Source: Verrucomicrobiia bacterium | GTDB taxonomy: Bacteria; Verrucomicrobiota; Verrucomicrobiia; Limisphaerales; JAEYXS01 | NCBI GenBank assembly: GCA_036405135.1 | Contig: DASWYF010000024.1 | Coordinates: forward strand, 1-64,000 | DNA: 64,000 nucleotides | Direction of reading: 5' to 3' | Shown: positions 1-64,000 of the stretch, piece after piece | How the letters are laid out: each line of letters starts with the position of its first letter | How positions within the stretch are numbered: the first letter of the stretch is position 1 | Notes under the pieces: model-generated | Seen by the model: only the letters and a program-made list of their open reading frames with translations | Told to the model about the DNA's origin: nothing | Databases searched by the model: none | Translations under genes and position numbers: made by a program

Positions 1-229
1 GTCTGTCCTTGATTTGAAAAATCGAGGACGACGACGAAGGACGAGAATGACGACGATTAGGCTATTGGAGTGGCTGGCGAGGGTTTCGATCTGGTGGGTG
101 TGGACTGGTGGCTAGAGTGCCGCAGGACAGGATGCCATCGAGAAGAGGGAGCATCAAACGGACGAGACGGGAAGGCGGCTTCGGGGAACGAATTTAGAAT
201 TAAGAAAGATGAATGAAGAAAGGGGAAAT

Positions 230-276
230 TGGGGTATAGGACTAATAGGTTTTATGGGGCCAATAGAACCAATAGT
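230..276. repeat. Degenerate short tandem repeat (AATAGG/CCAATAG units)
   Basis: Short units built on TATAGGA, TAATAGG, CCAATAGAA and CCAATAG follow each other in about 45 bases. It looks like low-complexity intergenic filler rather than a coding sequence. Similar degenerate units with other words occur at 37031-37056 and 39087-39207. Confidence 0.45.
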
Positions 277-328
277 CAGCGTAGGGGAAGCCGGTTCAGC
301 CGAGAGCCGCTGTGGTGGGTGAGAAAAG

Positions 329-355
329 GGCTGCCTCGAAACTTTCGAGGCAGCC
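329..355 (-). terminator. Perfect 13-bp palindrome, possible minus-strand terminator
   Basis: The arms GGCTGCCTCGAAA (329-341) and TTTCGAGGCAGCC (343-355) are perfectly complementary around one central base. On the minus strand the stem is followed by CTTTTCTC, a weak U-tract, so a terminator is possible. No minus-strand gene is seen to the right that would need one. A protein-binding palindrome is the alternative. Confidence 0.35.
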
Positions 356-506
356 TTGGGCGGCGGTTCTGGAGGCACTCCAGAAGAATCCTGGCAATAA
401 GTGTAAAAAGAAATCGCTGTTTTCCGATAGGGAGGATATAGGGTACGAAGTGTTGTGCCGGGGAGAGGGGCTGTCACTATCTGTCAAGATTTGACGTGTT
501 TGATGA

Positions 507-1208
507 ATGGGTGGCGAGCGCATCCCTATAGGCAGTGTGAGTGATGTATCGGTGAGTGAACTGAGTGCCAATCGCAGAGAGCGTGTTTCCCGTGCCAGTC
601 TGGTGCGGGGGCTGAGGCGTCTTTTTGTGCATGGGGTCTGGGTTTGGCGGGTGCTGGTGCTGATTAGTCTGCCGCTGGCTTTGTGTGCGGTGAGCCTGGA
701 CGAGTTGATGAATGGGGAGAAGATGACGCCGAAGAAGTTCGCCAGTTACTTCAAGGATTTCGAATATAAGTTTCATCCTGAGATCCAGCCGGTGGAGGTG
801 TTTCTGGAAACGCGCAACGGGGATTGTGATGATTATGCATTGCTGGCGGACAAGGTGCTGCGGAAGCACGGGTTCACGACCAGGCTGGTCTCCATCCGCA
901 TGCCCGGTTTGCTGACACATGTGGTTTGCTACGTGAACGAGGAAAAGGTTTACTTGGACTTCAACAACCGGGTTTATCTTACACGGACCGAGCGTTGCGA
1001 TCCTGACCTGCGCGTGATAGCGCAAAGAGTGGCGAAATCGTTTGAAGCCAACTGGACATCGGTTTCCGAGTTCACTTACAGCGAAGGGGTGAAGGAACTG
1101 GTGAAGACCGTTTCGAAAACGGATGTTTACGCCGACAAGGAAGAGGACAAGAAGGCGGAGGCCGCTGTGACTGCACCGGCGAAGAAGAAAATAGTGATCG
1201 ATTTTTGA
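507..1208 (+). CDS. Transglutaminase-like cysteine protease-fold protein
   Basis: A 233-aa protein with a transglutaminase-like core. The three residues expected of the catalytic triad are visible: Cys107 in NGDCDDYALL, His138 in LLTHVVCYV and Asp151 in VYLDFNNR. A hydrophobic stretch at about 48-64, preceded by basic residues, could be a signal peptide or membrane anchor. The true start may therefore lie inside the first 40 residues, since the ATG at 507 gives an unusually long n-region. The C-terminus is charged and lysine-rich. The family includes peptidases and peptidoglycan- or protein-crosslinking enzymes, and the substrate here cannot be told. The gene ends 12 bases before the sensor gene at 1221, so the two are probably co-transcribed. 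Confidence 0.75.
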   Translation: MGGERIPIGSVSDVSVSELSANRRERVSRASLVRGLRRLFVHGVWVWRVLVLISLPLALCAVSLDELMNGEKMTPKKFASYFKDFEYKFHPEIQPVEVFLETRNGDCDDYALLADKVLRKHGFTTRLVSIRMPGLLTHVVCYVNEEKVYLDFNNRVYLTRTERCDPDLRVIAQRVAKSFEANWTSVSEFTYSEGVKELVKTVSKTDVYADKEEDKKAEAAVTAPAKKKIVIDF

Positions 1209-1220
1209 ACCAAACTGACG

Positions 1221-2339
1221 ATGAAAGACAACATCGAGCAAAGAATGATGGCGCTGTTCGGGACTGTGGCCGCGTTGTTGATATTGGTGGCGGTCGTGGC
1301 GCTGAAAAACGTGAGCGAAGCGGAGCAGGCGAGCGATTGGGTGAATCATACGCATGAAGTTATCCAGGAGTTTGTGGCGATCGAGGCGACTTTGCAGACG
1401 GCGGAGGCGAACTTGCGCAATTACGTCATCTCCGGTGATGGGCGAGATCAGGCGGCTTATCGCGAAGCGTTTTCAGAGGCGGTCGAACATTTGGCTGTGG
1501 CCAAATCAATGACGAAGGATGACCCGCGCCAGTTGGAGCGGGTGAACGAGTTGGAGGGATTGGTGGGCAAGCGGGTGGAGTTCGCCCGGGGGTTGGTGAC
1601 GGCCTACAATGAACAGGGCTTTGGGGCAGCCAAGCAATTGATCGCGGCGGATGCGGCGGATGAGACGTTGCCTGCCATCAAGAAGCTGGTGGTCCGGTTG
1701 AAGGAGGAGGAGGCGCAGTTGTTGCAGCAACGGGACCGAGATAATTTTCAGCAGGCCCAATCCACGCGTTGGACAGTGTATGTGGCGGCGGCGGTAAATG
1801 TCGCCCTGATCGGTCTGGTCTTCTGGCTCATCAAGGATGATCTGAAGGCACGTCGCCGCGCGGCTGAAGCCATGCGGATGGCGAATGAGCAACTTGAAGA
1901 AAAGGTGACTGCGCGCACTGAGGAGATCATCAAGATCAACGAGACGCTGACTTTGGAGAACTTGGAACGCAAATGGTCGCAGTCGATCCTTGAACGCCAG
2001 TTCCGGCACTTTGAGCAGATACTGCATTCCATCGGCGATGCCATCTTTGTCATCAGCCGCACGGGGCGAATCATCCGGGTGAATCCTCCCGCAGCGAGGA
2101 TGTGCGGGAGGAGGGTGAACGAACTGATCGGCGAACCGCTGGCGAGTTTGGTGGTGCCGAAGGAAAATGCGGAAGTGTCCCCATTTGTGACGGCTCTGAA
2201 GGAAGGGCGGGATATCGTCGGTGTGCAGGCGACTTTGTTGGTTCAGGGAGGTGCGGACATCAATGTGACTGTGCGGGGATTTCCGGTGAGGGACAACGAC
2301 AAGGTGGTGGGTTCGGTGGTGGTTTGTGAGAAAAGCTAG
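1221..2339 (+). CDS. CHASE3-PAS membrane sensor without output domain
   Basis: A 372-aa protein. It has a membrane segment at about 12-29, then a helical extracytoplasmic region of CHASE3 type (about 35-180). The stretch TAEANLRNYVISGD near its start is typical of CHASE3. A second membrane segment lies at about 187-205, followed by a coiled coil (208-262) and one PAS domain (about 265-370, with SIGDAIFVISRTGRIIRVN). The protein stops at the end of the PAS fold. No histidine kinase, GGDEF, methyl-accepting or other output domain follows, and the next gene encodes an unrelated DUF1802 protein. It may signal through a partner, or be the sensory half of a split kinase. Topology is predicted by eye. 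Confidence 0.75.
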   Translation: MKDNIEQRMMALFGTVAALLILVAVVALKNVSEAEQASDWVNHTHEVIQEFVAIEATLQTAEANLRNYVISGDGRDQAAYREAFSEAVEHLAVAKSMTKDDPRQLERVNELEGLVGKRVEFARGLVTAYNEQGFGAAKQLIAADAADETLPAIKKLVVRLKEEEAQLLQQRDRDNFQQAQSTRWTVYVAAAVNVALIGLVFWLIKDDLKARRRAAEAMRMANEQLEEKVTARTEEIIKINETLTLENLERKWSQSILERQFRHFEQILHSIGDAIFVISRTGRIIRVNPPAARMCGRRVNELIGEPLASLVVPKENAEVSPFVTALKEGRDIVGVQATLLVQGGADINVTVRGFPVRDNDKVVGSVVVCEKS

Positions 2340-2368
2340 GTTGGACGTTTGAACGGGGTGGAGCTAAT

Positions 2369-2947
2369 ATGGAGAGAATGAAAGTGGCGTTCAAAGAATG
2401 GGCAGTGGTGGTAGATGCCTTGGGTAGCGGTGAGCAGATCATCATTCTGCGCAAGGGCGGGATCAGCGAAGGGCGGGGTGGTTTTCAGGTGGAACATCCG
2501 CGATTCGTTTTTTGGCCCACGCTGTTTCATCAGCAGCGGGACAATGTGATTACATCGGCGCAAAAACGTTTTGATGAAATCGCGCCGGGTTTGCCTTCAC
2601 CTGAAATCTTGCGGCTGGAGTACTTTGCTGAAGTGGCGCATTGGGAGCGATTGGAGTCGTTGGAGGCGGCGAAACGGTTGCAGGGCCAGCATATCTGGCG
2701 AGAGGAAGTGATCGCCGAGCGGTTTGACTGGGGCAAACAGAAGGCGATATTTGCCCTGGCGGTGAGGGTACATCGGCTGGCGCAGCGGATTGAATTGCCC
2801 GTACGCCCCGAATATGGCGGCTGCAAATCATGGATTGAACTGGTGGAGGATATCTCCACGGACGGTTCCCAACCGGTGCTTACAGAGGCGGCTTTCGCCG
2901 AAAAGTTGAAGCGATTCAAGCAGGCTTTGGAAACGGTTTCAGCCTAG
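2369..2947 (+). CDS. DUF1802 family protein
   Basis: A 192-aa soluble protein with the hallmarks of DUF1802: an opening AFKEWAVVVDALGSGEQ, then IILRKGGI, and an EHPRF.FWPTLFHQ block. The family is widespread and has no established biochemical role. There is no signal peptide. Two ATG codons three codons apart (2369 and 2378) could each start it. The gene lies 29 bases after the sensor and 19 bases before maf, so it probably belongs to the same transcript, but the grouping gives no clear functional hint. Confidence 0.75.
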   Translation: MERMKVAFKEWAVVVDALGSGEQIIILRKGGISEGRGGFQVEHPRFVFWPTLFHQQRDNVITSAQKRFDEIAPGLPSPEILRLEYFAEVAHWERLESLEAAKRLQGQHIWREEVIAERFDWGKQKAIFALAVRVHRLAQRIELPVRPEYGGCKSWIELVEDISTDGSQPVLTEAAFAEKLKRFKQALETVSA

Positions 2948-2966
2948 GCCAATATTTTTCAATCCC

Positions 2967-3569
2967 GTGAAAAAACTGCCACAGATCATCCTGGCTTCCG
3001 GTTCGCCCCGGCGTTCCTCGCTGATGCGGCTGTTGAGGGTCGATTTCTCGGTCGTGGTCTCCAAGGCGGAAGAATGTGATGCGTCTCATTTCACGCCGCA
3101 TGAGGTTTGTCAGTTGAATGCGCATCGCAAGGCAAGGGCGGTGGCCAAACATCACCCTGATGCCCTGGTCATCGGTGCGGATACAGAGGTGGCTTTGGAT
3201 ACGGAGATTTTCGGCAAGCCGGGCGACAAGAAGAAGGCTGAAGAGATGCTTTTGAGGTTGGAGGGGAAGACTCATGAAGTGGTGACGGGAGTGTGTCTTT
3301 TGCAATTACGCAATCATCAGGAACGCCTTTTCACGGTCAGCACGCGGGTGAAGTTTCACCCTCTTAACCGCAAACAGGTGCGAGAATATTTGAAAGACAT
3401 CAATCCAATGGACAAGGCGGGTGCTTATGCCATTCAGGAGCATGGAGAATTGTTAGTGGAATCGATCGATGGCTCGCTGACCAATGTGGTGGGATTACCG
3501 GTGGAGGCATTGCGGGAAGAGCTGGCGAAGTGGTCAGGCAAGGTCTTGGCTGGGGGATGGAGAGAATGA
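2967..3569 (+). CDS. maf: Maf-family nucleoside triphosphate pyrophosphatase
   Basis: A 200-aa Maf/HAM1-fold cytoplasmic enzyme that hydrolyses non-canonical or selected NTPs to the monophosphate and pyrophosphate. Family signatures are complete: ASGSPRR at 10-16, the catalytic Asp72 in VIGADTEV, the GKP motif at 83-85, YAIQEHGELLVE, and SLTNVVGLPV near the end. These fit the YhdE (dTTP/UTP-type) branch better than YceF, but the split cannot be proven by eye. The start is GTG at 2967, and ILASGSPRR begins at residue 8, as usual for the family. A rho-independent terminator follows at 3578. Confidence 0.9.
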   Translation: MKKLPQIILASGSPRRSSLMRLLRVDFSVVVSKAEECDASHFTPHEVCQLNAHRKARAVAKHHPDALVIGADTEVALDTEIFGKPGDKKKAEEMLLRLEGKTHEVVTGVCLLQLRNHQERLFTVSTRVKFHPLNRKQVREYLKDINPMDKAGAYAIQEHGELLVESIDGSLTNVVGLPVEALREELAKWSGKVLAGGWRE

Positions 3570-3577
3570 TAGGGCCG

Positions 3578-3604
3578 ATTGACCGGAAAGCGGGGTCAAT
3601 TTTT
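3578..3604 (+). terminator. Rho-independent terminator after maf
   Basis: ATTGACC (3578-3584) pairs perfectly with GGTCAAT (3594-3600), with a 9-base loop, and runs straight into TTTTT. It closes the operon that starts at 507. Confidence 0.75.
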
Positions 3605-3814
3605 GCAAACCCCTGATTTTCAGGACATCAAGCGGGGAAAAATGGCCCGGGAGGAGTACGACATTGTTTGACATCTCCGGAGGAAACTGGCATTTAACGA
3701 ACCCGTGATTCGCACACGCTCAGCCATCGCATCCGCAGGTTTCGGGAGTTACTCCCAGACTGCAGGAGGATTGGGAAACAAAGTGGTTAAAATAGAGGGG
3801 CGCTCACGCTGAAC

Positions 3815-6800
3815 ATGTCCACTCACCCGCCAGAGGAAGAGTATAAATATTGGGCGTTCATCAGCTACAGCCACGCCGATCAGGCATGGGCGGACTGGCT
3901 GCATAAATCGCTGGAAACCTATGGTGTGCCGAAGGTTCTGGTGGGTCGCACCTCCAAGGTAGGTGTCGTTCCCAAGCGGGCATACCCCATTTTCCGCGAT
4001 CGTGATGAACTGCCAAGTTCGGCTGACTTGGGCGAGAAGTTGACCCAAGCGCTGATGCAATCGCGCTTTCTTATCGTAGTCTGCTCCCCGCGCGCCGTGG
4101 CTTCCCGGTGGGTGAATGAGGAGATCAAGTCCTTCAAATCCATTGGTCGCGAAGACCGGGTGTTGTGTCTCATCGTCGATGGTGAACCTTACGCTTCCGA
4201 GCATCCTGAGTTGGGCCTGGAAGAGTGCTTCCCGGAACCGGTGCGTTACAAGGTGGATGCGAACAAGCGCATCACTGAGGAACGCACGGAACCGATCGCG
4301 GCGGATGCGCGACGCGGCAAGGATGGTCGTGAGAATGCGAAGTTGAAGTTGCTCGCCGGCATGTTCGGCGTGAACTTCAGCGACCTGAAGCAGCGTGATG
4401 CAGAGCGCCGCCATCGCCGCATGCAACTCGCGATGGTGGTCGTCATGCTGGTGATGTGCGGCTTCCTGGTGCTGGCTGGTCAGGCTATTTTGGCGAAGAA
4501 GGAAGCAGAAGGGAATCTCGTCCAGGCGAAGATTCAGGAACAACGCGCCAACGAGGAGCGGCAGAAGGCTGACCGTGCGCGTGAGATGGCGGAGAAGGCC
4601 CGTAACGACGCGGTGAACGCCCTGAAGAGCGAAGAAATCCAACGCAAAGCGGCAGAGGCGGCGAATGAAGCGGAAAAACTGGCCAAGAGTGAGGCTGAAA
4701 AGTCCGCCAAGCTCGCCACCGAGCGCCTTGCCGAAACCGAGATAGCGCGTCGCGAGGAAAAGAAACAGCGCGAGGCTGCAGACGCGGCCAAGCAGGCTGC
4801 GGAAGAAGCGGCGACAGTCGCCCAACGGGCGCGTGATGCTGCCCAGGAAAGCGAGCGCAAAGTTTCCCGCGCCTTGTCCGTTTCGTACTTCGTCGAAGCC
4901 AGCCGTCTCATCGGGGACAACCGCCAGCCGCAAGGCATGGCCTATCTCTCCCGCTCTCTGAATCTGGATGCAGACAATGCTTCGGCGCAGGCGCGGGTGT
5001 TGTCCCTGTTGGCGAACCAGAACTGGCCCTTGCCCCGCTATGGAATTTTGAAGCACGAAGCTCCGGTGCAGATGACCCGTTTCAGCCCGGATGCCAAGAA
5101 ATTGCTGACCGTGGCGGGCAATGATGTCCTGGTCTGGGATGCCAGCGGCAAAGAACCCAAATTGCTGAAAACGCTCAAGCATTCCAAGCCGGTGCGTTAC
5201 GCCGCTTACAGCCCGGACGGCAAGCTGTTCATCACCACCGCGGATGATGGCAAGGCGCAGCTCTGGAATGCGGACGATGAATCGAAGGTAGGCCCCGCTT
5301 TGGATCACAAAGATTGGGTATATGCGGCACAGTTCAGCGCGGACAGCAAACTGGTCATCACGGCCTCTCATGATAAGAGCGCACGTGTCTGGCACACAGC
5401 GACGGGGCAGCCGGCCACGGATTACTTACGGCAGAGCGGGTCCGTCCGCTGGGCATCTTTAAGTGGCGATGGTAAATTCGCGGTGACGACATCGGACAGC
5501 ACGGCACAGGTCTGGGACGTGGCGAAAGGCCAGCCCTATGGTCCCGCACTGACCCATGATGGCGGGGTCTATTATGCGGCTTTCAGCCCGGATGGGAAAT
5601 TCATCGCCACCGCATCTGGTGACAAGACCGCGAAGATATGGGGCATGAGCAACACCAACGCGGCCCAGGTGTTAAAGCATAACGACTGGGTAAATCAGGT
5701 GAAGTTCAGTCCTGACGGGCGCTATGCGGTGACCTGTTCAAGCGATGGGACCGCCAAAGTCTGGGAAGTGCCGACAGGCAAGCAACTCGGCCAGACGATC
5801 CAGCACGGGGCGGCCATCAACATGGTGGCCATCAGCCCCAACGTGCGGATGATCGCCACGGCGTCGGCAGACCGCACGGCCCGATTGTGGGATCTCAAGA
5901 CGGGCCTGCCGCTCAGCGAACCGATGGAACTGAACGGCGAGGTGAAGTGGGTGGATTTCAGTTACGACGGCCTTTGGCTCAGCGTTGCGGGTGCGGATGG
6001 TTCGGTGCGTGTTTGGAGCGCGGTTGACCGGCGGCCCCTTTCACTCGCGCTCAACCACGACACCTCGCTGTTTCAAGCCGTTTACAACCGGGCGGGTGAC
6101 CGTGTGCTGACGGTGGCTGATGACCGGACGGTGAGGGTTTGGGACACAGCCACGGGCCAGCTCATCGGCACGCCGATGAAGCACGATTATCGTGTGACCA
6201 CGGCGATCTTCAGTCCCGATGGGAAGTTTGTGGCAACGGCATCAGACCGTTATGCACGAGTTTGGAAATCGGATACAGGGGAAGTCGTGGGACAGCCGAT
6301 GATGCATGACCGTCAGGTGAACACGGTCGCTTTTCGGAATGACGGGGTGGTGCTTTTGACGGCATCCGAGGATGCCACGGCGAAACTTTGGAATGCGGCG
6401 GACGGAAAGCAGATCGGTGCCACCATGCAGCATGACCGGGCCATCCGCATGGCTTCGTTCAGCTCCGATGGCAAGCTGGTGCTGACGGCCTCGGCTGACA
6501 AGACGGCAAAAGTCTGGAATGCCGCCACCGGCCAGCCCAAGGGTGCTGTGTTCTCGCACAAAGGCGAGTTGCGGGCCGCAGTGTTCAGCCCTGATGGACG
6601 CATGGTGGCTACGGCCTCAGATGACCGTACGGCGCGGGTTTGGCTGACAGACAGCGGAGAAGCGCTTACGCCGGAGTTGCGGCATGATGCACCCGTGAAC
6701 GCGGTGGCTTTCAGCACCAAGCAACGGTTTGTGGTGACAGTCTCTGATGACCGCACAGCCCGTGTCTGGACCGCCGATGCAGGCAAGCCGGCAGCGGAAC

Positions 6801-8011
6801 CTTTGCGGCATGATTCGGAAGTCAAGGCCGTGAGTTTCAGCTCCAATGGATATTTCCTGGTCACCGTTTCGAAATCTAACGCCGCCATGGTATGGGACAC
6901 GGCCAGTTGGAAGCCCGTGGCAGAACCGCTTCAGCATGGCGGTCTGGTGCGTGATGCAGGATTCAGCCAGGATGGACGGTTCATCGTGACTGCTTCCGAG
7001 GACAAAACCGCGCGTCTCTGGCTAGTGGCCCTGCCGGGCACAGTGCCCGAGTGGTTCCGCCAGTTGACCGAAGGTGTGGCCGGTTATCAATTGGGTGAGG
7101 AAGGTGGTGCCAATGCATTGCCTGACTCGGCAGTCAGCATCGCAACCGTGCGGAACGCGATCAGTAATGCTCCAGCGGAAGATATGTTTGCCAACTGGGC
7201 CAAATGGTATCTGAGTGAACCAGTGGATCGCTCCGTCATGGCATTTGCCAAACTCCCGACCAGGGATTACCTCGCACAGCGGCTGGCAGCAGATGATGCC
7301 GCGATCGACAACGTGCTGCTCGTTCAGCCGAATAATGCACTGGCTTTGGCACGATATGGCCGCAACTTGAAAGATGCCGGTGCGGCGGACTATTTCACAA
7401 GCCTGGCCGTCAAGTATGAGCCGCAAAATCCCGAGGCGCTCTGGCTACGGGCGGGTGTCTTGCAGGCCGCCAACCAGTTCGAGCCGGCTTATGAACTGAT
7501 GAGCAAAGCCATGTCCGTTGACCCCAGGGCAACGGCTGTGATCGGCAAGGAGGGGGCCGAGATCGATCTGCGGAATCGTGATAATAATCTTTCCCGCGGT
7601 TGGTTGCCGAAAGGCTGGGTGGATCGCAACCGCACATTGGCCATGAGTGTCGAATACACCAAGCTCCCGGAAGGCCCCACGGCGGGCACAACTGCGCTCG
7701 GTATCAAGACCACCGGCAGTGTGACTGTGCAAAGCCAGCTTGCCGGCCCACGTTTTGTAGTTCGCAATCGAGAGCGGCAGACAGTCCGTATCTGGGCCAA
7801 ATCCGACAAAAATACTTCATTCCTCCTGTCGGCACGCTCTTTCCTTGACCCGAATGAACGGGCCTTTGATCTGAATATCCGTCCTACGGACAAGTGGCAG
7901 GAATTCAAAGTGACGGTGACACCGCAAAAGGATTTTGCCGGTGAAGTGCTGCTGCTCATCCCGGGAGATGGTTCCGTGCAGATTGGCGGCATCCAGGTGA
8001 CGAAGGAATAA
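3815..8011 (+). CDS. Giant TIR - transmembrane - coiled coil - 16x WD40 - TPR protein
   Basis: A 1398-aa multidomain protein. Residues 11-150 form a TIR domain (WAFISYSHAD, FRDRDELP, FLIVVCSPRAVASRWVNEEI). Glu102 or Glu103 after Trp99 sits where TIR NADases carry the catalytic glutamate. One membrane helix (about 205-226) follows, then a long Ala/Glu/Lys-rich coiled coil (227-355). Sixteen WD40 repeats of about 41 residues (about 408-1071) come next, most with H..V..A.FSPDG and TA.VW signatures, enough for two propellers. A TPR-like segment (about 1160-1235) and a C-terminal beta-sandwich resembling a carbohydrate-binding module complete it. Bacterial TIR proteins of this build are known and may act in signalling or defence. 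No partner gene stands next to it: maf with its terminator is upstream, the lipid transporter downstream. The domain order would put the propellers outside the cytoplasm if the TIR is inside. Confidence 0.85.
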   Translation: MSTHPPEEEYKYWAFISYSHADQAWADWLHKSLETYGVPKVLVGRTSKVGVVPKRAYPIFRDRDELPSSADLGEKLTQALMQSRFLIVVCSPRAVASRWVNEEIKSFKSIGREDRVLCLIVDGEPYASEHPELGLEECFPEPVRYKVDANKRITEERTEPIAADARRGKDGRENAKLKLLAGMFGVNFSDLKQRDAERRHRRMQLAMVVVMLVMCGFLVLAGQAILAKKEAEGNLVQAKIQEQRANEERQKADRAREMAEKARNDAVNALKSEEIQRKAAEAANEAEKLAKSEAEKSAKLATERLAETEIARREEKKQREAADAAKQAAEEAATVAQRARDAAQESERKVSRALSVSYFVEASRLIGDNRQPQGMAYLSRSLNLDADNASAQARVLSLLANQNWPLPRYGILKHEAPVQMTRFSPDAKKLLTVAGNDVLVWDASGKEPKLLKTLKHSKPVRYAAYSPDGKLFITTADDGKAQLWNADDESKVGPALDHKDWVYAAQFSADSKLVITASHDKSARVWHTATGQPATDYLRQSGSVRWASLSGDGKFAVTTSDSTAQVWDVAKGQPYGPALTHDGGVYYAAFSPDGKFIATASGDKTAKIWGMSNTNAAQVLKHNDWVNQVKFSPDGRYAVTCSSDGTAKVWEVPTGKQLGQTIQHGAAINMVAISPNVRMIATASADRTARLWDLKTGLPLSEPMELNGEVKWVDFSYDGLWLSVAGADGSVRVWSAVDRRPLSLALNHDTSLFQAVYNRAGDRVLTVADDRTVRVWDTATGQLIGTPMKHDYRVTTAIFSPDGKFVATASDRYARVWKSDTGEVVGQPMMHDRQVNTVAFRNDGVVLLTASEDATAKLWNAADGKQIGATMQHDRAIRMASFSSDGKLVLTASADKTAKVWNAATGQPKGAVFSHKGELRAAVFSPDGRMVATASDDRTARVWLTDSGEALTPELRHDAPVNAVAFSTKQRFVVTVSDDRTARVWTADAGKPAAEPLRHDSEVKAVSFSSNGYFLVTVSKSNAAMVWDTASWKPVAEPLQHGGLVRDAGFSQDGRFIVTASEDKTARLWLVALPGTVPEWFRQLTEGVAGYQLGEEGGANALPDSAVSIATVRNAISNAPAEDMFANWAKWYLSEPVDRSVMAFAKLPTRDYLAQRLAADDAAIDNVLLVQPNNALALARYGRNLKDAGAADYFTSLAVKYEPQNPEALWLRAGVLQAANQFEPAYELMSKAMSVDPRATAVIGKEGAEIDLRNRDNNLSRGWLPKGWVDRNRTLAMSVEYTKLPEGPTAGTTALGIKTTGSVTVQSQLAGPRFVVRNRERQTVRIWAKSDKNTSFLLSARSFLDPNERAFDLNIRPTDKWQEFKVTVTPQKDFAGEVLLLIPGDGSVQIGGIQVTKE

Positions 8012-8023
8012 AGACGCCTTTAT

Positions 8024-8052
8024 TTGACGCCCCGTAGGACCTCCCTTAGTTT
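8024..8052 (+). promoter_or_regulatory. Candidate sigma-70 promoter for the lipid transporter operon
   Basis: TTGACG (8024-8029) and TAGTTT (8047-8052) are separated by exactly 17 bases. Transcription would start near 8059, which coincides with the GTG at 8059. Either that codon is used as a leaderless start or the ATG at 8119 is the real one. Confidence 0.45.
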
Positions 8053-8058
8053 CCTCTT

Positions 8059-8916
8059 GTGGTTCAGACGTCATCCACCCATTCCGACCGCAATTCCTGG
8101 TTCCGGCTGCCCGGACGGATGATCCGGCTGTATCTGGATCTGGTGGGCAGAGCAATCATCGGGTTCGCGGAGACAGCTCGCGGGTTGGGAGCCTTCGCGC
8201 TCATCACCTTGGGAACCACCCTTTCCAAGTTCGGCTTCGCCAAGGCTGTGATCCGTCCGCTGATCTTCAGCCAGATTTATGAATCGGGGCTTAAACTGCT
8301 TCCCATGATTGCGTTTCTGGGCGTAGCGTTGGGGTTTGTCATCATCGGACAGACGGTGGCGCTGCTGACCAGCGTGGGCGCACAGGGTTTCACGGGACCG
8401 GTGATGGTCGCCGTGGTCGTTCGCGAGCTGGGACCTCTGACTACGGCGCTGATTGTGCTGGCTCGCGTGGGCACCACTACGGTCATCGAACTGGGCATGT
8501 CCCGCGCCACGGGTGAGATCGAGGCATTGGAGGCTTTGGGCATCGATCCCATCCATCTGCTGGTGGTGCCGCGGGTGATCGGAAAGGCCGTAAGCATCTT
8601 TGCGCTGACGATCTATCTGATCCTCATCGCACTGATCAGCGGTTACGCCTTTGTGATGGTGCAGAACGTGCCGCTGACACCGGCCGCATATGTTGAGCAG
8701 CTTGCCATGGCGTTGACCTGGCAGGATTTTGTGCTGGTGGCTCTAAAGACACTTTCTTTCGGAGCGATCATCGCGGTCGTGACCTGTTATCAAGGATTGG
8801 CCCAGCCATTGCGACTTGAGCAAGTCGCCCCGGCGACCTCCCGCGCAGTGGTGGCGGGGACCATCGGTTGTGTCCTGATAGACGCCATTTTCATCACGCT
8901 ATTCTTGTTCCTCTAA
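8059..8916 (+). CDS. mlaE: MlaE-family ABC transporter permease
   Basis: A 285-aa integral membrane protein of the MlaE/YrbE family, the permease of MCE-type lipid transporters that move phospholipids between inner and outer membrane. Typical stretches are FLGVALGFVIIGQ, VVRELGPLTTALIVLARVG and ALGIDPIHLLVVPRVIG, the last two being the cytoplasmic coupling region. Four to five membrane helices follow in the usual pattern. The GTG at 8059 gives a 20-residue extension. The in-frame ATG at 8119 (MIRLYLDLVG) is an equally good start. The gene lies 3 bases upstream of the ATPase, and the MCE protein comes third, the standard Mla order. Confidence 0.9.
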   Translation: MVQTSSTHSDRNSWFRLPGRMIRLYLDLVGRAIIGFAETARGLGAFALITLGTTLSKFGFAKAVIRPLIFSQIYESGLKLLPMIAFLGVALGFVIIGQTVALLTSVGAQGFTGPVMVAVVVRELGPLTTALIVLARVGTTTVIELGMSRATGEIEALEALGIDPIHLLVVPRVIGKAVSIFALTIYLILIALISGYAFVMVQNVPLTPAAYVEQLAMALTWQDFVLVALKTLSFGAIIAVVTCYQGLAQPLRLEQVAPATSRAVVAGTIGCVLIDAIFITLFLFL

Positions 8917-8919
8917 GCC

Positions 8920-9717
8920 ATGGCTGACACCCTGCCCAAAAAAGAATCATCGGTCTGTGTGAAGCTGGAAGCAGCGGATCTGGGCCTGGAAGGCTGGGAT
9001 GACAAGCCGCTGTTGAAGGGGGTGAATTTGCAGGTGAACACCGGCGAATTCTGGGTGGCAGGGGGGATGCACCGGAGCGGCAAGAGCACGTTGCTGGCTT
9101 CCGTGGCCATGTTGCAGAAGCCTTTGGCCGGAAAAATCGAGGTCTTCGGTGTGGACCCCTGGAAAGTAGACGAGGCGAAATTGATGAAGCAACGCTTGCG
9201 CGTGGGGCTGGTCTTCGAGGCTGGCGCACGCTTGCTGCACAAGCTGTCTATCGCCGAAAATGTGGCGTTGCCACTGTGCTATCATCAAGACTGCCGGATG
9301 GAAGAGGCACAGGAACGGGTTGCCGAACTGCTCAAGTTCACGGGCGTGGAAACCATGGCCCGTCAACTGCCAGGTGGACTGACGCGGACCTACCGCCAAC
9401 GGGCCAACCTGGCACGCGCATTGGCCATGTCACCAGAGTTGCTCTTACTGGACAATCCGCTCGCGGGCATGGATTTCAGCGAGCGTGCCTGGTGGCGCGA
9501 GACGGTAACTGACTTGGGGCGAGGACATCCGATTGTCGGGAACCGTCCGATGACGATCATCGTGGTGACGAACCACTTGACCCCCTGGGTCGCAGAAGAT
9601 CGGCATTTTGCCTTGTTGCATGAGAACACATGGCGGCAGATCGGCGGAATGGCGGAATTGCACGCCAGCCGTGAAACGTCCCTGCGCGATGTGCTGGATG
9701 AAAAATTAAAAGACTGA
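8920..9717 (+). CDS. MlaF-like ABC ATPase with degenerate catalytic motifs
   Basis: A 265-aa ABC ATPase between the MlaE permease and the MCE protein, so by position the energiser of the lipid transporter. Walker A is intact (GMHRSGKST, Lys55). Other motifs depart from the canon. The Q-loop residue is Glu100 (LVFEAG). The signature reads LPGGL rather than LSGGQ. Walker B ends Asp178-Asn179 (LLLLDNP) in place of Asp-Glu. The switch region reads VVTNHL, so Asn218 or a shifted His219 replaces the usual His. The second ABC ATPase of the window, at 40778, has every motif intact, so this is not a sequencing trend. ATP binding is likely; hydrolysis may be slow or absent. The reading frame is clean and ends normally. 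Confidence 0.85.
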   Translation: MADTLPKKESSVCVKLEAADLGLEGWDDKPLLKGVNLQVNTGEFWVAGGMHRSGKSTLLASVAMLQKPLAGKIEVFGVDPWKVDEAKLMKQRLRVGLVFEAGARLLHKLSIAENVALPLCYHQDCRMEEAQERVAELLKFTGVETMARQLPGGLTRTYRQRANLARALAMSPELLLLDNPLAGMDFSERAWWRETVTDLGRGHPIVGNRPMTIIVVTNHLTPWVAEDRHFALLHENTWRQIGGMAELHASRETSLRDVLDEKLKD

Positions 9718-9725
9718 TCAATCTT

Positions 9726-10964
9726 ATGGCCTTGCAGGATCTGACACCCCGGCTGCGTACCCGGTTAAGCCGTCTCGAATGGACGGTGGGCCTCTTTGTG
9801 GCGTTGGCGACTTTGCTGTTGTTGACGGGCTTCGCCCTTTACTTCCGGAACACGGCGGAGAAGCGCGGCTGGTTCAAAACGAAGGTGACGTATTTCACGT
9901 TTGTGAGCTCAGCGGCGGGGCTAAAAGTGGGTGATCCCATCAAGCTCATGGGATTCGAAGCGGGCAATATCACTGCCATCCGCGCCCAGCCGCCGGAGGA
10001 TGCCTGGTTCAACGTCTATGTGGAATTTGAAGTCATGGAGCCGCACTTCGGCTATCTCTGGACGACCGGTTCCGTGGCAAAAGTGGCGGCTGACGGTTTT
10101 CTCGGAAATCGCTACATCGAAGTGACCAAAGGCACCGGCGGCACGGCGACTTACGAGCAGAAACAGGTGACCAACTGGTTTTTCGGGCAACGAGTCAAGA
10201 CCGTCGCCACCTCCATCTGGAATCCCAATGCACTCGGAAAAGACAAAGGCGCCTACGAACCCAGAAAACTGGACTCAAAGTATTGGCTGCCCGTGGAAGA
10301 GGCCCCCGCCATCAATGACCGGTTGGAAAAACTCGCCAAACAGGTGGAAGATGCGCTGCCGAACATCCTGAACCTGACGAACCAGCTCGCAGCCACGCTG
10401 AACAGCAGCAGCGCGGCGATGTCGAATGCGAACAACATCGTGGTGGATATCCGTCCCGTGGCCTCCAACATCGTCTTCATAACCGAAAACCTCAAAAATC
10501 CCAAGGGGTCTTTGGGTGAATGGCTGATCCCGACGAATATCAGCGGTGAACTGGAACTCACCATCACCGCCGCCAAGAACACGTTGACGAACGCCAATGT
10601 GGTCATGACGCAACTGGACAAGACATTGGTCACGGCGAACACCACCGTCGGTTCCGTGAACCAGATCGTGACAAATGCGAACGATCATGTGGCATTGCTG
10701 GTCTCAAACTTGAACGTGTCCCTGACACACCTTGCTTCCATCACCAGCAATCTGAACGCGCAGGTCCAGGCGAACACGAACATCCTCTCGGAAATATCCT
10801 CCACTGTGACGAATGCCGACATCATGCTGCAGGGACTGCGCAAACATTGGTTCCTGCGGGGTGCCTTCAAAGAAGACAAGCCGAAGGATGAGAACAGGAG
10901 CAAGGGAACCAATGCGCCCACACGCGGGCCCTTGATACCCAAGGTGCGGGAACAGTGGCAGTGA
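9726..10964 (+). CDS. MCE-domain (MlaD-like) lipid transport protein
   Basis: A 412-aa protein with one N-terminal membrane helix (about 22-43) and an MCE domain at about 52-135 (AAGLKVGDPIKLMGFEAGNI, VAADGFLGNRYIEVTKG). The remaining 250 residues are a long helical, Asn/Thr/Ser-rich region with heptad-like spacing of hydrophobics, as in larger MCE proteins where such helices build a periplasmic channel. With the MlaE permease and the ATPase it makes a three-component inner-membrane lipid transporter. It begins 8 bases after the ATPase and ends 3 bases before the convergent gene. Confidence 0.85.
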   Translation: MALQDLTPRLRTRLSRLEWTVGLFVALATLLLLTGFALYFRNTAEKRGWFKTKVTYFTFVSSAAGLKVGDPIKLMGFEAGNITAIRAQPPEDAWFNVYVEFEVMEPHFGYLWTTGSVAKVAADGFLGNRYIEVTKGTGGTATYEQKQVTNWFFGQRVKTVATSIWNPNALGKDKGAYEPRKLDSKYWLPVEEAPAINDRLEKLAKQVEDALPNILNLTNQLAATLNSSSAAMSNANNIVVDIRPVASNIVFITENLKNPKGSLGEWLIPTNISGELELTITAAKNTLTNANVVMTQLDKTLVTANTTVGSVNQIVTNANDHVALLVSNLNVSLTHLASITSNLNAQVQANTNILSEISSTVTNADIMLQGLRKHWFLRGAFKEDKPKDENRSKGTNAPTRGPLIPKVREQWQ

Positions 10965-10967
10965 GAC

Positions 10968-12782
10968 TTACTGTTTCAAACCAGTTGCCACCGTCTCCTG
11001 TGCCCATTCCGGTTTTTCAGTCTCGAACATCACGCGCTGTCCGGTAAGCGGATGATTGAGACTCAGCTTCCACGCGTGCAGGCACATGGGCCGGTCATTC
11101 ACGCTGATGGTCTGCGTGTCGCCCAGATTTTTCCCAGGGAGATACACTTGATCACCGCTGATCGGATGCCCCAGTTCCCACAGATGCACGCGGATCTGAT
11201 TGGTGCGCCCGGTGAGCGGACGTGCTTCCAGCAGCGAGGTGCCATCAGGCAGTCGGGTAACGACCCTGAATTCAGTTCGCGAAGGAAGCCCGTTGGGTTC
11301 ATCTACTTCCCGATGGCCGACTTCACCGGGTTCAATGCTGATGGGGGCATCACAGGAAAAAGAGTTTTCCTTTGGATGGCCCAGAGCTTTGACAAGATAC
11401 GTCTTCTCCACCTCCCCGCGGGCGAACTGCGGTTGGAGCCTGCCTGCGAAATGGCGTGTGCGGGTGAAGATGATGAGGCCGGTGGTATTGGCATCCAGAC
11501 GATGCGCCGGGCGCGGTTTCTGCGGATGGTAAACAGTGTGGAGTATGCTGAGCAGCGTGTTGCGATTGAATCGTCCGCTCGGATGCAGAGGAAGAGGGGC
11601 GGGCTTGCTCACCACGATGATGGCTTCATCTTCATGCATGATGCGGATGTCTGCCCGCACATCGGGTTCGGTGATCGCCGGCAGCAGGTGCAGATAGCGT
11701 TCACCCGTGCGGACAACATGTTCGGCGGTCACAGGCAGACGCAGGTTGTTCAGGATGCGGCCTTGTGACAGCAAACCGAGCCATTCTTCACGCGGCACAT
11801 GCCGCAGGATGGCGCAGAGGAAATCGAGAACGGTCTGTCCGTCGCAGGCAGGAGGAACACTGACGGGGCGGTGGTTGTCATAGGCCACACTGCCGGGCAG
11901 GGGAGTGGTGGCCTTGAAAATATCCGCATGCCGTTTGGCGATGCTTTCGGCCATCTGCTCCTCGGTCGTTTTGAAGCAGTATGGACAGGACTTGGATGGG
12001 ATATATCGTGCGTCTTCCTGGTCTGCACCGGTCAAAGGTGTAAGGCAGTTGAAGCACTGGGATGAATCCGTTTCCTGCAATGCCGGGTCAACACCGACGC
12101 GTTGATCGAAGACGAAGCATTCGCCGTCGTAATGCTCCCCGCCGCATTCTTCGAAGTATTTCAGGATGCCGCCATCAAGCTGGTAAATCTGGGAAAAACC
12201 TTCCCGCTCCATGAAAGGGCCGGCCTTTTCACAACGGATGCCGCCCGTGCAGAACATCACGATGGGCTGCTCCTTCATGCTGTCGGGCAACTGCCGCACG
12301 GCATCCGGAAACTGGCGGAAATTATCGATGCCGATGGGCAAAGCTTTGCGGAAGGTGCCGAGCTTCACTTCGTAATCATTGCGCGTATCAAGCAGCGTGA
12401 CGGGGCGACCTTCATCCAACCATTGCTTCAGCTCTTTCGCGGAGAGCTTGGGTGAAGTCCGTCTGGCCGGATTGATACCTTCCACTCCGAACGCGATGAT
12501 CTCCTTTTTGATGCGGACAAGCATCCGGGAAAAAGGCTGGTGATCGCTTTCACTGTATTTCGGCGTGAGCTTTTCGAGGCCGGGAATGCTGCGAAGCCCG
12601 GCGACCAGTTCATCGATATCCGCGCGCTCACCAGCTACGAACATGTTGATGCCCTCGGTGCTCAGGAGAATGGTGCCTTTGAGACCCTTGGACTTGCATT
12701 GGGCGATGAGGTTTTCCCGCAGCGATTTGAGATCGCTGAGCTCGGCAAACTGATACGTCGAAATGTTCGTGATAACGGCCAT
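10968..12782 (-). CDS. TrhO-type tRNA uridine hydroxylase fused to RluA-type pseudouridine synthase
   Basis: A 604-aa fusion. Residues 1-290 match TrhO (YceA): an N-terminal acylphosphatase-like fold, then a rhodanese domain with the active Cys178 in MFCTGGIRCEKAGPF. Two Cys pairs (243/246 and 266/269) could bind zinc. TrhO hydroxylates U34 of tRNA with oxygen. Residues 310-604 hold an S4-like region (about 315-368) and an RluA-family pseudouridine synthase with catalytic Asp430 in AHRLDANTTGLIIF and the later GRTNQIRVHLWELGHPI motif. One continuous frame encodes both, so one polypeptide modifies RNA in two ways. The pseudouridine target is unknown. A minus-strand ATG at 12782 starts it; the neighbour at its 3' end is convergent. 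Confidence 0.9.
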   Translation of the reverse strand: MAVITNISTYQFAELSDLKSLRENLIAQCKSKGLKGTILLSTEGINMFVAGERADIDELVAGLRSIPGLEKLTPKYSESDHQPFSRMLVRIKKEIIAFGVEGINPARRTSPKLSAKELKQWLDEGRPVTLLDTRNDYEVKLGTFRKALPIGIDNFRQFPDAVRQLPDSMKEQPIVMFCTGGIRCEKAGPFMEREGFSQIYQLDGGILKYFEECGGEHYDGECFVFDQRVGVDPALQETDSSQCFNCLTPLTGADQEDARYIPSKSCPYCFKTTEEQMAESIAKRHADIFKATTPLPGSVAYDNHRPVSVPPACDGQTVLDFLCAILRHVPREEWLGLLSQGRILNNLRLPVTAEHVVRTGERYLHLLPAITEPDVRADIRIMHEDEAIIVVSKPAPLPLHPSGRFNRNTLLSILHTVYHPQKPRPAHRLDANTTGLIIFTRTRHFAGRLQPQFARGEVEKTYLVKALGHPKENSFSCDAPISIEPGEVGHREVDEPNGLPSRTEFRVVTRLPDGTSLLEARPLTGRTNQIRVHLWELGHPISGDQVYLPGKNLGDTQTISVNDRPMCLHAWKLSLNHPLTGQRVMFETEKPEWAQETVATGLKQ

Positions 12783-12963
12783 TTTTACAGGGTGGAGATA
12801 ATGGCGGGAAGGGGAGTTGTGGCAAGGACGGAATGTGGAAACGAGGGCGCATGTCCATCACAGCAGGCTTGTGTTTTGCCCGGACTTTACTACGCTGCGT
12901 CTGGCGGTCGGTCAGGTTCCAGCGAAGTGCCGGGATTCAGACTGACTGAACAAGGAGTATGCC

Positions 12964-13338
12964 GTGGAAGCTGAAACACTCGAACGCATAGAAAATGAGG
13001 CCCGGGCCAAGATGACCTGGGGTGAATCTCCCGAATCAGTCATGACGTATATCCAACTTCAGGGCGTCGAGGCAGCCGATGCCCTGGTGATGATGGATTC
13101 CCTCAAAAAGGAGCGTGCAGCCAATGTCCGCGCTGAAGGCATCCGCAAGATATGCATCGGCAGCGCCATGATCGCCGCACCAATAGCTTACCTCATCGTT
13201 AGTCTTGTGATCGGAGTGGTATTGATGAAGTTGATGGCAGTTTTGATTCTGCTTGGACTATGGGGCGTGTGGAAAGTGATCGGGGGTTGCATCAACATCT
13301 TTGCGCCGAACTTCGGGAATGAAGATCTGTCGCAATAG
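12964..13338 (+). CDS. Small membrane protein of unknown function
   Basis: A 124-aa protein that I do not recognise. Residues 1-55 are soluble, acidic and helical. Two hydrophobic segments follow (about 64-82 and 86-106), and the C-terminal tail is short. The start is GTG at 12964, preceded by AAGGAG at a good distance, which makes the call convincing despite the lack of a known family. It stands alone between the TrhO-RluA fusion (opposite strand) and tRNA-Leu. Confidence 0.6.
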   Translation: MEAETLERIENEARAKMTWGESPESVMTYIQLQGVEAADALVMMDSLKKERAANVRAEGIRKICIGSAMIAAPIAYLIVSLVIGVVLMKLMAVLILLGLWGVWKVIGGCINIFAPNFGNEDLSQ

Positions 13339-13449
13339 ACTTGCAGGCGGACATGCTCTGGTGTGCTTTGGAATCAAAAATAGTGGTTATCTTCCAAACC
13401 ATTTGACACCTGCACACCCTTATGACAATGATTTGTTCACAGTGGTTGT

Positions 13450-13534
13450 GCCGGTGTGGCGGAATGGCAGACGCAGTTGACTCAAAATCAACCGCCCCAA
13501 AGGCTTAGGGGTTCAAGTCCCTTCACCGGCACCA
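13450..13534 (+). tRNA. tRNA-Leu (anticodon CAA)
   Basis: The acceptor arms GCCGGTG and CACCGGC pair fully. The anticodon stem GTTGA/TCAAC encloses the loop CTCAAAA, with anticodon CAA, which reads UUG. A long variable arm shows this is a class II tRNA, and the T-loop TTCAAGT is normal. The 3' CCA is encoded (13532-13534). Confidence 0.95.
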
Positions 13535-13579
13535 CTCTCTTCTCCAAGACTTTTTTCCGTCTCAAACATCCAGCACAAT

Positions 13580-15538
13580 TTATTTTACATCGGGCTTGCC
13601 CAACGCCCGGCGGAGAATGTCTGCAAGTTGATTGGGCGAGTAAGGCTTGGACAGAAAGTGAATGCCGATCTCGCCTAGGTTCTGTTCGCTGAGTGTGTCC
13701 GGGCTGTAGCCCGTGGAGAGAACGACCGGGAGTTTTGGTTTGTCCTGCCGGACGGTTTCAGCCAGTTCATGTCCTGTCATGCCTTCGGGCATGACCATGT
13801 CGGTAAGCAGAAGCTCGATGCGTTCTTTTTCTTTTTTCCACACTTCCAGGGCAGCAACACCGTTTTCGGCTTCCAGCACAGTGTAGCCCAGACGTTCAAG
13901 CAGTCGGCGGCACAGGTTGCGGACGGCCACTTCATCTTCCACTAACAAGACACACTCGTTGCCGGACGCCATTTTAGTGGCGATTTTTTTCTCTTCCTTG
14001 GCTGTTGCCGGTGTGGTGCTGGCAGGCAGATAAATGGTGAAAGAGGTGCCATGGCCCAATGTGGATTGCACATCCACCCAGCCACCGTGCTGTTTCATGA
14101 TGCCGTAGACAGTGGCCAGCCCCAGACCAGTTCCTTTGCCCGGCTCCTTGGTCGTGAAGAAAGGCTCGAAGATGCGTTGCAGGATCTCCGGCGGAATGCC
14201 CGTGCCGGTATCTTGAGCTGTCAGACAAACATACGAGCCGTCATGCGCTTCCGTCAAATCGGTGGAAGTGATGCTGCGACGGATGACCTTGTGTGTGCGC
14301 AAGGTCAGTGTGCCGCCTTTCGGCATGGCGTCCCGCGCATTGACGGCGAGATTCATGATCACCTGTTCCAACATTGACTGGTCAGCTTTCACGGAAGGTA
14401 TGGAAGGGCTGTATTCGCAGTGAAGCGTGATGGGTTCACCAAGCACACGCTGTAGCATGCGGGTGATGTCGCTGACCGCTTCATTCAAATCCACTTCCCG
14501 GACTTGCATCGGTTGCTTGCGGCTGAAGGCCAGCAACTGGCGTGTGAGGCTGGCTGCGCGATCAGAGGCGCGCGCTACCTCCCGCAACGCTTCATGATGT
14601 TTGGAATGGAACTCGACATCTCCGAGCATCAGCGCGGCGTGCCCATGTATCACGGTCAGGAGATTGTTGAAATCATGGGCCACTCCGCCGGCCAGCTGGC
14701 CGATGGATTCCATCTTCTGCGCCTGCCGCAACTGCTCTTCCAGATGGCGGCGTTCGGTCACATCCCTCGCGATGCATAAAATACCAGTCACCATTTCCGC
14801 ATCACGGATAACCGTGCTCGTCACTTCCAAAGTCACGTACCCTGCGCCGTGATTGGCCTGCAGCCGCAACTCTATCGGAGGCGGGTTTTTCCCCGATAAA
14901 GTCTGCTGTATCCAATCCTTTGCCGCCGACAAATTCTCAGGATGGATGAACTCGATGAAAGTCTTGCCGAGGCATTGCTCGCGCGTCCATCCGGACATTG
15001 TCTCACACGCGTTGTTCACAGAGCTGACGTGGCCCTCCGGAGTGAGGGTAAAGATTCCGTCGCGCGCGTTCTCCACCAGTTTGCGATAAAGTTCTTCCGA
15101 TTGGCGGAGAGCCTGCTCGGCTTCACGGCGCGCCTGGCGTTCTGACATCTCCTGCAAGGCGCGTTGGATGGCGGGGACCAGGCGATCAAGGCGTTCCTTC
15201 ATCACATAGTCGGTCGCGCCCTGTTTCAAGGTCTCTATCGCCAGTTCCTCCCCCAGGGAGCCTGTGACGAAAATGAAGGGAAGATCTGGAGAATGTGCGC
15301 GGGTTAACTGAAGGGCTGCTGATCCCGAAAAACGCGGCAAAGCATAGTCCGCCAGGATGATATCCGGCGGCCGGCTGTGGAGCTGCTCCTGAAATGATTC
15401 AGGAGTCTCTACGCGTACCATCTCAGCGGCAAGCGAACCACGCTCCAATGCACGTCCGATCAGTTCCGAATCGAGCGGATTATCCTCGACACTAAGTATC
15501 TTAAGTTTGGCTCCCATAATATGGTAGCCGGGTTGCAA
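13580..15538 (-). CDS. Hybrid histidine kinase (REC-PAS-HisKA-HATPase-REC)
   Basis: A 652-aa soluble hybrid kinase. The order is: receiver domain (about 12-130, phospho-acceptor Asp64 in [11 protein letters not shown]), PAS domain (about 145-260), HisKA with His288 in [11 protein letters not shown], HATPase with [14 protein letters not shown] and [13 protein letters not shown], and a C-terminal receiver (Asp580 in [10 protein letters not shown]). There is no membrane segment, so the signal is cytoplasmic or comes from another kinase through the first receiver. The TTG at 15538 has a GGAGAGGGG sequence just upstream. The ATG at 15517 (MGAKLKIL) is the alternative start and fits the usual beginning of a receiver better. 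No response regulator gene is adjacent. Confidence 0.88.
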
Positions 15539-15727
15539 CTACGCCCCTCTCCTGCAACAAACAGTGCTGCCTATCCCCTTAAATGTGCATGCTGGAGTTC
15601 GAAAAAAATTAAATCCCGCATGCACCGCGTCATCCGATGTTTCGCATCGTTGTCCCAACCGCGGTAGCCGGAAGATAGACTGGTATTGCCAAATTGAAAA
15701 GTGAAGATGCTGGTCAGAAATTGTTTT

Positions 15728-16231
15728 TTAACCGCGAGACAAGGAAGATTCAGCCGCGTCACGGCACGCCTCCGCCACCCTGTCCAGCTCCTCGAGAAAG
15801 GCTTCGCGCCGCTCTTCGGGCAGGGCGGAGAGGATGTCCGTCTGCAGTTCAACGGCAAGCAGCCGCAGCTCCTCGTATTTCTTTTTGCCAGCCGGTTTGA
15901 GCTTGATGCGATAGGCGCGGCGGTCGGTTTCGTGCCGTTTCCGTTCCACCCATCCAGCTTTTTCCATGCGCTCCAGCAGCGAGGCAATGGTGTTGGGATC
16001 GCTGCTCATCGCTTCCGTGAGCTGGCATTGGGTCATGCCCTTCGGATCGCCTTCCAACAGGCTGCGCATGGCGGTAAATTGATCCGGGGTGGCACCCGTG
16101 TGGGATATGCGGCGGCGGAATGCCTGATTCAAACCATACCAAGCCCGGCGGAGCAGGGGAGGCAGGCGCCGTCGCCCTGGTGAATCTACAGCCTTGGTCT
16201 CGGCATCCATTTTTTGCGGAACAGCTTTCAT
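15728..16231 (-). CDS. MarR family transcriptional regulator
   Basis: A 167-aa winged-helix regulator. The MarR DNA-binding core is clear: MTQCQLTEAMSSDPNTIASL (recognition helix) and the wing VERKRHETDRRAYRIKLKPA. The gene is divergent from the PQQ-propeller gene at 16381. The 150 bases between them contain an imperfect 22-bp palindrome (16253-16274), suited to a MarR dimer. It may therefore repress itself and the PQQ operon. The ligand is unknown. The hybrid kinase gene follows 189 bases downstream on the same strand. Confidence 0.85.
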   Translation of the reverse strand: MKAVPQKMDAETKAVDSPGRRRLPPLLRRAWYGLNQAFRRRISHTGATPDQFTAMRSLLEGDPKGMTQCQLTEAMSSDPNTIASLLERMEKAGWVERKRHETDRRAYRIKLKPAGKKKYEELRLLAVELQTDILSALPEERREAFLEELDRVAEACRDAAESSLSRG

Positions 16232-16252
16232 GCTTCTCGACTGTCATGCAGG

Positions 16253-16274
16253 AATAATACGTATAGGTACTATT
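16253..16274. promoter_or_regulatory. Candidate MarR operator
   Basis: AATAATAC (16253-16260) and GTACTATT (16267-16274) are inverted repeats with 7 of 8 matches around a 6-base centre. The site lies 21 bases upstream of the marR start and 107 bases upstream of the PQQ gene. That size and position are typical for MarR autoregulation. Confidence 0.5.
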
Positions 16275-16380
16275 TTTGTTGCGCGACTGGTTCAGATGTA
16301 GAATAGTGCCTCAACTCTTGGAAGAAAATTGCTGTCTCAAGCGGAAATTTTCTACCCAGTGACGACGTCTAACTATTTAA

Positions 16381-18756
16381 ATGGCCAAACCGCCCATGAA
16401 ACGTCACGTAGCGTTCTTGACTGGAACTTTCGCAGTCGCTCTCTCCCTCTTGTCGCCCATCACCTCCGCCTCGGCTGCAGTTGGCGGCTGGTTGAACTGG
16501 CGCGGTCCCAACCAAAACGGCACTTCCGATGAAAGAGGCCTGCCCGATGCCCTGGACCCGAAGAAACCGCTCTGGGTGGCGAATTTCCGCGGCCAATCCA
16601 CGCCGGTCATCGCCGATGGCAAGCTCTACATCATGGGCTACATCGACAACGGCCCGGATCTCCAAGAAGGTGTCACGTGCTTTGATGCTGAGACGGGCAA
16701 GCAGCTCTGGCAGCATCTTTTCAACGATTTCATCAGCGACATAATCTACCTCCGTTACGCCACCTCGGCCCCGACGATCGATCCCGAGACGGGCAACGTG
16801 TTCATCCAGGGGACGCAAGGCATCTTCGCCTGCTTCACGCCGGATGGTAAATTGCTGTGGAAGCACTCCTTGATGGAGAAGCTCGGACGCATGACGTTCC
16901 CGAACGGCCGCACACCGTCGCCGTTGATCGATGGGGATTACGTCATCACCCGCTACATCACCAGCAACTGGGGCGCGCAAGGAGCTGCTGGTGATCGCTT
17001 CTACGCTTTTGACAAGAAGACTGGCGAACTCGTCTGGGCCTCCAGCCCGGGTGACCGTCCGCGTGATAACTCCTTCTCGTATCCTTTCCTCTCCTGGTAT
17101 AAGGGCTATCGCGTTTTCTACACCGCCGTGGGGGATGGCAGCGTGGCTTGCATCAATGCCCGCACCGGTGAACCGATTTGGCGCGTGAATCTTTTCAAGG
17201 CTGGTATCAACGCCACCGTCTGCGTGCATAATAATGACAAGGTCATCGCTGTGTTCGGCACGCCGTATGAGCCGGGCCAGATGGTGGCCCTGAAGATTCC
17301 TGATGTGATGCCGAAACCCGGTGCGGCCGGTCCGGTGGTGGTGGAGCGGTCAGAAGTCGAATTGTGGTCCAATCCCGGTCTCTCCAGTTCCGCCAGTTCG
17401 CCGATTTTGGCCGGGGACCGTGTGTATCTGGTGAAGGAAAAGGGCGAGCTTTCTTGTGTGGATGCGAAAACGGGCAAGGTGCTGTGGAATCTCCAGCTCG
17501 GCATCGAACAGCGCAATGCCTGCCCGCTGTACGCAGATGGCAAGCTGTATGTGCCCATCTTGGATGACCCAGACACCAAAGGTGACAAGGCCGGCGAAGG
17601 TACCAGCGAAGCCGGCACGAAAGGCGGCTTCTACATCATCAAACCGTCGGATGCCGAAGGCAAGATCATCAACAAGGTGAGTCTCGACGGCCGCTGCTTC
17701 GGCTCGCCGACAGCTTATAACGGCAAAATCTATGTGCAGACCGCCGAGAAGCTGTATTGCTTCGGCAAAGCGGGCAACAACCCCGGCTTGGCCAAGGCCA
17801 AGGCCCCCGAAACGTGGCCCAAGCCCGGTCCGGCGACGCAGTTGCAGATCATCCCTTCGGAAGTGCTGCTCTATCCAAACCAGACGGCCTCGTTCCGTAT
17901 CCGCTCATTGGATGCCAAGGGCTTGGTGGTGCAAGAGGGCATCGACCCCAAATCCGTGAAGTGGGAGTCCTATATTCCGCCGACGGCCTTGGTTAAGGCC
18001 AAGATGGATGCCTCTTTCAACGCCGAGGGCAAGCTGGCTACGACGAAGGATGCAAAGATGTCCGCTGGTGCGTTTGAAGCGACCTTGGGCAATTTAAAGG
18101 GTTACATCCGCGGCCGCGCATTGAGCGGCATCCCGATAAAGCAGGACTTTGAATCTTTTATGCTGAGCGAAACCACGACGAACACCGTGGAGGAGCCGAC
18201 GAAGTTCGCCTATCCGCCGCTGCCGTGGATCGGGGCACGCTTCCGGTTTGAAGTACGCGAAATCGACGGCACGAAGGCGTTGTGCAAGACGATTGAGAAC
18301 AAGCTCTTCCAGCGCGGCACCATCTTTCTGGGGGACCCGACCATGAAGAATTACACCGTGCAGACGGACATCTACAGCGAAGGCAACCGCCGCAAGATGT
18401 CGGATGCTGGCATCATCGTCCATCGCTACCAGATTTTGTTGAAGGGCAATGAACAGAAGCTGGAGATCAACTCCAACTTGGAACGTCTGCGTGTGCCTGC
18501 CCCTGAAGCGCCGCCGAATTTCCGGTGGTTGCCCAATACCTGGTATACGCTCAAGGGGCGCGTGGATACCAAGAAGGACGGCACAGGTGTTATCCGGGCC
18601 AAGGCTTGGAAGCGTGGCGAGCCAGAACCTGAAGCCTGGACCTTGGAGGTGGAGCACAAGACGGCTCATCAGGAAGGTTCGCCGGGGCTGTTCTCTTTCT
18701 CGCCTCAGGAAATGCGCATCTATCTCGACAACGTCAGTGTGACCCCCAACAATTAA
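16381..18756 (+). CDS. Secreted PQQ-like beta-propeller protein with C-terminal jelly-roll region
   Basis: A 791-aa protein with an N-terminal signal peptide (hydrophobic core FLTGTFAVALSLLSP, likely cut after SASA) and a beta-propeller. The propeller is built from PQQ-type blades with DAETGKQLW, DKKTGELVW, NARTGEPIW and DAKTGKVLW repeats. Residues from about 485 onward form an Ig-like segment and then a LamG/concanavalin-like sandwich. Such proteins are common and numerous in Planctomycetes and Verrucomicrobia, where their substrate is usually unknown. No cofactor-binding or dehydrogenase residues can be claimed. Either ATG at 16381 or 16396 can start it. It forms an operon with the next propeller gene 13 bases downstream. 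Confidence 0.82.
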   Translation: MAKPPMKRHVAFLTGTFAVALSLLSPITSASAAVGGWLNWRGPNQNGTSDERGLPDALDPKKPLWVANFRGQSTPVIADGKLYIMGYIDNGPDLQEGVTCFDAETGKQLWQHLFNDFISDIIYLRYATSAPTIDPETGNVFIQGTQGIFACFTPDGKLLWKHSLMEKLGRMTFPNGRTPSPLIDGDYVITRYITSNWGAQGAAGDRFYAFDKKTGELVWASSPGDRPRDNSFSYPFLSWYKGYRVFYTAVGDGSVACINARTGEPIWRVNLFKAGINATVCVHNNDKVIAVFGTPYEPGQMVALKIPDVMPKPGAAGPVVVERSEVELWSNPGLSSSASSPILAGDRVYLVKEKGELSCVDAKTGKVLWNLQLGIEQRNACPLYADGKLYVPILDDPDTKGDKAGEGTSEAGTKGGFYIIKPSDAEGKIINKVSLDGRCFGSPTAYNGKIYVQTAEKLYCFGKAGNNPGLAKAKAPETWPKPGPATQLQIIPSEVLLYPNQTASFRIRSLDAKGLVVQEGIDPKSVKWESYIPPTALVKAKMDASFNAEGKLATTKDAKMSAGAFEATLGNLKGYIRGRALSGIPIKQDFESFMLSETTTNTVEEPTKFAYPPLPWIGARFRFEVREIDGTKALCKTIENKLFQRGTIFLGDPTMKNYTVQTDIYSEGNRRKMSDAGIIVHRYQILLKGNEQKLEINSNLERLRVPAPEAPPNFRWLPNTWYTLKGRVDTKKDGTGVIRAKAWKRGEPEPEAWTLEVEHKTAHQEGSPGLFSFSPQEMRIYLDNVSVTPNN

Positions 18757-18769
18757 TTCTTTAGTACAG

Positions 18770-20350
18770 ATGAATACTGGCAAATTCCTCAATCGTTCTC
18801 TGGTTGTGCTGGCGGGCATCATCGCCTTGACCGGCAGTGCAGTTGCTCAAGATTGGCCGCAATGGGGCGGCAATGCGCAACGCAACATGTATTCCACGGC
18901 CAAGGGTCTGCCGGACAAGTTCGAACCCGGCAAGTTCAAATCCGGCACGGAAGAGATCGATATGGCCACCACCAAAAATGTGAAGTGGGTGGCCAAGCTC
19001 GGTTCACAGAGCTACGGCAACACGACTGTGGCTCAGGGCAAGGTTTTCGTAGGCACCAATAACGACAGCCCGCGTGACAAGCAACACGAAGGAGACCGCT
19101 CGATCTTCATGTGCTTGGATGAAAAGTCCGGCGATTTGCTCTGGCAGCTGGTGGTGCCCAAGTTGAAGTCAGGCAAGGTTAATGATTGGGAAAGTCTCGG
19201 CATTCTTTCTTCGGCCAAAATCGAAGGAAAGTACGTCTATCTGGTAACGAGCCGGTGCGAAGTCATCTGCCTCGATATTAACGGCATGACGGACGGTAAT
19301 GATGGCTACAAGGATGAGGCCAAATATGTCGTCAAGGATACGGGCAAACCCCCGGCCAAGATCGGAGAAAAGGACGCGGACATCGTCTGGGTTTACGACA
19401 TGATGGATGAGTTGGGTGTATTCCCGCACAACGCCTCGAACAGTTCACCGCTCATCATTGGTGACACCCTATATGTCTGCACTTCGAACGGACAGGACTG
19501 GACGCATGTCAATGTGCCTTCACCGCTCTCACCCAGCTTCATCGCGTTGAACAAGAAGACCGGCGCGCTGGCTGGTGAAGATGATGCTGGTATCGGTTCC
19601 CGTCTTTTCCATGGTCAGTGGACTTCTTTGTCCACCGGCAAAGTGAACGGAAAAGACCTGGTGTTCGCTGGCGGCGGCGATGGCTGGCTGTATGCCTTGG
19701 ATGCCAAGACGGTTAAAAAAGACGATATCGACATCCTGCCCACCGTATGGAAATTCGATGCCAATCTGCCGGAGTACCGCAAAGTGAAGTATCCGGCAGC
19801 CGAGGGTCCCAGCGAAATCAACGGCACACCAGTGTTTTATAAGAACCGGGTTTATGTCGCCATCGGCCAGGACCCGGAGCACGGTGAAGGCGTGGGCCGT
19901 CTGGTCTGCCTTGATCCGACGAAATCGGGGGATGTCACCGGCTCGGCTTTGATCTGGGACTACAAAGGTGCGCATCGCAGCATCTCCACGGTGTCGATCG
20001 ATCCCGACACGGGGTTGCTTTTCTTGGGAGATTTCTCCGGGTTCGTACACTGTCTCGATGCTGAGACCGGCAAACTCTACTGGACGCATGACATGAAGGC
20101 CCACATGTGGGGCTCCACGATGGTGGCCGATGGCAAGGTATACGTCGGTGATGAAGACGGCGACCTCGTAGTGCTGGGAGCCACCAAGGAGAAAAAAGTG
20201 CTCAGCGAGTGCAATCTCGGCGCGCCGGTTTATTCCACACCCATCATCGCGAACGGCGTTCTCTACATCTCGAGCAACACGCATCTCTATGCCTTGCATG
20301 ACACAGCCAAGGCGAAACCGGCGGCGGATCAAAAAAAGAAGATCGAATAA
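18770..20350 (+). CDS. Secreted PQQ-like beta-propeller protein
   Basis: A 526-aa protein with a signal peptide (LVVLAGIIALTGSAVAQ) and an eight-bladed-type PQQ propeller. The opening DWPQWGGNAQRNMYS and blade motifs such as DEKSGDLLWQL, DAKTVKK and DAETGKLYWTHDM are visible. The tail is lysine-rich. It is shorter than its upstream neighbour and lacks the sandwich domains. The operon position suggests both act in the periplasm or at the cell surface under one regulator. The catalytic role, if any, is not visible. Confidence 0.82.
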   Translation: MNTGKFLNRSLVVLAGIIALTGSAVAQDWPQWGGNAQRNMYSTAKGLPDKFEPGKFKSGTEEIDMATTKNVKWVAKLGSQSYGNTTVAQGKVFVGTNNDSPRDKQHEGDRSIFMCLDEKSGDLLWQLVVPKLKSGKVNDWESLGILSSAKIEGKYVYLVTSRCEVICLDINGMTDGNDGYKDEAKYVVKDTGKPPAKIGEKDADIVWVYDMMDELGVFPHNASNSSPLIIGDTLYVCTSNGQDWTHVNVPSPLSPSFIALNKKTGALAGEDDAGIGSRLFHGQWTSLSTGKVNGKDLVFAGGGDGWLYALDAKTVKKDDIDILPTVWKFDANLPEYRKVKYPAAEGPSEINGTPVFYKNRVYVAIGQDPEHGEGVGRLVCLDPTKSGDVTGSALIWDYKGAHRSISTVSIDPDTGLLFLGDFSGFVHCLDAETGKLYWTHDMKAHMWGSTMVADGKVYVGDEDGDLVVLGATKEKKVLSECNLGAPVYSTPIIANGVLYISSNTHLYALHDTAKAKPAADQKKKIE

Positions 20351-20380
20351 CTGTCGGCTTGAAGAATAACCTTCAGACGT

Positions 20381-20407
20381 AACCCGCTCCGTGAATCGGA
20401 GCGGGTT
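20381..20407. terminator. Perfect 11-bp hairpin between PQQ operon and ligase gene
   Basis: AACCCGCTCCG (20381-20391) pairs with CGGAGCGGGTT (20397-20407) around TGAAT. No U-tract follows on either strand, so it may be a weak terminator of the PQQ operon or a structure in the leader of the ligase gene, whose ATG lies 46 bases downstream. Confidence 0.5.
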
Positions 20408-20453
20408 ATGCGATAAAAGAACCAGCGAATTTCAGGCTAATCATAAACAGGGT

Positions 20454-21536
20454 ATGAGCGAAAAGACCATCACGCAGGAACAGATCACAGCGGCACAGAC
20501 GGATTTGAACGCCCATCTGAAAGAGATTGTCAACTGGCATTTCTCGCCGGAAACGGGTTCACCGTTCTGGCTGGATTGGGCGAAGAGGAACTTCGATCCT
20601 CGCAAAGAAGTGCAGACAGTGGAGGACATCAAAAAATTCCCGCATTTCCAGGACGAGTGGTTGCGAGACATGCAACCTGAGGTCTGGGTGCCGGCGGCAT
20701 TCAAGGGCAAGCCGTTCAATATTTTTGAAACGGGTGGCACAACGGGCATGCCGAAGCAACGCATTGGTTGGAATGATTACAAGGTCGATTACAGTGAGTT
20801 CTCCGACAAGGTGAAGGACGAGCATTTCCCGCGCAATCACTACTGGCTGATGATGGGCCCCACGGGTCCGCGCCGTCTCCGTCTGGCCATCGAGCATCTC
20901 GCCAACGTGCGTGGCTCAAGTTGCTATTTCATCGATCTCGACCCACGTTTCGTGAAGAAGGTCATCACGAACAAGCAGTTCGATGTGGCCCGTGCTTACA
21001 TGGATCACGTTGTGGATCAAGCCGTAACGATCCTCAAGAACCGCAAGGTCAGCGGTCTCTTCACGACGCCTAAGTTGTTGGAAGCCTTGGCTGAGAAGAT
21101 CGACTTGTGGGATGCCGGTATCCGCGGTGTGTTCTGCGGCGGCACGACGATGGCGCCGCAGTATGTGCGCTTCATCGTGGAGGAAGTTTTGGAAGGCCGC
21201 ATCGGTTTCTATCCGACTTACGGCAATACCCTGATGGGACTCGCTGCGAGTGTGCCGATCCGCGCGGAAGATAACTTCTCCGTCACGTATTACGCTCCAC
21301 AACCGCGCGCCATATTGCGCGTGGTGGATCCTAACAAGACGGAAGTCACCAAGGGTTACGGTGAATGGGGTCGCGTGGAACTGACCACTTTGACGAAGGA
21401 GTTTTTCATGCCGCGCTTCTTGGAGCGTGACGAGGCGATCCGTCGCGAACCGCGCTTCCCATATGCTTGGGATGGTGTGGCCGAAGTCCGTCCGTTCGGT
21501 GCGATGGAGAAAAACATCGTCGAAGGCGTTTACTAA
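20454..21536 (+). CDS. LuxE-like acyl-adenylating ligase
   Basis: A 360-aa member of the adenylate-forming (ANL) superfamily. The ATP-grasping loop is clear at 92-101 (ETGGTTGMPK), and a YGNTLMG motif sits where the YGxTE motif is expected, without its Glu. The protein ends without the C-terminal subdomain that carries the second catalytic lysine, so it is short like LuxE and some phenylacetate-CoA-ligase relatives. It is expected to activate a carboxylic acid as acyl-AMP and pass it on. Its neighbours are a small coiled-coil protein, an aldehyde dehydrogenase and an iron alcohol dehydrogenase. The ATG at 20454 was chosen over an earlier in-frame start at 20391 because the latter lies within the upstream hairpin. 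Confidence 0.72.
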   Translation: MSEKTITQEQITAAQTDLNAHLKEIVNWHFSPETGSPFWLDWAKRNFDPRKEVQTVEDIKKFPHFQDEWLRDMQPEVWVPAAFKGKPFNIFETGGTTGMPKQRIGWNDYKVDYSEFSDKVKDEHFPRNHYWLMMGPTGPRRLRLAIEHLANVRGSSCYFIDLDPRFVKKVITNKQFDVARAYMDHVVDQAVTILKNRKVSGLFTTPKLLEALAEKIDLWDAGIRGVFCGGTTMAPQYVRFIVEEVLEGRIGFYPTYGNTLMGLAASVPIRAEDNFSVTYYAPQPRAILRVVDPNKTEVTKGYGEWGRVELTTLTKEFFMPRFLERDEAIRREPRFPYAWDGVAEVRPFGAMEKNIVEGVY

Positions 21537-21549
21537 ACGCACCCTTGTC

Positions 21550-21801
21550 ATGGACGCCGAATCCTCCGCCAAAATGTTGAAGCTGCTCGAGAGCATCGAT
21601 TCCAAGCTCGATGGCCTCGAACGCATCGAAGACTTGTTGTATGAATTGAAGATGGAGGTCTGCGGCTTCGAGCACGAAGGCACACAATATCCCGGCTCCA
21701 CGGAGAAAATCATCAATGCCCTCGGTTCAGTAGAGGCGGAACTGGGTTCCATCCAACTGACTTTGGAAGGGCTGGAAGACAAACCTGAACAAGAATCATG
21801 A
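21550..21801 (+). CDS. Small coiled-coil protein in the acyl-reduction cluster
   Basis: An 83-aa acidic, strongly helical protein (KLLESIDSKLDGLERIEDLL). A Ser/Thr-poor centre and an acidic tail follow. It has no carrier-protein serine motif, so it is not an acyl carrier. It starts 13 bases after the ligase, and its stop overlaps the aldehyde dehydrogenase start (ATGA type, 21798-21801), which implies coupled translation. A scaffold role between ligase and reductase is a guess from position only. Confidence 0.65.
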   Translation: MDAESSAKMLKLLESIDSKLDGLERIEDLLYELKMEVCGFEHEGTQYPGSTEKIINALGSVEAELGSIQLTLEGLEDKPEQES

Positions 21802-23234
21802 GTTCCGTTCCGCATATCCCCGTCATCCGTCTCGGCCGTAACTACGAGAGTCTCGACAAGATCGAGATCAAGAACCACTCGACTGGCGAAGTCATCGCCA
21901 CCGTATCGAGTGTGAATGCGGGCATCATCCGCAAGGATTTCAAGAAGATCGGCGAAAGCCGTGCTGCTTTGAAAAAGTTCACGGTGAAGCAACTCATCGA
22001 ACTTTCGGCCAAGGCAGGTGATCTTTTCTTGAATGGCACGCTGCCGTTCGGTGACAAGGGCCACACACAAACGCCACAGCAATACATCGAGACGCTGAGC
22101 CTCACCAGCGGTTTGCCATACGTGATGGTGAAACGAAATATGGCGAAGGTGCATTACGCGCTGACGCACTTGGATGTGATCCTGAACGGTCTCTCTCGCG
22201 GACTGGATCTAAGCATCCTGGATAACGGCACCGGCGAACAGTTCGGCACGAAGCTCTCGTTTTTCCCGACTGCAGCAGCGCTGGGCCTCGTGATGCCGAG
22301 TAATTCACCCGCAGTGAATTCGCTGTGGCTTCCAGCCATCGCCCTCAAGACTCCCGTGGTCATTAAGCCGGGCAAGGAAGAGCCTTGGACGCCGTATCGT
22401 TTGATTCAAGCGTTCATCGCGGCAGGAGTTCCGGCGGAAGCATTTGGTTTCTATCCAACAGATCACGAAGGAGCAGGGGAGATTCTCAAGACCTGTGGTC
22501 GTGCCCTCATCTTCGGTGACAAGAACACCACGGCGCAGTATGCGAACAATCCGGCCATCCAGTTGCATGGTCCGGGCTGGAGCAAGATCATCGTGGGCGA
22601 AGATTGCATCGAGAACTGGCGTGATTACATCGACGTCATGGTCGGTGCCATCTCGGATAACGGTGGCCGTTCCTGCATCAATGCTTCGGCGATTGTCGTG
22701 CCGAAATACGGCGCGGAGATCGCGGATGCCATCGCACAAAAGCTCGGTCCGGTGAAGCCTACCAAGCCGGATGATGAGAAGGCGCGCCTGTCCGGTTTCG
22801 CGAATGTGAAGATGGCGGATTTCATCGACGCGCAGATCGAAGATGGTCTCAAGACACCGGGTGCTACGGATGTCACGGCGAAGTATCGCGATGGTTCGCG
22901 CAAGGTGGTGTTCGAAGGTGGCACATATATGCGCCCGACGGTGGTGCTGTGCGATTCCTTCCAGCATCCTCTGGCGAACAAAGAGTTTCTCTGCCCTTAC
23001 GCGAGCGTGGTGCAAGTGCCGCAGAAGGATGTGCTGCACCAGATCGGCTACAGCCTTGCGGTGAGTGCGATCACGAAAGACCAGAAATTCATCGATGAAG
23101 CGATGGCGTTCCCCGAGATCGAGCGCTTGAACATCGGGCCGCTTTCGACGATGGCCATCTCATGGGATCAGCCGCACGAGGGTAATATGTTCGAGTTCCT
23201 ATGGCGTCGTCGCTCGATCGAAAAAGCGTGGTAA
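21798..23234 (+). CDS. Aldehyde dehydrogenase-superfamily reductase (LuxC-like/acylating type)
   Basis: A 478-aa protein with the ALDH fold. The cofactor-binding region shows LGLVMPSNSPAVNSLWLPAI and TPVVIKPGKEEPWTPYRL, and the catalytic thiol is Cys293 in NGGRSCINAS. The ELGG glutamate needed by hydrolytic aldehyde dehydrogenases is missing: the corresponding region reads IQLHGPGWSKIIVG. That is typical of acylating enzymes and LuxC, which reduce a thioester or acyl-protein to an aldehyde. Flanked by an acyl ligase and an alcohol dehydrogenase, it most likely reduces an activated acid. The chain length cannot be read from sequence. Confidence 0.75.
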   Translation: MSSVPHIPVIRLGRNYESLDKIEIKNHSTGEVIATVSSVNAGIIRKDFKKIGESRAALKKFTVKQLIELSAKAGDLFLNGTLPFGDKGHTQTPQQYIETLSLTSGLPYVMVKRNMAKVHYALTHLDVILNGLSRGLDLSILDNGTGEQFGTKLSFFPTAAALGLVMPSNSPAVNSLWLPAIALKTPVVIKPGKEEPWTPYRLIQAFIAAGVPAEAFGFYPTDHEGAGEILKTCGRALIFGDKNTTAQYANNPAIQLHGPGWSKIIVGEDCIENWRDYIDVMVGAISDNGGRSCINASAIVVPKYGAEIADAIAQKLGPVKPTKPDDEKARLSGFANVKMADFIDAQIEDGLKTPGATDVTAKYRDGSRKVVFEGGTYMRPTVVLCDSFQHPLANKEFLCPYASVVQVPQKDVLHQIGYSLAVSAITKDQKFIDEAMAFPEIERLNIGPLSTMAISWDQPHEGNMFEFLWRRRSIEKAW

Positions 23235-23290
23235 AAACTTGAACGTGAGGACTTGGCGAAGCGTCTGACATTCGTAAAATTTAAACCCAG

Positions 23291-24484
23291 ATGACCAGCC
23301 AAGCCGCTTTTGATTTTCAGCCCCGCACACGCCTCGTCTATGGTGTGAACACGGTGGACCGCGTGGGTGAACTTGCGGCCGAACTGGGCGGCAAGCGCAT
23401 CCTGTTGGTGACGGATGGCGGCATCGTGAAGGCTGGTCATGCTCAACGTGTGACAGACAGCCTGCGCAAACACGCGGAGTCCGTGGTCATCTACGACAAG
23501 GTCCATGAAAATCCTACGACGAAGGATGTGGACCTGTGTCTCGCGGTCGCCCGTGAAGCCAAGGTGGATCTGATCGTGGGCCTTGGCGGTGGCAGCTCCA
23601 TGGATACGGCCAAGGGCGCGAACTTCCTGCTGACCAATGGCGGCCAGATGAAAGATTATTGGGGCGTAGGCAAGGCAACGAAGCCGATGCTGCCGCTCAT
23701 CGCGATTCCCACCACAGCAGGCACAGGCAGTGAATGTCAATGTGCGGCACTCATCGCGGATGAAGAGACGCATAACAAGATGGCGTGCCTAGACCCGAAG
23801 GCGGCGGCGAAAGTGGCCATCCTTGATCCTGCTCTGACAGTTTCCATGCCGCCGCGCGTGACGGCATTCACGGGCATTGATGCGATCGCTCATGCGGTGG
23901 AAACGGCGGTGACGAAGAAGCGAAATCCGTTTTCGCTCATGTATTCTTTCGGTGCCTTCCGGTTGCTGGTGCCGAGTCTGCCACGGGTGCTTTCCAATCC
24001 GGATGACGTGGAAGCGCGCGGGCGCATGTTGTTGGGTGCCGCTTATGCCGGTATCGCGATCGAGAACAGCATGCTGGGGGCGGCGCATTCGGCGGCGAAT
24101 CCGCTCACGGCGCATTTCAACATCGTGCACGGGCAAGCGGTGGGCATGATGTTGCCGCTCATCGTGCGGTTCAATGCCGCGGAGCCGGAGGCATTGCAGG
24201 CTTATGCGGAGTTGGCTTCCAATGCAGAACTGGCCAAGTTGAAGGATGGCAAAGAGCAGGCCTTGGAAGCGCTCATTGCACGGCTGGATGCCTTGCTGAA
24301 TCTTTCCAAGATGCCGCGGACTTTGGGTGAATGCGGCGTGACGGCGGATGATCTGTCTTTGCTATCGGAGGAGGCGGCGAAGCAGTGGACTGCGAATTTC
24401 AATCCGCGTGCGATCACCGCAGCGGATTTTAAGAAGCTTTACGAACAGGGATTTGAGCGGCGGAGTGATGGCGACCAGGGGTAA
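23291..24484 (+). CDS. Iron-containing (group III) alcohol dehydrogenase
   Basis: A 397-aa cytoplasmic oxidoreductase. The NAD(P) loop GGGSSMDTAKGANFL and the stretch PTTAGTGSE are standard. All four expected metal ligands are present: Asp197 and His201 (GIDAIAHAVE), His266 (GAAHSAANPL) and His280 (IVHGQAVGMM). It interconverts an aldehyde and a primary alcohol. It starts 56 bases after the aldehyde dehydrogenase and is the last gene of the cluster, so the plausible flow is acid, activated acid, aldehyde, alcohol. The reverse, alcohol oxidation, cannot be excluded. Confidence 0.88.
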   Translation: MTSQAAFDFQPRTRLVYGVNTVDRVGELAAELGGKRILLVTDGGIVKAGHAQRVTDSLRKHAESVVIYDKVHENPTTKDVDLCLAVAREAKVDLIVGLGGGSSMDTAKGANFLLTNGGQMKDYWGVGKATKPMLPLIAIPTTAGTGSECQCAALIADEETHNKMACLDPKAAAKVAILDPALTVSMPPRVTAFTGIDAIAHAVETAVTKKRNPFSLMYSFGAFRLLVPSLPRVLSNPDDVEARGRMLLGAAYAGIAIENSMLGAAHSAANPLTAHFNIVHGQAVGMMLPLIVRFNAAEPEALQAYAELASNAELAKLKDGKEQALEALIARLDALLNLSKMPRTLGECGVTADDLSLLSEEAAKQWTANFNPRAITAADFKKLYEQGFERRSDGDQG

Positions 24485-24546
24485 TGACCAAGGAAGCCGG
24501 TTGCACCAGCAGGCCAGGGTTTAATGGCAATACCGAATGACGGGTG

Positions 24547-25332
24547 TCAGATGGGCATAACAGGCGGTTTGCGGTTCTTCTTTTCTTCTTCTATTAAATC
24601 CAAGACTGCGAGGGTTCCGGCGATGACGCCGTAGCTGGGAGCGATGAACCAGCCGAAGACGGGGACTGCCAGCAGCATCAAGAAACCAAGGCCCACACCC
24701 ATCAATCGCGGGCGATGCTTGCGGGTGAATTTCAGTGTGCTGCCAATGCTGTATTGGCGACGCTCCAATGCAGGATCGGCAAAACCTACGCCTGCGAGAT
24801 ACATCTGGACCAGGCTCATGATGAGGAACGAAACGACAGCACCTAATAGCGGAATGATGCCGATGACGAGACAGAATACGAAGACGATGAGGGATATGGT
24901 CAGAGATAAAAGGCTAAGGACACTGGCGCGAAAAATCTCTTTCCCGGTGCCTTCCCAAGTGAACTTCGGTGCTTCTACACCACCAGAGACTTTTTCCACG
25001 ATCTCGGAAATATGACTGAGCAAAGGTGAGCAGATTACCATGATGGCGTTGCGGAACAGCATGAATCCTGCGTAAACGCCGAGCAGCCAAACCATGAGAG
25101 TCAGAATTTCCAAAGTGAAGGCAGACTGCAAAAAACCTGGTATCCAGTTTTCGTGCAGGTAGCGGGAGACGGGTCTTAATCCATGAAATGTTGCCCAGAT
25201 TACGAAAGGGAAATAGAGCAAACTTAGCAAGCCGGGGATGATGATGAAGCGCCAGAGCTTATGCGTCATTACTAGCCGGTGCCCACGCAAATGGCAGCGA
25301 AATCCGGCCGTGAATTCCTTCAATTTGCTCAT
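24547..25332 (-). CDS. EI24/CysZ-like membrane protein
   Basis: A 261-aa integral membrane protein of the EI24 domain family (CysZ-like). It has an N-terminal FTAGFRCHLRGHRLVMTHKL, a first membrane helix (about 28-48), a second around 75-97, a pair near 137-175, and a last pair near 212-245. The C-terminus is Lys-rich. CysZ takes up sulfate in some bacteria, but most EI24 relatives have no assigned role and no cys genes are near. It lies downstream of the DUF6807 gene on the same strand with a 50-base gap. Confidence 0.72.
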   Translation of the reverse strand: MSKLKEFTAGFRCHLRGHRLVMTHKLWRFIIIPGLLSLLYFPFVIWATFHGLRPVSRYLHENWIPGFLQSAFTLEILTLMVWLLGVYAGFMLFRNAIMVICSPLLSHISEIVEKVSGGVEAPKFTWEGTGKEIFRASVLSLLSLTISLIVFVFCLVIGIIPLLGAVVSFLIMSLVQMYLAGVGFADPALERRQYSIGSTLKFTRKHRPRLMGVGLGFLMLLAVPVFGWFIAPSYGVIAGTLAVLDLIEEEKKNRKPPVMPI

Positions 25333-25382
25333 GCGAAGGCAGCTTAATCCAAGTGAACACGGTGACGATTACAAACCGGGCA

Positions 25383-26324
25383 TCACTTTTCCTTTGGCTC
25401 GAGATCGGCGAGGGGCAATACGGAGAAGGTTATCCATTGATCCTCCAGCTTCTTCGAGCTGGGCACTCCGTCATGCACATAAAGCCCATAGCGTAGGCGC
25501 AAAGGTTTGCCAACGGGGATGGTCAACGGACCATCGAAGCTGACTGAGGCTCCCATCCAGCCGTCATTGCGCACATGCCATTCGCAAGGATGCCCGGGAT
25601 TGATCGGGTGATCCATGAGGGTGATGCCTTCTTTGGCCTTGGAGGTGATGTTGCCGGAGTAGTCCACCCATTTGGCCGGCTTCCAGAAAATTTCCTTCTC
25701 ATTCACACCGCCCTCGGAATTGCGCATGAGCCCGCCGCCATCATTCACGCCGATGGTCTTGGCCATGCGAGTGCCGATGGGGCCGAAGGAGGTTTTGCCG
25801 AATACAACATCTTTCCCCTTGGGTTCGAACTTGAGATCGATGAGCAGCAGCCATTCTTTCTTTGGCAAGGCGACGACGGCGGTGCGGCGTGTTTCGATCA
25901 TGAGCACCTGATTGTTCGTGCTGACCCAGTGATTGATGGTGGTGACTGCGGCTTCTGTATCGCTGTCCTCCAGCTTCTCCACCCGTTGATGGATGATCTG
26001 GCCGGCATTCGCATCCGCCCAAAAGGACTGACCGTTCACGTCATGATGCGTGATCCAGAGGGAGTTGTGATGACGGTGACCGTGCGGGTCTTGCGGATGG
26101 CCCATCCGCGTGAGCGAGCGACCAGCAGGACCGATGACCGGATAGATGAACGGGCGGCGCAAGTCCTTGCCGAAATGGTAGCGGGCGACCTCCTGGCCAT
26201 CCCGCTGGAAAGAGACTTGATCGTAGGGCAGGGGCAGGGCCTGCATGATGGGGACTTCCGAACTTTGGCTGACGGAAGAGATGGCAAACAGGCTGAGCAG
26301 ACCGAGCGCGTTCCGGAGATTCAT
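25383..26324 (-). CDS. Secreted DUF6807 (PmoA-annotated) family protein
   Basis: A 313-aa protein with a signal peptide (LGLLSLFAISSVSQSS). The conserved core is HPQDPHGHRHHNSLW, followed later by KTSFGPIGTRMAKTIGVNDG and HPCEWHVRNDGWMG. The family is often labelled methane oxygenase PmoA, but it is not the membrane methane monooxygenase subunit. It is common in Planctomycetes and Verrucomicrobia near carbohydrate genes, with no proven reaction. The His-rich motif could bind metal. The start at 26324 (ATG) gives a normal signal peptide. An upstream in-frame start at 26411 would overlap the previous gene and is unlikely. Confidence 0.75.
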   Translation of the reverse strand: MNLRNALGLLSLFAISSVSQSSEVPIMQALPLPYDQVSFQRDGQEVARYHFGKDLRRPFIYPVIGPAGRSLTRMGHPQDPHGHRHHNSLWITHHDVNGQSFWADANAGQIIHQRVEKLEDSDTEAAVTTINHWVSTNNQVLMIETRRTAVVALPKKEWLLLIDLKFEPKGKDVVFGKTSFGPIGTRMAKTIGVNDGGGLMRNSEGGVNEKEIFWKPAKWVDYSGNITSKAKEGITLMDHPINPGHPCEWHVRNDGWMGASVSFDGPLTIPVGKPLRLRYGLYVHDGVPSSKKLEDQWITFSVLPLADLEPKEK

Positions 26325-26368
26325 GCCGGACATCGTGATGAAAGCGCTGAGGGAAGGGAAGCAAAAGG

Positions 26369-27145
26369 CTAACCGGTGAACACGCGCCGCAGGCCGACCA
26401 GGGTCAGACAAACGACTGCGGCCACAACTCCAGGGTGAAACTCCGGAACTTTGGGTTTATAATTGATATCGTAAATGCCAATGCTTTGAGAGTCGGGATT
26501 TTTCTGCACACCAGAGGAAGCATTGCCGTATTCGAAAGTAAAACTGGTGATGTAATTGGTTCCGAAATTGATGCCGACATTGCCAGAGCCTGAGTTGTTC
26601 GGGTTCTCGGCTGTACCGCTCACAACTTGGTTTGTGCCGGTGCCTGATTTGGAGTTGTTGCCTGAAGTGGTGATGGTAGGGGCAATGAGTCCCCCTCCCG
26701 TGCCAACGGCGACAATGTCACGGACTTGATCAATGAACGTCTTGGTGCCACCGCCGGAGCCGGTATCGACATCAAATAGCAGGAAATTCACATCGTTCAC
26801 ACCGCCGACATAGTTGAAAGTGACGGTGACAGTAACGGACTGGTTCACATTATTGAAATCCGCCCACAATTCCAAATTGTTGGGTGTTGGTGAGGATCCG
26901 AATCCCCCGGTGAAATCGGTGGTGATTTCAGGGCGGTCCTCGATGAAACGAGCAGTATCTCCGGTAATAGTGATGGTGATGTCGTTACCAGCGTTGGCAG
27001 GGTCGATATCGTAGGAAGTGGAAAGTGAGCCCGGGGTCCAAGTCACATTGTTCCAATCTAAAACTATGGCGTAACTTGCTGAATATAAGTTTGTTATGGC
27101 TAAAAGTAGCAGGCAGATGATGGTCTTTTTTAAAGTTCTTCTCAT
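26369..27145 (-). CDS. Secreted protein with KVPEFHPG C-terminal sorting tail
   Basis: A 258-aa exported protein: signal peptide (TIICLLLLAITNLYSASYA), a beta-rich body and a tripartite C-terminus. The C-terminus consists of the motif KVPEFHPG, a hydrophobic helix (VVAAVVCLTLVGL) and the basic end RRVFTG. That is the layout of PEP-CTERM-type signals, which an exosortase recognises, though the motif differs from VPEP. The body is a paralogue of the protein at 27900-28736, sharing VLDW.NVTWTPGSL, FLLFDVDTG and GIYDINYKPKVPEFHPG. It is anchored or released at the surface; function unknown. No exosortase gene lies in the window. Confidence 0.75.
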   Translation of the reverse strand: MRRTLKKTIICLLLLAITNLYSASYAIVLDWNNVTWTPGSLSTSYDIDPANAGNDITITITGDTARFIEDRPEITTDFTGGFGSSPTPNNLELWADFNNVNQSVTVTVTFNYVGGVNDVNFLLFDVDTGSGGGTKTFIDQVRDIVAVGTGGGLIAPTITTSGNNSKSGTGTNQVVSGTAENPNNSGSGNVGINFGTNYITSFTFEYGNASSGVQKNPDSQSIGIYDINYKPKVPEFHPGVVAAVVCLTLVGLRRVFTG

Positions 27146-27148
27146 ACA

Positions 27149-27171
27149 TCAACTCGTTTTTATGGAGTTGA
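27149..27171 (-). other. Leader hairpin upstream of the secreted protein gene
   Basis: TCAACTC (27149-27155) and GAGTTGA (27165-27171) can pair 4 bases in front of the start codon at 27145. The stem would place the ribosome-binding region in or next to a hairpin, so it may influence translation. No family of riboregulators is recognised. Confidence 0.35.
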
Positions 27172-27283
27172 GTTAATTATGCTTATATAGAGCAGTTTGG
27201 CAAATAAATAGAGTCGTTTGGTGGTGTTTTTAAGGTGTTCTTGGCAATTCTACTTAGAAGAGACCCGCTCAGTTTGACTCAAT

Positions 27284-27311
27284 AAAAAAAGCAGCCCCTA
27301 ATAAGGGCTGC
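27284..27311 (-). terminator. Rho-independent terminator of the 27345-27854 gene
   Basis: GCAGCCC (27291-27297) pairs with GGGCTGC (27305-27311). Read on the minus strand, the stem is followed by seven T (complement of 27284-27290). Confidence 0.85.
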
Positions 27312-27344
27312 TTTGCATTCTGTGATGATTTTTTCCGAACTGGC

Positions 27345-27854
27345 TTACCGGTTGGGAGGTTCTTCACTGCCGCCATTGACGAAGAAATAGGTTGCCCAGT
27401 TCTTCCCGCTAAATTCCAAGGGCCCAGCCCAAGCTGTCTCGCGACTGCCGCTGGTCCGTTCAACCACTGCGTGAGAAGCTACAAAGAAGTTGAGAGAACC
27501 GATTCCGGAACGAGGAATCGTGTAGAGGGCGGTTGTGGCACCGTTCAAAGATTCGCCGAATTCAAAACGGCCAATTTTGACGTTGCCGCTCCCTGTTTGC
27601 GGGATGCTGGCGAAATCAGCTTCCACAGCCAAGTGGGTTTCTTTCAATGACCAACCTTCACTTGTTGTGTAGCGGACGTATATATTGGTTTCATCGCCGG
27701 AAACGACGACGAAGCCAGCGGCTTCATGCTGACCTGCCATCAAAGGATAAGAGGCAAGCAAGACTTGGGCGTGGGACATCTGCGTAAACAACAGGCCTCC
27801 TGCAAAGGCCAGCAGCGCCAGTGAGCGCAGGAACATGGATTTGAGCTGGTTCAT
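27345..27854 (-). CDS. Exported protein of unknown function
   Basis: A 169-aa protein with a clear signal peptide (LALLAFAGGLLFTQMSHAQ) and a beta-rich mature part. It contains LKETHLAVEADFASIPQTGS and, near the end, WATYFFVNGG. I recognise this type of short secreted protein from Verrucomicrobia and relatives, but it has no assigned role. It lies 45 bases downstream of the paralogous sorting-tail protein at 27900 and ends at a strong terminator, so those two genes probably form one transcript. It has no sorting tail of its own. Confidence 0.65.
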   Translation of the reverse strand: MNQLKSMFLRSLALLAFAGGLLFTQMSHAQVLLASYPLMAGQHEAAGFVVVSGDETNIYVRYTTSEGWSLKETHLAVEADFASIPQTGSGNVKIGRFEFGESLNGATTALYTIPRSGIGSLNFFVASHAVVERTSGSRETAWAGPLEFSGKNWATYFFVNGGSEEPPNR

Positions 27855-27899
27855 GATTGTGTGTTGAGGTTTGTGTGTCTGGGCTTGGGCGATAAATTT

Positions 27900-28736
27900 T
27901 CAGGCAAACCACCGTGGTATCCGAAATGCAGCGATCAAAAGACAGAAGGCGCCGGCGATCAAACCGGGATGAAATTCAGGAACCTTAGGCTTGTAATTGA
28001 TGTCATATAAGCCGATACCCTGGGCGAAGGGGTCGGTTTCGCTGTTTGGGCCTTGTCCGTATGTGAATGTGAAGCTGGAAATAGTGTTGGTGCCAAAGGA
28101 GACATTCACACTGCCCTGACTGGTAAAGTCGCCTGCTACATTTTGACCCGTTACTGCCTGGTTGGTGCCCGATCCGGAGAGTTGCGTGTAGGTGGTATTG
28201 GAAACGGAGATTGTCGGTGCCACCAAGGTGTTGTTGGTTGCGATTGCGGTTATTGCGCGGACTTGATCCACAAAGCCGCGGATGTCTACGGGGTCTTTGC
28301 CTTTGGTGGTGCCGGTGACACTGCCCGTATCAACATCGAAAAGAGTGAAATTCACATCGCTTACTCCCCCTACGTAATGGAAGGTAACCGTGACAGTGAT
28401 GGATTCAGAGGTGTTTGCAAAATTGACGTACAAATCCAATTGATCAGGTAACGGGCTGATGCCGCCTGAAAAATCGTCTGTGACTTGAGGATAGCTACTG
28501 CTAAAAAAACGTGAAGTATTACCTGATATGGTTACTGTCACGTCATTGCCGGGATTGCTGGAGTCGATGTCAAAAGAACCGGTCAAGGAGCCTGGAGTCC
28601 AAGTCACATTACTCCAGTCAAGTACTACGGCTCTAACGGGCTGAACGATACTCAAAAGTACAGCGGCGCATATCACCCAAAGTACCTTTTTGAAGCACTT
28701 CGTCGTCTGTCTTAAAATGGAACTTATTTGAGACAT
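27900..28736 (-). CDS. Secreted protein with KVPEFHPG C-terminal sorting tail (paralogue)
   Basis: A 278-aa exported protein, paralogous to the one at 26369-27145. The signal peptide has the core VLWVICAAVLLSIVQPVRA. The mature part is beta-rich, Ser/Thr-rich and shares VLDWSNVTWTPGSL and VNFTLFDVDTGS. The C-terminus is KVPEFHPG, a hydrophobic stretch (LIAGAFCLLIAAF) and a basic end (RIPRWFA). The ATG at 28736 was preferred to an in-frame start at 28751, as the signal peptide is then of normal length. The gene is richer in A+T than its neighbours. Confidence 0.75.
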   Translation of the reverse strand: MSQISSILRQTTKCFKKVLWVICAAVLLSIVQPVRAVVLDWSNVTWTPGSLTGSFDIDSSNPGNDVTVTISGNTSRFFSSSYPQVTDDFSGGISPLPDQLDLYVNFANTSESITVTVTFHYVGGVSDVNFTLFDVDTGSVTGTTKGKDPVDIRGFVDQVRAITAIATNNTLVAPTISVSNTTYTQLSGSGTNQAVTGQNVAGDFTSQGSVNVSFGTNTISSFTFTYGQGPNSETDPFAQGIGLYDINYKPKVPEFHPGLIAGAFCLLIAAFRIPRWFA

Positions 28737-29071
28737 GGTTCTTGGACCCAAGTATTAACGAAACCTGAGCACCCACTACTTGTTTAAATATATTGCATTT
28801 GTAAGTAGTTGAGAAAAGCCTATTTAGAGAACAAATATTGCTATTGTGGCACTGGTCTTTAAGGCTCTACGATAGGGCTTTTAAGCTCTGTTTTTGTGAG
28901 TGATACGGTTTAAATATTGATTTTTGTGTTTAAATTCTGGACACTTCTACCGGGTTTCACGTATGAATTCTTCTGGGGAAAATCATGCGTGGATTGGATG
29001 CCACTTTTTTGATATCTGACTTGCAATGCCGGGTAAGTGGAGGACTCTTAGCACCCCTAACGTTTGAATTT
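28737..29071. other. AT-rich divergent intergenic region
   Basis: This region separates the leftward secreted-protein gene from transaldolase. It is markedly A+T rich and presumably holds both promoters. I could not fix a confident -35/-10 pair on either strand. There is no gene inside it. Confidence 0.5.
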
Positions 29072-30034
29072 ATGAGCGACTTACTTTCTCAGATGAAACA
29101 GTTCAGCCTGATCGTGGCTGACACCGGTGACTTTGCCAGTATCCGCAAGTACCAACCTCGTGATGCAACGACGAATCCTTCCCTTATCCTGAAGGCGGCG
29201 CAGATGGATGAGTATCAGGACATCGTGAACCGCGTGATCGCGGAGACGAAGAAGGAATCCTCGGGCGTGAACCCGAATCTCGAGCTGGCGATGGACAAGC
29301 TGGCGGTGGCGTTCGGTTTGGAGATCTTGAAGATCGTGCCCCATCGCGTTTCCACGGAAGTGGACGCGCGCCTGAGCTTTGACAAGGCGGCGTCCGTCGC
29401 CAAGGCACACTCGCTCATCGAGAGCTACACAAAGGCGGGCATCTCGAAGGATCGCATCCTCATCAAGCTCGCGACGACTTGGGAAGGCGTGCAGGCGGCC
29501 GCTGAACTGAAGAAGTCTGGCATCAACTGCAATCTGACGTTGCTCTTCTCCTTCGCCCAAGCTGTGGCTTGCGCGGAAGCAGGTGTGCAACTGGTGTCAC
29601 CGTTCGTCGGTCGCATCCTCGACTGGCACAAGAAGAACTCCGGCAAGGACAACTATGCAGCTGCGGAAGATCCGGGCGTTGTTTCCGTGACGAAGATCTA
29701 CAACTACTACAAGAAGTACGGCTACAAGACTGAGGTCATGGGCGCGAGCTTCCGTAATGTGGGCGAAATTTTAGAACTGGCCGGTTGCGACTTGCTGACC
29801 ATTAGCCCGGCACTGCTGGAAGAGATGCATAAAACAAACGGCTCGGTCTCTCGCAAGCTGACGACGGAAGCCGCGAACGCCAGCGACCTGAAGAAGGTTA
29901 CGTTGGATGAGAAGGCATTCCGCTGGATGCACAACGAAGACGCGATGGCCACGGAGAAGCTTTCCGAAGGCATCCGCCTCTTCGCTGCGGACTCGATCAA
30001 GCTGGAGAAGTTCCTGGTGACGAAGTTCCAGTAA
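29072..30034 (+). CDS. tal: Transaldolase
   Basis: A 320-aa transaldolase of the TalA/TalB size class, a cytoplasmic enzyme of the non-oxidative pentose phosphate pathway. It transfers a dihydroxyacetone unit from sedoheptulose 7-phosphate to glyceraldehyde 3-phosphate. Signatures: [12 protein letters not shown] near the start, EVDARLSFD, and the Schiff-base Lys132 in [11 protein letters not shown], the same residue number as in Escherichia coli Tal[14 protein letters not shown] follows. The ATG at 29072 gives the family length. An in-frame start at 28985 would add 29 atypical residues. A strong terminator follows. Confidence 0.95.
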
Positions 30035-30059
30035 AAGTTACTGAAATATTTGCAGGGAA

Positions 30060-30086
30060 GGGCGGCCAATGTTGGCCGCCCTTTTT
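30060..30086 (+). terminator. Rho-independent terminator of tal
   Basis: GGGCGGCCAA (30060-30069) and TTGGCCGCCC (30072-30081) form a perfect GC-rich stem followed by TTTTT. Confidence 0.9.
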
Positions 30087-30162
30087 GCGTTAAATCTCGC
30101 CACTAGACAAATCCGCTGGTGAGGCGTATTGGTGTTTGAGAAACAAGCAGGCATTATTCCCT

Positions 30163-30615
30163 ATGAACACGAAGAAGACGTCTTTTGCGATGCTCGGCAT
30201 CGGCTTGGCCGTGGGTATGGCGATCGGGTATTCGTTAAATGAGCCTGCGGTTGTTGTAAAAGAAAGAGCAGATATTAGAGAGCGAGAAGCGATGGAAAAG
30301 GCGATGAGCCAATTCAAGTCAACCTATATGACGGCGTTGGAGCAGCGACAGCAGGTGTCCCTTCAATCCTCACCAGACAAGTTCCCGAGTTATTTCCCCA
30401 AAGAGATAGTGGAGAAAATGGAAAGCCAAGGATTCAATGTGCAATGGCGGGTCAATGAGGGGCAAACTGCGCCTAGCAAGAGCATATTGTATCGGCAATG
30501 GAAGATGCCATCCACATACGCTCCGGAATCATTAATGAGTTCCCCAAAGAGATTTCAAAATCATCTGGACCTGATCGATCTTCGCTACACTCCGCCGAAC
30601 ATTGAGCCGTTGTGA
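30163..30615 (+). CDS. Hypothetical protein with one N-terminal membrane helix
   Basis: A 150-aa protein starting at the ATG at 30163. One hydrophobic segment (AMLGIGLAVGMAIGYSL, about 8-24) is followed by a charged helical stretch and a soluble tail ending NIEPL. I do not recognise a family. It sits alone, with tal and its terminator upstream and a convergent gene 2 bases downstream. Codon usage looks ordinary, which supports it being real, but the evidence is limited. Confidence 0.5.
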   Translation: MNTKKTSFAMLGIGLAVGMAIGYSLNEPAVVVKERADIREREAMEKAMSQFKSTYMTALEQRQQVSLQSSPDKFPSYFPKEIVEKMESQGFNVQWRVNEGQTAPSKSILYRQWKMPSTYAPESLMSSPKRFQNHLDLIDLRYTPPNIEPL

Positions 30616-30617
30616 GG

Positions 30618-31727
30618 TCAGTTTTGGTAGATCGGCAGATAGTGATACTTCACCGCGAAACAGAGAATCGCGAGAGATGTGCTGTAAACCTTCCCCGCAT
30701 TGCGCTCCTGACCGTCGCCGCTGATCCATGAACCGTCCTGTTGCTGGTTCGTGATCAGCATTTTCTCCACGATGTCCTTTGCTTCGTTCGCGTAGACACC
30801 GCCGCGCTTCTGCATGCCTTGGGAGAAGTAATAGAGTCCGTAGAAAAACCAGCGCTGGGTGTATTGGATGCGATGCTTGCGCGGGCCACCGCCTTCCGTC
30901 ATGTCGAGCAGCCAATCGGATGATCCGATGACTTCTGGAGCGTTGTATTCGCCACAAATCTGCAAGGCGAGCAGACCCGCTGCTGTCGTTGCAAACTCGG
31001 GACTGCCACCAGGTTGATAGGCAAATCCGCTCTTCATATCCTTAGGCAGACCACGTTCATCGCGCTCGGATTTGTAGCTCTGTTTCAAGTATTCCACCGC
31101 CGCATCGATCGCCTCTTTCGGTACTGGCAATCCAGCGTTCTTCGCCGACCGCAACGAAAGCAGTTGCCAGATGGTCACGGAAAGATCGGCATCACCAGAC
31201 TCCGGTGTATAACGCCAGCCACCGTCGAAGCGCGGGCTGTGTTTCTTCACGCGTTGTGAACGCAAAATGAGCTCGATCGATTTTTGACAACGCTCGCGCA
31301 AGAGCTTGTCTTGCGAAGCGTCCACGCCCATGCCGAGCATCTCGCAAAGAGCGAGTGTGATGATGCCATGACCATACATGCGCGAATTGTCCGTATTGCC
31401 GAAGTATCCATCCTGCCGCTGGCGATCGGCGCGTAAGAGAAAGTCGATGCCCTTGCGCATGGATAATCCCTCAGGGGTTTTATCCGTTGGCTGATGGCCG
31501 ACGGAAGCCATGGAGAGCACTGCCAGCGCGCTCATCACACTGCTGTATTGATTGCCGCGCTCAGGATCGAGATAGGCGCCTTCGGCATTTTGAACCGAGA
31601 CAAGATAGGCGACACCACGCTTCACCGATGCGTCGATCGGATCATCCTTCGCGATTGGCTGCGCAAATAGAGCAGGGCAAGCTGCCAGCCAAACACCCAA
31701 AATCATTCCCCAGATACGTGAATTCAT
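30618..31727 (-). CDS. Secreted squalene-cyclase-like (prenyltransferase repeat) protein
   Basis: A 369-aa protein with a signal peptide (MILGVWLAACPALFAQ) and an alpha/alpha toroid of the terpene cyclase/prenyltransferase-repeat type. Repeats include GVAYLVSVQNAEGAYLD, GIDFLLRADRQRQDGYFGN, FDGGWRYTPESGDADLSVT and QQQDGSWISGDG. A DADLS sequence stands where cyclases carry an acidic motif, but the export signal speaks against a classical squalene cyclase. Its ATG overlaps the stop of the DUF4175 gene by one base (TAATG, 31725-31729), so translation is coupled. This pairing is a known Planctomycetes/Verrucomicrobia arrangement, function unknown. Confidence 0.78.
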   Translation of the reverse strand: MNSRIWGMILGVWLAACPALFAQPIAKDDPIDASVKRGVAYLVSVQNAEGAYLDPERGNQYSSVMSALAVLSMASVGHQPTDKTPEGLSMRKGIDFLLRADRQRQDGYFGNTDNSRMYGHGIITLALCEMLGMGVDASQDKLLRERCQKSIELILRSQRVKKHSPRFDGGWRYTPESGDADLSVTIWQLLSLRSAKNAGLPVPKEAIDAAVEYLKQSYKSERDERGLPKDMKSGFAYQPGGSPEFATTAAGLLALQICGEYNAPEVIGSSDWLLDMTEGGGPRKHRIQYTQRWFFYGLYYFSQGMQKRGGVYANEAKDIVEKMLITNQQQDGSWISGDGQERNAGKVYSTSLAILCFAVKYHYLPIYQN

Positions 31728-34700
31728 TATTTGGACCTCGCGCGCTCGGCCAGCACCTTGAAATACGTTTCTACCATCGTGCGATACTCGCCTGAGAGAT
31801 TCTCGCGGCGCGCCTCCAGCAATCCTTCCGCCATCTTTGGCGGCAGCTTGCCCCATTCACCGGTCCACATCGCTTCGGCATCTGGCAAGTTAGCGTTGTC
31901 GGATGCTTTCGCTGCTTTGAAAGCGCCTTGCATACCGTCGCCGGGCGATTCTGAATCCTGTGAAAGTCCCGGCGTCTGGCCGGAATTTCGCGATTGCGCC
32001 ATCGATTGCTGCTGCGCCTTCGCGGCATCGGCCATCGCCTGTTGCGCGGCTTGCTGGGCTGCTTGTTGAGCAGACTGGCTTTCTTGGCCCTGACCGTTCT
32101 GTTGCTGGCCTTTCTGTCCCTGTTGCTGTTGAGATTGTCCGCTCTGGCCTTGTTGTTGTGCGGACTGTTGCGAAGAATTCGGCGAATTCATCGCTTGATC
32201 CAAACGATCCAGAGTACGCGCTTTCCATTGCGACTCAGCGGGAGCGAGTTCTTGCAGCACGCTTTGCAGGTCTGGGGCGGCAGTAGATTTGGTCGCCGGG
32301 GCAGGGGAACTGGCATTGGCCATCGCGCTCTTGAGAGCGTTGAGTTGCCCCTCAACGGCGTTCTTTGCAGTATCTACCGCTGGCTTTGCTTCATTGGCCG
32401 AAGCGGCTTTCGCCAATTGCTCTGCCGTCTTGGGCAATGCCTGTTCGCCGAGTTCCTGCGTCTGCTTGCCGACCTTCTGTAATGCCTCGCCTTGCTGTGT
32501 GCCTAGACGCGCTTCATGACGACCGGAACGTGCAATGTCTGCACCTGCCATCGTGAGGTCTTCGGCCAGCGGTTTTTGAGCCTGGGCTGCGCGAGTCATC
32601 TCACCGCTGTTGGAATTGGCCAACGTCTTCAGCGTGTCCGCAAGTTTTTGTGCCTGTGAAGCCAGTTGCTGTGCTTTGCTGGCGGCGGATTCCGATTTGT
32701 TCTTTGCCGACTGTGCGGAGGTCGCTTTTGCGTCCGTTGGAGAAGTCTTCTTAAGTGTCTGATCGGCTTTGTTAGCCGCGTTGCGCAACTCATTCGCCGC
32801 ATCTTGCAAAGGCTTCACGAGGTCTTGTGCCTGCTGCGCCTGTTGCGGTGTGATCCGGTTCAAATCCTTGGGAGCATTGTTCGCAGCTTGCTGCAAAGCC
32901 TGGGAGGAGCGGTCCAGTTCCTTGTTCAGATCCGTTTGTGAACTCGCCGCATCCATACGGATGGCTGGCACATCCTGATTGCCCAATTGTCCGGCCTGTT
33001 GTGCGAGCTGCTTCATCTGCTCGCCCAGAGAACCGCGCTGCTCGTTTGCTTTCGTGACGTTTTCCAGAGACTTTGCGAGGTCTGCTTCCGTTTGCGCCGC
33101 ACGTTGCAGACTGTTCTTCGCGGCTTCCAGTGACACATCTGCGAGCTTGTCCAACTCTTTGCGCATCGGCTCGTTTGTCGTCAGTTCCTTCTCCAGTTCG
33201 CGGATGAGCTCCTCTGGTGATTTCTGCTGCATCTGCGCCAATTGCTCCGCCTTGTTGTATTGGGAATCCAGCGCACCTTTGATGCCCAGTTCCTCTTCGT
33301 TCTTGCGCAGCTCGGCACGGCTTAGTTCCGCCTTGCCCGCTTCCGCGTTCTCATAATGTTCCGCAAGCTGTTGCAATGCCTTGGTCAGTTGCTTTTGCTG
33401 CTGAGCGGCGGCTTGCATGGACGCCTTCTGATCTTCGGAATTGCGCGCCATCATGGCCTCACGCAAGGCTGCTTCGGCTTTCGGTGGAGGTTCGCGAAGC
33501 ATGGCTGCGGCATCATCCGCATCGCGGGAACGCTCCCGACCTTCCTTGGAGGTGATGTCCTGTGCGTTCGCATCACGGCGAATCGCATCTTGCAGGTCTT
33601 GCACCTGTTCCGTGAGTTCCTTCTGGTCAGCCAGCTGCTTGCGTGTGACCTCTTGCATCTCTGCAGCATTGCTCGCGCCTTTTTCCGCCGCTTGTTGCGT
33701 TTGCGCTTCCAGCTTCTTCGCGTCTTCAGCCAGGCCGGCCATCATCTCGCTCAGCTTCGGAGCTGTGGCCGCGATCTGCTTGCGCGCCTCGTTTACTTCG
33801 CTTTGCGCCGCTTCCTGTGCCTGCTTGATGTTCGAGGCCAGTTTTTCAAATTCATTCGCGAGCGGAGCAGCCGGACGGTTGGGGGATTGCCGCTGGCTCA
33901 TCTCGCGCTGGATCTCCTGCGTTTGCGGCGTGTTCACCGCTTGCTGAGCCGCTTTGCGCGTAGCTTCGGACAACTGAGCCTTCTCTAAATCCTTCGGCGC
34001 ATTTTGCAGCTTCTGGTTCAACCACTCCCAATCCTTCGTGCGCTGGGTGGTCGCTTCCATTTCCTTGCTCTCATAGCGCTCCTGATTCGCCATCTGCCGC
34101 GCTCCTTGGTTCAGCTCGGTGAGAGTGTGCGCACCTTCCAGTTTTTGATACGCCTCCTGGATTTGCTTCAAGCTGGCGGCTGTTTGCTGGGCTTTTGTCT
34201 CACTGCTGTTCGCCGCCCGCAACGCGCTCAAAGCTTGGGCTGTTTTGGAAGCATCGGCGACGAATTGTGAATCCGCATCTTTCCGCAGCTCTTCCCATTT
34301 CGCGCGATCCTTGAGCTGCTCCGTGGCCGCTTTCCAATCACGTTCCAGTTTTTCTTTGTTCTCTGCGAGCTTCGCCGTTTCCTTCTCGGCCGGTTTGTTC
34401 TTTTCCTTCAGCTCGTTGACTTTCTTTTCGTCCTGCGCCACTTGTTCGGCGGCCTTGCGCGCACGATCTAGCTTGTCGAGCGGGCTTTTGGCGAATTGCG
34501 CCAGATATTCACGCGCCTTGATGGCATTGCGGGACAGTTCCTGTTCAAAACCGGTGAACTGCTGCGTGGTGTTCTCCAGTCCTTTCTGGAATTCACGCGA
34601 CGCCCATAAAATATCCTTCGTCTTTTTCTCCGTCAGTGTCTTGTCCACCGCTGTGTGAGATTTTGCCAAGCTCTCCTGCAGCCCCTTGGTGCGGTCCAGA

Positions 34701-36880
34701 TAATGCTTGGGCATATGCTCGCCCATGGCTTTCATCAAGTTTCCCACCACTTGAGCTTCACGCGTGGCACCTTCCTGACGTCGCGCCAGCCGTTCTTGCA
34801 ACCCGGCATCGCTTGGAGCCGAGTTCAACGGTTGGATGGCTTTCTGCTGTTCGCCATTCAGATATTGCAACGTAGCGAGCGTCAGTCCGGCCTCTGTGGA
34901 AGACAGAATATCATTGAACGCTTTGGAAGTACGCTCAGCCACTCCATAAGCGTGGTTCACCTGGTCAACCAGTTCACGTGGCTCCAGCTTTGCAGCTTCA
35001 GCGGTATTGGCCGCCGCCAGTTGCTCGAATTCCATGCGTGCCCGGGCGATGTGCTCGTTCTTGAACGCACTGACAGCATGGCCCACCAGCGAGAGATCGG
35101 CTGCTTCACGTCCGGCTGCTGCTTGTGGAATCGCTTCTTTCAAGCGCTGCTCCACCTGCGCGAGTTGACGGTCTACTTCTTCCAATGCTGAGCGCGCACC
35201 GCTCAATACTTGCTGTCGTGCGAGCGCTTCGCCTTGTTTCAGATCACGTCCGCCATCCTTGCTTACTATCTGGCGGAGATTCTGGGAGATCTGTTCGAGG
35301 CTGTCCAAGGTGCGCAGGAACTCACGTTGCGCCTGCATCGCCTTCAAACGCTTCGGATCAAGGCCCGGTGAACTGATCTGCAAGGTGATGGGAACGGACT
35401 CGGCGCGATTGCCCTTCACGTCCACGGCGACCATCTTTGTTGTCACGCGATCACCCGGCACCAGCTTCAGATCGAGCAAATCCCATTTACGCGCCAAGGT
35501 GGTTTCATTGGTGCGCACAGTCAGCAATTGCATCATCTGCCATTGACCTTCGTTTACCTTCACCATCTGGTTCACTTGCGTGAGGGCAAGGTCATCCTTC
35601 GCGGTCGCGGTGAAATCCAAAACTTCATCCGGTGGCAGCACCTGATCCTTGGCCGGTTGTTCGATGCTCACGAGCGGCAGCAGATCGGCTGCCGGGCGTA
35701 TCTCATACTGCGGGCTGAACTTGTTCTCGAAACCTGTTTCTGCAGAAACCAGCTTCACTGTATAAGTGCCCACTGCAGTCATCGGCACGGCAGCAGACCA
35801 CTCGTTATCCGTCACACGCGTAAGCGGTATCTCGCTCTTGCGTCCTGCTTGCTCCACAAGCAGCGAACCTTCTTTGATCTTTTGATTAGCCGCGATCTTC
35901 ACCGTTGCAGAGCTGCCTTCCAGCGCAGTCAGGTCGCCATTGTCCTCGCTGACGGTTTGCGCAGGCATTTGCGCGTAAGCGGGAAATTCATAAGTCTTGT
36001 GGAACTTTGCCACATGCGGACGGGGCAGGGAGCTCAGCTTGTAAGAACGGGTCAACGCATCGCCTGCTCGGATACGATATTCCAGTGATTCATTCGCTAC
36101 GTTTGCAGTGGCTGTGAAGCGGTGCCCACCCGCCGCATTCATCGTGATGCGCTCTTTGCGGCCGTCTGGTTGCGTGATCTCCAGGTAAGCATGCTCCACT
36201 TCAGGGCCGCCCAATTCCACGGCGAAAGATATGGGGTCGCCACGTGGCACCGGCGCATCACCGGTGGAAGGCTCCAGCAACTTGATCTTCACGTTGGAGA
36301 CACGCTCGATATTCGCCATCGGTGCCATTGCCCGAGCCATCAAGCGTGAAAAACCAAGACCCGGCATCAAAGCCAACACACCGCAAGACATCACCACAGC
36401 TACTGAGCCGAGCAGCCAGCGCGAGATGAGGCGGTTGGGGAGCAGTTCATCGACCTCAATCTTCTCCACCCGCTTCGTCACGTCCTCTTGCAAGAGTTTG
36501 CGGAAGACAGGGGAGTCCCATTGTGCCGCCTCGGCATCGGCCAGTTCCACAGCGGAGATGAGGTCTTCGCGCAGGTCAGGCTTCAACTTCTCCACCATGC
36601 GGGCGACTTCACGCGGATTCGGCACCTTGCGCAGATGACGTAAACAACCGAACCACACTACCGCACCAGTCGCCCCATAGACCGCCACACTGAGAAAATA
36701 ACGTGCGCCTTCCGGCATCAACACCACACGATCCACCAAGGCCACAACTGTCATGCCGCCCAAAAAACTCACCACGCCTTCAGCGGCGCCACGTGTCAAA
36801 ACAAGCTTCCGCCAGCGACGGCTGAACGCTTCCAGCTTCTGGACAATGACCGGGCTCAGTTGGGTGGACATAGACTTCAT
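31727..36880 (-). CDS. Giant DUF4175-type membrane and coiled-coil protein
   Basis: A protein of about 1717 aa. The N-terminal 180 residues contain three membrane helices, the last around GSVAVVMSCGVLALMPGLG. Ig-like beta domains follow up to about 550. Then comes more than 1000 residues of Ala/Glu/Lys/Gln-rich helix with coiled-coil character, a Gln/Ser-rich low-complexity stretch and a conserved C-terminal block with WGKLPPKMAEGLLEARREN. The architecture fits DUF4175 proteins, usually found near MoxR/DUF58/VWA genes in related phyla. Those are not seen here. The ATG at 36880 is preferred to a TTG at 36931. It probably spans the periplasm or links inner membrane to envelope structures, by inference. 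Confidence 0.78.
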   Translation of the reverse strand: MKSMSTQLSPVIVQKLEAFSRRWRKLVLTRGAAEGVVSFLGGMTVVALVDRVVLMPEGARYFLSVAVYGATGAVVWFGCLRHLRKVPNPREVARMVEKLKPDLREDLISAVELADAEAAQWDSPVFRKLLQEDVTKRVEKIEVDELLPNRLISRWLLGSVAVVMSCGVLALMPGLGFSRLMARAMAPMANIERVSNVKIKLLEPSTGDAPVPRGDPISFAVELGGPEVEHAYLEITQPDGRKERITMNAAGGHRFTATANVANESLEYRIRAGDALTRSYKLSSLPRPHVAKFHKTYEFPAYAQMPAQTVSEDNGDLTALEGSSATVKIAANQKIKEGSLLVEQAGRKSEIPLTRVTDNEWSAAVPMTAVGTYTVKLVSAETGFENKFSPQYEIRPAADLLPLVSIEQPAKDQVLPPDEVLDFTATAKDDLALTQVNQMVKVNEGQWQMMQLLTVRTNETTLARKWDLLDLKLVPGDRVTTKMVAVDVKGNRAESVPITLQISSPGLDPKRLKAMQAQREFLRTLDSLEQISQNLRQIVSKDGGRDLKQGEALARQQVLSGARSALEEVDRQLAQVEQRLKEAIPQAAAGREAADLSLVGHAVSAFKNEHIARARMEFEQLAAANTAEAAKLEPRELVDQVNHAYGVAERTSKAFNDILSSTEAGLTLATLQYLNGEQQKAIQPLNSAPSDAGLQERLARRQEGATREAQVVGNLMKAMGEHMPKHYLDRTKGLQESLAKSHTAVDKTLTEKKTKDILWASREFQKGLENTTQQFTGFEQELSRNAIKAREYLAQFAKSPLDKLDRARKAAEQVAQDEKKVNELKEKNKPAEKETAKLAENKEKLERDWKAATEQLKDRAKWEELRKDADSQFVADASKTAQALSALRAANSSETKAQQTAASLKQIQEAYQKLEGAHTLTELNQGARQMANQERYESKEMEATTQRTKDWEWLNQKLQNAPKDLEKAQLSEATRKAAQQAVNTPQTQEIQREMSQRQSPNRPAAPLANEFEKLASNIKQAQEAAQSEVNEARKQIAATAPKLSEMMAGLAEDAKKLEAQTQQAAEKGASNAAEMQEVTRKQLADQKELTEQVQDLQDAIRRDANAQDITSKEGRERSRDADDAAAMLREPPPKAEAALREAMMARNSEDQKASMQAAAQQQKQLTKALQQLAEHYENAEAGKAELSRAELRKNEEELGIKGALDSQYNKAEQLAQMQQKSPEELIRELEKELTTNEPMRKELDKLADVSLEAAKNSLQRAAQTEADLAKSLENVTKANEQRGSLGEQMKQLAQQAGQLGNQDVPAIRMDAASSQTDLNKELDRSSQALQQAANNAPKDLNRITPQQAQQAQDLVKPLQDAANELRNAANKADQTLKKTSPTDAKATSAQSAKNKSESAASKAQQLASQAQKLADTLKTLANSNSGEMTRAAQAQKPLAEDLTMAGADIARSGRHEARLGTQQGEALQKVGKQTQELGEQALPKTAEQLAKAASANEAKPAVDTAKNAVEGQLNALKSAMANASSPAPATKSTAAPDLQSVLQELAPAESQWKARTLDRLDQAMNSPNSSQQSAQQQGQSGQSQQQQGQKGQQQNGQGQESQSAQQAAQQAAQQAMADAAKAQQQSMAQSRNSGQTPGLSQDSESPGDGMQGAFKAAKASDNANLPDAEAMWTGEWGKLPPKMAEGLLEARRENLSGEYRTMVETYFKVLAERARSK

Positions 36881-37231
36881 TGAATTAGCCACATTTCCCG
36901 GCAAAAAGAAACGGTAATCTTGCGCGGTCAATCGTCGTCGTTTTCGTCCTCGAACCGGTCATTTTAAGTTCATGTTCCGTTCTTTCATACGTCTCCAATC
37001 TGCCTGAAAGTTTTTGCTGCCGTTAGCCTTCCATCGGCTATATCGGCTGCATCGGCACAAAATTCTCTCTTTAACGACTCCATTCTCCCTCTTTTCGATA
37101 TTCGATGTTGGGCCATTGGAGGTTCAATGTTTCACTTTCCATCCGGTTACAAACCCCGCTTCCCGCTGGAATCACTTTTCTTTGTCTTTTGCGAAGGTTC
37201 AGGCAGGATGCGCAGCAACAAAAGGATATCC
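36881..37231. other. Divergent intergenic region with short degenerate repeats
   Basis: This region separates the leftward DUF4175 gene from the rightward GYF-domain gene and should hold both promoters, though I cannot fix them. Around 37031-37056 the units CATCGGCTATATCGG and CTGCATCGG form a short degenerate repeat. An open frame continues upstream from 37127 into this stretch but its protein start is better placed at 37232. Confidence 0.45.
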
Positions 37232-38209
37232 ATGGACTGGTACTACGCGGTAGACAAGCAACAGAAGGGACCCGTAAACGAGGAACAACTGGCAGAATTG
37301 CTCCGGCAAGGTGTGATCCAAGGGACGACTCTCGTCTGGCATCAGGGCATGTCGAACTGGCAGCCCTATGAGAAAGTTGCTGGCACTGCGGGGGCAACGG
37401 CAACCCCGGGCATGGTTTCCTCTGTTCCCTCCGGTGCAAGCGATCCCTCCCCGGAAGAATGGGCTGAACAGGTCAAAAAGTTGGATGTGGAGATCACCGT
37501 CGGCGAGTGCTTTGGTAAAGGCTGGGAAGCTTTCCAACGTAATTTGGGTGTCACGATCGGTGTGGTTGTGCTGGTCTTTCTCACTTACACGGCTATTAAC
37601 GCCATCCCTTTGCTGGGGCTTGCCTCAATCTTCATCTACGGACCCCTTTACGGAGGTTTCATGTATTACTTTGTCCTGATGATCCGGGGTGAAGAATGTC
37701 GGGTCGGCAATGCATTCCTTGGGTTCGGTCCCAAGTTCGTGCCGCTGATGCTGGCTGGCCTGCTCATCACCATCATCACCTTCATTTGCGTGATTCCTGG
37801 CGTCGGGGTAATGTTCGCCGGTATCATCTCCGCCGGCCTGTTCTCTTCCTCGCAGCAAAGCCCGCCCTCGATCGATGCGCTCTCTGCAGGGGCTATCATT
37901 CTCATGGGTGCAGGGTTTCTGATTATGATGGTGCTGATGTTCGCTGTGACGGTATTTCTGCAGTTCTCCTATCTCCTGATCTTGGACAAGGACGTGGATT
38001 TGATGACCGCCATCAAGCTCAGCGTCCGTCAATCCGCCCGTAAATGGGTCGTTTTATTTTTACTCTCTCTGGCCGGTGGCATAGTCAATTTCTTGGGCGC
38101 ACTTCTCTGTGGTGTTGGTTTGTTGTTCACCGTGCCATGGTATTTCGCCGCAATAGCTGTTGCTTACGAGAAGCTTTTCCCCGGAAAGACCGCCAAGCTG
38201 CCTTACTAA
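37232..38209 (+). CDS. GYF_2-domain multi-helix membrane protein
   Basis: A 325-aa protein. Residues 1-50 form a GYF_2 (DUF4339) domain (WYYAVDKQQKGPVNEEQL, with LVWHQGMSNWQPYEKV). After a Pro/Ser-rich linker, a membrane part with about six helices runs from residue 105 on (GVTIGVVVLVFLTYTAINAI and others), resembling DUF975-type proteins. GYF_2 domains may act as adaptor modules. The ATG at 37232 has AAAGGA upstream and starts exactly at the GYF domain; longer in-frame starts would add a low-quality extension. It stands directly before kdsA, 56 bases apart, but no functional link is known. Confidence 0.78.
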   Translation: MDWYYAVDKQQKGPVNEEQLAELLRQGVIQGTTLVWHQGMSNWQPYEKVAGTAGATATPGMVSSVPSGASDPSPEEWAEQVKKLDVEITVGECFGKGWEAFQRNLGVTIGVVVLVFLTYTAINAIPLLGLASIFIYGPLYGGFMYYFVLMIRGEECRVGNAFLGFGPKFVPLMLAGLLITIITFICVIPGVGVMFAGIISAGLFSSSQQSPPSIDALSAGAIILMGAGFLIMMVLMFAVTVFLQFSYLLILDKDVDLMTAIKLSVRQSARKWVVLFLLSLAGGIVNFLGALLCGVGLLFTVPWYFAAIAVAYEKLFPGKTAKLPY

Positions 38210-38235
38210 GCTGACGGCATTCACTATCATTGCCA

Positions 38236-38264
38236 CCGGGTGTTCCCGCTGTTAGAACACCCGG
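38236..38264 (+). other. Perfect 10-bp hairpin abutting the kdsA start
   Basis: CCGGGTGTTC (38236-38245) pairs with GAACACCCGG (38255-38264). The GTG start codon of kdsA begins two bases later, and the stem covers the place of a ribosome-binding site. No U-tract follows. It may end the GYF transcript or regulate kdsA translation. Confidence 0.5.
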
Positions 38265-38265
38265 C

Positions 38266-39087
38266 GTGTCAACGAGTTCGTCAGCAAATTTGTGGAAGAC
38301 GTTAAGCTCCGGAAAGAAGTTCATCCTGATTTCCGGCCCTTGTGTCATTGAGAGTGAAGCGCTCTGCCTGAAAATTGGTTCCAGCTTGAAAAAGACCTGT
38401 GACCGGCTTGGCATCGCCTACGTTTTCAAAGCCAGTTACGACAAAGCCAACCGCACCTCCGGCCAGTCCTTTCGCGGACCCGGCATCGAGGAAGGTCTGG
38501 CCACCTTGCGCCGTATCGGTGATAAGCTCGGCGTTCCGGTGTTGACGGATATTCACACCGAAGAACAAGCCAAGCTCGCCGGTAAATTTGTCGACATCCT
38601 TCAAATCCCCGCCTTCCTCTGCCGTCAAACGGATTTGATCCAGGCTGCTGTGGAGACCGGTTGCGTGGTGAATGTGAAGAAAGGCCAGTTTCTTTCACCT
38701 AAGGAAATGGGGCAAGTGGTGAAGAAAGCTGCCGAGTTCGGTGGTAAGAAAATCCTCCTCACCGAGCGCGGCACCACCTTCGGATACAACAACCTCGTGG
38801 CGGACATGCGCTCCATACCCATCATGAAGCAGCTCGGTTTTCCCGTCATCTTTGACGCCACGCATTCTGTGCAATTGCCCGGCGGAGGAGGGGACAAGTC
38901 CGCTGGCCAACGTGAATTCGCCCCCGTCCTTGCCCGTTGCGCCGTAGCTGCCGGAGCCGATGGCGTCTTCATGGAAACCCATCCTGAACCGGACAAAGCC
39001 CTCAGCGACGGACCGAACACCGTGGCGTTGGCAGACATGCCCGCGATCTTGAAAACGCTGCTGAAAGTACGTGAGGCAGTGAAGTAA
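38266..39087 (+). CDS. kdsA: 3-deoxy-8-phosphooctulonate synthase
   Basis: A 273-aa KDO-8-phosphate synthase, which condenses arabinose 5-phosphate and phosphoenolpyruvate in the first committed step to KDO, the inner sugar of LPS. Signatures: [69 protein letters not shown] and [20 protein letters not shown]. The C-terminal [20 protein letters not shown] is also typical. The GTG at 38266 is preferred over a TTG at 38230, since that extension would run through the hairpin. The gene shows that this is an LPS-bearing Gram-negative. Confidence 0.95.
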
Positions 39088-39207
39088 ATGACGAATGCCC
39101 AAGCCCGAATGACGAAGAAATGCCCAATGACTAAGCCTCAAGTGGATAGCCATCGTTCATTGGACATTGCTCATTCGTCATTCCTTGGTCATTCGGATTT
39201 CGTCATT
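39087..39207. repeat. Inverted cluster of AATGACnAA repeats between kdsA and kdsC
   Basis: AATGACGAA occurs at 39087-39095 and 39108-39116, and AATGACTAA at 39126-39134. The complement (TTCGTCATT or TTGGTCATT) occurs at 39174-39182, 39185-39193 and 39199-39207. Three copies point one way and three the other, so the 120-bp element can fold back on itself. It is intergenic. Similar texts are, as far as I recall, scattered in genomes of this group. Confidence 0.65.
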
Positions 39208-39220
39208 GGACATTAATCTC

Positions 39221-39757
39221 ATGCCTTTATCCAAATCCGCTCAACTCAAACGCCTTAAAGCCATCCGACTCTTCCTCTGCGACGTGGATGGTGTATTGAC
39301 GGACGGTACCATCATCATGGGGCAGGGCGTAGAGTTAAAACGCTTCAGCATTCAAGACGGCCTCGGCCTGCGCCTTTTGCAAAAGGAAGGTATCAAAGTC
39401 GGCTGGATCTCCAACCGTCCATCGACTGCTACGATTGAACGCGCCAAGGATTTAAAGGTCGATTACTTACACCAGCAAAAAGCAGGCACCAAGACCCAGG
39501 CCGCTGAAGACATGATGAAGCAGGCGGGTGTGACGTGGGAGCAGGTCTGCTACATGGGGGATGATATCGTGGACCTGGCTGTGTTGAAGCGAGCAGGCTT
39601 TGCCGCCGCCGTGGCAAATGCCATTGCCGAGGCAAAGGATGTCGCGCACTATGTCACGAAAGCTCCCGGTGGTGATGGTGCCTTGCGCGAAGTTTGCGAA
39701 ATGATCCTGAAAGCGCAAGGTTACTGGAAACCGCTGGTGGAAGAATATTCGCGATGA
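39221..39757 (+). CDS. kdsC: 3-deoxy-D-manno-octulosonate 8-phosphate phosphatase
   Basis: A 178-aa HAD-superfamily phosphatase that removes phosphate from KDO-8-phosphate. The HAD motif is complete: Asp21 and Asp23 in FLCDVDGVLTDG. ISNRPSTATIERA supplies the second motif, and VCYMGDDIVDLAVL the fourth. The protein has the short family length and no cap. The ATG at 39221 was chosen because upstream in-frame codons fall in the repeat element. Its stop overlaps the lptC start (ATGA, 39754-39757), so the KDO and LPS-export genes are coupled. Confidence 0.93.
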   Translation: MPLSKSAQLKRLKAIRLFLCDVDGVLTDGTIIMGQGVELKRFSIQDGLGLRLLQKEGIKVGWISNRPSTATIERAKDLKVDYLHQQKAGTKTQAAEDMMKQAGVTWEQVCYMGDDIVDLAVLKRAGFAAAVANAIAEAKDVAHYVTKAPGGDGALREVCEMILKAQGYWKPLVEEYSR

Positions 39758-40230
39758 CGAACCGCCTGGACAGATGGCTAAGGCAAAACTGGCTCCTGCT
39801 AGTGCTGGCGGTGCTTGCACTGGGTCTGTTCCAAGTCGCCGCGCAACCGCAGATGGGTGGCAAAGGAAAGGGTATCAGCATCCCCGGTTACGATTCTCAA
39901 AATCGTCTGAGCTCGCTGCTCTACGCCAAGGAAGCCACTCCAAAAGGTAATCAACTGGTGGATATCAACGGGGTGAAAGCCGAATTATATTCCTACGAGA
40001 ACGGTGTCAAAACCACCAACATCGTCGTGAATTCACCCAGCTGCCTGTATGATCAAAAAGCCAAAGTGGCTACCTCCGACCAGCCAGTCCAAGCAAGCAG
40101 TGGCGATGGTAAAATCAAATTGAACGGCGTGGGTTTTCGCTATGATCAGACGGATTCGAGGATCATCGTTTCTAACAAAGTCGTGATCGAGATCAACCGG
40201 GACATGGTCGTGAAGAAACAAGGGAAATGA
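39754..40230 (+). CDS. lptC: LptC-like LPS export protein
   Basis: A 158-aa bitopic protein: one membrane helix (NWLLLVLAVLALGLFQVAA) and a periplasmic beta-rich domain resembling LptC/OstA repeats (KAELYSYENGVKTTNIVVNS, CLYDQKAKVATSDQPVQASS). Similarity to LptC is weak in wording, so the call rests mainly on position: kdsC is upstream, lptA and lptB follow. LptC links the LptBFG transporter to the LptA bridge. Translation is coupled on both sides by ATGA overlaps. Confidence 0.75.
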   Translation: MTNRLDRWLRQNWLLLVLAVLALGLFQVAAQPQMGGKGKGISIPGYDSQNRLSSLLYAKEATPKGNQLVDINGVKAELYSYENGVKTTNIVVNSPSCLYDQKAKVATSDQPVQASSGDGKIKLNGVGFRYDQTDSRIIVSNKVVIEINRDMVVKKQGK

Positions 40231-40766
40231 GCATGAAACATTTGTTTAAATTATTTCTGGCGGTGGTCGGCATCGCCATGCTGGCAAATTCTGCGCTTGC
40301 GCAGACGCAGAAAAAGACCAGCTCCATCAAGATCGAGGGCAACTATCTCGAATACACGACCACCAACCGTGTTTCCATAATCACGGGAAAGCCGGTGATG
40401 GTGAAAGATATCGAGTCCGGGTTGCAGCTCAACTGCGAAAAGCTGCGTGTGCTCTGGTCCACCAATAACAGCGGTATCGACAAGGCCTACGCTGAAGGAA
40501 AAGTCATCATCACGATCACCGACAAGGACGGTTTGCACACCGCCACCGCCGGTCATGCTGAATACGATGGCAAAACCGACATCATCACGCTGACCGATAA
40601 CCCCGTTTTGGAAGATTCACTGGGCTGGTTGCGCGGTGCGGAAAAAGTTTTGTATGAGCGGGCTGCGAGCAAATTTTCCGCTGTGAACGGGAAGATCCAG
40701 ATGGAAGTGAAGATTCCGACCCCAGATGTGAAGAAACCGGCTGCACCCGGACAGGAAAAGAAGTAG
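40227..40766 (+). CDS. lptA: LptA/OstA-like periplasmic LPS transport protein
   Basis: A 179-aa exported protein with a signal peptide (LFLAVVGIAMLANSALAQ) and an OstA-type beta-jellyroll (SIKIEGNYLEYTTTNRVSII, AYAEGKVIITITDKDGLHTA, GHAEYDGKTDIITLTDNPVL). It is expected to form the periplasmic bridge carrying LPS from LptC to the outer membrane. The C-terminus is Lys/Pro-rich. The ATG overlaps the lptC stop, and lptB follows 11 bases later. Confidence 0.85.
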   Translation: MSMKHLFKLFLAVVGIAMLANSALAQTQKKTSSIKIEGNYLEYTTTNRVSIITGKPVMVKDIESGLQLNCEKLRVLWSTNNSGIDKAYAEGKVIITITDKDGLHTATAGHAEYDGKTDIITLTDNPVLEDSLGWLRGAEKVLYERAASKFSAVNGKIQMEVKIPTPDVKKPAAPGQEKK

Positions 40767-40777
40767 CAAGGAAGCCG

Positions 40778-41500
40778 ATGAGCCTGTTGCGTACTGAAAA
40801 TCTGGCGAAGGAATACAGCCGTCGCCGCGTGGTCAATGGTGTCTCCATCAAGGTGGAACCCGGCGAGATAGTAGGCCTGTTGGGTAAAAACGGTGCGGGC
40901 AAGACCACGTCCTTCAACATGGTCGTCGGCCTGGTTCGTCCTGACGAGGGAAAGGTGCTTTTTGAGGACAAAGAGATCACCGATCTGCCGATCCATGAGC
41001 GCGCGAGAATGGGTGTGGGTTATCTGACCCAGGAACCGTCTGTCTTCCGCAAACTTTCCGTGGAGGAAAATATTCTGGCCATCCTGGAGACGTGCAAACT
41101 CTCCAAAGAAGAGCAAAAGATCCGCCTGAAATACCTGCTGGAGGAACTGGATCTGACCGCTTTGGCCAAGAGCAAAGCCTATCAACTCAGTGGTGGCGAG
41201 AAACGCCGCTTGGAGATTACCCGCGCCTTGGTCACCAGCCCGCGATTGCTTTTGCTGGATGAACCGCTGGCTGGCATTGATCCGATCGCACAATATGAAG
41301 TGGGCAAAATCGTCAAACGTTTGAAAGAGCGTGGACTGGGTTTGTTGATCACCGATCACAATGTGCGCGAGATGCTCAAGCTCATCGATCGTGGTTATAT
41401 CATCCACAAGGGTGAAGTGCTGGTGCAGGGCACAGCGGAGTTCCTCGCCAACGATCCCAAAGCCCGTGAGATTTATCTCGGCCCGGATTTCAACATGTAG
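40778..41500 (+). CDS. lptB: LPS export ABC ATPase LptB
   Basis: A 240-aa ATPase with all motifs intact: Walker A GKNGAGKTT (Lys42), Q-loop LTQEPS, signature LSGGE (137-141), Walker B LLLLDEPLAGID (Asp161-Glu162) and the H-loop ITDHNVREML. It matches LptB closely (VGYLTQEPSVFRKLSVEENI). It energises LPS extraction from the inner membrane. AAGGAAG precedes the start. The transmembrane partners LptF and LptG are not in the window. Confidence 0.95.
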   Translation: MSLLRTENLAKEYSRRRVVNGVSIKVEPGEIVGLLGKNGAGKTTSFNMVVGLVRPDEGKVLFEDKEITDLPIHERARMGVGYLTQEPSVFRKLSVEENILAILETCKLSKEEQKIRLKYLLEELDLTALAKSKAYQLSGGEKRRLEITRALVTSPRLLLLDEPLAGIDPIAQYEVGKIVKRLKERGLGLLITDHNVREMLKLIDRGYIIHKGEVLVQGTAEFLANDPKAREIYLGPDFNM

Positions 41501-41533
41501 TAGCTTTCTCAGGAGCAGTAAGCGGCACGCCTC

Positions 41534-42496
41534 ATGGATAAAAAACCGTTCAAACAGGATGTCGTCACCGTAGAGCAGTTCTACACCAGCCATCGTGGTG
41601 AACTTGATCTGCGCCTCGTCGCGGGTGCCAGTGGTCTCAAGAAGGTCATCAAAGAGCCCACCGTAAATCGTCCCGGTCTCGCACTCGCCGGTTTTACCCG
41701 TTATTTCGCCAGCAAGCGCATCCAGGTTATCGGCAGCGCGGAATCCACTTTCCTCAAATCCCTGACGCCTGAAGAACGTGAGAAACGGTATGAGAACATG
41801 TTCTCATATCGCGTTCCGTGCATCGTCTATTCACGCAATATTCAGCCGGACCGTGAACTCTTAAAAGCGGCTGAGAAGGCGAATATCCCCATCTTCCGCA
41901 CTCCGCTCATCACCATGCGCTTCATCAATCTGGCGACCATCTCGCTGGAATGGATGTTCGCCCCGCGCGGCACGGAGATGGGCAGTATGGTGGACATCCT
42001 CGGCATGGGTGTCATCGTCAAGGGCGAGAGCGGCATCGGTAAGAGCGAGTGCGTGCTGGCTCTCATCGAGCGCGGTTACAGTTTGGTGGCGGATGACATC
42101 ACGAAAGTCACTTTATTCGATGGTCGCCGGGTCATGGGCACCAGTGCCGAAATCACCCGTGATCACATGGAAGTTCGTGGTATCGGTATCATTAACGTAG
42201 CCCAAATGTTCGGTGTAAAAGCCATCCGACGCGAAAAACAGGTAGATCTGGTCGTCAGCCTGAAAGCATGGAATGACGTCCCAAACGTCGATCGCCTAGG
42301 CATGGAGGATGATTTGGTCAAGATATTGGGCGTGGATGTGCCGCACATCACTATTCCTGTCCGTCCCGGCCGCGATATCGCTCGATTGGTGGAAGTCGCT
42401 GCCCTGCAACAACAATTAAAAGCTGCCGGTCATAATGCTGCACAGGAGCTCAATGAGCGCTTGATCGCCCGGATGACAAAAGGTGCGAATTTATGA
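41534..42496 (+). CDS. hprK: HPr kinase/phosphorylase
   Basis: A 320-aa HprK. It has the N-terminal DRTGG-like domain (LVAGASGLKKVIKEPTVNRP) and a C-terminal kinase domain with the P-loop GESGIGKS (164-171, Lys170), followed by VADDITKVTLFDGR and EVRGIGIINVAQMFG. It phosphorylates and dephosphorylates the serine of HPr. It lies 33 bases after lptB and just before the HPr gene. In proteobacteria this place in the lpt cluster is held by rpoN, hpf and ptsN before hprK, none of which appear here. Confidence 0.95.
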   Translation: MDKKPFKQDVVTVEQFYTSHRGELDLRLVAGASGLKKVIKEPTVNRPGLALAGFTRYFASKRIQVIGSAESTFLKSLTPEEREKRYENMFSYRVPCIVYSRNIQPDRELLKAAEKANIPIFRTPLITMRFINLATISLEWMFAPRGTEMGSMVDILGMGVIVKGESGIGKSECVLALIERGYSLVADDITKVTLFDGRRVMGTSAEITRDHMEVRGIGIINVAQMFGVKAIRREKQVDLVVSLKAWNDVPNVDRLGMEDDLVKILGVDVPHITIPVRPGRDIARLVEVAALQQQLKAAGHNAAQELNERLIARMTKGANL

Positions 42497-42578
42497 AATC
42501 ACTTGGCAGTTGGCCAAAGTGGCTTACATATTACCCGCGCGGATGAGCAGTAATCGTAAAACAGACAAAGACGACGAT

Positions 42579-42845
42579 ATGGTGACGAAAGAACTCACGG
42601 TCATCAACAAGTTGGGCATTCACGCACGGCCAGCGGCCATGTTCGTGAAGGTCGCCAACAAGTTTGACTGCGATATCTTCGTCGAAAAAGACGGCGAGCA
42701 GGTGAACGGCAAGAGCATCATGGGCCTCATGATGCTGGCGGCAGGTCCCAGCAGCCGCATCACCGTGCAAGCCCACGGCACCGATGCCGAACAAGCCGTG
42801 CTGGAGATCGAAGCCCTCCTCAAACGCAAGTTTGACGAAGAGTAA
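42579..42845 (+). CDS. ptsH: Phosphocarrier protein HPr
   Basis: An 88-aa HPr. His15 (GIHARPAAMFV) is the EI-dependent phosphorylation site and Ser46 (NGKSIMGLM) the site used by HprK, so both regulatory residues are present. The ATG at 42579 gives the exact family length; in-frame ATGs at 42483 and 42543 would add tails. EI (ptsI) is not in the window, so HPr may serve mainly in regulation here. Confidence 0.95.
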   Translation: MVTKELTVINKLGIHARPAAMFVKVANKFDCDIFVEKDGEQVNGKSIMGLMMLAAGPSSRITVQAHGTDAEQAVLEIEALLKRKFDEE

Positions 42846-42949
42846 GCCGTAGCCGCCGAGATGAGGCGGCGGAACTTGCTTTGTATTGCAGGTTTGCTTT
42901 CCCCTCAAAAGGCTTGGAACTTGTTTCACCCCTCCCTAATCTTCGCGGC

Positions 42950-43234
42950 ATGTCTGCGGATTTTGATATCCATTACGTGGCCAACTTGGCCCGCATCGCT
43001 TTGACTCCGGAAGAGGAAGCCAAGCTGGGCTCCCAGCTCGGCGGCGTTCTCCAATATATTGAGAAGCTGGGCGAGCTGGATGTCAGCAATGTCGAGCCGA
43101 CCGCACATTCTTTCCCGCTCGTGAACGTGGTGCGTCCTGATGAGGTGCGTCCGTCCCTGCCGCACGATGATGCCATGAAGAACGCGCCGTCCAAAGGTGG
43201 TGGTCTGTTCCTGGTGCCGAAGATTGTCGAGTAA
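42950..43234 (+). CDS. gatC: Aspartyl/glutamyl-tRNA amidotransferase subunit C
   Basis: A 94-aa GatC, the small clamp subunit of the GatCAB amidotransferase that turns Glu-tRNA(Gln) or Asp-tRNA(Asn) into the amide form. Signatures: HYVANLARIALTPEEEAKL, LGGVLQYIEKLGELDVSNVE and the C-terminal FLVPKIVE. The ATG at 42950 was chosen because the family starts just before this helix. gatA follows 18 bases downstream. Confidence 0.93.
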   Translation: MSADFDIHYVANLARIALTPEEEAKLGSQLGGVLQYIEKLGELDVSNVEPTAHSFPLVNVVRPDEVRPSLPHDDAMKNAPSKGGGLFLVPKIVE

Positions 43235-43252
43235 TTTCAGCGTTTTCCCGTC

Positions 43253-44719
43253 ATGTTGAACCGCCTCACCATTTCCGAAGTTGCCGCGAAACTGTCCCAG
43301 CGCGAAGCCAGTGCGCGCGAAGTGACGCAAGCCTGCCTCGACCAGATCCAGCTCGTGGACGGTCAGGTGAAAGCCTTCCTGAGCTACGACTCCGCCGACG
43401 CTCTTGCCCAGGCAGCCGCGATCGATGCCGCCATCGCGAAGGGTGCAAACGCTACGGACAAACCCTTGCTCGGCGTGCCCATCGCCATGAAGGACGTGCT
43501 CAGCGTGAAGGGACAGCCGCTCGGCTGCGCTTCCAAGATTCTGGACGGCTTCACCGCTGTCTATGACGCGACGGTTGTTGAAAAATTGAAGGCAGCGGGT
43601 GCGATCGTGTTCGGTCGTTTGAACATGGATGAGTTTGCGATGGGCAGCTCCACGGAGAACTCGGCTTATTTCACCACGCGCAATCCTTGGGATACCTCAC
43701 GCATTCCTGGCGGTTCTTCTGGCGGCTCCGCTGCCTCAGTGGCAGCGAATGAATGCATCGCCAGCCTCGGTTCAGATACCGGTGGCTCCATTCGTCAACC
43801 AGCGGCTTTGTGCGGTTGCGTAGGTTTGAAGCCCACTTATGGCCGCGTTTCCCGTTACGGCCTGGTGGCGTTTGCTTCCTCGCTCGATCAGATCGGGCCG
43901 TTCACGAAAGACGTGCGCGATGCTGCTACCTTGCTGGAAGTGATCAGCGGTCATGATCAGCGTGACTCCACGAGCATCCCTCAGCCGGTGCCGCATTATC
44001 GCAGTGCGCTGACGGGGGATATCAAGGGCTTGAAGATCGGTCTCGCCAAGGAATACATGATCGGCGGCTTGGACCCTGAAGTGAAAGCCTCTGTTGATTC
44101 CGCTGTAAAGCAGCTCGAATCCATGGGTGCTGAGATCGTGGAAGTAAGCCTGCCGCACACGGAATACGCCGTGGCGACCTACTACATCGTGGCCACCGCC
44201 GAAGCCAGTGCGAACCTCGCGCGCTTCGATGGCATCCGTTACAGCAAGCGCGTTGAAGGCATCAATCCTTCCGAGCTTTACAAGAAAACGCGCGGTGCCG
44301 GTTTCGGCACGGAAGTAAAGCGCCGTATCATCCTCGGCACATATGTGCTGAGCAGCGGTTACTACGATGCTTTCTATCTGCGCGCCCAAAAAGTCCGCAC
44401 GCTCATCCGTCAGGACTTCGATAAGGCTTTCGAGAAAGTGGACGTCATCGTTACTCCGACTACGCCTACTGCCGCTTTCAAAGCTGGCGAGAAATCTGCC
44501 GACCCGTTGCAGATGTACCTCTCGGACATCTTCACCATCTCGTGCAATCTCGCGGGCAACTGCGGTCTGAGTCTGCCGTGCGGTTTCACCAAGGAACCGA
44601 AACTGCCCATCGGCCTGCAAATGCTTGGCAAACCGTTCGGTGAAGAAACGCTCCTGCGCATCGCCCACGCCTACGAACAGGCGACGGGTTGGCACAAGGA
44701 ACGCGCGCAATTGGGTTGA
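43253..44719 (+). CDS. gatA: Aspartyl/glutamyl-tRNA amidotransferase subunit A
   Basis: A 488-aa amidase-signature enzyme. The Ser-Ser-Lys triad is visible: Lys80 (PIAMKDVL), the Ser155/Ser156 pair ([10 protein letters not shown]) and the nucleophile Ser179 ([12 protein letters not shown]). It liberates ammonia from glutamine for transamidation of misacylated tRNA. Together with gatC it shows that the indirect route to Gln-tRNA or Asn-tRNA is used. gatB does not follow; the next gene is convergent with a gap of 8 bases. Confidence 0.95.
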
Positions 44720-44727
44720 GAAAACGT

Positions 44728-45510
44728 TTAGCTGACGATAACTGGCCTTCCCATCCACACATCTTTGGCGATGTTTGCCAGATGTCCACTGCCGGGCTGC
44801 GCATGGATGAACCACGCGCCGGATTGTTTCAGCAATCCCTCATCGTGTAGTTGAAACTCCACCGCGCGTTGTTCCCACACGGGATGCCAGATGCGGAATC
44901 GTCGTTTTACTCCACAATGGCACGTGTAAGCTGTATATCGTTCCAATAGAAATTCCGCGAGCGATCCGTCTTCACAAGGCTTCGGCGCGATTTCTTGTTG
45001 CAACGCCGCATTGATAAACGCTTGGCGGTTTTCACCACAGAGTCTGAGATCAAGGTGCCCCGATGTGTCATCAATCCGGCGGTCAGCCGCAGCGTGGTGA
45101 TATGGCAATCCATATGCAGGACGCCCAAACGGGATGCTCAACTTGTTCGAGAGAAATTCCTGCATGAAATAGATGCCGGGCTCTCCGCGATGCGTCACAT
45201 ACGCACGCACATTGAGAAAATGACTTCTCGTGAAGGGGCGAAGCACGGTTTCCGTCAGGCTCGGCGCTTTGAACAGGCGCAAACGCTCCAATTGAAAGGA
45301 TACCAAACTGACAAAAGCCCGCCCCTCATAGAGATCGAGAGGGAAGGGGACTTCACTTTGCAATGCCTCGGCATTCACCTCGAAATGCAGGAAGAACAAT
45401 CCCACCCAGTCTGCTATGAATAGCGGCTCACCCGGTAGCGAAAGCATCCGCGCCCGTGCTTGGTTGCTCAGGTTTATCGTCACCCTTTGCTCGACGTCTA
45501 TCGCATTCAT
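44728..45510 (-). CDS. DUF2071 (YqjF-like) family protein
   Basis: A 260-aa protein of the DUF2071 family. Conserved pieces: PLFIADWVGLFFLHFEVNAE, YEGRAFVSLVSFQLERLRLF, NVRAYVTHRGEPGIYFM and FLLERYTAYT. The biochemical role is unknown. Family members often lie beside TIGR01777-type epimerases, and here the remains of such an epimerase stand 75 bases upstream. It is the last gene of the leftward GbsR-led operon. An internal ATG at 45447 is an alternative start. Confidence 0.8.
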   Translation of the reverse strand: MNAIDVEQRVTINLSNQARARMLSLPGEPLFIADWVGLFFLHFEVNAEALQSEVPFPLDLYEGRAFVSLVSFQLERLRLFKAPSLTETVLRPFTRSHFLNVRAYVTHRGEPGIYFMQEFLSNKLSIPFGRPAYGLPYHHAAADRRIDDTSGHLDLRLCGENRQAFINAALQQEIAPKPCEDGSLAEFLLERYTAYTCHCGVKRRFRIWHPVWEQRAVEFQLHDEGLLKQSGAWFIHAQPGSGHLANIAKDVWMGRPVIVS

Positions 45511-45585
45511 AGCTTTCGCCGTCGCTTTCCCTTGCAGCGCAGCAATCTTTGGCTGCGGGTTATGCGAGCATCCTGTTCGCTGTCA

Positions 45586-45779
45586 TCACGGATTGCGTTC
45601 CAAATCTTCCAACGCCGCCCTTACTTCACTAAACCTGAACTGAAACCCTTCACGTGACAACCTGTCTGTCACCACGCGACGGCTCTTGTCACCACCTCAC
45701 GCTCCTTGGCTGAAAAATACTTCGCGAGCAGCCTTCCCAGAAATCCGGTACCACCTGCGATGATGATTTTCGGTTTAAT
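45586..45779 (-). pseudogene. Remnant of a TIGR01777-type NAD-dependent epimerase
   Basis: Read leftward from 45779, the sequence gives KPKIIIAGGTGFLGRLLAKY, the Rossmann start of an SDR/epimerase, and soon meets a stop. In another frame, ending at a stop at 45586, it gives LSREGFQFRFSEVRAALEDL, the usual end of the DUF1731 tail of TIGR01777 proteins. About 240 residues between the two ends are gone, and the frame is broken. The first codon is ATT, so the start also seems lost. A 9-bp direct repeat TGTCACCAC (45667-45675 and 45687-45695) sits at the junction. The gene is flanked by an intact SDR gene and the DUF2071 gene. Confidence 0.85.
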
Positions 45780-45806
45780 GCATTACCCTTTACTGCCTGG
45801 TTGAAG

Positions 45807-46769
45807 CTAAGCCCTGCCAAAAATCGCCTGCCAGCAAAGGCAATCCTCCCTCCCAAATCCTTTCGGTGCAGGCAGACCTTTTCGAATCTGCGTTTCGCTG
45901 AATGGAATGCGGGGCTTTAGATCTTCCGGTAATTTTTCAACATAGGGCAGAGGAATGGTCACGCCTTCCGATAGGATTCGCACTTGAGCCGTAGCGATAA
46001 GAGGTATCGTCATGACGCGTTCCAACACCCATCCAAACGCGTAGTGAAACCACAATGGAGCGCGAAAGAAAAATGGCCGTTTGCCCGCGACCTTCGCCAC
46101 CCGGCGCACCGCTTGGCTTAAAGTCAGTTCCTCGGGTCCTGTGACCGCCATGGTCGCTTTCGCCAGCCGTCCTTTCACCAGTGCTGCCTCTAGAATGGTT
46201 GCTACATCTTCCACGGCACAAGGGCGCACCAATTGTTCATTGAAGCCTACAAACGCAAAGACCGGAAACGTATGAAACGCATGGCTCAAATGGTCTAGCA
46301 TGTGATCGCCATCACCATAGATCACGCCGGCCTTGAGGATCGTGTAATCCAATCCCGATGCGCGGACGATCTCTTCTGCGGCCCATTTGGATTCGTGATA
46401 GCCGGAACCGCAGTCGGGCCGAGCACGAAGGAAACTCATGAGAGTGATCCGTTTCACGCCTGCCTTTTGCGCAGCAGTAACCACGTTTCTGGTCCCTTGC
46501 ACATGTACATTCGCATAGGTTTGTTCACCGATTTCACGGTTGATGCCTGCGCAATGAGCTACGGCATCACAACCTTGGAATGCTTCCGTAAGTGCGGCCT
46601 CATCACTGGTGCCAACTGGCCGGAAACTGATGTGCGGCAGTTGCGTAGTGGTGGTGTCACGCTTATCAGCACCGCGTGCGATGAGCACCACTTCATGACC
46701 TTCCGCCACCAGCCTCCGGGCCAGATGTTTCCCCACAAATCCAGTTCCACCCGTGATCGCGATTTTCAT
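45807..46769 (-). CDS. NAD(P)-binding SDR/epimerase (NDUFA9-like)
   Basis: A 320-aa atypical short-chain dehydrogenase. The Rossmann fingerprint ITGGTGFVGKHLARRL is at the N-terminus. YHESKWAAEEIV keeps the catalytic Tyr and Lys. The rest resembles NDUFA9 and related NAD-dependent epimerases. It may act on a lipid or an isoprenoid, given the acyltransferase upstream, but this is inference. The ATG overlaps the stop of the upstream membrane protein gene (ATGA, 46766-46769), so it is coupled in the GbsR-led operon. Confidence 0.8.
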   Translation of the reverse strand: MKIAITGGTGFVGKHLARRLVAEGHEVVLIARGADKRDTTTTQLPHISFRPVGTSDEAALTEAFQGCDAVAHCAGINREIGEQTYANVHVQGTRNVVTAAQKAGVKRITLMSFLRARPDCGSGYHESKWAAEEIVRASGLDYTILKAGVIYGDGDHMLDHLSHAFHTFPVFAFVGFNEQLVRPCAVEDVATILEAALVKGRLAKATMAVTGPEELTLSQAVRRVAKVAGKRPFFFRAPLWFHYAFGWVLERVMTIPLIATAQVRILSEGVTIPLPYVEKLPEDLKPRIPFSETQIRKGLPAPKGFGREDCLCWQAIFGRA

Positions 46770-47191
46770 AGATTACCACCTTTCCATGCCGCTACGGCAT
46801 ACACCGCTGTGAAATAAACAAACACCGCGTTCGTACACCAATAACCTACGTGCATCATCTTGCTGGTGAGGTAAGGCGTCATATCAAAGATGAATACTGC
46901 AACGACGATGCGCAACAGCCAGAAGAGGGCGAGGAAGGTCAGCACCCCGCGCGCCATCGTCGTGCCCATGACCAGCTCCGGTGCCATGACGTATGTGAAT
47001 AGTCCGAACCCGATCACGCAGGCGCCGATGAAGGTGTAATACACCCAGAACAGGCTGTTGATGAAAGGTGGCAACGGCCCCAGATGACGTTTGAGACCGA
47101 CAACTTGTGGCATGAGCAATCCAGCACTGAGGATGCCGAGATGCATCAAGCCAGCGGCTTTTAGCAGAGCGATAAGGAGTTCAGTATTCAT
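46766..47191 (-). CDS. Four-helix membrane protein of unknown function
   Basis: A 141-aa membrane protein with four predicted helices (about 5-27, 46-68, 80-102 and 115-136), sequence LLIALLKAAGLMHLGILSAG at the start. I do not recognise a named family. It lies 3 bases after the MBOAT gene and overlaps the SDR gene, so its role is probably tied to the same membrane-lipid pathway. Confidence 0.65.
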   Translation of the reverse strand: MNTELLIALLKAAGLMHLGILSAGLLMPQVVGLKRHLGPLPPFINSLFWVYYTFIGACVIGFGLFTYVMAPELVMGTTMARGVLTFLALFWLLRIVVAVFIFDMTPYLTSKMMHVGYWCTNAVFVYFTAVYAVAAWKGGNL

Positions 47192-47194
47192 AGA

Positions 47195-48070
47195 TCAGGT
47201 GATGGTTTTCAGCATGGGCAAAATGACGTTGTGCAAGAACGGCGGAGGAAAGAGCAGGGCCACGGGACCAGCCGTGACCAGAAACACAAAGCACCAGCCT
47301 TTCGCCCCATGACCGAGTTGTAAGCGTTTGCCAAAATCACTGCGTTCCATCTCCACACCCAGTCCTTGCAGCAGAAAGTAAAGGGTTGGCAGACCGTAGC
47401 CGCCACCCGCAGGCACGGTGATGACCAGTTCATGGATCAAGCCTGAGGCTAGGAAGACCAGCAGCATGGCGGTGCGCACACCGAACCTCTTCGTGGAAGG
47501 ACGAAAGATGTAACGGTGCATGAGATCGTGGAAGCCGCTGTTCCAGCGACGGCCCCAGAACTCTGTGAGGCTCGTTGCACGGGTAGGGTTATCCATCAAA
47601 GGCCGTACTGCGATGTGTCGTGATTGCCAGCCAAGAGCGAGTAAACGAAATAAGCCGAAGTGCAACAGCAAGATGACGCCCAGCATGCCGATGATTGCAC
47701 GCGGGATCCAATGCACTTCATTGATTCGTGGCACTACGATCCAGATCAATGCTGCTCCATGTAGCGTTCTGAAGAGGGCAGTGGCCCAAGCTTTCATGTT
47801 AGGTGTTATGAAATCTTTTGCCTTCTGCGTGAATGGTTTTGGGTCCATGCCCGGCCACAAGAGCAAGTAACCGAGTGTGCGGAAACCATGCGTCGTGATA
47901 AATGCCGGACCGGCCTCCACCAAGGTCAGAACCTTGCAGCCGAAGTAGAGTGCGAAAGCCAAAGCCCACATGAACATCCACGCGGGCAATTGCTCCTTCA
48001 CGCTGAACGGCAACGCCGTCAGGCACAGGAGCAACAAGGCTGCGAGGATTCTATTCATAGTCGCATTCAT
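47195..48070 (-). CDS. MBOAT-type (wax-synthase-like) acyltransferase
   Basis: A 291-aa polytopic membrane protein. The MBOAT_2/wax synthase signature is visible: SLTEFWGRRWNSGFHDLMHR (FWGRRWN at 171-177), then the conserved active His213 in ASGLIHELVITVPAGG, and LYFLLQGLGVEME. Such enzymes acylate a hydroxyl of an alcohol, glyceride or similar lipid. The donor and acceptor cannot be read. The ATG at 48070 overlaps the stop of the DCC gene (ATGA), so the two are coupled. The presence of a thiol-redox DCC protein, SDR and small membrane proteins suggests a lipid-modification operon. Confidence 0.82.
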   Translation of the reverse strand: MNATMNRILAALLLLCLTALPFSVKEQLPAWMFMWALAFALYFGCKVLTLVEAGPAFITTHGFRTLGYLLLWPGMDPKPFTQKAKDFITPNMKAWATALFRTLHGAALIWIVVPRINEVHWIPRAIIGMLGVILLLHFGLFRLLALGWQSRHIAVRPLMDNPTRATSLTEFWGRRWNSGFHDLMHRYIFRPSTKRFGVRTAMLLVFLASGLIHELVITVPAGGGYGLPTLYFLLQGLGVEMERSDFGKRLQLGHGAKGWCFVFLVTAGPVALLFPPPFLHNVILPMLKTIT

Positions 48071-48504
48071 GGCATATCCAGAAAGGGGATGGTGCGGTGA
48101 TAAACTCGTCGATGGATCTTGCAGTGTCCGCCTGTGCAATGCCGGTGCTCCGCCGTGTAACGATAGATACGGTTCAGCAGCGGATAGATGAGCGGCAGCC
48201 GCGCCACGGGCACCAGCCAGCGGGTGAGCAGACCATGCCGCGCGAATTCCAGATAAGCCTCCACGCCGCGTAATACCCGGCCATCCGTGCAGAGCAGGTG
48301 CATCTCCTCCATCAGGTCAGCTCGCGTCACCTTCAGCGTCGGGGCGACCCATGTGACTTGGAGCGGCATGAGTTCAAACCCGCGTCGATGGAGCAGGGGG
48401 CCGAACTGCCGGGCCAGGTTCTGGCACATCGGGCATTCACCATCGAAGAACACTGTTCCGTTAATCGTATCTGTAATTTCAGTATTCACAGAAATTATTT
48501 TCAA
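48067..48504 (-). CDS. DCC-family thiol-disulfide oxidoreductase-like protein
   Basis: A 145-aa protein of the DCC (DUF393) family, named for the motif DxxCxxC, seen here as DGECPMC (Asp21, Cys24, Cys27). The C-terminus contains a second Cys pair region (HCTGGHCKIH). The fold is thioredoxin-like, and the role is presumed redox or electron transfer. The TTG at 48504 and a GTG at 48489 are the two possible starts. Neither has a clear ribosome-binding site, which suggests coupling to the small upstream gene that ends 6 bases away. Confidence 0.75.
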   Translation of the reverse strand: MKIISVNTEITDTINGTVFFDGECPMCQNLARQFGPLLHRRGFELMPLQVTWVAPTLKVTRADLMEEMHLLCTDGRVLRGVEAYLEFARHGLLTRWLVPVARLPLIYPLLNRIYRYTAEHRHCTGGHCKIHRRVYHRTIPFLDMP

Positions 48505-48509
48505 AAAAA

Positions 48510-48665
48510 TTAAACTTTCTTCCGCCGCTTCAGAATACCCGCTGTCATTAACAACCCGCCGCCGATTACCACTGCGATCACGGGTTGCCTCATCAAGAAA
48601 GTCATGACAATGAGAGTCCCTAAGACAAGTGTCTCGAATCCAATGACTTTAGCCAGTGGAGGCAT
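48510..48665 (-). CDS. 51-aa membrane protein between the regulator and DCC genes
   Basis: A short ORF encoding 51 residues with two hydrophobic helices (VIGFETLVLGTLIVMTFLM and PVIAVVIGGGLLMTAGIL) and a strongly basic end KRRKKV. It starts 4 bases after the stop of the regulator and ends 5 bases before the DCC start. The packing, hydrophobic pattern and positive-inside end argue that it is real. Function unknown. Confidence 0.7.
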   Translation of the reverse strand: MPPLAKVIGFETLVLGTLIVMTFLMRQPVIAVVIGGGLLMTAGILKRRKKV

Positions 48666-48669
48666 AACA

Positions 48670-49206
48670 TCAGCTCCCGCCGATTCCTAATACCCGCAAA
48701 ACCTTGTCGCCCAGCTTCACAAAGCGCACCACCGCATTCGTAGGCCAGGCGCGCACCTGTTGATACCAAGCCGTGGTCGTCTCAAAGAAATCCCGCATCG
48801 CATGGATGCGCTCGCTGGTGTACGTATCCTTCGCCTTCTCATCTTCCAGTTCGATGAGGCATTCCCGTAGCATCGTGAGGGTGGGATCGATTTCCCGCTT
48901 CTTTCGCTCATCTAGCACCACTCGGAACATTTCCCACACATCCTTCATCGATTCAAAGTGATCTCGTTTGTCACCCAATACATGCACCAGCTTCACGATG
49001 CCCCAGCCCTGAAGTTCCTTCAGGCTATTGCTCACGTTTGAGCGAGCCACAGCCAGCGTCTCCGCGATCTCTTCCGCGTGGAGCGGCTTAGGCGAGAGAT
49101 AGAGCAGGGCATGAATCTGAGCCACCGTCCTATTGATACCCCACCGCGTGCCCATTTCTCCCCAATGGAGGATGAACTTCTGCTGAACTGGGGTCAGGGT
49201 ATTCAT
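48670..49206 (-). CDS. GbsR/MarR-family transcriptional regulator
   Basis: A 178-aa winged-helix regulator of the GbsR branch. It has an opening FILHWGEMGTRWGINRTVAQ and a recognition region LHAEEIAETLAVARSNVSNS, then GWGIVKLVHVLGDKRDHFES (wing). The C-terminal half is helical. The ATG at 49206 was selected over a start at 49263 because the promoter lies in between. A perfect palindrome over its -10 box (49219-49238) indicates autoregulation, and the operon behind it would be controlled with it. The inducer is unknown. Confidence 0.85.
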   Translation of the reverse strand: MNTLTPVQQKFILHWGEMGTRWGINRTVAQIHALLYLSPKPLHAEEIAETLAVARSNVSNSLKELQGWGIVKLVHVLGDKRDHFESMKDVWEMFRVVLDERKKREIDPTLTMLRECLIELEDEKAKDTYTSERIHAMRDFFETTTAWYQQVRAWPTNAVVRFVKLGDKVLRVLGIGGS

Positions 49207-49218
49207 GTGTGTTCCGTT

Positions 49219-49238
49219 ATTTCTGTCTAAACAGAAAT
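49219..49238 (-). promoter_or_regulatory. Palindromic operator of the GbsR-type regulator
   Basis: ATTTCTGT (49219-49226) and ACAGAAAT (49231-49238) are perfect inverted repeats separated by CTAA. The site overlaps the -10 box of the regulator promoter and lies 12 bases before the ATG. Binding there would block transcription. Confidence 0.75.
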
Positions 49239-49263
49239 TAGAGAACATTGGGTCAATTGTCAA
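49235..49263 (-). promoter_or_regulatory. Sigma-70 promoter of the GbsR-led operon
   Basis: On the minus strand TTGACA (49263-49258) and TAATTT (49240-49235) are separated by 17 bases. The -35 box is perfect. The -10 box overlaps the operator. Confidence 0.7.
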
Positions 49264-49279
49264 GAGAGTGTTGATTTTG

Positions 49280-49316
49280 AAAAAAGCAAAGAGCAGGCGA
49301 TGATTTCCGCCTGCTC
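49280..49316 (-). terminator. Rho-independent terminator of the protoglobin gene
   Basis: GAGCAGGCG (49291-49299) pairs with CGCCTGCTC (49308-49316), perfect over 9 bp. Read leftward it is followed by TTTGCTTTTTT. Confidence 0.85.
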
Positions 49317-49342
49317 CTGATTAAATTATGTTGAAGAGCCGA

Positions 49343-49915
49343 TTATTTGGCGTAGTGCCGCACGATCAAATCGTTCTGAATCCACAACAGCTTGCTAAAG
49401 GCTCTGATCGCAGCAGCTTTCAGATCATGGGGAATGTCGAATCCCATGATCGTCGCATTCACCGCGTCCGCTACAAAGCCCATGAGGGAATTCATCTGGA
49501 TGAGCGGAACATCGAGGTGCGGATTGCCCGCTTTTGGGGTATGCATTTTGCCGACGAAATCGAGGTAGTTCACCAACTTGCCGTCATAGGGCGCGGTGAC
49601 GAGCTTCTCGAGATAGCGGGCGAGGTGCTGCTTGCGGAATTGGATCTGTGGGTGATCCATAGTGAGGGATTCCACCGAGAGAGGCGTGTCTCCTGTGTAG
49701 CCTGCCTGGCGTGGGACGAAATGGCGCCAGGTTGCGTCATAGCCGATGAGCTTGGCGTAAACTGCATCCACCAAGCCAGGGACCAGTGGGGCGAGTAACG
49801 GAGCTGCACTGTGAATGACTTTGATGTCATCGTCGCTGAACCCGATAAATTCACAGAGATAGTTAAAGCGATATTCCAAGTCTGTCTCCAAACGTGCCTC
49901 GTCAATCTTCTTCAT
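49343..49915 (-). CDS. Protoglobin
   Basis: A 190-aa single-domain protoglobin, the haem protein fold of globin-coupled sensors, able to bind O2, CO and NO. Its signatures are QIQFRKQHLARYLEKLVTAP and LDFVGKMHTPKAGNPHLDVP. His125 in the latter is the likely proximal haem ligand. IQMNSLMGFVADAVNATIM continues the family pattern. No signalling domain is attached, unlike globin-coupled sensors. It sits alone between two regulated blocks, with its own terminator. A role in gas sensing or scavenging is possible but unproven. Confidence 0.85.
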   Translation of the reverse strand: MKKIDEARLETDLEYRFNYLCEFIGFSDDDIKVIHSAAPLLAPLVPGLVDAVYAKLIGYDATWRHFVPRQAGYTGDTPLSVESLTMDHPQIQFRKQHLARYLEKLVTAPYDGKLVNYLDFVGKMHTPKAGNPHLDVPLIQMNSLMGFVADAVNATIMGFDIPHDLKAAAIRAFSKLLWIQNDLIVRHYAK

Positions 49916-50111
49916 TTGTTGTCTTTTATTTAGTTGTGATGTGCTGATGCAGTCAGCATTTGTTCCATCAGAGTGGACCTGTTAGATGGTTTGTTCACCG
50001 CTGGGTTTGTTGAAAGATGTACATAATTTGCATCTATTGGAAAGGATTTTCCTGAATGAGCCATGCGGAGTAGGAAGAACGGCGGGGGTCAATGCCAAAA
50101 TGGCATAGCGT

Positions 50112-50152
50112 TGAAAAAGTTGCGACGGTGGAGAGCGATATTTAGCTCCACC
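50112..50152 (-). terminator. Possible terminator of the DUF3185 gene
   Basis: GGTGGAG (50127-50133) pairs with CTCCACC (50146-50152). Leftward, eight bases after the stem, TTTTT follows (complement of 50114-50119). It lies 38 bases beyond the stop. The gap between stem and T-run makes the call uncertain. Nothing else is seen in 49916-50190. Confidence 0.4.
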
Positions 50153-50190
50153 ACCGCCGCAGTTGGTGAACAATCACCTTAAAGCACGGA

Positions 50191-50400
50191 TTATGACTTC
50201 AATGATCTTCCGCCCATCGTCATAAAGAAACCGACGATGGCAGAGACGATACCGCCAACCAGCAACCACATGGATTTATCTGTGGGGTTGCCAGTGAATG
50301 CCCGGGAAACATCCGAGCTAAATGAGTCAGAAGCCTGTATGCCGAAGACGACCAGCACAGCACCTGCGACTAGCAGGGCGATTCCAAGATACTTGTTCAT
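50191..50400 (-). CDS. DUF3185 family small membrane protein
   Basis: A 69-aa protein with two helices (GIALLVAGAVLVVFGIQAS and MWLLVGGIVSAIVGFFMTM) and between them SDSFSSDVSRAFTGNPTDKS, which is the DUF3185 pattern. The function is unknown; members are common next to stress-type small membrane proteins. The ATG at 50400 gives the normal family size. It follows the DUF1328 gene by 46 bases on the same strand. Confidence 0.8.
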   Translation of the reverse strand: MNKYLGIALLVAGAVLVVFGIQASDSFSSDVSRAFTGNPTDKSMWLLVGGIVSAIVGFFMTMGGRSLKS

Positions 50401-50446
50401 AATATAGCCTATTATTGATTGTTGAGATTGTTTGGACTCTTGCTGT

Positions 50447-50608
50447 TTAGACACTGCGGCGACCGCCAATCAGCGCCACCAAGAAGAATACGATAAACAC
50501 CAGGAACAGGATCTTTGCGATTCCTGCAGCCGCGCCTGCTATGCCGGAAAAACCTAGCACGGCAGCAATCAGAGCGATGATCAGGAAGGTAATGGTCCAG
50601 CTTAACAT
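50447..50608 (-). CDS. DUF1328 (YtjA-like) small membrane protein
   Basis: A 53-aa protein with two hydrophobic helices. Its start [20 protein letters not shown], the central [14 protein letters not shown] and the end ALIGGRR match the DUF1328/YtjA pattern closely. It is too short for most automatic callers. Family members are envelope-associated and often stress-induced, with unknown function. Confidence 0.85.
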
Positions 50609-50831
50609 ATTTATCCTTTCACTTATTTGTTTTAACTTTCTTACCCTTTAATAGCGTTGAGTGGGCCAACTTCATCTCAGGTGCCTGATGTGTGTGTAAT
50701 TTGCTTTTTATCAATCACTTGTGAAAATGTGGTAGCACTTCATTGAAGGCGTTGCTGGCAGGATACGTTTCAAAATCACTAGGCTTCATTGCGTTTTGCA
50801 TGATGAATGATCGGCTTCTTTGGCTGCGACC

Positions 50832-52664
50832 TCAGGTGGCAGTTTGCAGCTTCGATGAAGAAATGGCCGGTAATTGTTCTTCGCTGGCACTGCTGCAGTA
50901 GGCACGTAATTTGACTTGGGCTTCCAGAAGCGTGGTGGCCGATTCCATCAAGTGATTATTTTCAGGAAGTCCTTTGATCTGTGTGACAGATCCCCAGCAG
51001 CCTATGACAACCGGTTTCGCCGGCAGTTCTTCGTTGATATGCTGGTACATTCCTTGCGCAAGGAAGTCAGGTTCATCCGAAACTATGCCCAAACAAATCA
51101 CCTTGGGTGAGAGTGCTGCGAGTTCTGCCGCCCGTTGACTTGCATCCAGATCAGCAGAGATCACAGGCATAAAGATATGTTCACTTCCTAAGCTGTCCGA
51201 GAGGAGCAAGAGAGCCATCTCATCGATTGCATCTTGGGCCGGACAGCCCACCACCAATGGCCGGGTGGTGATCTTGGTCTGCGGAGAGTCATCGGGTGTG
51301 CTCTTGATACGGCTTTTCTCCATCAACTGCCGGATAAGCAAGAGTATCTGGTGTCTTGTTTGCAGCGGGAGCAACCCCGCTTTCTCATCATGGCGGCACG
51401 CCAACAAAGTCGGCAGGATTAGCAGATCAAAAAGTTCTGTGCGCGTATGAGTCTTCAAGAAATCTTGGACGAGCAACAGGGCTTCGTCTGAATTCTGCGC
51501 CACAAGTCTCTGATAAAGTGCCTGGTGAGGTGTCAAGGCAGCTCGGCTGCCCAACAGATGGCTGATGAAATTCAGTTCGGGTATGCTCTTGCAAATCACC
51601 ATCAGACAGACCGTCAACGGTGCAGCGAGCACAAGGCCCAGTGCCCCCCAAAGCCACGTCCAGAAAGCCATCATGACCAGCAAAGCGACTTCTGAAACGC
51701 CTATTCCCTGGCCATATATGACAGGCTCGAGCACCATGTTGTTGAGCAATTCCCAGCCCAAGATCAAACCGATCACAATGAGCGGTGAGACCCAACTGTT
51801 GAAGACCGCCAGACTCATCAACACGGGTGCCACGGCTCCCAGCACAGGTCCGGCATACGGAATAAAACGGGCTATGGCTGCCATAAAACCCCACAAAACA
51901 GCGTAAGGTAAACCGATCAGTGACAAACCGATAGCGATGCCAAACCCAAAGATTGCATTTAATATGCATTGTCGCACCAGATAGCGGCTGACCTTCTGGC
52001 TGATCTCTTCAATCGCTTTGGTTGTCATCACCAGGCGTTGTCTTCCAGCCAGATGTACCACACGATCGCGGAGATCTTCCCGGCGCAGCAGCATGAAAAC
52101 CACAAGCACTACGACCAGACCAGCCGATCCAAGTTGCTCCATCAGCGAATCCAACACCGGATCTTTCTCTGCGATGGTGGTTTTTTCCTGAACTACAACC
52201 GGAGCATTTGTGCCGACAGTTGCTTCATCCGTCGTGTTGGTCTTGGATGGCTGATTCTGTTTAAGTTCATCCACAATCTCTTTGGCGATGTCTTTCACCT
52301 TGATGAGAGACTCGTTGTTGCTGGCACTACGGATGTCGGATATCTTTTGCCGTATGTTCTCGCGATAAGCAGGCAGATCGTCAGCTAGACTCTTCAGTTC
52401 CACCACAATCATCGTGCCTACCGTCGCTATCAGGGCAAAGGTCAGCACCACGGTCAATATGACTGATGGAACTTGCCCCAACCCCCATCTGCGCAATCTT
52501 GTGACGACAGGGGATAGGATGAAGGTGAGAAGTATCGCAAGAGCTATGGGAATCAATATCTCTCTTCCAAAGTAGAGTATGCCGATCACCAAACTGCCGC
52601 CAGCCAGTAACAGCAACGCCGAGAGGCTTCTTCTTTGGCTGGGGTTTTGATGGGTATGTTCCAT
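50832..52664 (-). CDS. AI-2E family transporter with long C-terminal domain
   Basis: A 610-aa protein. Residues 1-370 form the AI-2E (PerM/TqsA-type) exporter fold with helices starting LSALLLLAGGSLVIGILYFG and the later LWGFMAAIARFIPYAGPVLG and VLEPVIYGQGIGVSEVALLV. A soluble insert (about 130-165) is Lys/Asp/Thr-rich. Residues 370-610 are a soluble tail with DEALLLVQDFLKTHTRTELF and a Rossmann-like part (PLVVGCPAQDAIDEMALLLL) resembling a cobalamin-binding module, without a visible DxHxxG motif. The transported substrate is unknown. The gene is downstream of csbD, separated by a hairpin. Confidence 0.82.
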   Translation of the reverse strand: MEHTHQNPSQRRSLSALLLLAGGSLVIGILYFGREILIPIALAILLTFILSPVVTRLRRWGLGQVPSVILTVVLTFALIATVGTMIVVELKSLADDLPAYRENIRQKISDIRSASNNESLIKVKDIAKEIVDELKQNQPSKTNTTDEATVGTNAPVVVQEKTTIAEKDPVLDSLMEQLGSAGLVVVLVVFMLLRREDLRDRVVHLAGRQRLVMTTKAIEEISQKVSRYLVRQCILNAIFGFGIAIGLSLIGLPYAVLWGFMAAIARFIPYAGPVLGAVAPVLMSLAVFNSWVSPLIVIGLILGWELLNNMVLEPVIYGQGIGVSEVALLVMMAFWTWLWGALGLVLAAPLTVCLMVICKSIPELNFISHLLGSRAALTPHQALYQRLVAQNSDEALLLVQDFLKTHTRTELFDLLILPTLLACRHDEKAGLLPLQTRHQILLLIRQLMEKSRIKSTPDDSPQTKITTRPLVVGCPAQDAIDEMALLLLSDSLGSEHIFMPVISADLDASQRAAELAALSPKVICLGIVSDEPDFLAQGMYQHINEELPAKPVVIGCWGSVTQIKGLPENNHLMESATTLLEAQVKLRAYCSSASEEQLPAISSSKLQTAT

Positions 52665-52690
52665 GGCGAAATAAGTGAAAATGCAAATCA

Positions 52691-52723
52691 GGGCCGGGCG
52701 AAACGGGGTTTCGCCAAACGGCC
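52691..52723 (-). terminator. GC-rich hairpin between csbD and the AI-2E gene
   Basis: GGGCCG (52691-52696) pairs with CGGCCC (52718-52723) and, inside, GGCGAAAC pairs with GTTTCGCC. The only flaw is a 3-base bulge. No T-run follows leftward, so it may attenuate rather than stop read-through into the transporter gene. Confidence 0.5.
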
Positions 52724-52745
52724 CGCGTTCTTGACCGGCCGATAG

Positions 52746-52955
52746 TTACCGGTTGGTGGATTTGCCATCGCAGGCTTCATCAAGCGCTTTCCGGACTCGG
52801 TCTTCCGTTTCACCAGTACGTTTTTGGATGCGGCCTACGAGTTCTTCTTCTTTGCCTTCTACGAAGCGCAAATCATCGTCAGTTAGCTTTGCCCATTTCT
52901 GCTTCAGCTTGCCCTTGGCGATGTTCCAATTGCCTTTTACGACTAGAGTACTCAT
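52746..52955 (-). CDS. CsbD family stress protein
   Basis: A 69-aa hydrophilic protein. The CsbD pattern is direct: GNWNIAKGKLKQKWAKLTDD, then EGKEEELVGRIQKRTGETED. CsbD of Bacillus is a general stress protein under SigB; the molecular role is unknown. In this bacterium a sigma-54-like promoter lies upstream (53032-53046). It is a member of the surrounding set of small stress-type genes. Confidence 0.9.
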   Translation of the reverse strand: MSTLVVKGNWNIAKGKLKQKWAKLTDDDLRFVEGKEEELVGRIQKRTGETEDRVRKALDEACDGKSTNR

Positions 52956-53465
52956 TTGTTTGATTGGTAGATTGATTTACATGGTTTTGCCGTAAATATT
53001 CAGTCTTACGGCCCCGATTCATTAAAATGGCGCAGTTTAGGTGCCATTGTTTCTGAGTTTTTACATATCTGGTTGATTTACAATTTGTTGCATCACTTTT
53101 TGAGTTATTTCTTTGCTCGGCTACACCTTGCTTTTTGCATAAGTTATTCAAAAAGCGATGCAATCTATCTACCAATGAAGCCAATGAGAGGTTCTTCAGA
53201 TTGTATGATGAGCGGCCTTGTTACTTGAGGGAGTGAGGCTTTTATGCATATTGCAATGAACGAACGGGTGGCAGTGTGCATTTTTCGTGAAAGTGATTGC
53301 TGCAGCAAGTGGATTGTATATCTGTAAACTGCTCTGTTTAAGCATCTTGTGATTTTTTTTGTGGAGGCGCTTGGGCGGTATGATTTGAGCTAAGTAAGTT
53401 TGATTAGCACAGGTCCATTTGCCTGATAATCCACAACCTAACCCAACTACAAAGTAGAGCTTAGT
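52956..53465. other. Long divergent intergenic region
   Basis: About 500 A+T-rich bases without a credible gene, between leftward csbD and the rightward YflT-like gene. The only signal that I can support is the sigma-54-like site for csbD. A sigma-54 activator would bind 100-200 bases upstream of that site, which falls within this region, but I see no clear activator palindrome. Confidence 0.45.
53032..53046 (-). promoter_or_regulatory. Candidate sigma-54 promoter of csbD
   Basis: Read leftward: TGGCAC (53046-53041), CTAAA, CTGC (53035-53032). The GG and GC doublets are 10 bases apart, as required. The -24 box is perfect and the -12 box has C for T. The expected start lies about 65 bases before the csbD ATG. 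Confidence 0.5.
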
Positions 53466-53942
53466 ATGACCAAGCAAATCCTTCTTTGCCTGACCAATTC
53501 TCCTTTGCATGCACACCAAGTCGTGGACTGGCTAAAACAGGAAGGATTCCCTGCAAAAGACATTTCGGCATGTGTTCCTGAAAAAAGAGGAATGATGACA
53601 GCTCAAAGGCAATGCGTAGAAATGGGTGGCAATGCATCTCGCAATGGTCATGTTGCTGTTCTCGGGCAGAAGTTTTTGAAATCAGCGAAGTCAGTTGTCA
53701 AAGGTTTGGGTGAGAATGCTGGTATCGCGAATTTGTTGATGGCCAAAGGATTCTCTGAACCCGAGGCGCGCAGCTATGAGGTGCATGTAAAAAAAGGAGG
53801 GATCGTGATTTCAGTCCATCCTGGCAGCCTTTCTAAGCTCCGCCGGGCCAAGGAAATTTTACAAACTGCCGGGACCCAAAACATCGTGGAATCAGGGGTG
53901 GCTCGAAATGGGCGGAATGCTTTGCAAGCGGAATTTGCCTGA
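53466..53942 (+). CDS. YflT-like general stress protein
   Basis: A 158-aa soluble protein. The N-terminal part reads ILLCLTNSPLHAHQVVDWLK, a ferredoxin-like start. The C-terminal half has KGFSEPEARSYEVHVKKGG and then VISVHPGSLSKLRRAKEILQ. This matches the pattern of general stress protein 17M/YflT-like domains, where GF.ee.A..Y...v..G is typical. The function is unknown. It is flanked by csbD and a small lmo0937-type gene, both stress-type genes with sigma-54-like promoters. Confidence 0.65.
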   Translation: MTKQILLCLTNSPLHAHQVVDWLKQEGFPAKDISACVPEKRGMMTAQRQCVEMGGNASRNGHVAVLGQKFLKSAKSVVKGLGENAGIANLLMAKGFSEPEARSYEVHVKKGGIVISVHPGSLSKLRRAKEILQTAGTQNIVESGVARNGRNALQAEFA

Positions 53943-53966
53943 CATGAAAAACGGGAATGAATGTCA

Positions 53967-53982
53967 AGGCACGGAACCTGCA
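53967..53982 (+). promoter_or_regulatory. Candidate sigma-54 promoter of the lmo0937-type operon
   Basis: AGGCAC (53967-53972), GGAAC, CTGCA (53978-53982). GG and GC are exactly 10 bases apart. There is one mismatch in each box (A for T, C for T). Transcription would start about 25 bases before the ATG at 54018. Confidence 0.55.
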
Positions 53983-54017
53983 GGGCTATAAAGGTGAACA
54001 ACTAACTTGTTAAAAAT

Positions 54018-54170
54018 ATGTTATACACCTTGGCTCTAATACTCGTCATCGCCTGGCTGCTGGGACTGGTTTCGTCATACACTTTGGGCGGTTTCATCCA
54101 CATTCTCTTGGTCGTAGCCATCATCGCCGTATTGGTGCGTCTCGTCCAAGGACGCGGAGTTCGGGGCTGA
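54018..54170 (+). CDS. lmo0937-family small membrane protein
   Basis: A 50-aa peptide with two helices (LYTLALILVIAWLLGLVSS and GGFIHILLVVAIIAVLVRLV) and the ending QGRGVRG. The arrangement, with a short glycine turn and helix two ending in a basic residue, is the lmo0937 family. The function is unknown; members are small, stress-linked and often missed. It begins the rightward series of envelope genes. Confidence 0.85.
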   Translation: MLYTLALILVIAWLLGLVSSYTLGGFIHILLVVAIIAVLVRLVQGRGVRG

Positions 54171-54213
54171 AGTCCGGCAGCGATGAAAGCCCGAATGCAA
54201 TAAAACAAGACCC

Positions 54214-54519
54214 ATGAAAACAAATACCATGAAAAAACATACTGAAGCGGTCTCTACCGATCTGGAAACTTTGGCGGAAGACGCACGCGCACTCCTTGCG
54301 GCGACAGCAGACGTGGCAGAGGAGAGGGTGGTCGCGGCTCGGAAACGCATCACCGCCGTGTTGGATAAGGGCAAGGATGCCATTGAACATGTGCAGGATC
54401 AGGCCGTGGCGGGGGTGAAGGCGGCGGACAAAACCATTCGTGCCCATCCATATGAATCCATAGGCATCGCCTTGGGCGTTGGCGCACTGATCGGTTATCT
54501 TTTGGCACGCCGCAATTAG
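54214..54519 (+). CDS. DUF883 (ElaB/YqjD-like) membrane-anchored protein
   Basis: A 101-aa protein: a long soluble helix (about 12-75) followed by a C-terminal membrane segment with the DUF883 ending, PYESIGIALGVGALIGYLLA and RRN. Related YqjD and ElaB are inner-membrane proteins that bind ribosomes in stationary phase. The next two genes encode a holin-like protein and a partner, the same neighbourhood as in enteric yqjD-yqjE-yqjK. Confidence 0.88.
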   Translation: MKTNTMKKHTEAVSTDLETLAEDARALLAATADVAEERVVAARKRITAVLDKGKDAIEHVQDQAVAGVKAADKTIRAHPYESIGIALGVGALIGYLLARRN

Positions 54520-54528
54520 AATACTCTT

Positions 54529-54918
54529 ATGGATGCATCTCCTGGGAAGTTCGGTCGCATAACATCTCTTGCCAGAAGGATGCTGCACCGGTTTCTCGCC
54601 ATAGGGGAGAATCGTATTGAGCTCTTCCTGCTCGAGGTGCAGGAAGAGCGTGAGAAATTGGTGAAAGTGCTGCTTCTTGTCGTAGGCATGGCAGTATTCG
54701 GCTTGCTGGCAGGCATCGCGCTGACCTTGGCGGTCATGCTGTTTTTCTGGGAGCGCTCACCAGTGCTGGCTCTGGTGATAATGACTCTGATCTATGGTTT
54801 GATGGCCGCATATTTGTATCATCGTATGATGGCTTTGCAACGGGATTGGCAAACGTTGCCGGGAACGTTGGAGCAATTGCGAAAGGACCGCGAATGTCTG
54901 GATCAAAATCTGCTTTGA
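54529..54918 (+). CDS. Phage-holin-superfamily III (YqjE-like) membrane protein
   Basis: A 129-aa protein with an amphipathic N-terminal helix (RIELFLLEVQEEREKLVKVL) and two membrane helices (LLVVGMAVFGLLAGIALTLA and LALVIMTLIYGLMAAYLY). It fits the holin III/YqjE family. In spite of the family name, no phage genes are around, and it belongs to the DUF883-holin pair that marks envelope-stress loci. Its stop overlaps the start of the next gene by 25 bases. Confidence 0.8.
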   Translation: MDASPGKFGRITSLARRMLHRFLAIGENRIELFLLEVQEEREKLVKVLLLVVGMAVFGLLAGIALTLAVMLFFWERSPVLALVIMTLIYGLMAAYLYHRMMALQRDWQTLPGTLEQLRKDRECLDQNLL

Positions 54919-55214
54919 ACTCCTTGGAGGCGCGGAAACAGCTTTTGTTGATGGAAAGCGAATTGAATCGCATAGAGTGCTGCAATGAACTCGCCACTTT
55001 AAAACAGGAAGTATCCGGAGTTGTGGAGGAAGGTCGCTCATTAATTAACACCGCCGGATTCGTCGTGGCGGGTTTCAGGGCGGTGCGCAGTTTCTACACT
55101 GATCGAAAGAAAGACCCCGAGGCCGGGGAACAGCCGGGCATATTCTCGCTTTTGCTGAGAATGATCATGACCGGTGCCTCCATTTGGAAAAAGCAGGACT
55201 TGGGAAAAGATTGA
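54894..55214 (+). CDS. YqjK-like small protein
   Basis: A 106-aa protein with an N-terminal helix (SLEARKQLLLMESELNRIEC), a short amphipathic central helix around INTAGFVVAGFRAVRSFY, and a possible membrane-near segment (GIFSLLLRMIMTGASIW). It follows the DUF883 and holin-like genes in the position of yqjK. The ATG at 54894 lies inside the end of the holin gene, with AAAGGA in front of it. The identification rests on gene order and helical character. Confidence 0.6.
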   Translation: MSGSKSALNSLEARKQLLLMESELNRIECCNELATLKQEVSGVVEEGRSLINTAGFVVAGFRAVRSFYTDRKKDPEAGEQPGIFSLLLRMIMTGASIWKKQDLGKD

Positions 55215-55221
55215 GGGATTT

Positions 55222-56397
55222 ATGCTGAAACACACATACACGGCATTTCTGGTGATGTTGATGCTAGGTTGCATCATCAGTGATGCCCAGGCACAACTTG
55301 ACCCCATGGAGCGGAGCATCGTCCATCTGGGATATGATCAATCGTTCAAAGGGCAGGGGCCGCAGGCGGCATATGCGTTCTACTACTATAACGACCCTGA
55401 TTTCCTGGCGACGAACAAGACTCTCAGGCTTGTCATAGCCCCCGTTTACTTGGATGGTGAATTGGGCTTCAAACAGCTGATTTCTCCGAATACCGACTTC
55501 GGCATCGGTTTTAATGGTGGAGGGTTCAGTGATAATTTCTACGAAGTTCGCCAAGGACATTACTACAAAGAAGAGAGTTTTGATGGGCACGCCGGCGGAC
55601 TTTCCGTGAACGCTTATCACCGGCTTAATCCTGACCATTCCATTCCCTTGAGCTTCGTCGCGCGCACAGGCTTCCGTTATTCGATTTTCGATGAGACTGA
55701 CAGGACCGCTGGTAACTTCACAGTGCCATCAGACAATAAGGTCGGCTTCGTCCGTACAGGTTTGCGTTTTGCCGGGAAAGAGCCTGTGCTTTACCCGGAC
55801 TTGGGGCTGGAAGTTTCCCTCTGGTATGAGCGCCAGCAGCGTTTTGACAGTGAAAATTTCGGCTATGCCGGTGAGCGTCCGGTGAAGTCGCACACAGATC
55901 TTTATTGGGTATACGCCGGGCTTAATTACGGCTGGACCAATACCGGGCATCACGTTTCTTTCTCTGTCACCGCAGCAGGATCTTCCAGTGCTGACCGTTT
56001 CAGTGCTTGGCGGTTGGGAAGTGTGTTGCCTTTGGGGGCGGAATATCCGCTGATTTTACCGGGCTACTACTATCAGGAGTTGACGGCGGAAAGATTCGTC
56101 CACCTTCATGCCAGTTACATGTTACCGCTCAGTCCGAGCCGGCGGTGGCAATTTCGCGCCGAAGTCGCCTCTGCGGCCATCGATTATCTGGATGGCTTCG
56201 CCCAACCGGATGTATGGCAGACCGGTGCCGGTGCCGGCATCGCCTATTCCCCTGAATCACAAAGCTGCCGGGTCGTGTTGCGATATGGATATGGCTTCAA
56301 CGCCATTAGAGGGAGTGATGAAGGTGCGCACAGCGTCGGTCTGCTGTTCCAGTATGATTTTAAAGCCAGGAAACGGCTGGCCAAGGCCCGAGAGTAA
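55222..56397 (+). CDS. Outer-membrane beta-barrel protein
   Basis: A 391-aa protein with a signal peptide (AFLVMLMLGCIISDAQAQ) and a mature part of alternating hydrophobic and polar residues rich in Tyr, Phe, Gly and Arg, ending in YDFKARKRLAKARE. Typical strands are AGLNYGWTNTGHHVSFSVTA and VVLRYGYGFNAIRGSDEGAH. I infer a barrel of about 16 or more strands, but the family is not recognised. It starts 7 bases after the preceding gene and lies before the kinase genes, suggesting a link to the envelope programme. Confidence 0.65.
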   Translation: MLKHTYTAFLVMLMLGCIISDAQAQLDPMERSIVHLGYDQSFKGQGPQAAYAFYYYNDPDFLATNKTLRLVIAPVYLDGELGFKQLISPNTDFGIGFNGGGFSDNFYEVRQGHYYKEESFDGHAGGLSVNAYHRLNPDHSIPLSFVARTGFRYSIFDETDRTAGNFTVPSDNKVGFVRTGLRFAGKEPVLYPDLGLEVSLWYERQQRFDSENFGYAGERPVKSHTDLYWVYAGLNYGWTNTGHHVSFSVTAAGSSSADRFSAWRLGSVLPLGAEYPLILPGYYYQELTAERFVHLHASYMLPLSPSRRWQFRAEVASAAIDYLDGFAQPDVWQTGAGAGIAYSPESQSCRVVLRYGYGFNAIRGSDEGAHSVGLLFQYDFKARKRLAKARE

Positions 56398-56494
56398 CAA
56401 GAATCTCCGCATGCTTTTGCCGGACTGATGTCAGGCGAAAGTGTTTTTGCGGCGGACGTTGATTTTAACTGATGAGCGCTGAGTTTTAGAGACT

Positions 56495-58618
56495 ATGCTG
56501 CGTCAACCTGGCAACCAATTCTATAAAACCGTAGTATTGGTATGGCTTACCCTGTCAGTGGCAAGTGTGTTGCTGGCAGCACTGACGTGGTTGCAACTTT
56601 CCGAGCGTTTGGCAGCGGCGAGACGGGCGATTGTGATACGGACGGAAGTAGAGCAAGTATTGAAGATGCTGCTGGACGTGGAGACTTCGGCACGCGGGTT
56701 TGTCATCACCGGGGAAAATGATTTTCTTGTGCCGATGAAGCAGGCCCAAACTGCGCTTCCCGTCAAATTTGACTATCTCGCTGAGTTGACCCGCAATGAC
56801 TCCGACCTGCTCAAGCGCATCATGGACCTGCGGGGAAAAGTCGAGCTGCACCTGAGCAATCATGATAAAATAGTGGCGGTACGAAGGGATCAGGGTTATC
56901 TGCCCACCAAGGCGCTCTTCAACGATGGGCGGGCCAGAAAATTGATGGATGAAATCAGGGATGAAATTGCCTCTATCCACAGTCTGCGCGCCCATCTTAT
57001 CTCCGACGAGGGTGGCAAGGAGCGATCCCAACTCAGGCGTGCCAGTCTTACCAGTTTGGTAGCAGGCGTTCTCGGCATAGGTGCGGGGCTTTTCGCATTC
57101 TGGCTCGCCCGATCGACTCTGAAGCACCAAGAGAGGGAGCGCGTGCTGGTGGAGGCCAAACTTCAGGCGGAAAGGAACAGTGCTGAGAAGACTGTTTTCC
57201 TTGCAAACGTCAGTCACGAGATACGTACGCCCATGAATGCGATCTTGGGCTTTAGTGAGCTTTTGGAGACCGAACTGCGAGAGCCCAAGCCACGCCATTA
57301 TGCCAAGGCGATCCGCTCCAGCGCCGGCTCCCTGTTGCAGTTGATCGATGATGTGCTCGACATTTCCAAGATCGAAGCAGGAGCTATGGTGCTCCGCCCG
57401 GAGCCTACCGACCCACGTGAGCTCTGCGAATTTGTCCGCACGGTATTTGCCGAGATAACAACACGAAAAAAGATCAAACTGATTTGCCATCCCGTGGAGG
57501 ATATGCCGCGAGCATTGCTGCTGGACCGGCTCCGCTTGCGACAGATACTGGTGAACTTGGTCGGCAATGCCGTGAAATTTACAAATAAAGGCAGCATCGA
57601 GATGAAGGTCTCGTTTGAAAAGCAGCAACAAAGCGACAAAGTGACACTTGTTTTCGAAGTTCAAGACACAGGTGAAGGGATACCAAAAGAGAAACTTGAC
57701 GCCATCTTTCAACCTTTTGTCCAAGGCGATGACGTGCGTGACAAAGAGGGCACGGGATTGGGGCTGGCGATCGTCCGTCGTTTGGCTGATCGCATGGGAG
57801 GCACCATCACGGTGGCCAGTATCGTCGGGCAAGGCAGCGTTTTCCATCTCCGGTTGCCGGACATCGCGGTTTCCCCCCGCATCCCCGAATCTTCCGTGGA
57901 GCCGGATGAGCCTGTGAATTTCAATGATTTCTGCCCTTCAAAGCTGCTGGTGGCAGACGACAATGAATTGAATCGTGAGCTGCTCGCCGGCATGTTCGCC
58001 GGTTCTCATCATGAACTGGTGTTCGCGTCAGGCGGTCTGGAGGCCATCGAGAAAGTCCGAAACATGCGGATGGATCTGGTGTTGCTCGACATACGCATGC
58101 CAGGAATGACCGGACATCAAGCGCTGGAAAAGATACGGGAAATACCCGGCACGGAAATGCTACCCGTGATCGCGGTGACGGCCGCCAGCACATTCCAGCA
58201 GAATGAATCTGCCAAAGTGAGGTTCAACGCCTTTCTTTCCAAACCCTTTTCCATGCGGCAGCTTTATGATGAACTGGCTCATTTCCTGCCCCGCCAGACG
58301 ACGGCACAGACACCCGCATTGGTGGTAGAGCAGGAACTTGATCCGGGATTGCTGGGGCAGCTCGTTACACGGCTGCAGCAACTGGCCCAAGATGAATGGC
58401 CGGCGCTCTGTGGCACCTTGGGTGTGAATGAAGTCTCGGCATTTGCTGGAAAACTCGAAGCACTGGGCGGAGAGTTCACTTGCGCACCCCTGCATCAATA
58501 TGCGACGAAACTCGCCGTGTTCGCAAATGCTTACGATGTGACTGAAATGGAAAAAAGACTGCTCGAATTCCCAAAGCTGATCGAGCGTCTGGAAGAGGCT
58601 ATGCACGGAAAAGTATGA
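56495..58618 (+). CDS. Membrane hybrid histidine kinase (CHASE3-HisKA-HATPase-REC)
   Basis: A 707-aa sensor. Membrane helix 1 is at 11-30, the periplasmic CHASE3 domain at about 35-180 (LLDVETSARGFVITGENDFL), and helix 2 at about 185-205. HisKA follows with His241 (FLANVSHEIRTPMNAILGF), then HATPase (NLVGNAVKFTN, GTGLGLAIVRRLADRMGG). A receiver comes next with Asp532 (LVLLDIRMPGMTG), then a C-terminal helical tail like a degenerate Hpt domain, without a clear His motif. It overlaps the next gene by ATGA (58615-58618). Together with the next two genes it forms a phosphorelay. The signal is probably an envelope condition. Confidence 0.9.
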   Translation: MLRQPGNQFYKTVVLVWLTLSVASVLLAALTWLQLSERLAAARRAIVIRTEVEQVLKMLLDVETSARGFVITGENDFLVPMKQAQTALPVKFDYLAELTRNDSDLLKRIMDLRGKVELHLSNHDKIVAVRRDQGYLPTKALFNDGRARKLMDEIRDEIASIHSLRAHLISDEGGKERSQLRRASLTSLVAGVLGIGAGLFAFWLARSTLKHQERERVLVEAKLQAERNSAEKTVFLANVSHEIRTPMNAILGFSELLETELREPKPRHYAKAIRSSAGSLLQLIDDVLDISKIEAGAMVLRPEPTDPRELCEFVRTVFAEITTRKKIKLICHPVEDMPRALLLDRLRLRQILVNLVGNAVKFTNKGSIEMKVSFEKQQQSDKVTLVFEVQDTGEGIPKEKLDAIFQPFVQGDDVRDKEGTGLGLAIVRRLADRMGGTITVASIVGQGSVFHLRLPDIAVSPRIPESSVEPDEPVNFNDFCPSKLLVADDNELNRELLAGMFAGSHHELVFASGGLEAIEKVRNMRMDLVLLDIRMPGMTGHQALEKIREIPGTEMLPVIAVTAASTFQQNESAKVRFNAFLSKPFSMRQLYDELAHFLPRQTTAQTPALVVEQELDPGLLGQLVTRLQQLAQDEWPALCGTLGVNEVSAFAGKLEALGGEFTCAPLHQYATKLAVFANAYDVTEMEKRLLEFPKLIERLEEAMHGKV

Positions 58619-59754
58619 AATTGGGGAAAACATCTGACAATGCGGGGAACGATACGGTGAGCATGCCTGTCTCTGCTCGTGTACTGGTAGTGGATGATCA
58701 GCCGGTGAATATACAGGTCGTCGGCAACATCTTGGGTAAACTGGGGTATGAGATCGTGCCCGCTGCTGACGGCACCACTGCGCTCAAACGGATGGCATTG
58801 CGGACACCCGACCTCATTCTGCTGGATGTCATCATGCCAGACATGAGCGGTTTCGAAGTTTGCCGTCAGATCCGTGAGAACCCGGCTTGGAAAGATATTC
58901 CCGTCATATTCGTCTCGGCTGCGGACGACAAGGAGCTCGTGATCCGAGCCTTCAATGAAGGCGGGGTTGACTATGTCACCAAGCCCTTCAATCACGCCGA
59001 ACTGCTTTCTCGTGTTAAAACACATCTGACACTTAAAGCCGCCCGGGACCGCTTGTATCAGCTCGCTGAGGACAAGGACGAGCTGTTGGGGATTCTGGCC
59101 CATGATCTGAAGAACCACTTGAGCGGAATGCAACTCAGCGCCCAACTGCTGAAGGACCGAATGGGGGCAGTAGAAAACCCGAAGACCATGCGGCTCGTAG
59201 ATAACATGTGCCAGTCGACCGGACAGTTGCTTGTGTTTGTGAAGGAGTTTTTGGCCAATGCCTCAGTGGATCACGGACTTCAATTGCAAAAAAACCGTGT
59301 AAGTATGGCTGAAGCAGTGAACGGCATCGTGCTGGAGCATCAGGAGGCGTCCGCGCGGAAAAACCTTCAAGTCCTCGCCACCCTTCCGCAGCAAGATACT
59401 CACGTTTACGCGGACAGCACGGCACTTAACCAAGTTTTGGACAATTTGCTTTCCAATGCGGTCAAATTTTCCCAGCCCGACAAAGAGATCAAAATAACAG
59501 TACGTGTCGAAGGTGAACATGTGGTTTGCGTTGTGCAGGATGAGGGGCCTGGGTTTACCCCAGAGGATAAAAAACGTATGTTCCGACGTTATGGCCGACT
59601 TTCCGCCAGGCCCACTGGTGGCGAGCCTTCCACCGGACTGGGCCTGAGCATCGTAAAAAAACTTATGCAAGAGATGGGTGGCGAAGTGATCTGTGAAAGC
59701 GAACCGGGCGCTGGGGCCACTTTCACCCTCCGCCTGCCGGTGGCACTGAAATGA
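58615..59754 (+). CDS. Soluble receiver-histidine kinase
   Basis: A 379-aa protein with an N-terminal receiver (Asp71 in LILLDVIMPDMSG), a linker and a HisKA-HATPase kinase. The phospho-acceptor is His163 (ILAHDLKNHLSGMQLSAQLL). The ATP lid shows NLLSNAVKFSQ and STGLGLSIVKKLMQEMGG. It has no membrane segment, so the receiver probably takes phosphate from the hybrid kinase encoded in the overlapping upstream gene. It then passes it to the NtrC-type regulator 17 bases downstream. The order is my inference. Confidence 0.9.
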   Translation: MKLGKTSDNAGNDTVSMPVSARVLVVDDQPVNIQVVGNILGKLGYEIVPAADGTTALKRMALRTPDLILLDVIMPDMSGFEVCRQIRENPAWKDIPVIFVSAADDKELVIRAFNEGGVDYVTKPFNHAELLSRVKTHLTLKAARDRLYQLAEDKDELLGILAHDLKNHLSGMQLSAQLLKDRMGAVENPKTMRLVDNMCQSTGQLLVFVKEFLANASVDHGLQLQKNRVSMAEAVNGIVLEHQEASARKNLQVLATLPQQDTHVYADSTALNQVLDNLLSNAVKFSQPDKEIKITVRVEGEHVVCVVQDEGPGFTPEDKKRMFRRYGRLSARPTGGEPSTGLGLSIVKKLMQEMGGEVICESEPGAGATFTLRLPVALK

Positions 59755-59771
59755 TTTTTGGAGAATGACTT

Positions 59772-61127
59772 ATGGACTTCCTTGTAATTGATGATGACAA
59801 AACGTTTCGGGAGGCAACCTGCATCCTGATCGACGATGAGAACCACTACGCTGAAGGCGCGCCGACGGGCGCTTACGCGCTCTCCCGTTTGAAGGAGACC
59901 AAGTTTGATGCGGCGCTATTGGATCTTCACCTGGGCGCCGAGGACGGTCTCGATATCCTGCAGCAGATCGTGAAGAGCCATCCCCAGCTTCCTGTGGTGA
60001 TGTTTACCGCCGAGGGCAATGTGAAAACGGCTGTGGAAGCAATGCGCCGGGGCGCGGTCGATTTTCTGGAAAAGCCGTTTCAGCGGAAGGAATTTCTGAT
60101 GGTCCTGGCGCGTTTGAACAAATTCCATCAGATGGGACAGCGCATCGAACGGCTCGAACGCGAAGTAAGTGAGACAAAATCACAATCCGGAGAGCCAATC
60201 TTCGACTTCACCACACCGCTGATGCAGCAGATGATGGAGGTTCTGCTACGAGCGGCTCCCACGCCAGCATCCGTGCTGATACTGGGCGAAAGTGGCACAG
60301 GCAAAAGCGTGGCGGCACGTGCAGTCCACCAGAACAGCCTTGTCGCTGAAAAACCCTTCATCACCGTGAGTTGCCCAAGTCTCTCAAAAGAACTGCTCGA
60401 AAGCGAACTCTTCGGCAGTGTGCGTGGTGCCTACACCGGTTCCGTCAAAGATCATTGGGGCAAAGTCAAGGCAGCCGAAGGTGGAACCCTGTTTTTGGAT
60501 GAGATCGGCGATCTGCCGATGGAAATCCAACCAAAACTCCTGCGCTTGTTGCAAGAACGTGAATACGAACGCTTGGGGGAGAATGTCACGCGTCAGGCAA
60601 ATGTCCGTGTCATCGCCGCCACCAACCGTGATCTAAGGAAGAGGGTCGCAGAAGGTGCATTTCGTGAGGATCTCTATTTTCGCCTCAATGTGATCAGTGT
60701 GGAGATGCCACCGCTAAGAGAGCGTCAGGAAGATCTTGTGAAGTTTGCGCAAAACTACGCTGCCCATTTCGGTTCGCAATGCCGTCGTCCCCAGATCGGA
60801 TTCGCACCGGAGGCTATCACCTGTCTCCGTGCTTACTCATGGCCGGGCAATCTCCGGGAGATGCGCAACGCCATTGAACGCGCGGTCATACTTGCTCAGG
60901 ACGACCACATAAAGCCGGAGGATTTCCCGGCCGAGATACGCTCACCAAACACAAGTGCCACAAACGCTTCAGAAGCGGTAGGAACGCTGATCTCTTTGGA
61001 CAAGCTGGAGGAACTCCACATCAGAAAAGTGCTGGAGAAAGTCTCCAGCCTCGGTGAGGCAGCTTCAGTCTTGGGAATCGATCAAGCCACGCTCTACCGG
61101 AAGCGTAAAAAACTTGGATTAGAATAG
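59772..61127 (+). CDS. NtrC-type sigma-54-dependent response regulator
   Basis: A 451-aa activator. The receiver (Asp51 in [12 protein letters not shown]) is followed by an AAA+ domain with Walker A GESGTGKS and the sigma-54 contact loop GAYTGS (canonical GAFTGA). Walker B is [13 protein letters not shown], and [19 protein letters not shown] and [15 protein letters not shown] complete the family set. The C-terminal HTH is of Fis type ([20 protein letters not shown]). It should drive sigma-54 promoters when phosphorylated. The strongest such site of the window lies directly downstream, in front of the BON-domain gene. A terminator closes the kinase operon. Confidence 0.95.
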
Positions 61128-61149
61128 CTATAGTATATATAGTTATAAA

Positions 61150-61176
61150 ACCAGCCCTGCCAGGGCTGGTTTTTTT
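61150..61176 (+). terminator. Rho-independent terminator of the phosphorelay operon
   Basis: ACCAGCCCTG (61150-61159) pairs perfectly with CAGGGCTGGT (61161-61170), followed by a run of seven T. Confidence 0.9.
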
Positions 61177-61329
61177 ATTTCCTTACCGCGATTTGACCTG
61201 GGTAGCGTCTTGGAATTTTCATGCCGAATGCATCGAAGTAACTGCAACCCTGCAATACGCAATAAAGTGGGAAGTTTAGTTCTAGTTAAAAGTATCAGCG
61301 AATCAACGGGTTGCGCAGAGCGAAGGCTG

Positions 61330-61346
61330 TGGCACCTGCGTTGCTT
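61330..61346 (+). promoter_or_regulatory. Sigma-54 promoter of the BON-domain gene
   Basis: TGGCAC (61330-61335), CTGCG and TTGCTT (61341-61346) match the -24/-12 consensus at every informative position. GG and GC are exactly 10 bases apart. Transcription would start near 61355, about 21 bases before the ATG. Confidence 0.85.
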
Positions 61347-61375
61347 AAATCAAGTTGCAGTTAAAGAACAACACA

Positions 61376-61696
61376 ATGGTTATGAAAAACTTCAGTCAAT
61401 TCATCATGGGTACTGTGCTGGGAATCGCGCTTCTGTCCGCCGGTTGTGCGGGTAGCCGCTCGGAACGCAGCACGGGAGAATCAATTGATGACCGTGCCAC
61501 GGTCATGCGGGTGAAGAGCGCCCTTCACAACGACGCCATCTATAAGTATCCGGACGTCGAGGTGGCGAGTTTCAAAGGCAGCGTGCAACTCAGCGGCTTT
61601 GTTGACAACAACGAGCAGAAGAGCCGGGCCAGTGATCTCGCCAAGAATGTGGAAGGTGTGAAAGAACTTCGCAATAACATCACCGTCAAGCCTTGA
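61376..61696 (+). CDS. BON-domain lipoprotein
   Basis: A 106-aa lipoprotein. The signal peptide ends in a lipobox (LLSAGC, then AGSRSERS) and the mature part is one BON domain (VMRVKSALHNDAIYKYPDVE, SFKGSVQLSGFVDNNEQKSR, VEGVKELRNNITVKP). BON domains bind phospholipid or peptidoglycan-near surfaces; the best-known member, OsmY, is osmotically induced. A perfect sigma-54 promoter lies upstream and the matching activator gene ends 250 bases before. ATGs at 61376 and 61382 are both possible starts. Confidence 0.88.
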   Translation: MVMKNFSQFIMGTVLGIALLSAGCAGSRSERSTGESIDDRATVMRVKSALHNDAIYKYPDVEVASFKGSVQLSGFVDNNEQKSRASDLAKNVEGVKELRNNITVKP

Positions 61697-61717
61697 GTTC
61701 TCGGGCTTACAGACCAC

Positions 61718-61752
61718 AGCGCGCATGTCTTATATGATATGACGCGCTTTTT
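61718..61752 (+). terminator. Terminator of the BON gene
   Basis: AGCGCGCATGTC (61718-61729) pairs with GATATGACGCGCT (61736-61748), with one bulged T and one G-U pair. A T-run follows. The promoter for the next gene would then lie between 61752 and 61774, where I see no clear boxes. Confidence 0.65.
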
Positions 61753-61773
61753 ACTAAACTAATATCACCAAAC

Positions 61774-62334
61774 TTGAAATTGAACCAATACGTGAAAACT
61801 AAACCATTATTCGTCGGAACAGTTTTAGCCTTAACCTTGACCTCATCTGCTTGGGCAGAGCATGAGGGTAATGTGCATGATGATGCTGATGGCCCTTATC
61901 ATGCTCATGAAATGGTTTTCGAAGGTTTTGGTTCTGCGTCATTTGGTCGCGAGACCATAGACAACATCTCCGCAAACCGTATAAAGAATGATGCGCGTTT
62001 GGGGGCAGGCATCGGTATGAGCTATTTCTTCACCAAACACGTTGGTGTAGGTGGTGACGCCTTTGTGGAAAATACAGCCCACAGCTTTGTGGATAACGTT
62101 TCGGCCAGCGGCATATTCCGTCTGCCAATCGGGACCACCGGGTTGGCTCCCTATATTTATGGCGGCGGCGGTCATGAGTTCGATCTTACCAGGCAGTGGT
62201 TCGCACACTTTGGTGGTGGCCTGGAGTATCGCTTCAGTTCGGCGATCGGAATTTTCACAGATGCCCGGTATGTCCTCGTGGACAAGACGGCTAACTACGG
62301 CGTTGTAAGGCTTGGTTTTCGCACCACCTTTTAG
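61774..62334 (+). CDS. Outer-membrane beta-barrel protein (OmpA/W-like size)
   Basis: A 186-aa protein with a signal peptide (FVGTVLALTLTSSAWAEH), a His/Asp-rich N-terminus (HEGNVHDDADGPYHAHEMVF) and an eight-strand-type barrel ending with Phe (VVRLGFRTTF). The terminal Phe and the alternating pattern (IGMSYFFTKHVGVGGDAFVE) fit an outer-membrane protein. The His-rich stretch could bind metal. The start is TTG at 61774 or GTG at 61792; the latter gives a standard signal peptide. It precedes the lipoprotein gene by 23 bases. Confidence 0.7.
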   Translation: MKLNQYVKTKPLFVGTVLALTLTSSAWAEHEGNVHDDADGPYHAHEMVFEGFGSASFGRETIDNISANRIKNDARLGAGIGMSYFFTKHVGVGGDAFVENTAHSFVDNVSASGIFRLPIGTTGLAPYIYGGGGHEFDLTRQWFAHFGGGLEYRFSSAIGIFTDARYVLVDKTANYGVVRLGFRTTF

Positions 62335-62357
62335 CCGGACATAGAGAAAGGAATAAT

Positions 62358-62846
62358 ATGAAAAAGAAAGTATTGGCTATTACATTTGCGGCGGCAACGG
62401 TGTTTGCTGTGGGATGCAAGCCCAGCCCGCAACCAACTCCCAATGACAAACCGGTCAATCAGGGCGTTGATGCGACAGCCCGCCAGGTGGAGAAGGTCCA
62501 GAATGAAACGGCAGCTGCAGCGAAAGAAATCAATGAATATGCCTATGCCCAGAGGGCAGAATTCGCCGACAAGATGAAAGTGCAGCTGGCGGATATCAAA
62601 AAAGAGATGGATATGCTGGCTGCCCGTCTCGAGAACGCAAGTGAGCCCACTAAAACAGAGGGCAAAGCAAAATTGGAAGCGCTAAAGGTCAAAGTGGCTT
62701 CCCTGGACAAACAATTGGATGGCATCAAAGACGCCAGCGAATCGAGCTGGAACGACGTCAAATCAGGTTTCCAGAAAACCTATGACGATGTGAAGGATTC
62801 ATTCCAACAGGCGCGCCAATGGTTGAGTGACAAGATCGCTCCCTAA
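62358..62846 (+). CDS. Coiled-coil lipoprotein
   Basis: A 162-aa lipoprotein with the lipobox AVGC, a Pro-rich linker (KPSPQPTPNDKPVNQGV) and a long helical, heptad-rich part (VEKVQNETAAAAKEINEYAY, and later KLEALKVKVASLDKQL). GAAAGGAATAAT precedes the ATG. Its build resembles Lpp-type or peptidoglycan-tethering spacers and late-stage envelope proteins, but there is no named family that I recognise. It probably shares a transcript with the barrel gene upstream. A strong terminator follows. Confidence 0.7.
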   Translation: MKKKVLAITFAAATVFAVGCKPSPQPTPNDKPVNQGVDATARQVEKVQNETAAAAKEINEYAYAQRAEFADKMKVQLADIKKEMDMLAARLENASEPTKTEGKAKLEALKVKVASLDKQLDGIKDASESSWNDVKSGFQKTYDDVKDSFQQARQWLSDKIAP

Positions 62847-62864
62847 AAAGATCGATCTGCTCAT

Positions 62865-62904
62865 AACGCGCCGGGCGATTGCTACTCTGCCCGGCGCGTT
62901 TTAA
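62865..62904 (+). terminator. Strong rho-independent terminator
   Basis: AACGCGCCGGGC (62865-62876) pairs perfectly over 12 bp with GCCCGGCGCGTT (62889-62900), followed by TTAATTT. Confidence 0.85.
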
Positions 62905-63314
62905 TTTGTTTGATCAATGGTGTTCCGAAGTCCCGGCTTCCCGGTTTCTGATGCTATAACGAGTTGTGTTTCCCGTTGTCAGATATCGCTGCAAATCAAC
63001 CCATCGAAGCAGCCCTAAGTTTCTGACAGCTTGACTGCAGATCAAGAGGAAATGGATTGAGGCTGTCTCAAAAGGTTTCACAGGGAGGATGCTCTATGGT
63101 GGAATTTCTCTGGTTGGCCTATCTTTTCTGAAGCGAATTGCTTTCGCTCATCGGGCCGGGCGGATAATCTCGATTCTCCAACCTTATCTCCGTCAGAAGG
63201 CGGCGCTCAGCAACTCACTCCTGCATGTCGGATTTAATGAGTTGCTGCCGTTCCTATTAGTCAGTCTTTAATGAGGGGATTGATTATTTCCGGCCAAATC
63301 AAAATGGCAAGATG
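62905..63314. other. Intergenic region, no gene supported
   Basis: About 400 bases between two convergent terminators. A 60-codon frame at 63089-63271 has no ribosome-binding site or family resemblance and is not called. The stretch may be remnant DNA. Confidence 0.45.
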
Positions 63315-63347
63315 CAAAAAGAGAAGGCGACTGTGTAAGCCGCCTTC
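63315..63347 (-). terminator. Terminator of the last gene
   Basis: GAAGGCG (63323-63329) pairs with CGCCTTC (63341-63347). Leftward it runs into TCTTTTTGC. Confidence 0.7.
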
Positions 63348-63385
63348 AAGTATGGTTTAATTTTATTGTTGGAAGTTTTGAAATA

Positions 63386-64000
63386 TTAACCCACGCGACC
63401 GGGGTTAACATTGATCTTGGATACTTTTCCGTCGACACTGCTTACCCAGATTTCGCCGACTTTGAGATCGATCTTGGTGTCTTTTTTGGCTGCCCAGATC
63501 GAGATTTTCCAAATGGGGAAACCCTCTGTTCCCTGGGTTAGTGTCATATCCGTTCCCATTACTTTCAAATTTTCAAGGATGGGTTCCCGAAGCGCTATGT
63601 CCAAGGCCTTGTCAGAGTCAACTTTGAGTTGGGATGCGTCCATCTCGGCGTATTGCTCAGTGGTCAGGCCTAGTAATTGGACATTGCGCTTCACGCTGAC
63701 CAGGTTGCCTGCCGTAAACTTGAGTTCCGTACCCGTAGCGAAACGCGATGTGGCGTTTTCCACCGGGGTCAGGCTTTCAAAATACACCACATACCAGGTC
63801 GTGGGAGTGGTGCTGCGGGAAGATTTATCCGAGCGGATTTGGACGATTTTGTCCCGTGATTGTTCGATCACGTACTTGTTGCCTTCTTTGGCTAAATCCA
63901 AGGCCGTGCGATCAAGGACCGAGGCTGTCAATAAGCCACAAGCCATGACGAGAGTCAGACCTAGAGTTGCGATTTTTGAGAACTGAAATGTAGTTTTCAT
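63386..64000 (-). CDS. Exported protein of unknown function
   Basis: A 204-aa protein whose ATG is the last codon of the window, so it is complete but its promoter is outside. A signal peptide (IATLGLTLVMACGLLTAS) precedes a mature part with DLAKEGNKYVIEQSRDKIVQ and then alternating strands. PIWKISIWAAKKDTKIDLKV and WVSSVDGKVSKINVNPGRVG resemble the PepSY-like pattern of W.v.....v..dGkv. No named family is certain. Confidence 0.6.
   Translation of the reverse strand: MKTTFQFSKIATLGLTLVMACGLLTASVLDRTALDLAKEGNKYVIEQSRDKIVQIRSDKSSRSTTPTTWYVVYFESLTPVENATSRFATGTELKFTAGNLVSVKRNVQLLGLTTEQYAEMDASQLKVDSDKALDIALREPILENLKVMGTDMTLTQGTEGFPIWKISIWAAKKDTKIDLKVGEIWVSSVDGKVSKINVNPGRVG

Follow-up and report, generated by a model that had tools for sequence, protein, structure and literature searches.

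A putative single-pass TIR–WD40 membrane receptor in a Verrucomicrobiia bacterium and its scattered bacterial family

Results

Gene and domain layout

The window (the whole 64,000-nucleotide stretch that was analysed) contains a single open reading frame at positions 3815–8011 of the forward strand, which begins with ATG and encodes a protein of 1398 amino acids (Table 1). The initial annotation had described a TIR domain, a membrane helix, a coiled coil and sixteen WD40 blades on one chain, and this layout was confirmed by the open reading frame, domain scan, hydropathy and blade count. The genes upstream encode CHASE3-PAS, DUF1802 and Maf proteins. Downstream, mlaE-mlaF-mlaD (8059–10964) lie on the same strand, with mlaE starting 47 bases after the stop codon of the TIR gene.

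Table 1 Features of the TIR–WD40 gene, with positions in the window.
Feature	Residues	Position	Strand	Basis
Complete gene, from the TIR to the CBM4-like end		3815..8011	+	ORF, same-length orthologues
TIR and conserved C-terminal helical extension	about 12–200	3848..4414	+	TIR_2, AlphaFold, SPARTA/SARM1 fold matches
W99-V-N-E-E103 with candidate catalytic Glu E103 (WxxxE)	99–103	4109..4123	+	TIR alignments, L6 alignment
Single transmembrane helix, positively charged N-flank	about 206–228	4430..4498	+	Hydropathy, flank charge
Ala/Glu/Lys-rich coiled coil	about 229–349	4499..4861	+	Heptad-like period
Helical linker ahead of propellers	about 350–402	4862..5020	+	Helices in model
WD40 blades 1–8, proposed first eight-bladed propeller	409–734	5039..6016	+	Blade count, model, structure matches
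WD40 blades 9–16, proposed second eight-bladed propeller	735–1069	6017..7021	+	ODA16 match
Helical TPR-like region	about 1071–1240	7025..7534	+	TPR_19 weak match, helices in model
Beta-rich CBM4-like end	about 1246–1398	7550..8008	+	1gui profile match, beta strands in model

TIR domain

The start of the protein matched the Pfam families TIR_2 (residues 15–133, E = 2.4e−17) and ThsB_TIR (E = 1.2e−10). An AlphaFold model of the TIR (pLDDT 89.5) matched the SPARTA TIR-APAZ (Z 14.5, 139 residues, 2.9 Å), SARM1 (Z 14.0, 126 residues, 2.4 Å) and AbTir (Z 12.7). It should be noted that scaffold TIRs, including MyD88 (Z 13.7) and those of Toll-like receptors (TLRs), match the model too, so that the fold by itself cannot tell an enzyme from a scaffold. 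The candidate catalytic glutamate which had been seen in the domain is indeed kept: E103 was present in all 30 TIRs of one alignment and in 31 of the 32 relatives in another, and W99 in 29 of the 30 aligned TIRs. Using a profile of the family's TIRs, E103 aligned with the glutamate in the W-C-L-M-E-L stretch of the plant L6 TIR, which we take to be the L6 catalytic residue. The near-invariance of E103 argues for an enzyme. With both the TIR fold and the conserved WxxxE glutamate of NADase-type TIRs, the domain is most likely a putative NAD+-cleaving enzyme. It is also the best-conserved part of the protein, at 62–71% identity to four distant orthologues, versus 39–45% for the WD40 part and 14–28% for the helix.

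Membrane helix and coiled coil

The membrane helix that had been proposed was recovered by hydropathy as the only hydrophobic segment of the protein (mean 2.58 at residue 208, with the rest at ≤ 1.2). In all six orthologues 5–7 Lys and Arg residues precede the helix and 3–4 follow it, and the same bias was found in nearly all of 32 relatives. Cysteine makes up 0.40% of residues beyond the helix versus 1.65% in the TIRs. The charge bias and the depletion of cysteine point to a TIR inside the cytoplasm and propellers outside it.

The region following the helix (residues 229–350) is composed of 26% Ala, 20% Glu and 22% Lys and Arg, with no Pro, and in six of six orthologues it has a coiled-coil-like period of 3.48–3.52 residues; the coiled coil, initially put at about 130 residues, comes to about 120. 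The linker that follows shares 35–44% identity with orthologues from other genera, and the domain scan found no NTPase family in residues 229–402, where coiled coil and helices lie.

WD40 propellers

The protein matched Pfam WD40 with E = 3.2e−110. Repeat counting gave exactly 16 WD repeats, the number first reported, within residues 409–1069 (closing Trp at 441, 484 ... 1069; spacing about 42 residues). An HMM of the blades, run on five orthologues, counted 16 in all but one, which gave 17. Structure prediction, suggested earlier as a check of the propeller part, was carried out with AlphaFold on residues 346–1398 using a six-sequence alignment (pLDDT 83.5, pTM 0.56), and supports a large and ordered outer part. 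The best matches of the model were eight-bladed propellers, in line with blades that close into propellers: ODA16 (Z 26.8 and 25.5), the designed protein Tako8, TBLR1, Rsa4 and Fbw7. The ODA16 structure 5nnz (331 residues, Z 25.5) covers model residues 393–725, equal to protein residues 738–1070. This match spans blades 9–16 alone, so 8 + 8 is the likeliest split; the division into two propellers is tentative because the other four AlphaFold models were less confident (72–76).

The regularity of the repeats had been taken to suggest recent amplification, which can be ruled out. Blades share a mean protein identity of 35% (maximum 56%) and a mean DNA identity of 56%, no DNA tandem repeat or array was found, and the 16 blades are collinear across genomes from other families, with the unshifted blade register giving the best mean score against every orthologue. 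Recently amplified propellers have been defined by a median blade identity of over 60% (PMC9218822), a level which the mean found here does not reach. Judged by their sequences, the blades are old and divergent.

TPR-like region and C-terminal end

The TPRs and carbohydrate-binding-like end of the initial annotation stood in part. The TPR-like region is all-helical in the model, which agrees with the claim, but TPR_19 matched it only weakly (E = 0.001, below the curated cut-off). For the C-terminal end, Pfam CBM_4_9 was not significant on this sequence alone (E = 0.12), while a six-orthologue profile matched the CBM4 module of laminarinase 16A (1gui, E = 1.3e−4), suggesting that the end is CBM4-like. 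As the TPR and CBM assignments are weak, they allow only limited conclusions about the ligand. A 251-aa frame in another family (L062, G039:C33:34409–34882) contains the C-terminal beta domain (E = 7.5e−35) without WD40 or TIR.

Orthologues and wider family

Orthologues spanning the whole protein (1378–1404 aa) were found in the sister species, at 80% identity, and, at 41–45%, in four further families of the order. Of the 293 genomes of the order that were searched, 20 hold a close TIR, which in several cases lies within a frame of about 1400 aa, and this patchy occurrence suits an accessory gene. Scanning genome contigs, we found 34 loci, spread over Verrucomicrobiota, Proteobacteria and Acidobacteriota, the majority of which encode a TIR followed by one helix and then by WD40, TPR or an unmatched segment. 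WD40 forms the outer part in Nevskiaceae, Solimonas, Duganella and Rhizomicrobium, and TPR in Opitutales and Phenylobacterium. The 1398-aa protein is a member of a scattered bacterial family, which seems to have kept one TIR-helix module while exchanging its outer sensors. The best TIR tree has 8 changes of outer-part label against a possible minimum of 2, a count of sensor swaps which is soft, as the well-supported branches force only 1–2 changes per label. As regards mobile carriage, there was no phage match, and the 12 plasmid records matched were each at < 60% identity.

In two genomes, two TIR-helix genes lie close together (L015:6995–12928, in tandem, and L051:72–6549), which perhaps reflects local duplication or a paired system.

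Gene neighbourhood

The order of the TIR gene and its neighbours, the mla genes included, is kept in the sister species and only within the genus. No Mla gene was found near the orthologue loci of the four other families (L047–L050), and a link to Mla as a general feature was rejected. Outside the genus no conserved effector or regulator gene adjoins the TIR gene, and the Verrucomicrobiota orthologues there share no conserved neighbour. No full defence-system model was matched; the PADLOC and NCBIfam matches were weak and partial. On a contig other than that of the TIR–WD40 gene, the source genome encodes a Thoeris pair (L053, G000:C9, 403–2412), consisting of ThsA (PADLOC E = 6e−165) and then a ThsB TIR (6e−52).

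Discussion

Proposed mechanism and alternatives

We consider it probable, with moderate confidence, that the 1398-aa protein is a receptor crossing the membrane once, whose TIR is an enzyme on the cytoplasmic side and cleaves NAD+ when a ligand clusters the protein. The TIR would lie in the cytoplasm, the Ala-rich coiled coil would reach into the periplasm and pair chains, and the propellers and CBM-like end would bind a periplasmic ligand. Candidates for it are a glycan of the cell wall or outer membrane, a phage or toxin attacking the cell, or an envelope component that has been damaged. Binding would cluster or reorder the chains, bringing the TIRs together and switching on NAD+ cleavage, and the output may be abortive death through NAD+ depletion or a signal of the ADP-ribose type that acts on an effector coded elsewhere. 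If true, bacteria would be using NAD+ cleavage to signal across their envelope, through an arrangement of parts like that of animal Toll-like receptors.

The TIR could instead be a non-enzymatic assembly domain, with the protein serving as a scaffold in the membrane to which other TIR proteins are recruited once its outer part binds. Signal-dependent complex formation has been described as the commonest role of TIRs (PMC7075850), and the fold matches to TLR and MyD88 TIRs fit this; however, scaffolding alone would not need the nearly invariant WxxxE glutamate, and no partner TIR gene adjoins the gene in the source genome, so we regard a scaffold as unlikely. Alternatively, the protein might monitor the envelope as a housekeeping sensor coupled to the Mla lipid-transport genes that follow it. 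The closeness of mlaE on the same strand and the gene order shared with the sister species suggest this, but the lack of nearby Mla genes at the loci of the four other families and the patchy occurrence make it improbable.

Both halves might also lie in the cytoplasm near the membrane, and the propellers would then respond to a cue inside the cell, as in Apaf-1 or STAND-WD40 proteins. The blades do resemble those of Apaf-1, and WD40 and TPR domains are often cytoplasmic. As the protein has just one hydrophobic helix, this arrangement requires a re-entrant or non-inserted helix, and the charge bias and cysteine depletion point the opposite way; we give it very little weight.

Comparison with known systems

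Like the receptor we favour, Toll-like receptors cross the membrane once and join a sensor built of repeats to a TIR in the cytoplasm, and in both a single membrane helix lies between sensor and TIR. Here, however, the order of the chain is reversed (TIR first), WD40 propellers take the place of LRRs and the NADase-type glutamate is kept; neither the 25 listed families nor the scans of the other parts included an LRR. The likeness is one of layout and not of common ancestry of the whole. SARM1, AbTir and SPARTA have the TIR fold and WxxxE glutamate in common with this protein, and to our knowledge none of them combines these with a membrane helix and a double propeller on the outer side. The best-studied bacterial TIR immune enzymes are soluble and act inside the cell.

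Thoeris ThsB belongs to a signal-making TIR family, whose Pfam model ThsB_TIR matches this protein, whereas PADLOC gave no ThsB match to it at 1e−5. ThsB itself is small and is encoded next to ThsA, while the neighbours here are Maf and MlaE and no ThsA lies beside the gene. The group 6 bacterial TIR-TPR proteins (PMC7075850) share an N-terminal TIR, C-terminal repeats and a length of over 700 aa with this protein, but are mainly actinobacterial and differ in TIR motif (WDAVPG versus the FRDRDEL loop). Cyanobacterial TIR/caspase-STAND and STAND-WD40 operons (Dunin-Horkawicz 2014, as cited in PMC9218822) bring TIRs together with WD40 propellers in bacteria. As far as they are described there, these operons hold STAND ATPases, whereas our protein has a membrane helix and no NTPase, the domain scan finding no STAND NTPase between TIR and WD40; the WRAP propeller has near-identical blades, unlike the old, divergent ones here. 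Our search of open-access papers found none on this exact TIR-helix-WD40 layout. The family gives ready constructs for testing, such as the TIR alone and the propellers alone.

RyR-domain neighbours

Directly downstream of the TIR-TM-WD40 gene lies a gene for a membrane protein with a RyR domain in both Rhizomicrobium (L015:12933–14606) and Duganella (L018:9745–11559). Among the loci compared in other genomes it is the only conserved neighbour, shared by these two proteobacterial loci. In both proteins the RyR domain is C-terminal, and the L018 protein has a weak TrkA-N match. According to a 2026 preprint (PMC13232231), ADPR-based signals are degraded by RyR-domain proteins of phages, which makes the RyR-TIR pair worth a test; the neighbour is a possible reader of the TIR product. 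More broadly, and only tentatively, the family may be an independently arisen bacterial counterpart of the TLRs, in which membrane receptors with a constant cytoplasmic TIR NADase and exchangeable outer sensors (WD40, TPR or other) would convert a cue from the envelope or from outside the cell to a nucleotide signal. RyR-domain membrane proteins such as the L015 and L018 neighbours might then read this signal in some Proteobacteria.

The source genome itself encodes one RyR-domain protein (L054, G000:C22:30996–31259; E = 1e−32), a 790-aa frame in which the RyR domain lies near the N-terminus.

Follow-up and report, generated by a model that had tools for sequence, protein, structure and literature searches.

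A degenerate MlaF lineage in Verrucomicrobiota that may have given up its motor in a passive lipid conduit

We analyzed a stretch of 64,000 nucleotides from a Verrucomicrobiia bacterium (hereafter the window, meaning the whole stretch) and found in it three adjacent forward-strand genes related to those of Mla lipid transport systems:

8059..8916, + strand: MlaE-like permease of a divergent clade (PF02405, 174 bits; cut-off 22.5)
8920..9717, + strand: MlaF-fold pseudo-ATPase, 265 aa, open frame (PF00005, 68 bits; AlphaFold2 model; structural matches)
9726..10964, + strand: single-domain MCE (MlaD-like) protein, 412 aa, with long C-terminal helices (PF02470, 46 bits; cut-off 25)

The spacers between these frames are 3 and 8 bases, so that the frames almost touch, and the downstream neighbor lies on the opposite strand; thus, the three genes form one unit. 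An original prediction made from the sequence alone had described an mlaE-mlaF-mce order with a clean ATPase frame, and both points held: the 265-aa frame at 8920-9717 (+) is open and sits between the permease and the MCE gene. The permease scored below the TIGR00056 cut-off (126 bits versus 212). In total, the genome has three genes for MlaE and as many MCE domains of the MlaD type, and ordinary MlaF genes adjoin the other two MlaE loci. The search for another mlaF elsewhere in the genome, which the prediction had proposed as a check, therefore yielded two canonical paralogues outside the operon.

Just 5' of the operon, positions 3815-8011 (+) encode a protein of 1398 aa that is rich in WD40 repeats (12 stretches) and has a helical middle part and an N-terminus that looks TIR-like by eye. 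On the other side, at 10968-12782 (-), a single 604-aa frame comprises a UPF0176/rhodanese (TrhO-like) half and an RNA pseudouridine synthase half (Pfam PF17773, PF00581 and PF00849). Two RNA-modification activities thus seem to be fused in one frame, which looked unusual.

The product of 8920-9717 is predicted with high confidence to have the ABC nucleotide-binding-domain fold of MlaF. Its AlphaFold2 model, based on 76 sequences, reached a pLDDT of 94.1 and a pTM of 0.91. The best structural match, with a Z of 29.2 and an rmsd of 2.0 across 241 residues, was 7ch8_J, the MlaF of Pseudomonas aeruginosa, followed by 6xbd_I from nanodisc-embedded MlaFEDB, with a Z of 28.9 and an rmsd of 2.1 across 243 residues; other ABC ATPases scored close behind the MlaF chains, some of them tied. 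The motifs of the nucleotide site, as located by alignment, are as follows:

9061..9090, + strand: Walker A GGMHRSGKST, residues 48-57, with K55, intact
9208..9225, + strand: Q-loop LVFEAG, Gln replaced by E100
9379..9393, + strand: signature columns L154-T-R-T-Y158 (LTRTY) in place of LSGGM/Q (alignment with canonical MlaF)
9442..9459, + strand: Walker B LLLDNP, with D178 retained and N179 in place of the catalytic Glu
9559..9579, + strand: switch region IVVTNHL, with N218 in place of His

According to the original prediction, Walker A was intact whereas the Q-loop, signature, catalytic and switch residues were changed. Realignment of homologues left all four canonical features missing from the window protein. 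K55 of Walker A is in place, as is D178 of Walker B, and both the Glu in the Q-loop (E100) and the Asn that directly follows D178 (N179) were found where they had been described. The signature is indeed lost, but the string LPGGL (residues 150-154) had been mistaken for it: in an ungapped alignment with the canonical MlaF paralogues of the same genome, the true columns read LTRTY, and LPGGL begins four residues before them. Similarly, the switch His is lost but not displaced, since its column is occupied by N218, and H219 stands where canonical proteins have Asp.

We searched 58 genomes, the window genome and its relatives. A divergent mlaE orthologue was present in 47 of them (E about 1e-59 or better), clearly separated from the canonical MlaE paralogues (7e-29 or weaker), and an ABC ORF directly followed it in all 47. 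The signature was lost in every one of these 47 adjacent ATPases; Glu after Walker B was kept in 2, the Q-loop Gln in 3 and the switch His in 2. In contrast, the Q-loop Gln, LSGGM, catalytic Glu and switch His were all found in 22 of 22 canonical MlaF controls from the same genomes (2 from the window genome and 20 from relatives), which argues that the losses are not due to chance. Within the order, 175 of the 245 genomes contained the divergent MlaE. In a draw of 286 genomes from the class, 62 had it (E 1e-55 or better), of which 46 belonged to the order and 16 to other orders.

A larger set was assembled from the order relatives, the class loci and named contigs, the last being contigs with Verrucomicrobiota titles, including Limisphaerales, Pedosphaera and 'subdivision 3', some of them clearly mislabelled. 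Its 176 rows gave 130 distinct proteins after four partial proteins and duplicates were dropped. None of the four catalytic features was kept in 114 of these proteins, one was kept in 16, and at least two in none. Walker B Asp was present in all 130 and Walker A Lys in 126, with the full Walker A pattern [GSA]x4GK[ST] in 125; when the 262 columns were ranked by conservation, the P-loop Gly/Lys and the Walker B Asp came among the top 15. The Q-loop column contained Glu or Asp in 83 proteins and Gln in 6, its substitutes being varied (E, D, A, G, S, K, P). The residue after Walker B Asp was Asn in 96 and Glu in 6, the switch column was Asp or Glu in 92 and His in 4, and the signature Ser-Gly was absent from all 130, with Arg in 76 and Trp in 77 as new signature residues. 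The string LSGG did occur in 3 of the 130, each time away from the signature position. When relatedness was ignored, a salt-bridge test showed that an acidic Q-loop residue accompanied the signature Arg in 60 of 76 proteins, compared with 23 of the other 54; the corresponding association with an acidic switch residue was weaker (59 of 76 versus 33 of 54, p 0.05). Judged from these sequences, the nucleotide site has been preserved in one part and replaced in its hydrolytic part, and the window protein appears to be not an MlaF in the enzymatic sense, but a member of a conserved pseudo-ATPase family with graded losses.

The pattern of change agreed with the earlier suggestion of selection rather than decay. 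Beyond the order-wide conservation and the top-conserved P-loop Gly/Lys and Walker B Asp, the dN/dS ratio between the window genome (G000) and relative G002 was 0.061 for the pseudo-ATPase and 0.062 and 0.064 for the two canonical MlaFs, all of them rough values because dS was saturated (above 1 here, as in most pairs). The pseudo-ATPase pair G001-G002 gave 0.132, and two pairs yielded no value.

A related group was found in another class of the phylum. In a phylum-wide draw of 387 genomes, an MlaE match at 1e-45 was obtained in 31, 29 of them outside the window's class. The 29 out-of-class MlaEs form a second MlaE group. When 146 genomes of one other class were searched with a profile of this group, 75 proved to have it. 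We examined 20 of the 29 loci as a first batch (L226-L245). In all 20, the protein encoded after mlaE matched the ABC profile (E 2e-13 to 4e-28); Pfam ABC_tran matched 19 of the 20 among hits listed to E 1 (best 4e-10), and a profile-profile comparison with the window family gave E 8e-28 over 229 columns. None of these 20 ABC homologues has a P-loop. A second batch of 19 distinct loci from the same class, chosen to take in the most divergent MlaEs, contained a homologue in 17, again with no P-loop in any of the 17 (0 of 37 in both batches together). Of the first 20 proteins, one (L232) contains the letters LSGG, in its C-terminal region. The best-conserved stretch of the P-loop-less proteins, RGRIGRVFExxGWISNLDVDENITLAQRHHT, lies around the Q-loop, whose surroundings in ABC transporters face the coupling helix. 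The MCE proteins of the first batch have an N-terminal motif of their own (KPFKFRYVNEI), and a canonical MlaE is also present in each of the first 20 genomes. At the two remaining loci of the second batch (L258 and L261), no ABC homologue was recognized beside mlaE, and these may be further independent losses of the ATPase.

The divergent and second-group MlaEs grouped together against the canonical paralogues with a support of 100/99 in a tree of 39 of 82 rows (four long or divergent rows were dropped, then every second row of the larger groups), and with a support of 99 in a quick tree of all 82 rows; both trees are rooted by the paralogues only and carry a long-branch warning. In the ATPase tree, the canonical MlaFs (22) and the P-loop-less proteins (10) each formed a clade, and the pseudo-ATPases joined neither with support, so that only the MlaE tree unites the two groups.

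Two further conserved segments of the operon bear on what the pseudo-ATPase might be kept for:

8494..8574, + strand: MlaE coupling-helix segment GMSRATGEIEALEALGIDPIHLLVVPR, which would dock on the ATPase subunit; conserved in relatives
9726..9773, + strand: N-terminal motif MALQDLTPRLRTRLSR of the MCE protein, conserved and cytoplasmic, to which the pseudo-ATPase is proposed to dock; core LTPx[LI]RTR[LM]

The MlaE segment at 8494-8574 is what we take to be the coupling helix. This assignment draws in part on passages on the TM2-TM3 connection (PMC7790496). Outside the two genomes described next, the segment was recognizable in all 138 distinct relatives, in 125 by pattern and in 13 by eye (L073 being the weakest). 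Of 152 distinct MCE proteins, all but two contained the core of the MCE motif. The two without it come from G084 and G111, which are the two genomes available of one genus (drafts, with completeness of 95 and 99, respectively), and in both of them mce directly follows mlaE with no ATPase gene between (L207 and L206). A profile search of these genomes for the pseudo-ATPase found none: their best matches scored 137 (G084) and 130 bits (G111), compared with 283-288 bits for the true orthologues in two comparison genomes, and the four top ABC matches that were read all have LSGGQ or LSGGE. Each genome has a single MlaE, with no MlaF-like gene among the best matches read. The coupling-helix segment is eroded in G111 and deleted in G084. 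The joint loss of ATPase, coupling helix and MCE motif suggests that the pseudo-ATPase is what the helix and the tail hold. It also seems plain from these gene orders that mlaE and mce can outlive the pseudo-ATPase, on the evidence of one evolutionary event, and the function of mlaE-mce in this genus may have changed, given its single mlaE. The situation was different at loci L198 and L204, where no ATPase gene lies beside mlaE and an orthologue is present in the genome, apparently on the same contig.

The AlphaFold2 model of the MCE protein had a mean pLDDT of 76.0, with the MCE part mostly above 90 and the C-terminal helices at about 50-75. Helices were predicted at residues 196-255, 272-314 and 321-380, that is, about 160 helical residues past the MCE domain at low confidence. 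MlaC (PF05494) was detected in 2 of the 12 genomes searched, the window genome not being one of them. Taken together, the long MCE helices and the fact that MlaC was found neither in the window genome nor in 9 of the 11 others would make a bridge likelier than a shuttle. With regard to energy, passages of one study report that Escherichia coli MlaF carrying K47A or E170Q fails to complement, which is consistent with a need for hydrolysis in canonical Mla (PMC7367683). Passages of another describe lipid transfer from MlaD to MlaC as spontaneous and blocked by ATP hydrolysis, and present both the direction of Mla transport (inward or outward) and the role of ATP hydrolysis as debated (PMC10212509). 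If transfer from MlaD is spontaneous, a hydrolysis-free complex would be expected to be passive and, if anything, outward.

Our results are probably best explained by a non-hydrolysing MlaF-type scaffold in a second, ATP-hydrolysis-independent Mla/MCE lipid conduit. The pseudo-ATPase would keep the ABC fold (and, in the window's class, the P-loop) without the ability to run the hydrolysis cycle. It would act as a rigid cytoplasmic scaffold, clamping the MlaE dimer through the coupling helices and the MCE hexamer through the N-terminal tails, in a conduit that would operate in parallel with the cell's canonical, ATP-driven Mla systems, and lipids would move downhill, probably from the inner to the outer membrane, along the long-helix MCE bridge. 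We infer the architecture of this complex by homology, and likewise the lack of hydrolysis, the passive transport and its direction. The wider proposal, that an ABC lineage gave up its motor in Verrucomicrobiota, with a P-loop pseudo-ATPase, a P-loop-less scaffold and outright gene loss, and now forms a passive, probably outward conduit, is one to which we incline slightly. Of the three options in the original prediction (passive work, a second ATPase, or ATP as a structural ligand), the passive one is the best supported, since the P-loop is missing from sister systems and the entire gene from one genus. What counts against the scaffold reading is that the P-loop is almost universal in the window's class, where the nucleotide may matter, and that one catalytic residue is kept in 16 of 130 proteins. 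Given the retained P-loop, ATP may be a structural ligand in this class, and the conduit may also draw on another energy source, such as proton motive force or another ATPase.

Other explanations have to be weighed against the same data. The subunit could be a nucleotide valve that senses the energy state: ATP or ADP would bind at the P-loop without being hydrolysed, and this binding would open, close or stabilise the conduit. The retention of Walker A Lys and Walker B Asp as top-conserved columns alongside varying catalytic positions is what such a valve would predict; however, the signature, which contacts the nucleotide in trans, is lost in 130 of 130 proteins, the mostly acidic Q-loop and switch positions should be unfavorable near a gamma-phosphate, and the sister class dispenses with the P-loop, so that we regard a valve as unlikely. 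We consider it distinctly improbable that a canonical MlaF from another operon replaces the pseudo-ATPase or pairs with it, the latter then being merely regulatory. The conserved MlaE coupling helix and the two further MlaE loci with intact MlaF in the genome would allow this, but the pseudo-ATPase adjoins the divergent MlaE in 47 of 47 relatives, and G084 and G111 keep mlaE-mce with the single mlaE and no MlaF-like gene among the best matches read. Moreover, the window protein has neither the catalytic residues that act in cis nor the signature that acts in trans. According to the ABC dimer model, a mixed dimer would therefore have no composite site with both, and we rejected pairing with a canonical MlaF, the second option of the original prediction, on this argument.

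Hydrolysis by substitute residues, for example the signature Arg together with acidic Q-loop and switch residues, would be in line with the new consensus residues (Asn, Arg and Trp in 96, 76 and 77 of 130 proteins) and with the co-occurrence of Arg and an acidic Q-loop residue noted above, relatedness being ignored. Yet the Q-loop substitutes vary, the sister class has no P-loop, and E170Q alone is reported, in the passages concerned, to leave E. coli MlaF unable to complement (PMC7367683); such a cryptic ATPase is very improbable. Finally, ordinary decay of a redundant ATPase towards a pseudogene might be read from its loss in one genus and from its mean identity of 43.6%, compared with 62.5% for its permease (40 random pairs). 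Canonical MlaF is likewise less conserved than its own permease (about 66% versus 75%), however, the frames are open order-wide with a dN/dS of about 0.06 (dS saturated), the P-loop Gly and Walker B Asp are near-invariant, new consensus residues have arisen and the pseudo-ATPase is found in several orders of the class. Frameshifted copies were absent from most close relatives, and decay, already contradicted by these data, is scarcely credible.

With MlaF of MlaFEDB (E. coli, P. aeruginosa and Acinetobacter baumannii), the window protein shares the fold, the mlaE and mce neighbors, Walker A and the Walker B Asp; unlike it, it lacks the Q-loop Gln, signature, catalytic Glu and switch His, and no mlaC was found in the genome. 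The degenerate-site ABC transporters TAP, TmrAB and CFTR have lost the catalytic Glu and/or signature residues in one nucleotide site, the other site still working. In the window system, by contrast, the cis catalytic residues and the signature are lost in the same chain, which does not fit a heterodimer with one working site; both sites of the presumed homodimer would be broken, and in the sister class the P-loop is gone as well. MCE systems of the LetB/PqiB type are lipid conduits that are not known to have a dedicated ABC ATPase and that use LetA/PqiA membrane partners, whereas the window system retains MlaE and an MlaF-derived subunit. The three-gene mlaE-mlaF-mlaD order is shared by MlaEFD of Veillonella parvula, whose MlaD (419 aa, versus 412 for the window MCE protein) has been proposed as an envelope bridge and thus offers a published parallel (passages of PMC10665443). 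As described there, the V. parvula mlaE and mlaF closely resemble the model genes, unlike those of the window, and its MlaD ends in a beta-barrel that is said to be absent from PVC sequences; none was predicted in the window MCE protein. We found no earlier description of this pseudo-ATPase family in the open-licence literature searched.

The core observation of the original prediction thus holds and reaches further than was stated. If the scaffold reading is true, these bacteria would provide a natural counterpart of the laboratory-made hydrolysis-dead Mla complex, and a hydrolysis-free Mla beside a (mostly) ATP-driven paralogue in the same genomes would turn the debate on ATP hydrolysis into a direct comparison. 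They would be ABC transporters in which the whole ATPase dimer is dead, with degenerate, P-loop-less and gene-loss forms all living, and the coupling helix and the MCE tail are flagged as the contacts for which the dead subunit would be kept.

One locus outside the 130-protein set, L208 (in genome G066), appears to represent a different route of degeneration from that of the pseudo-ATPases. Its ATPase homologue is fast-evolving and keeps the Glu after Walker B and the Q-loop Gln, and its Walker A is broken (GAKKS).
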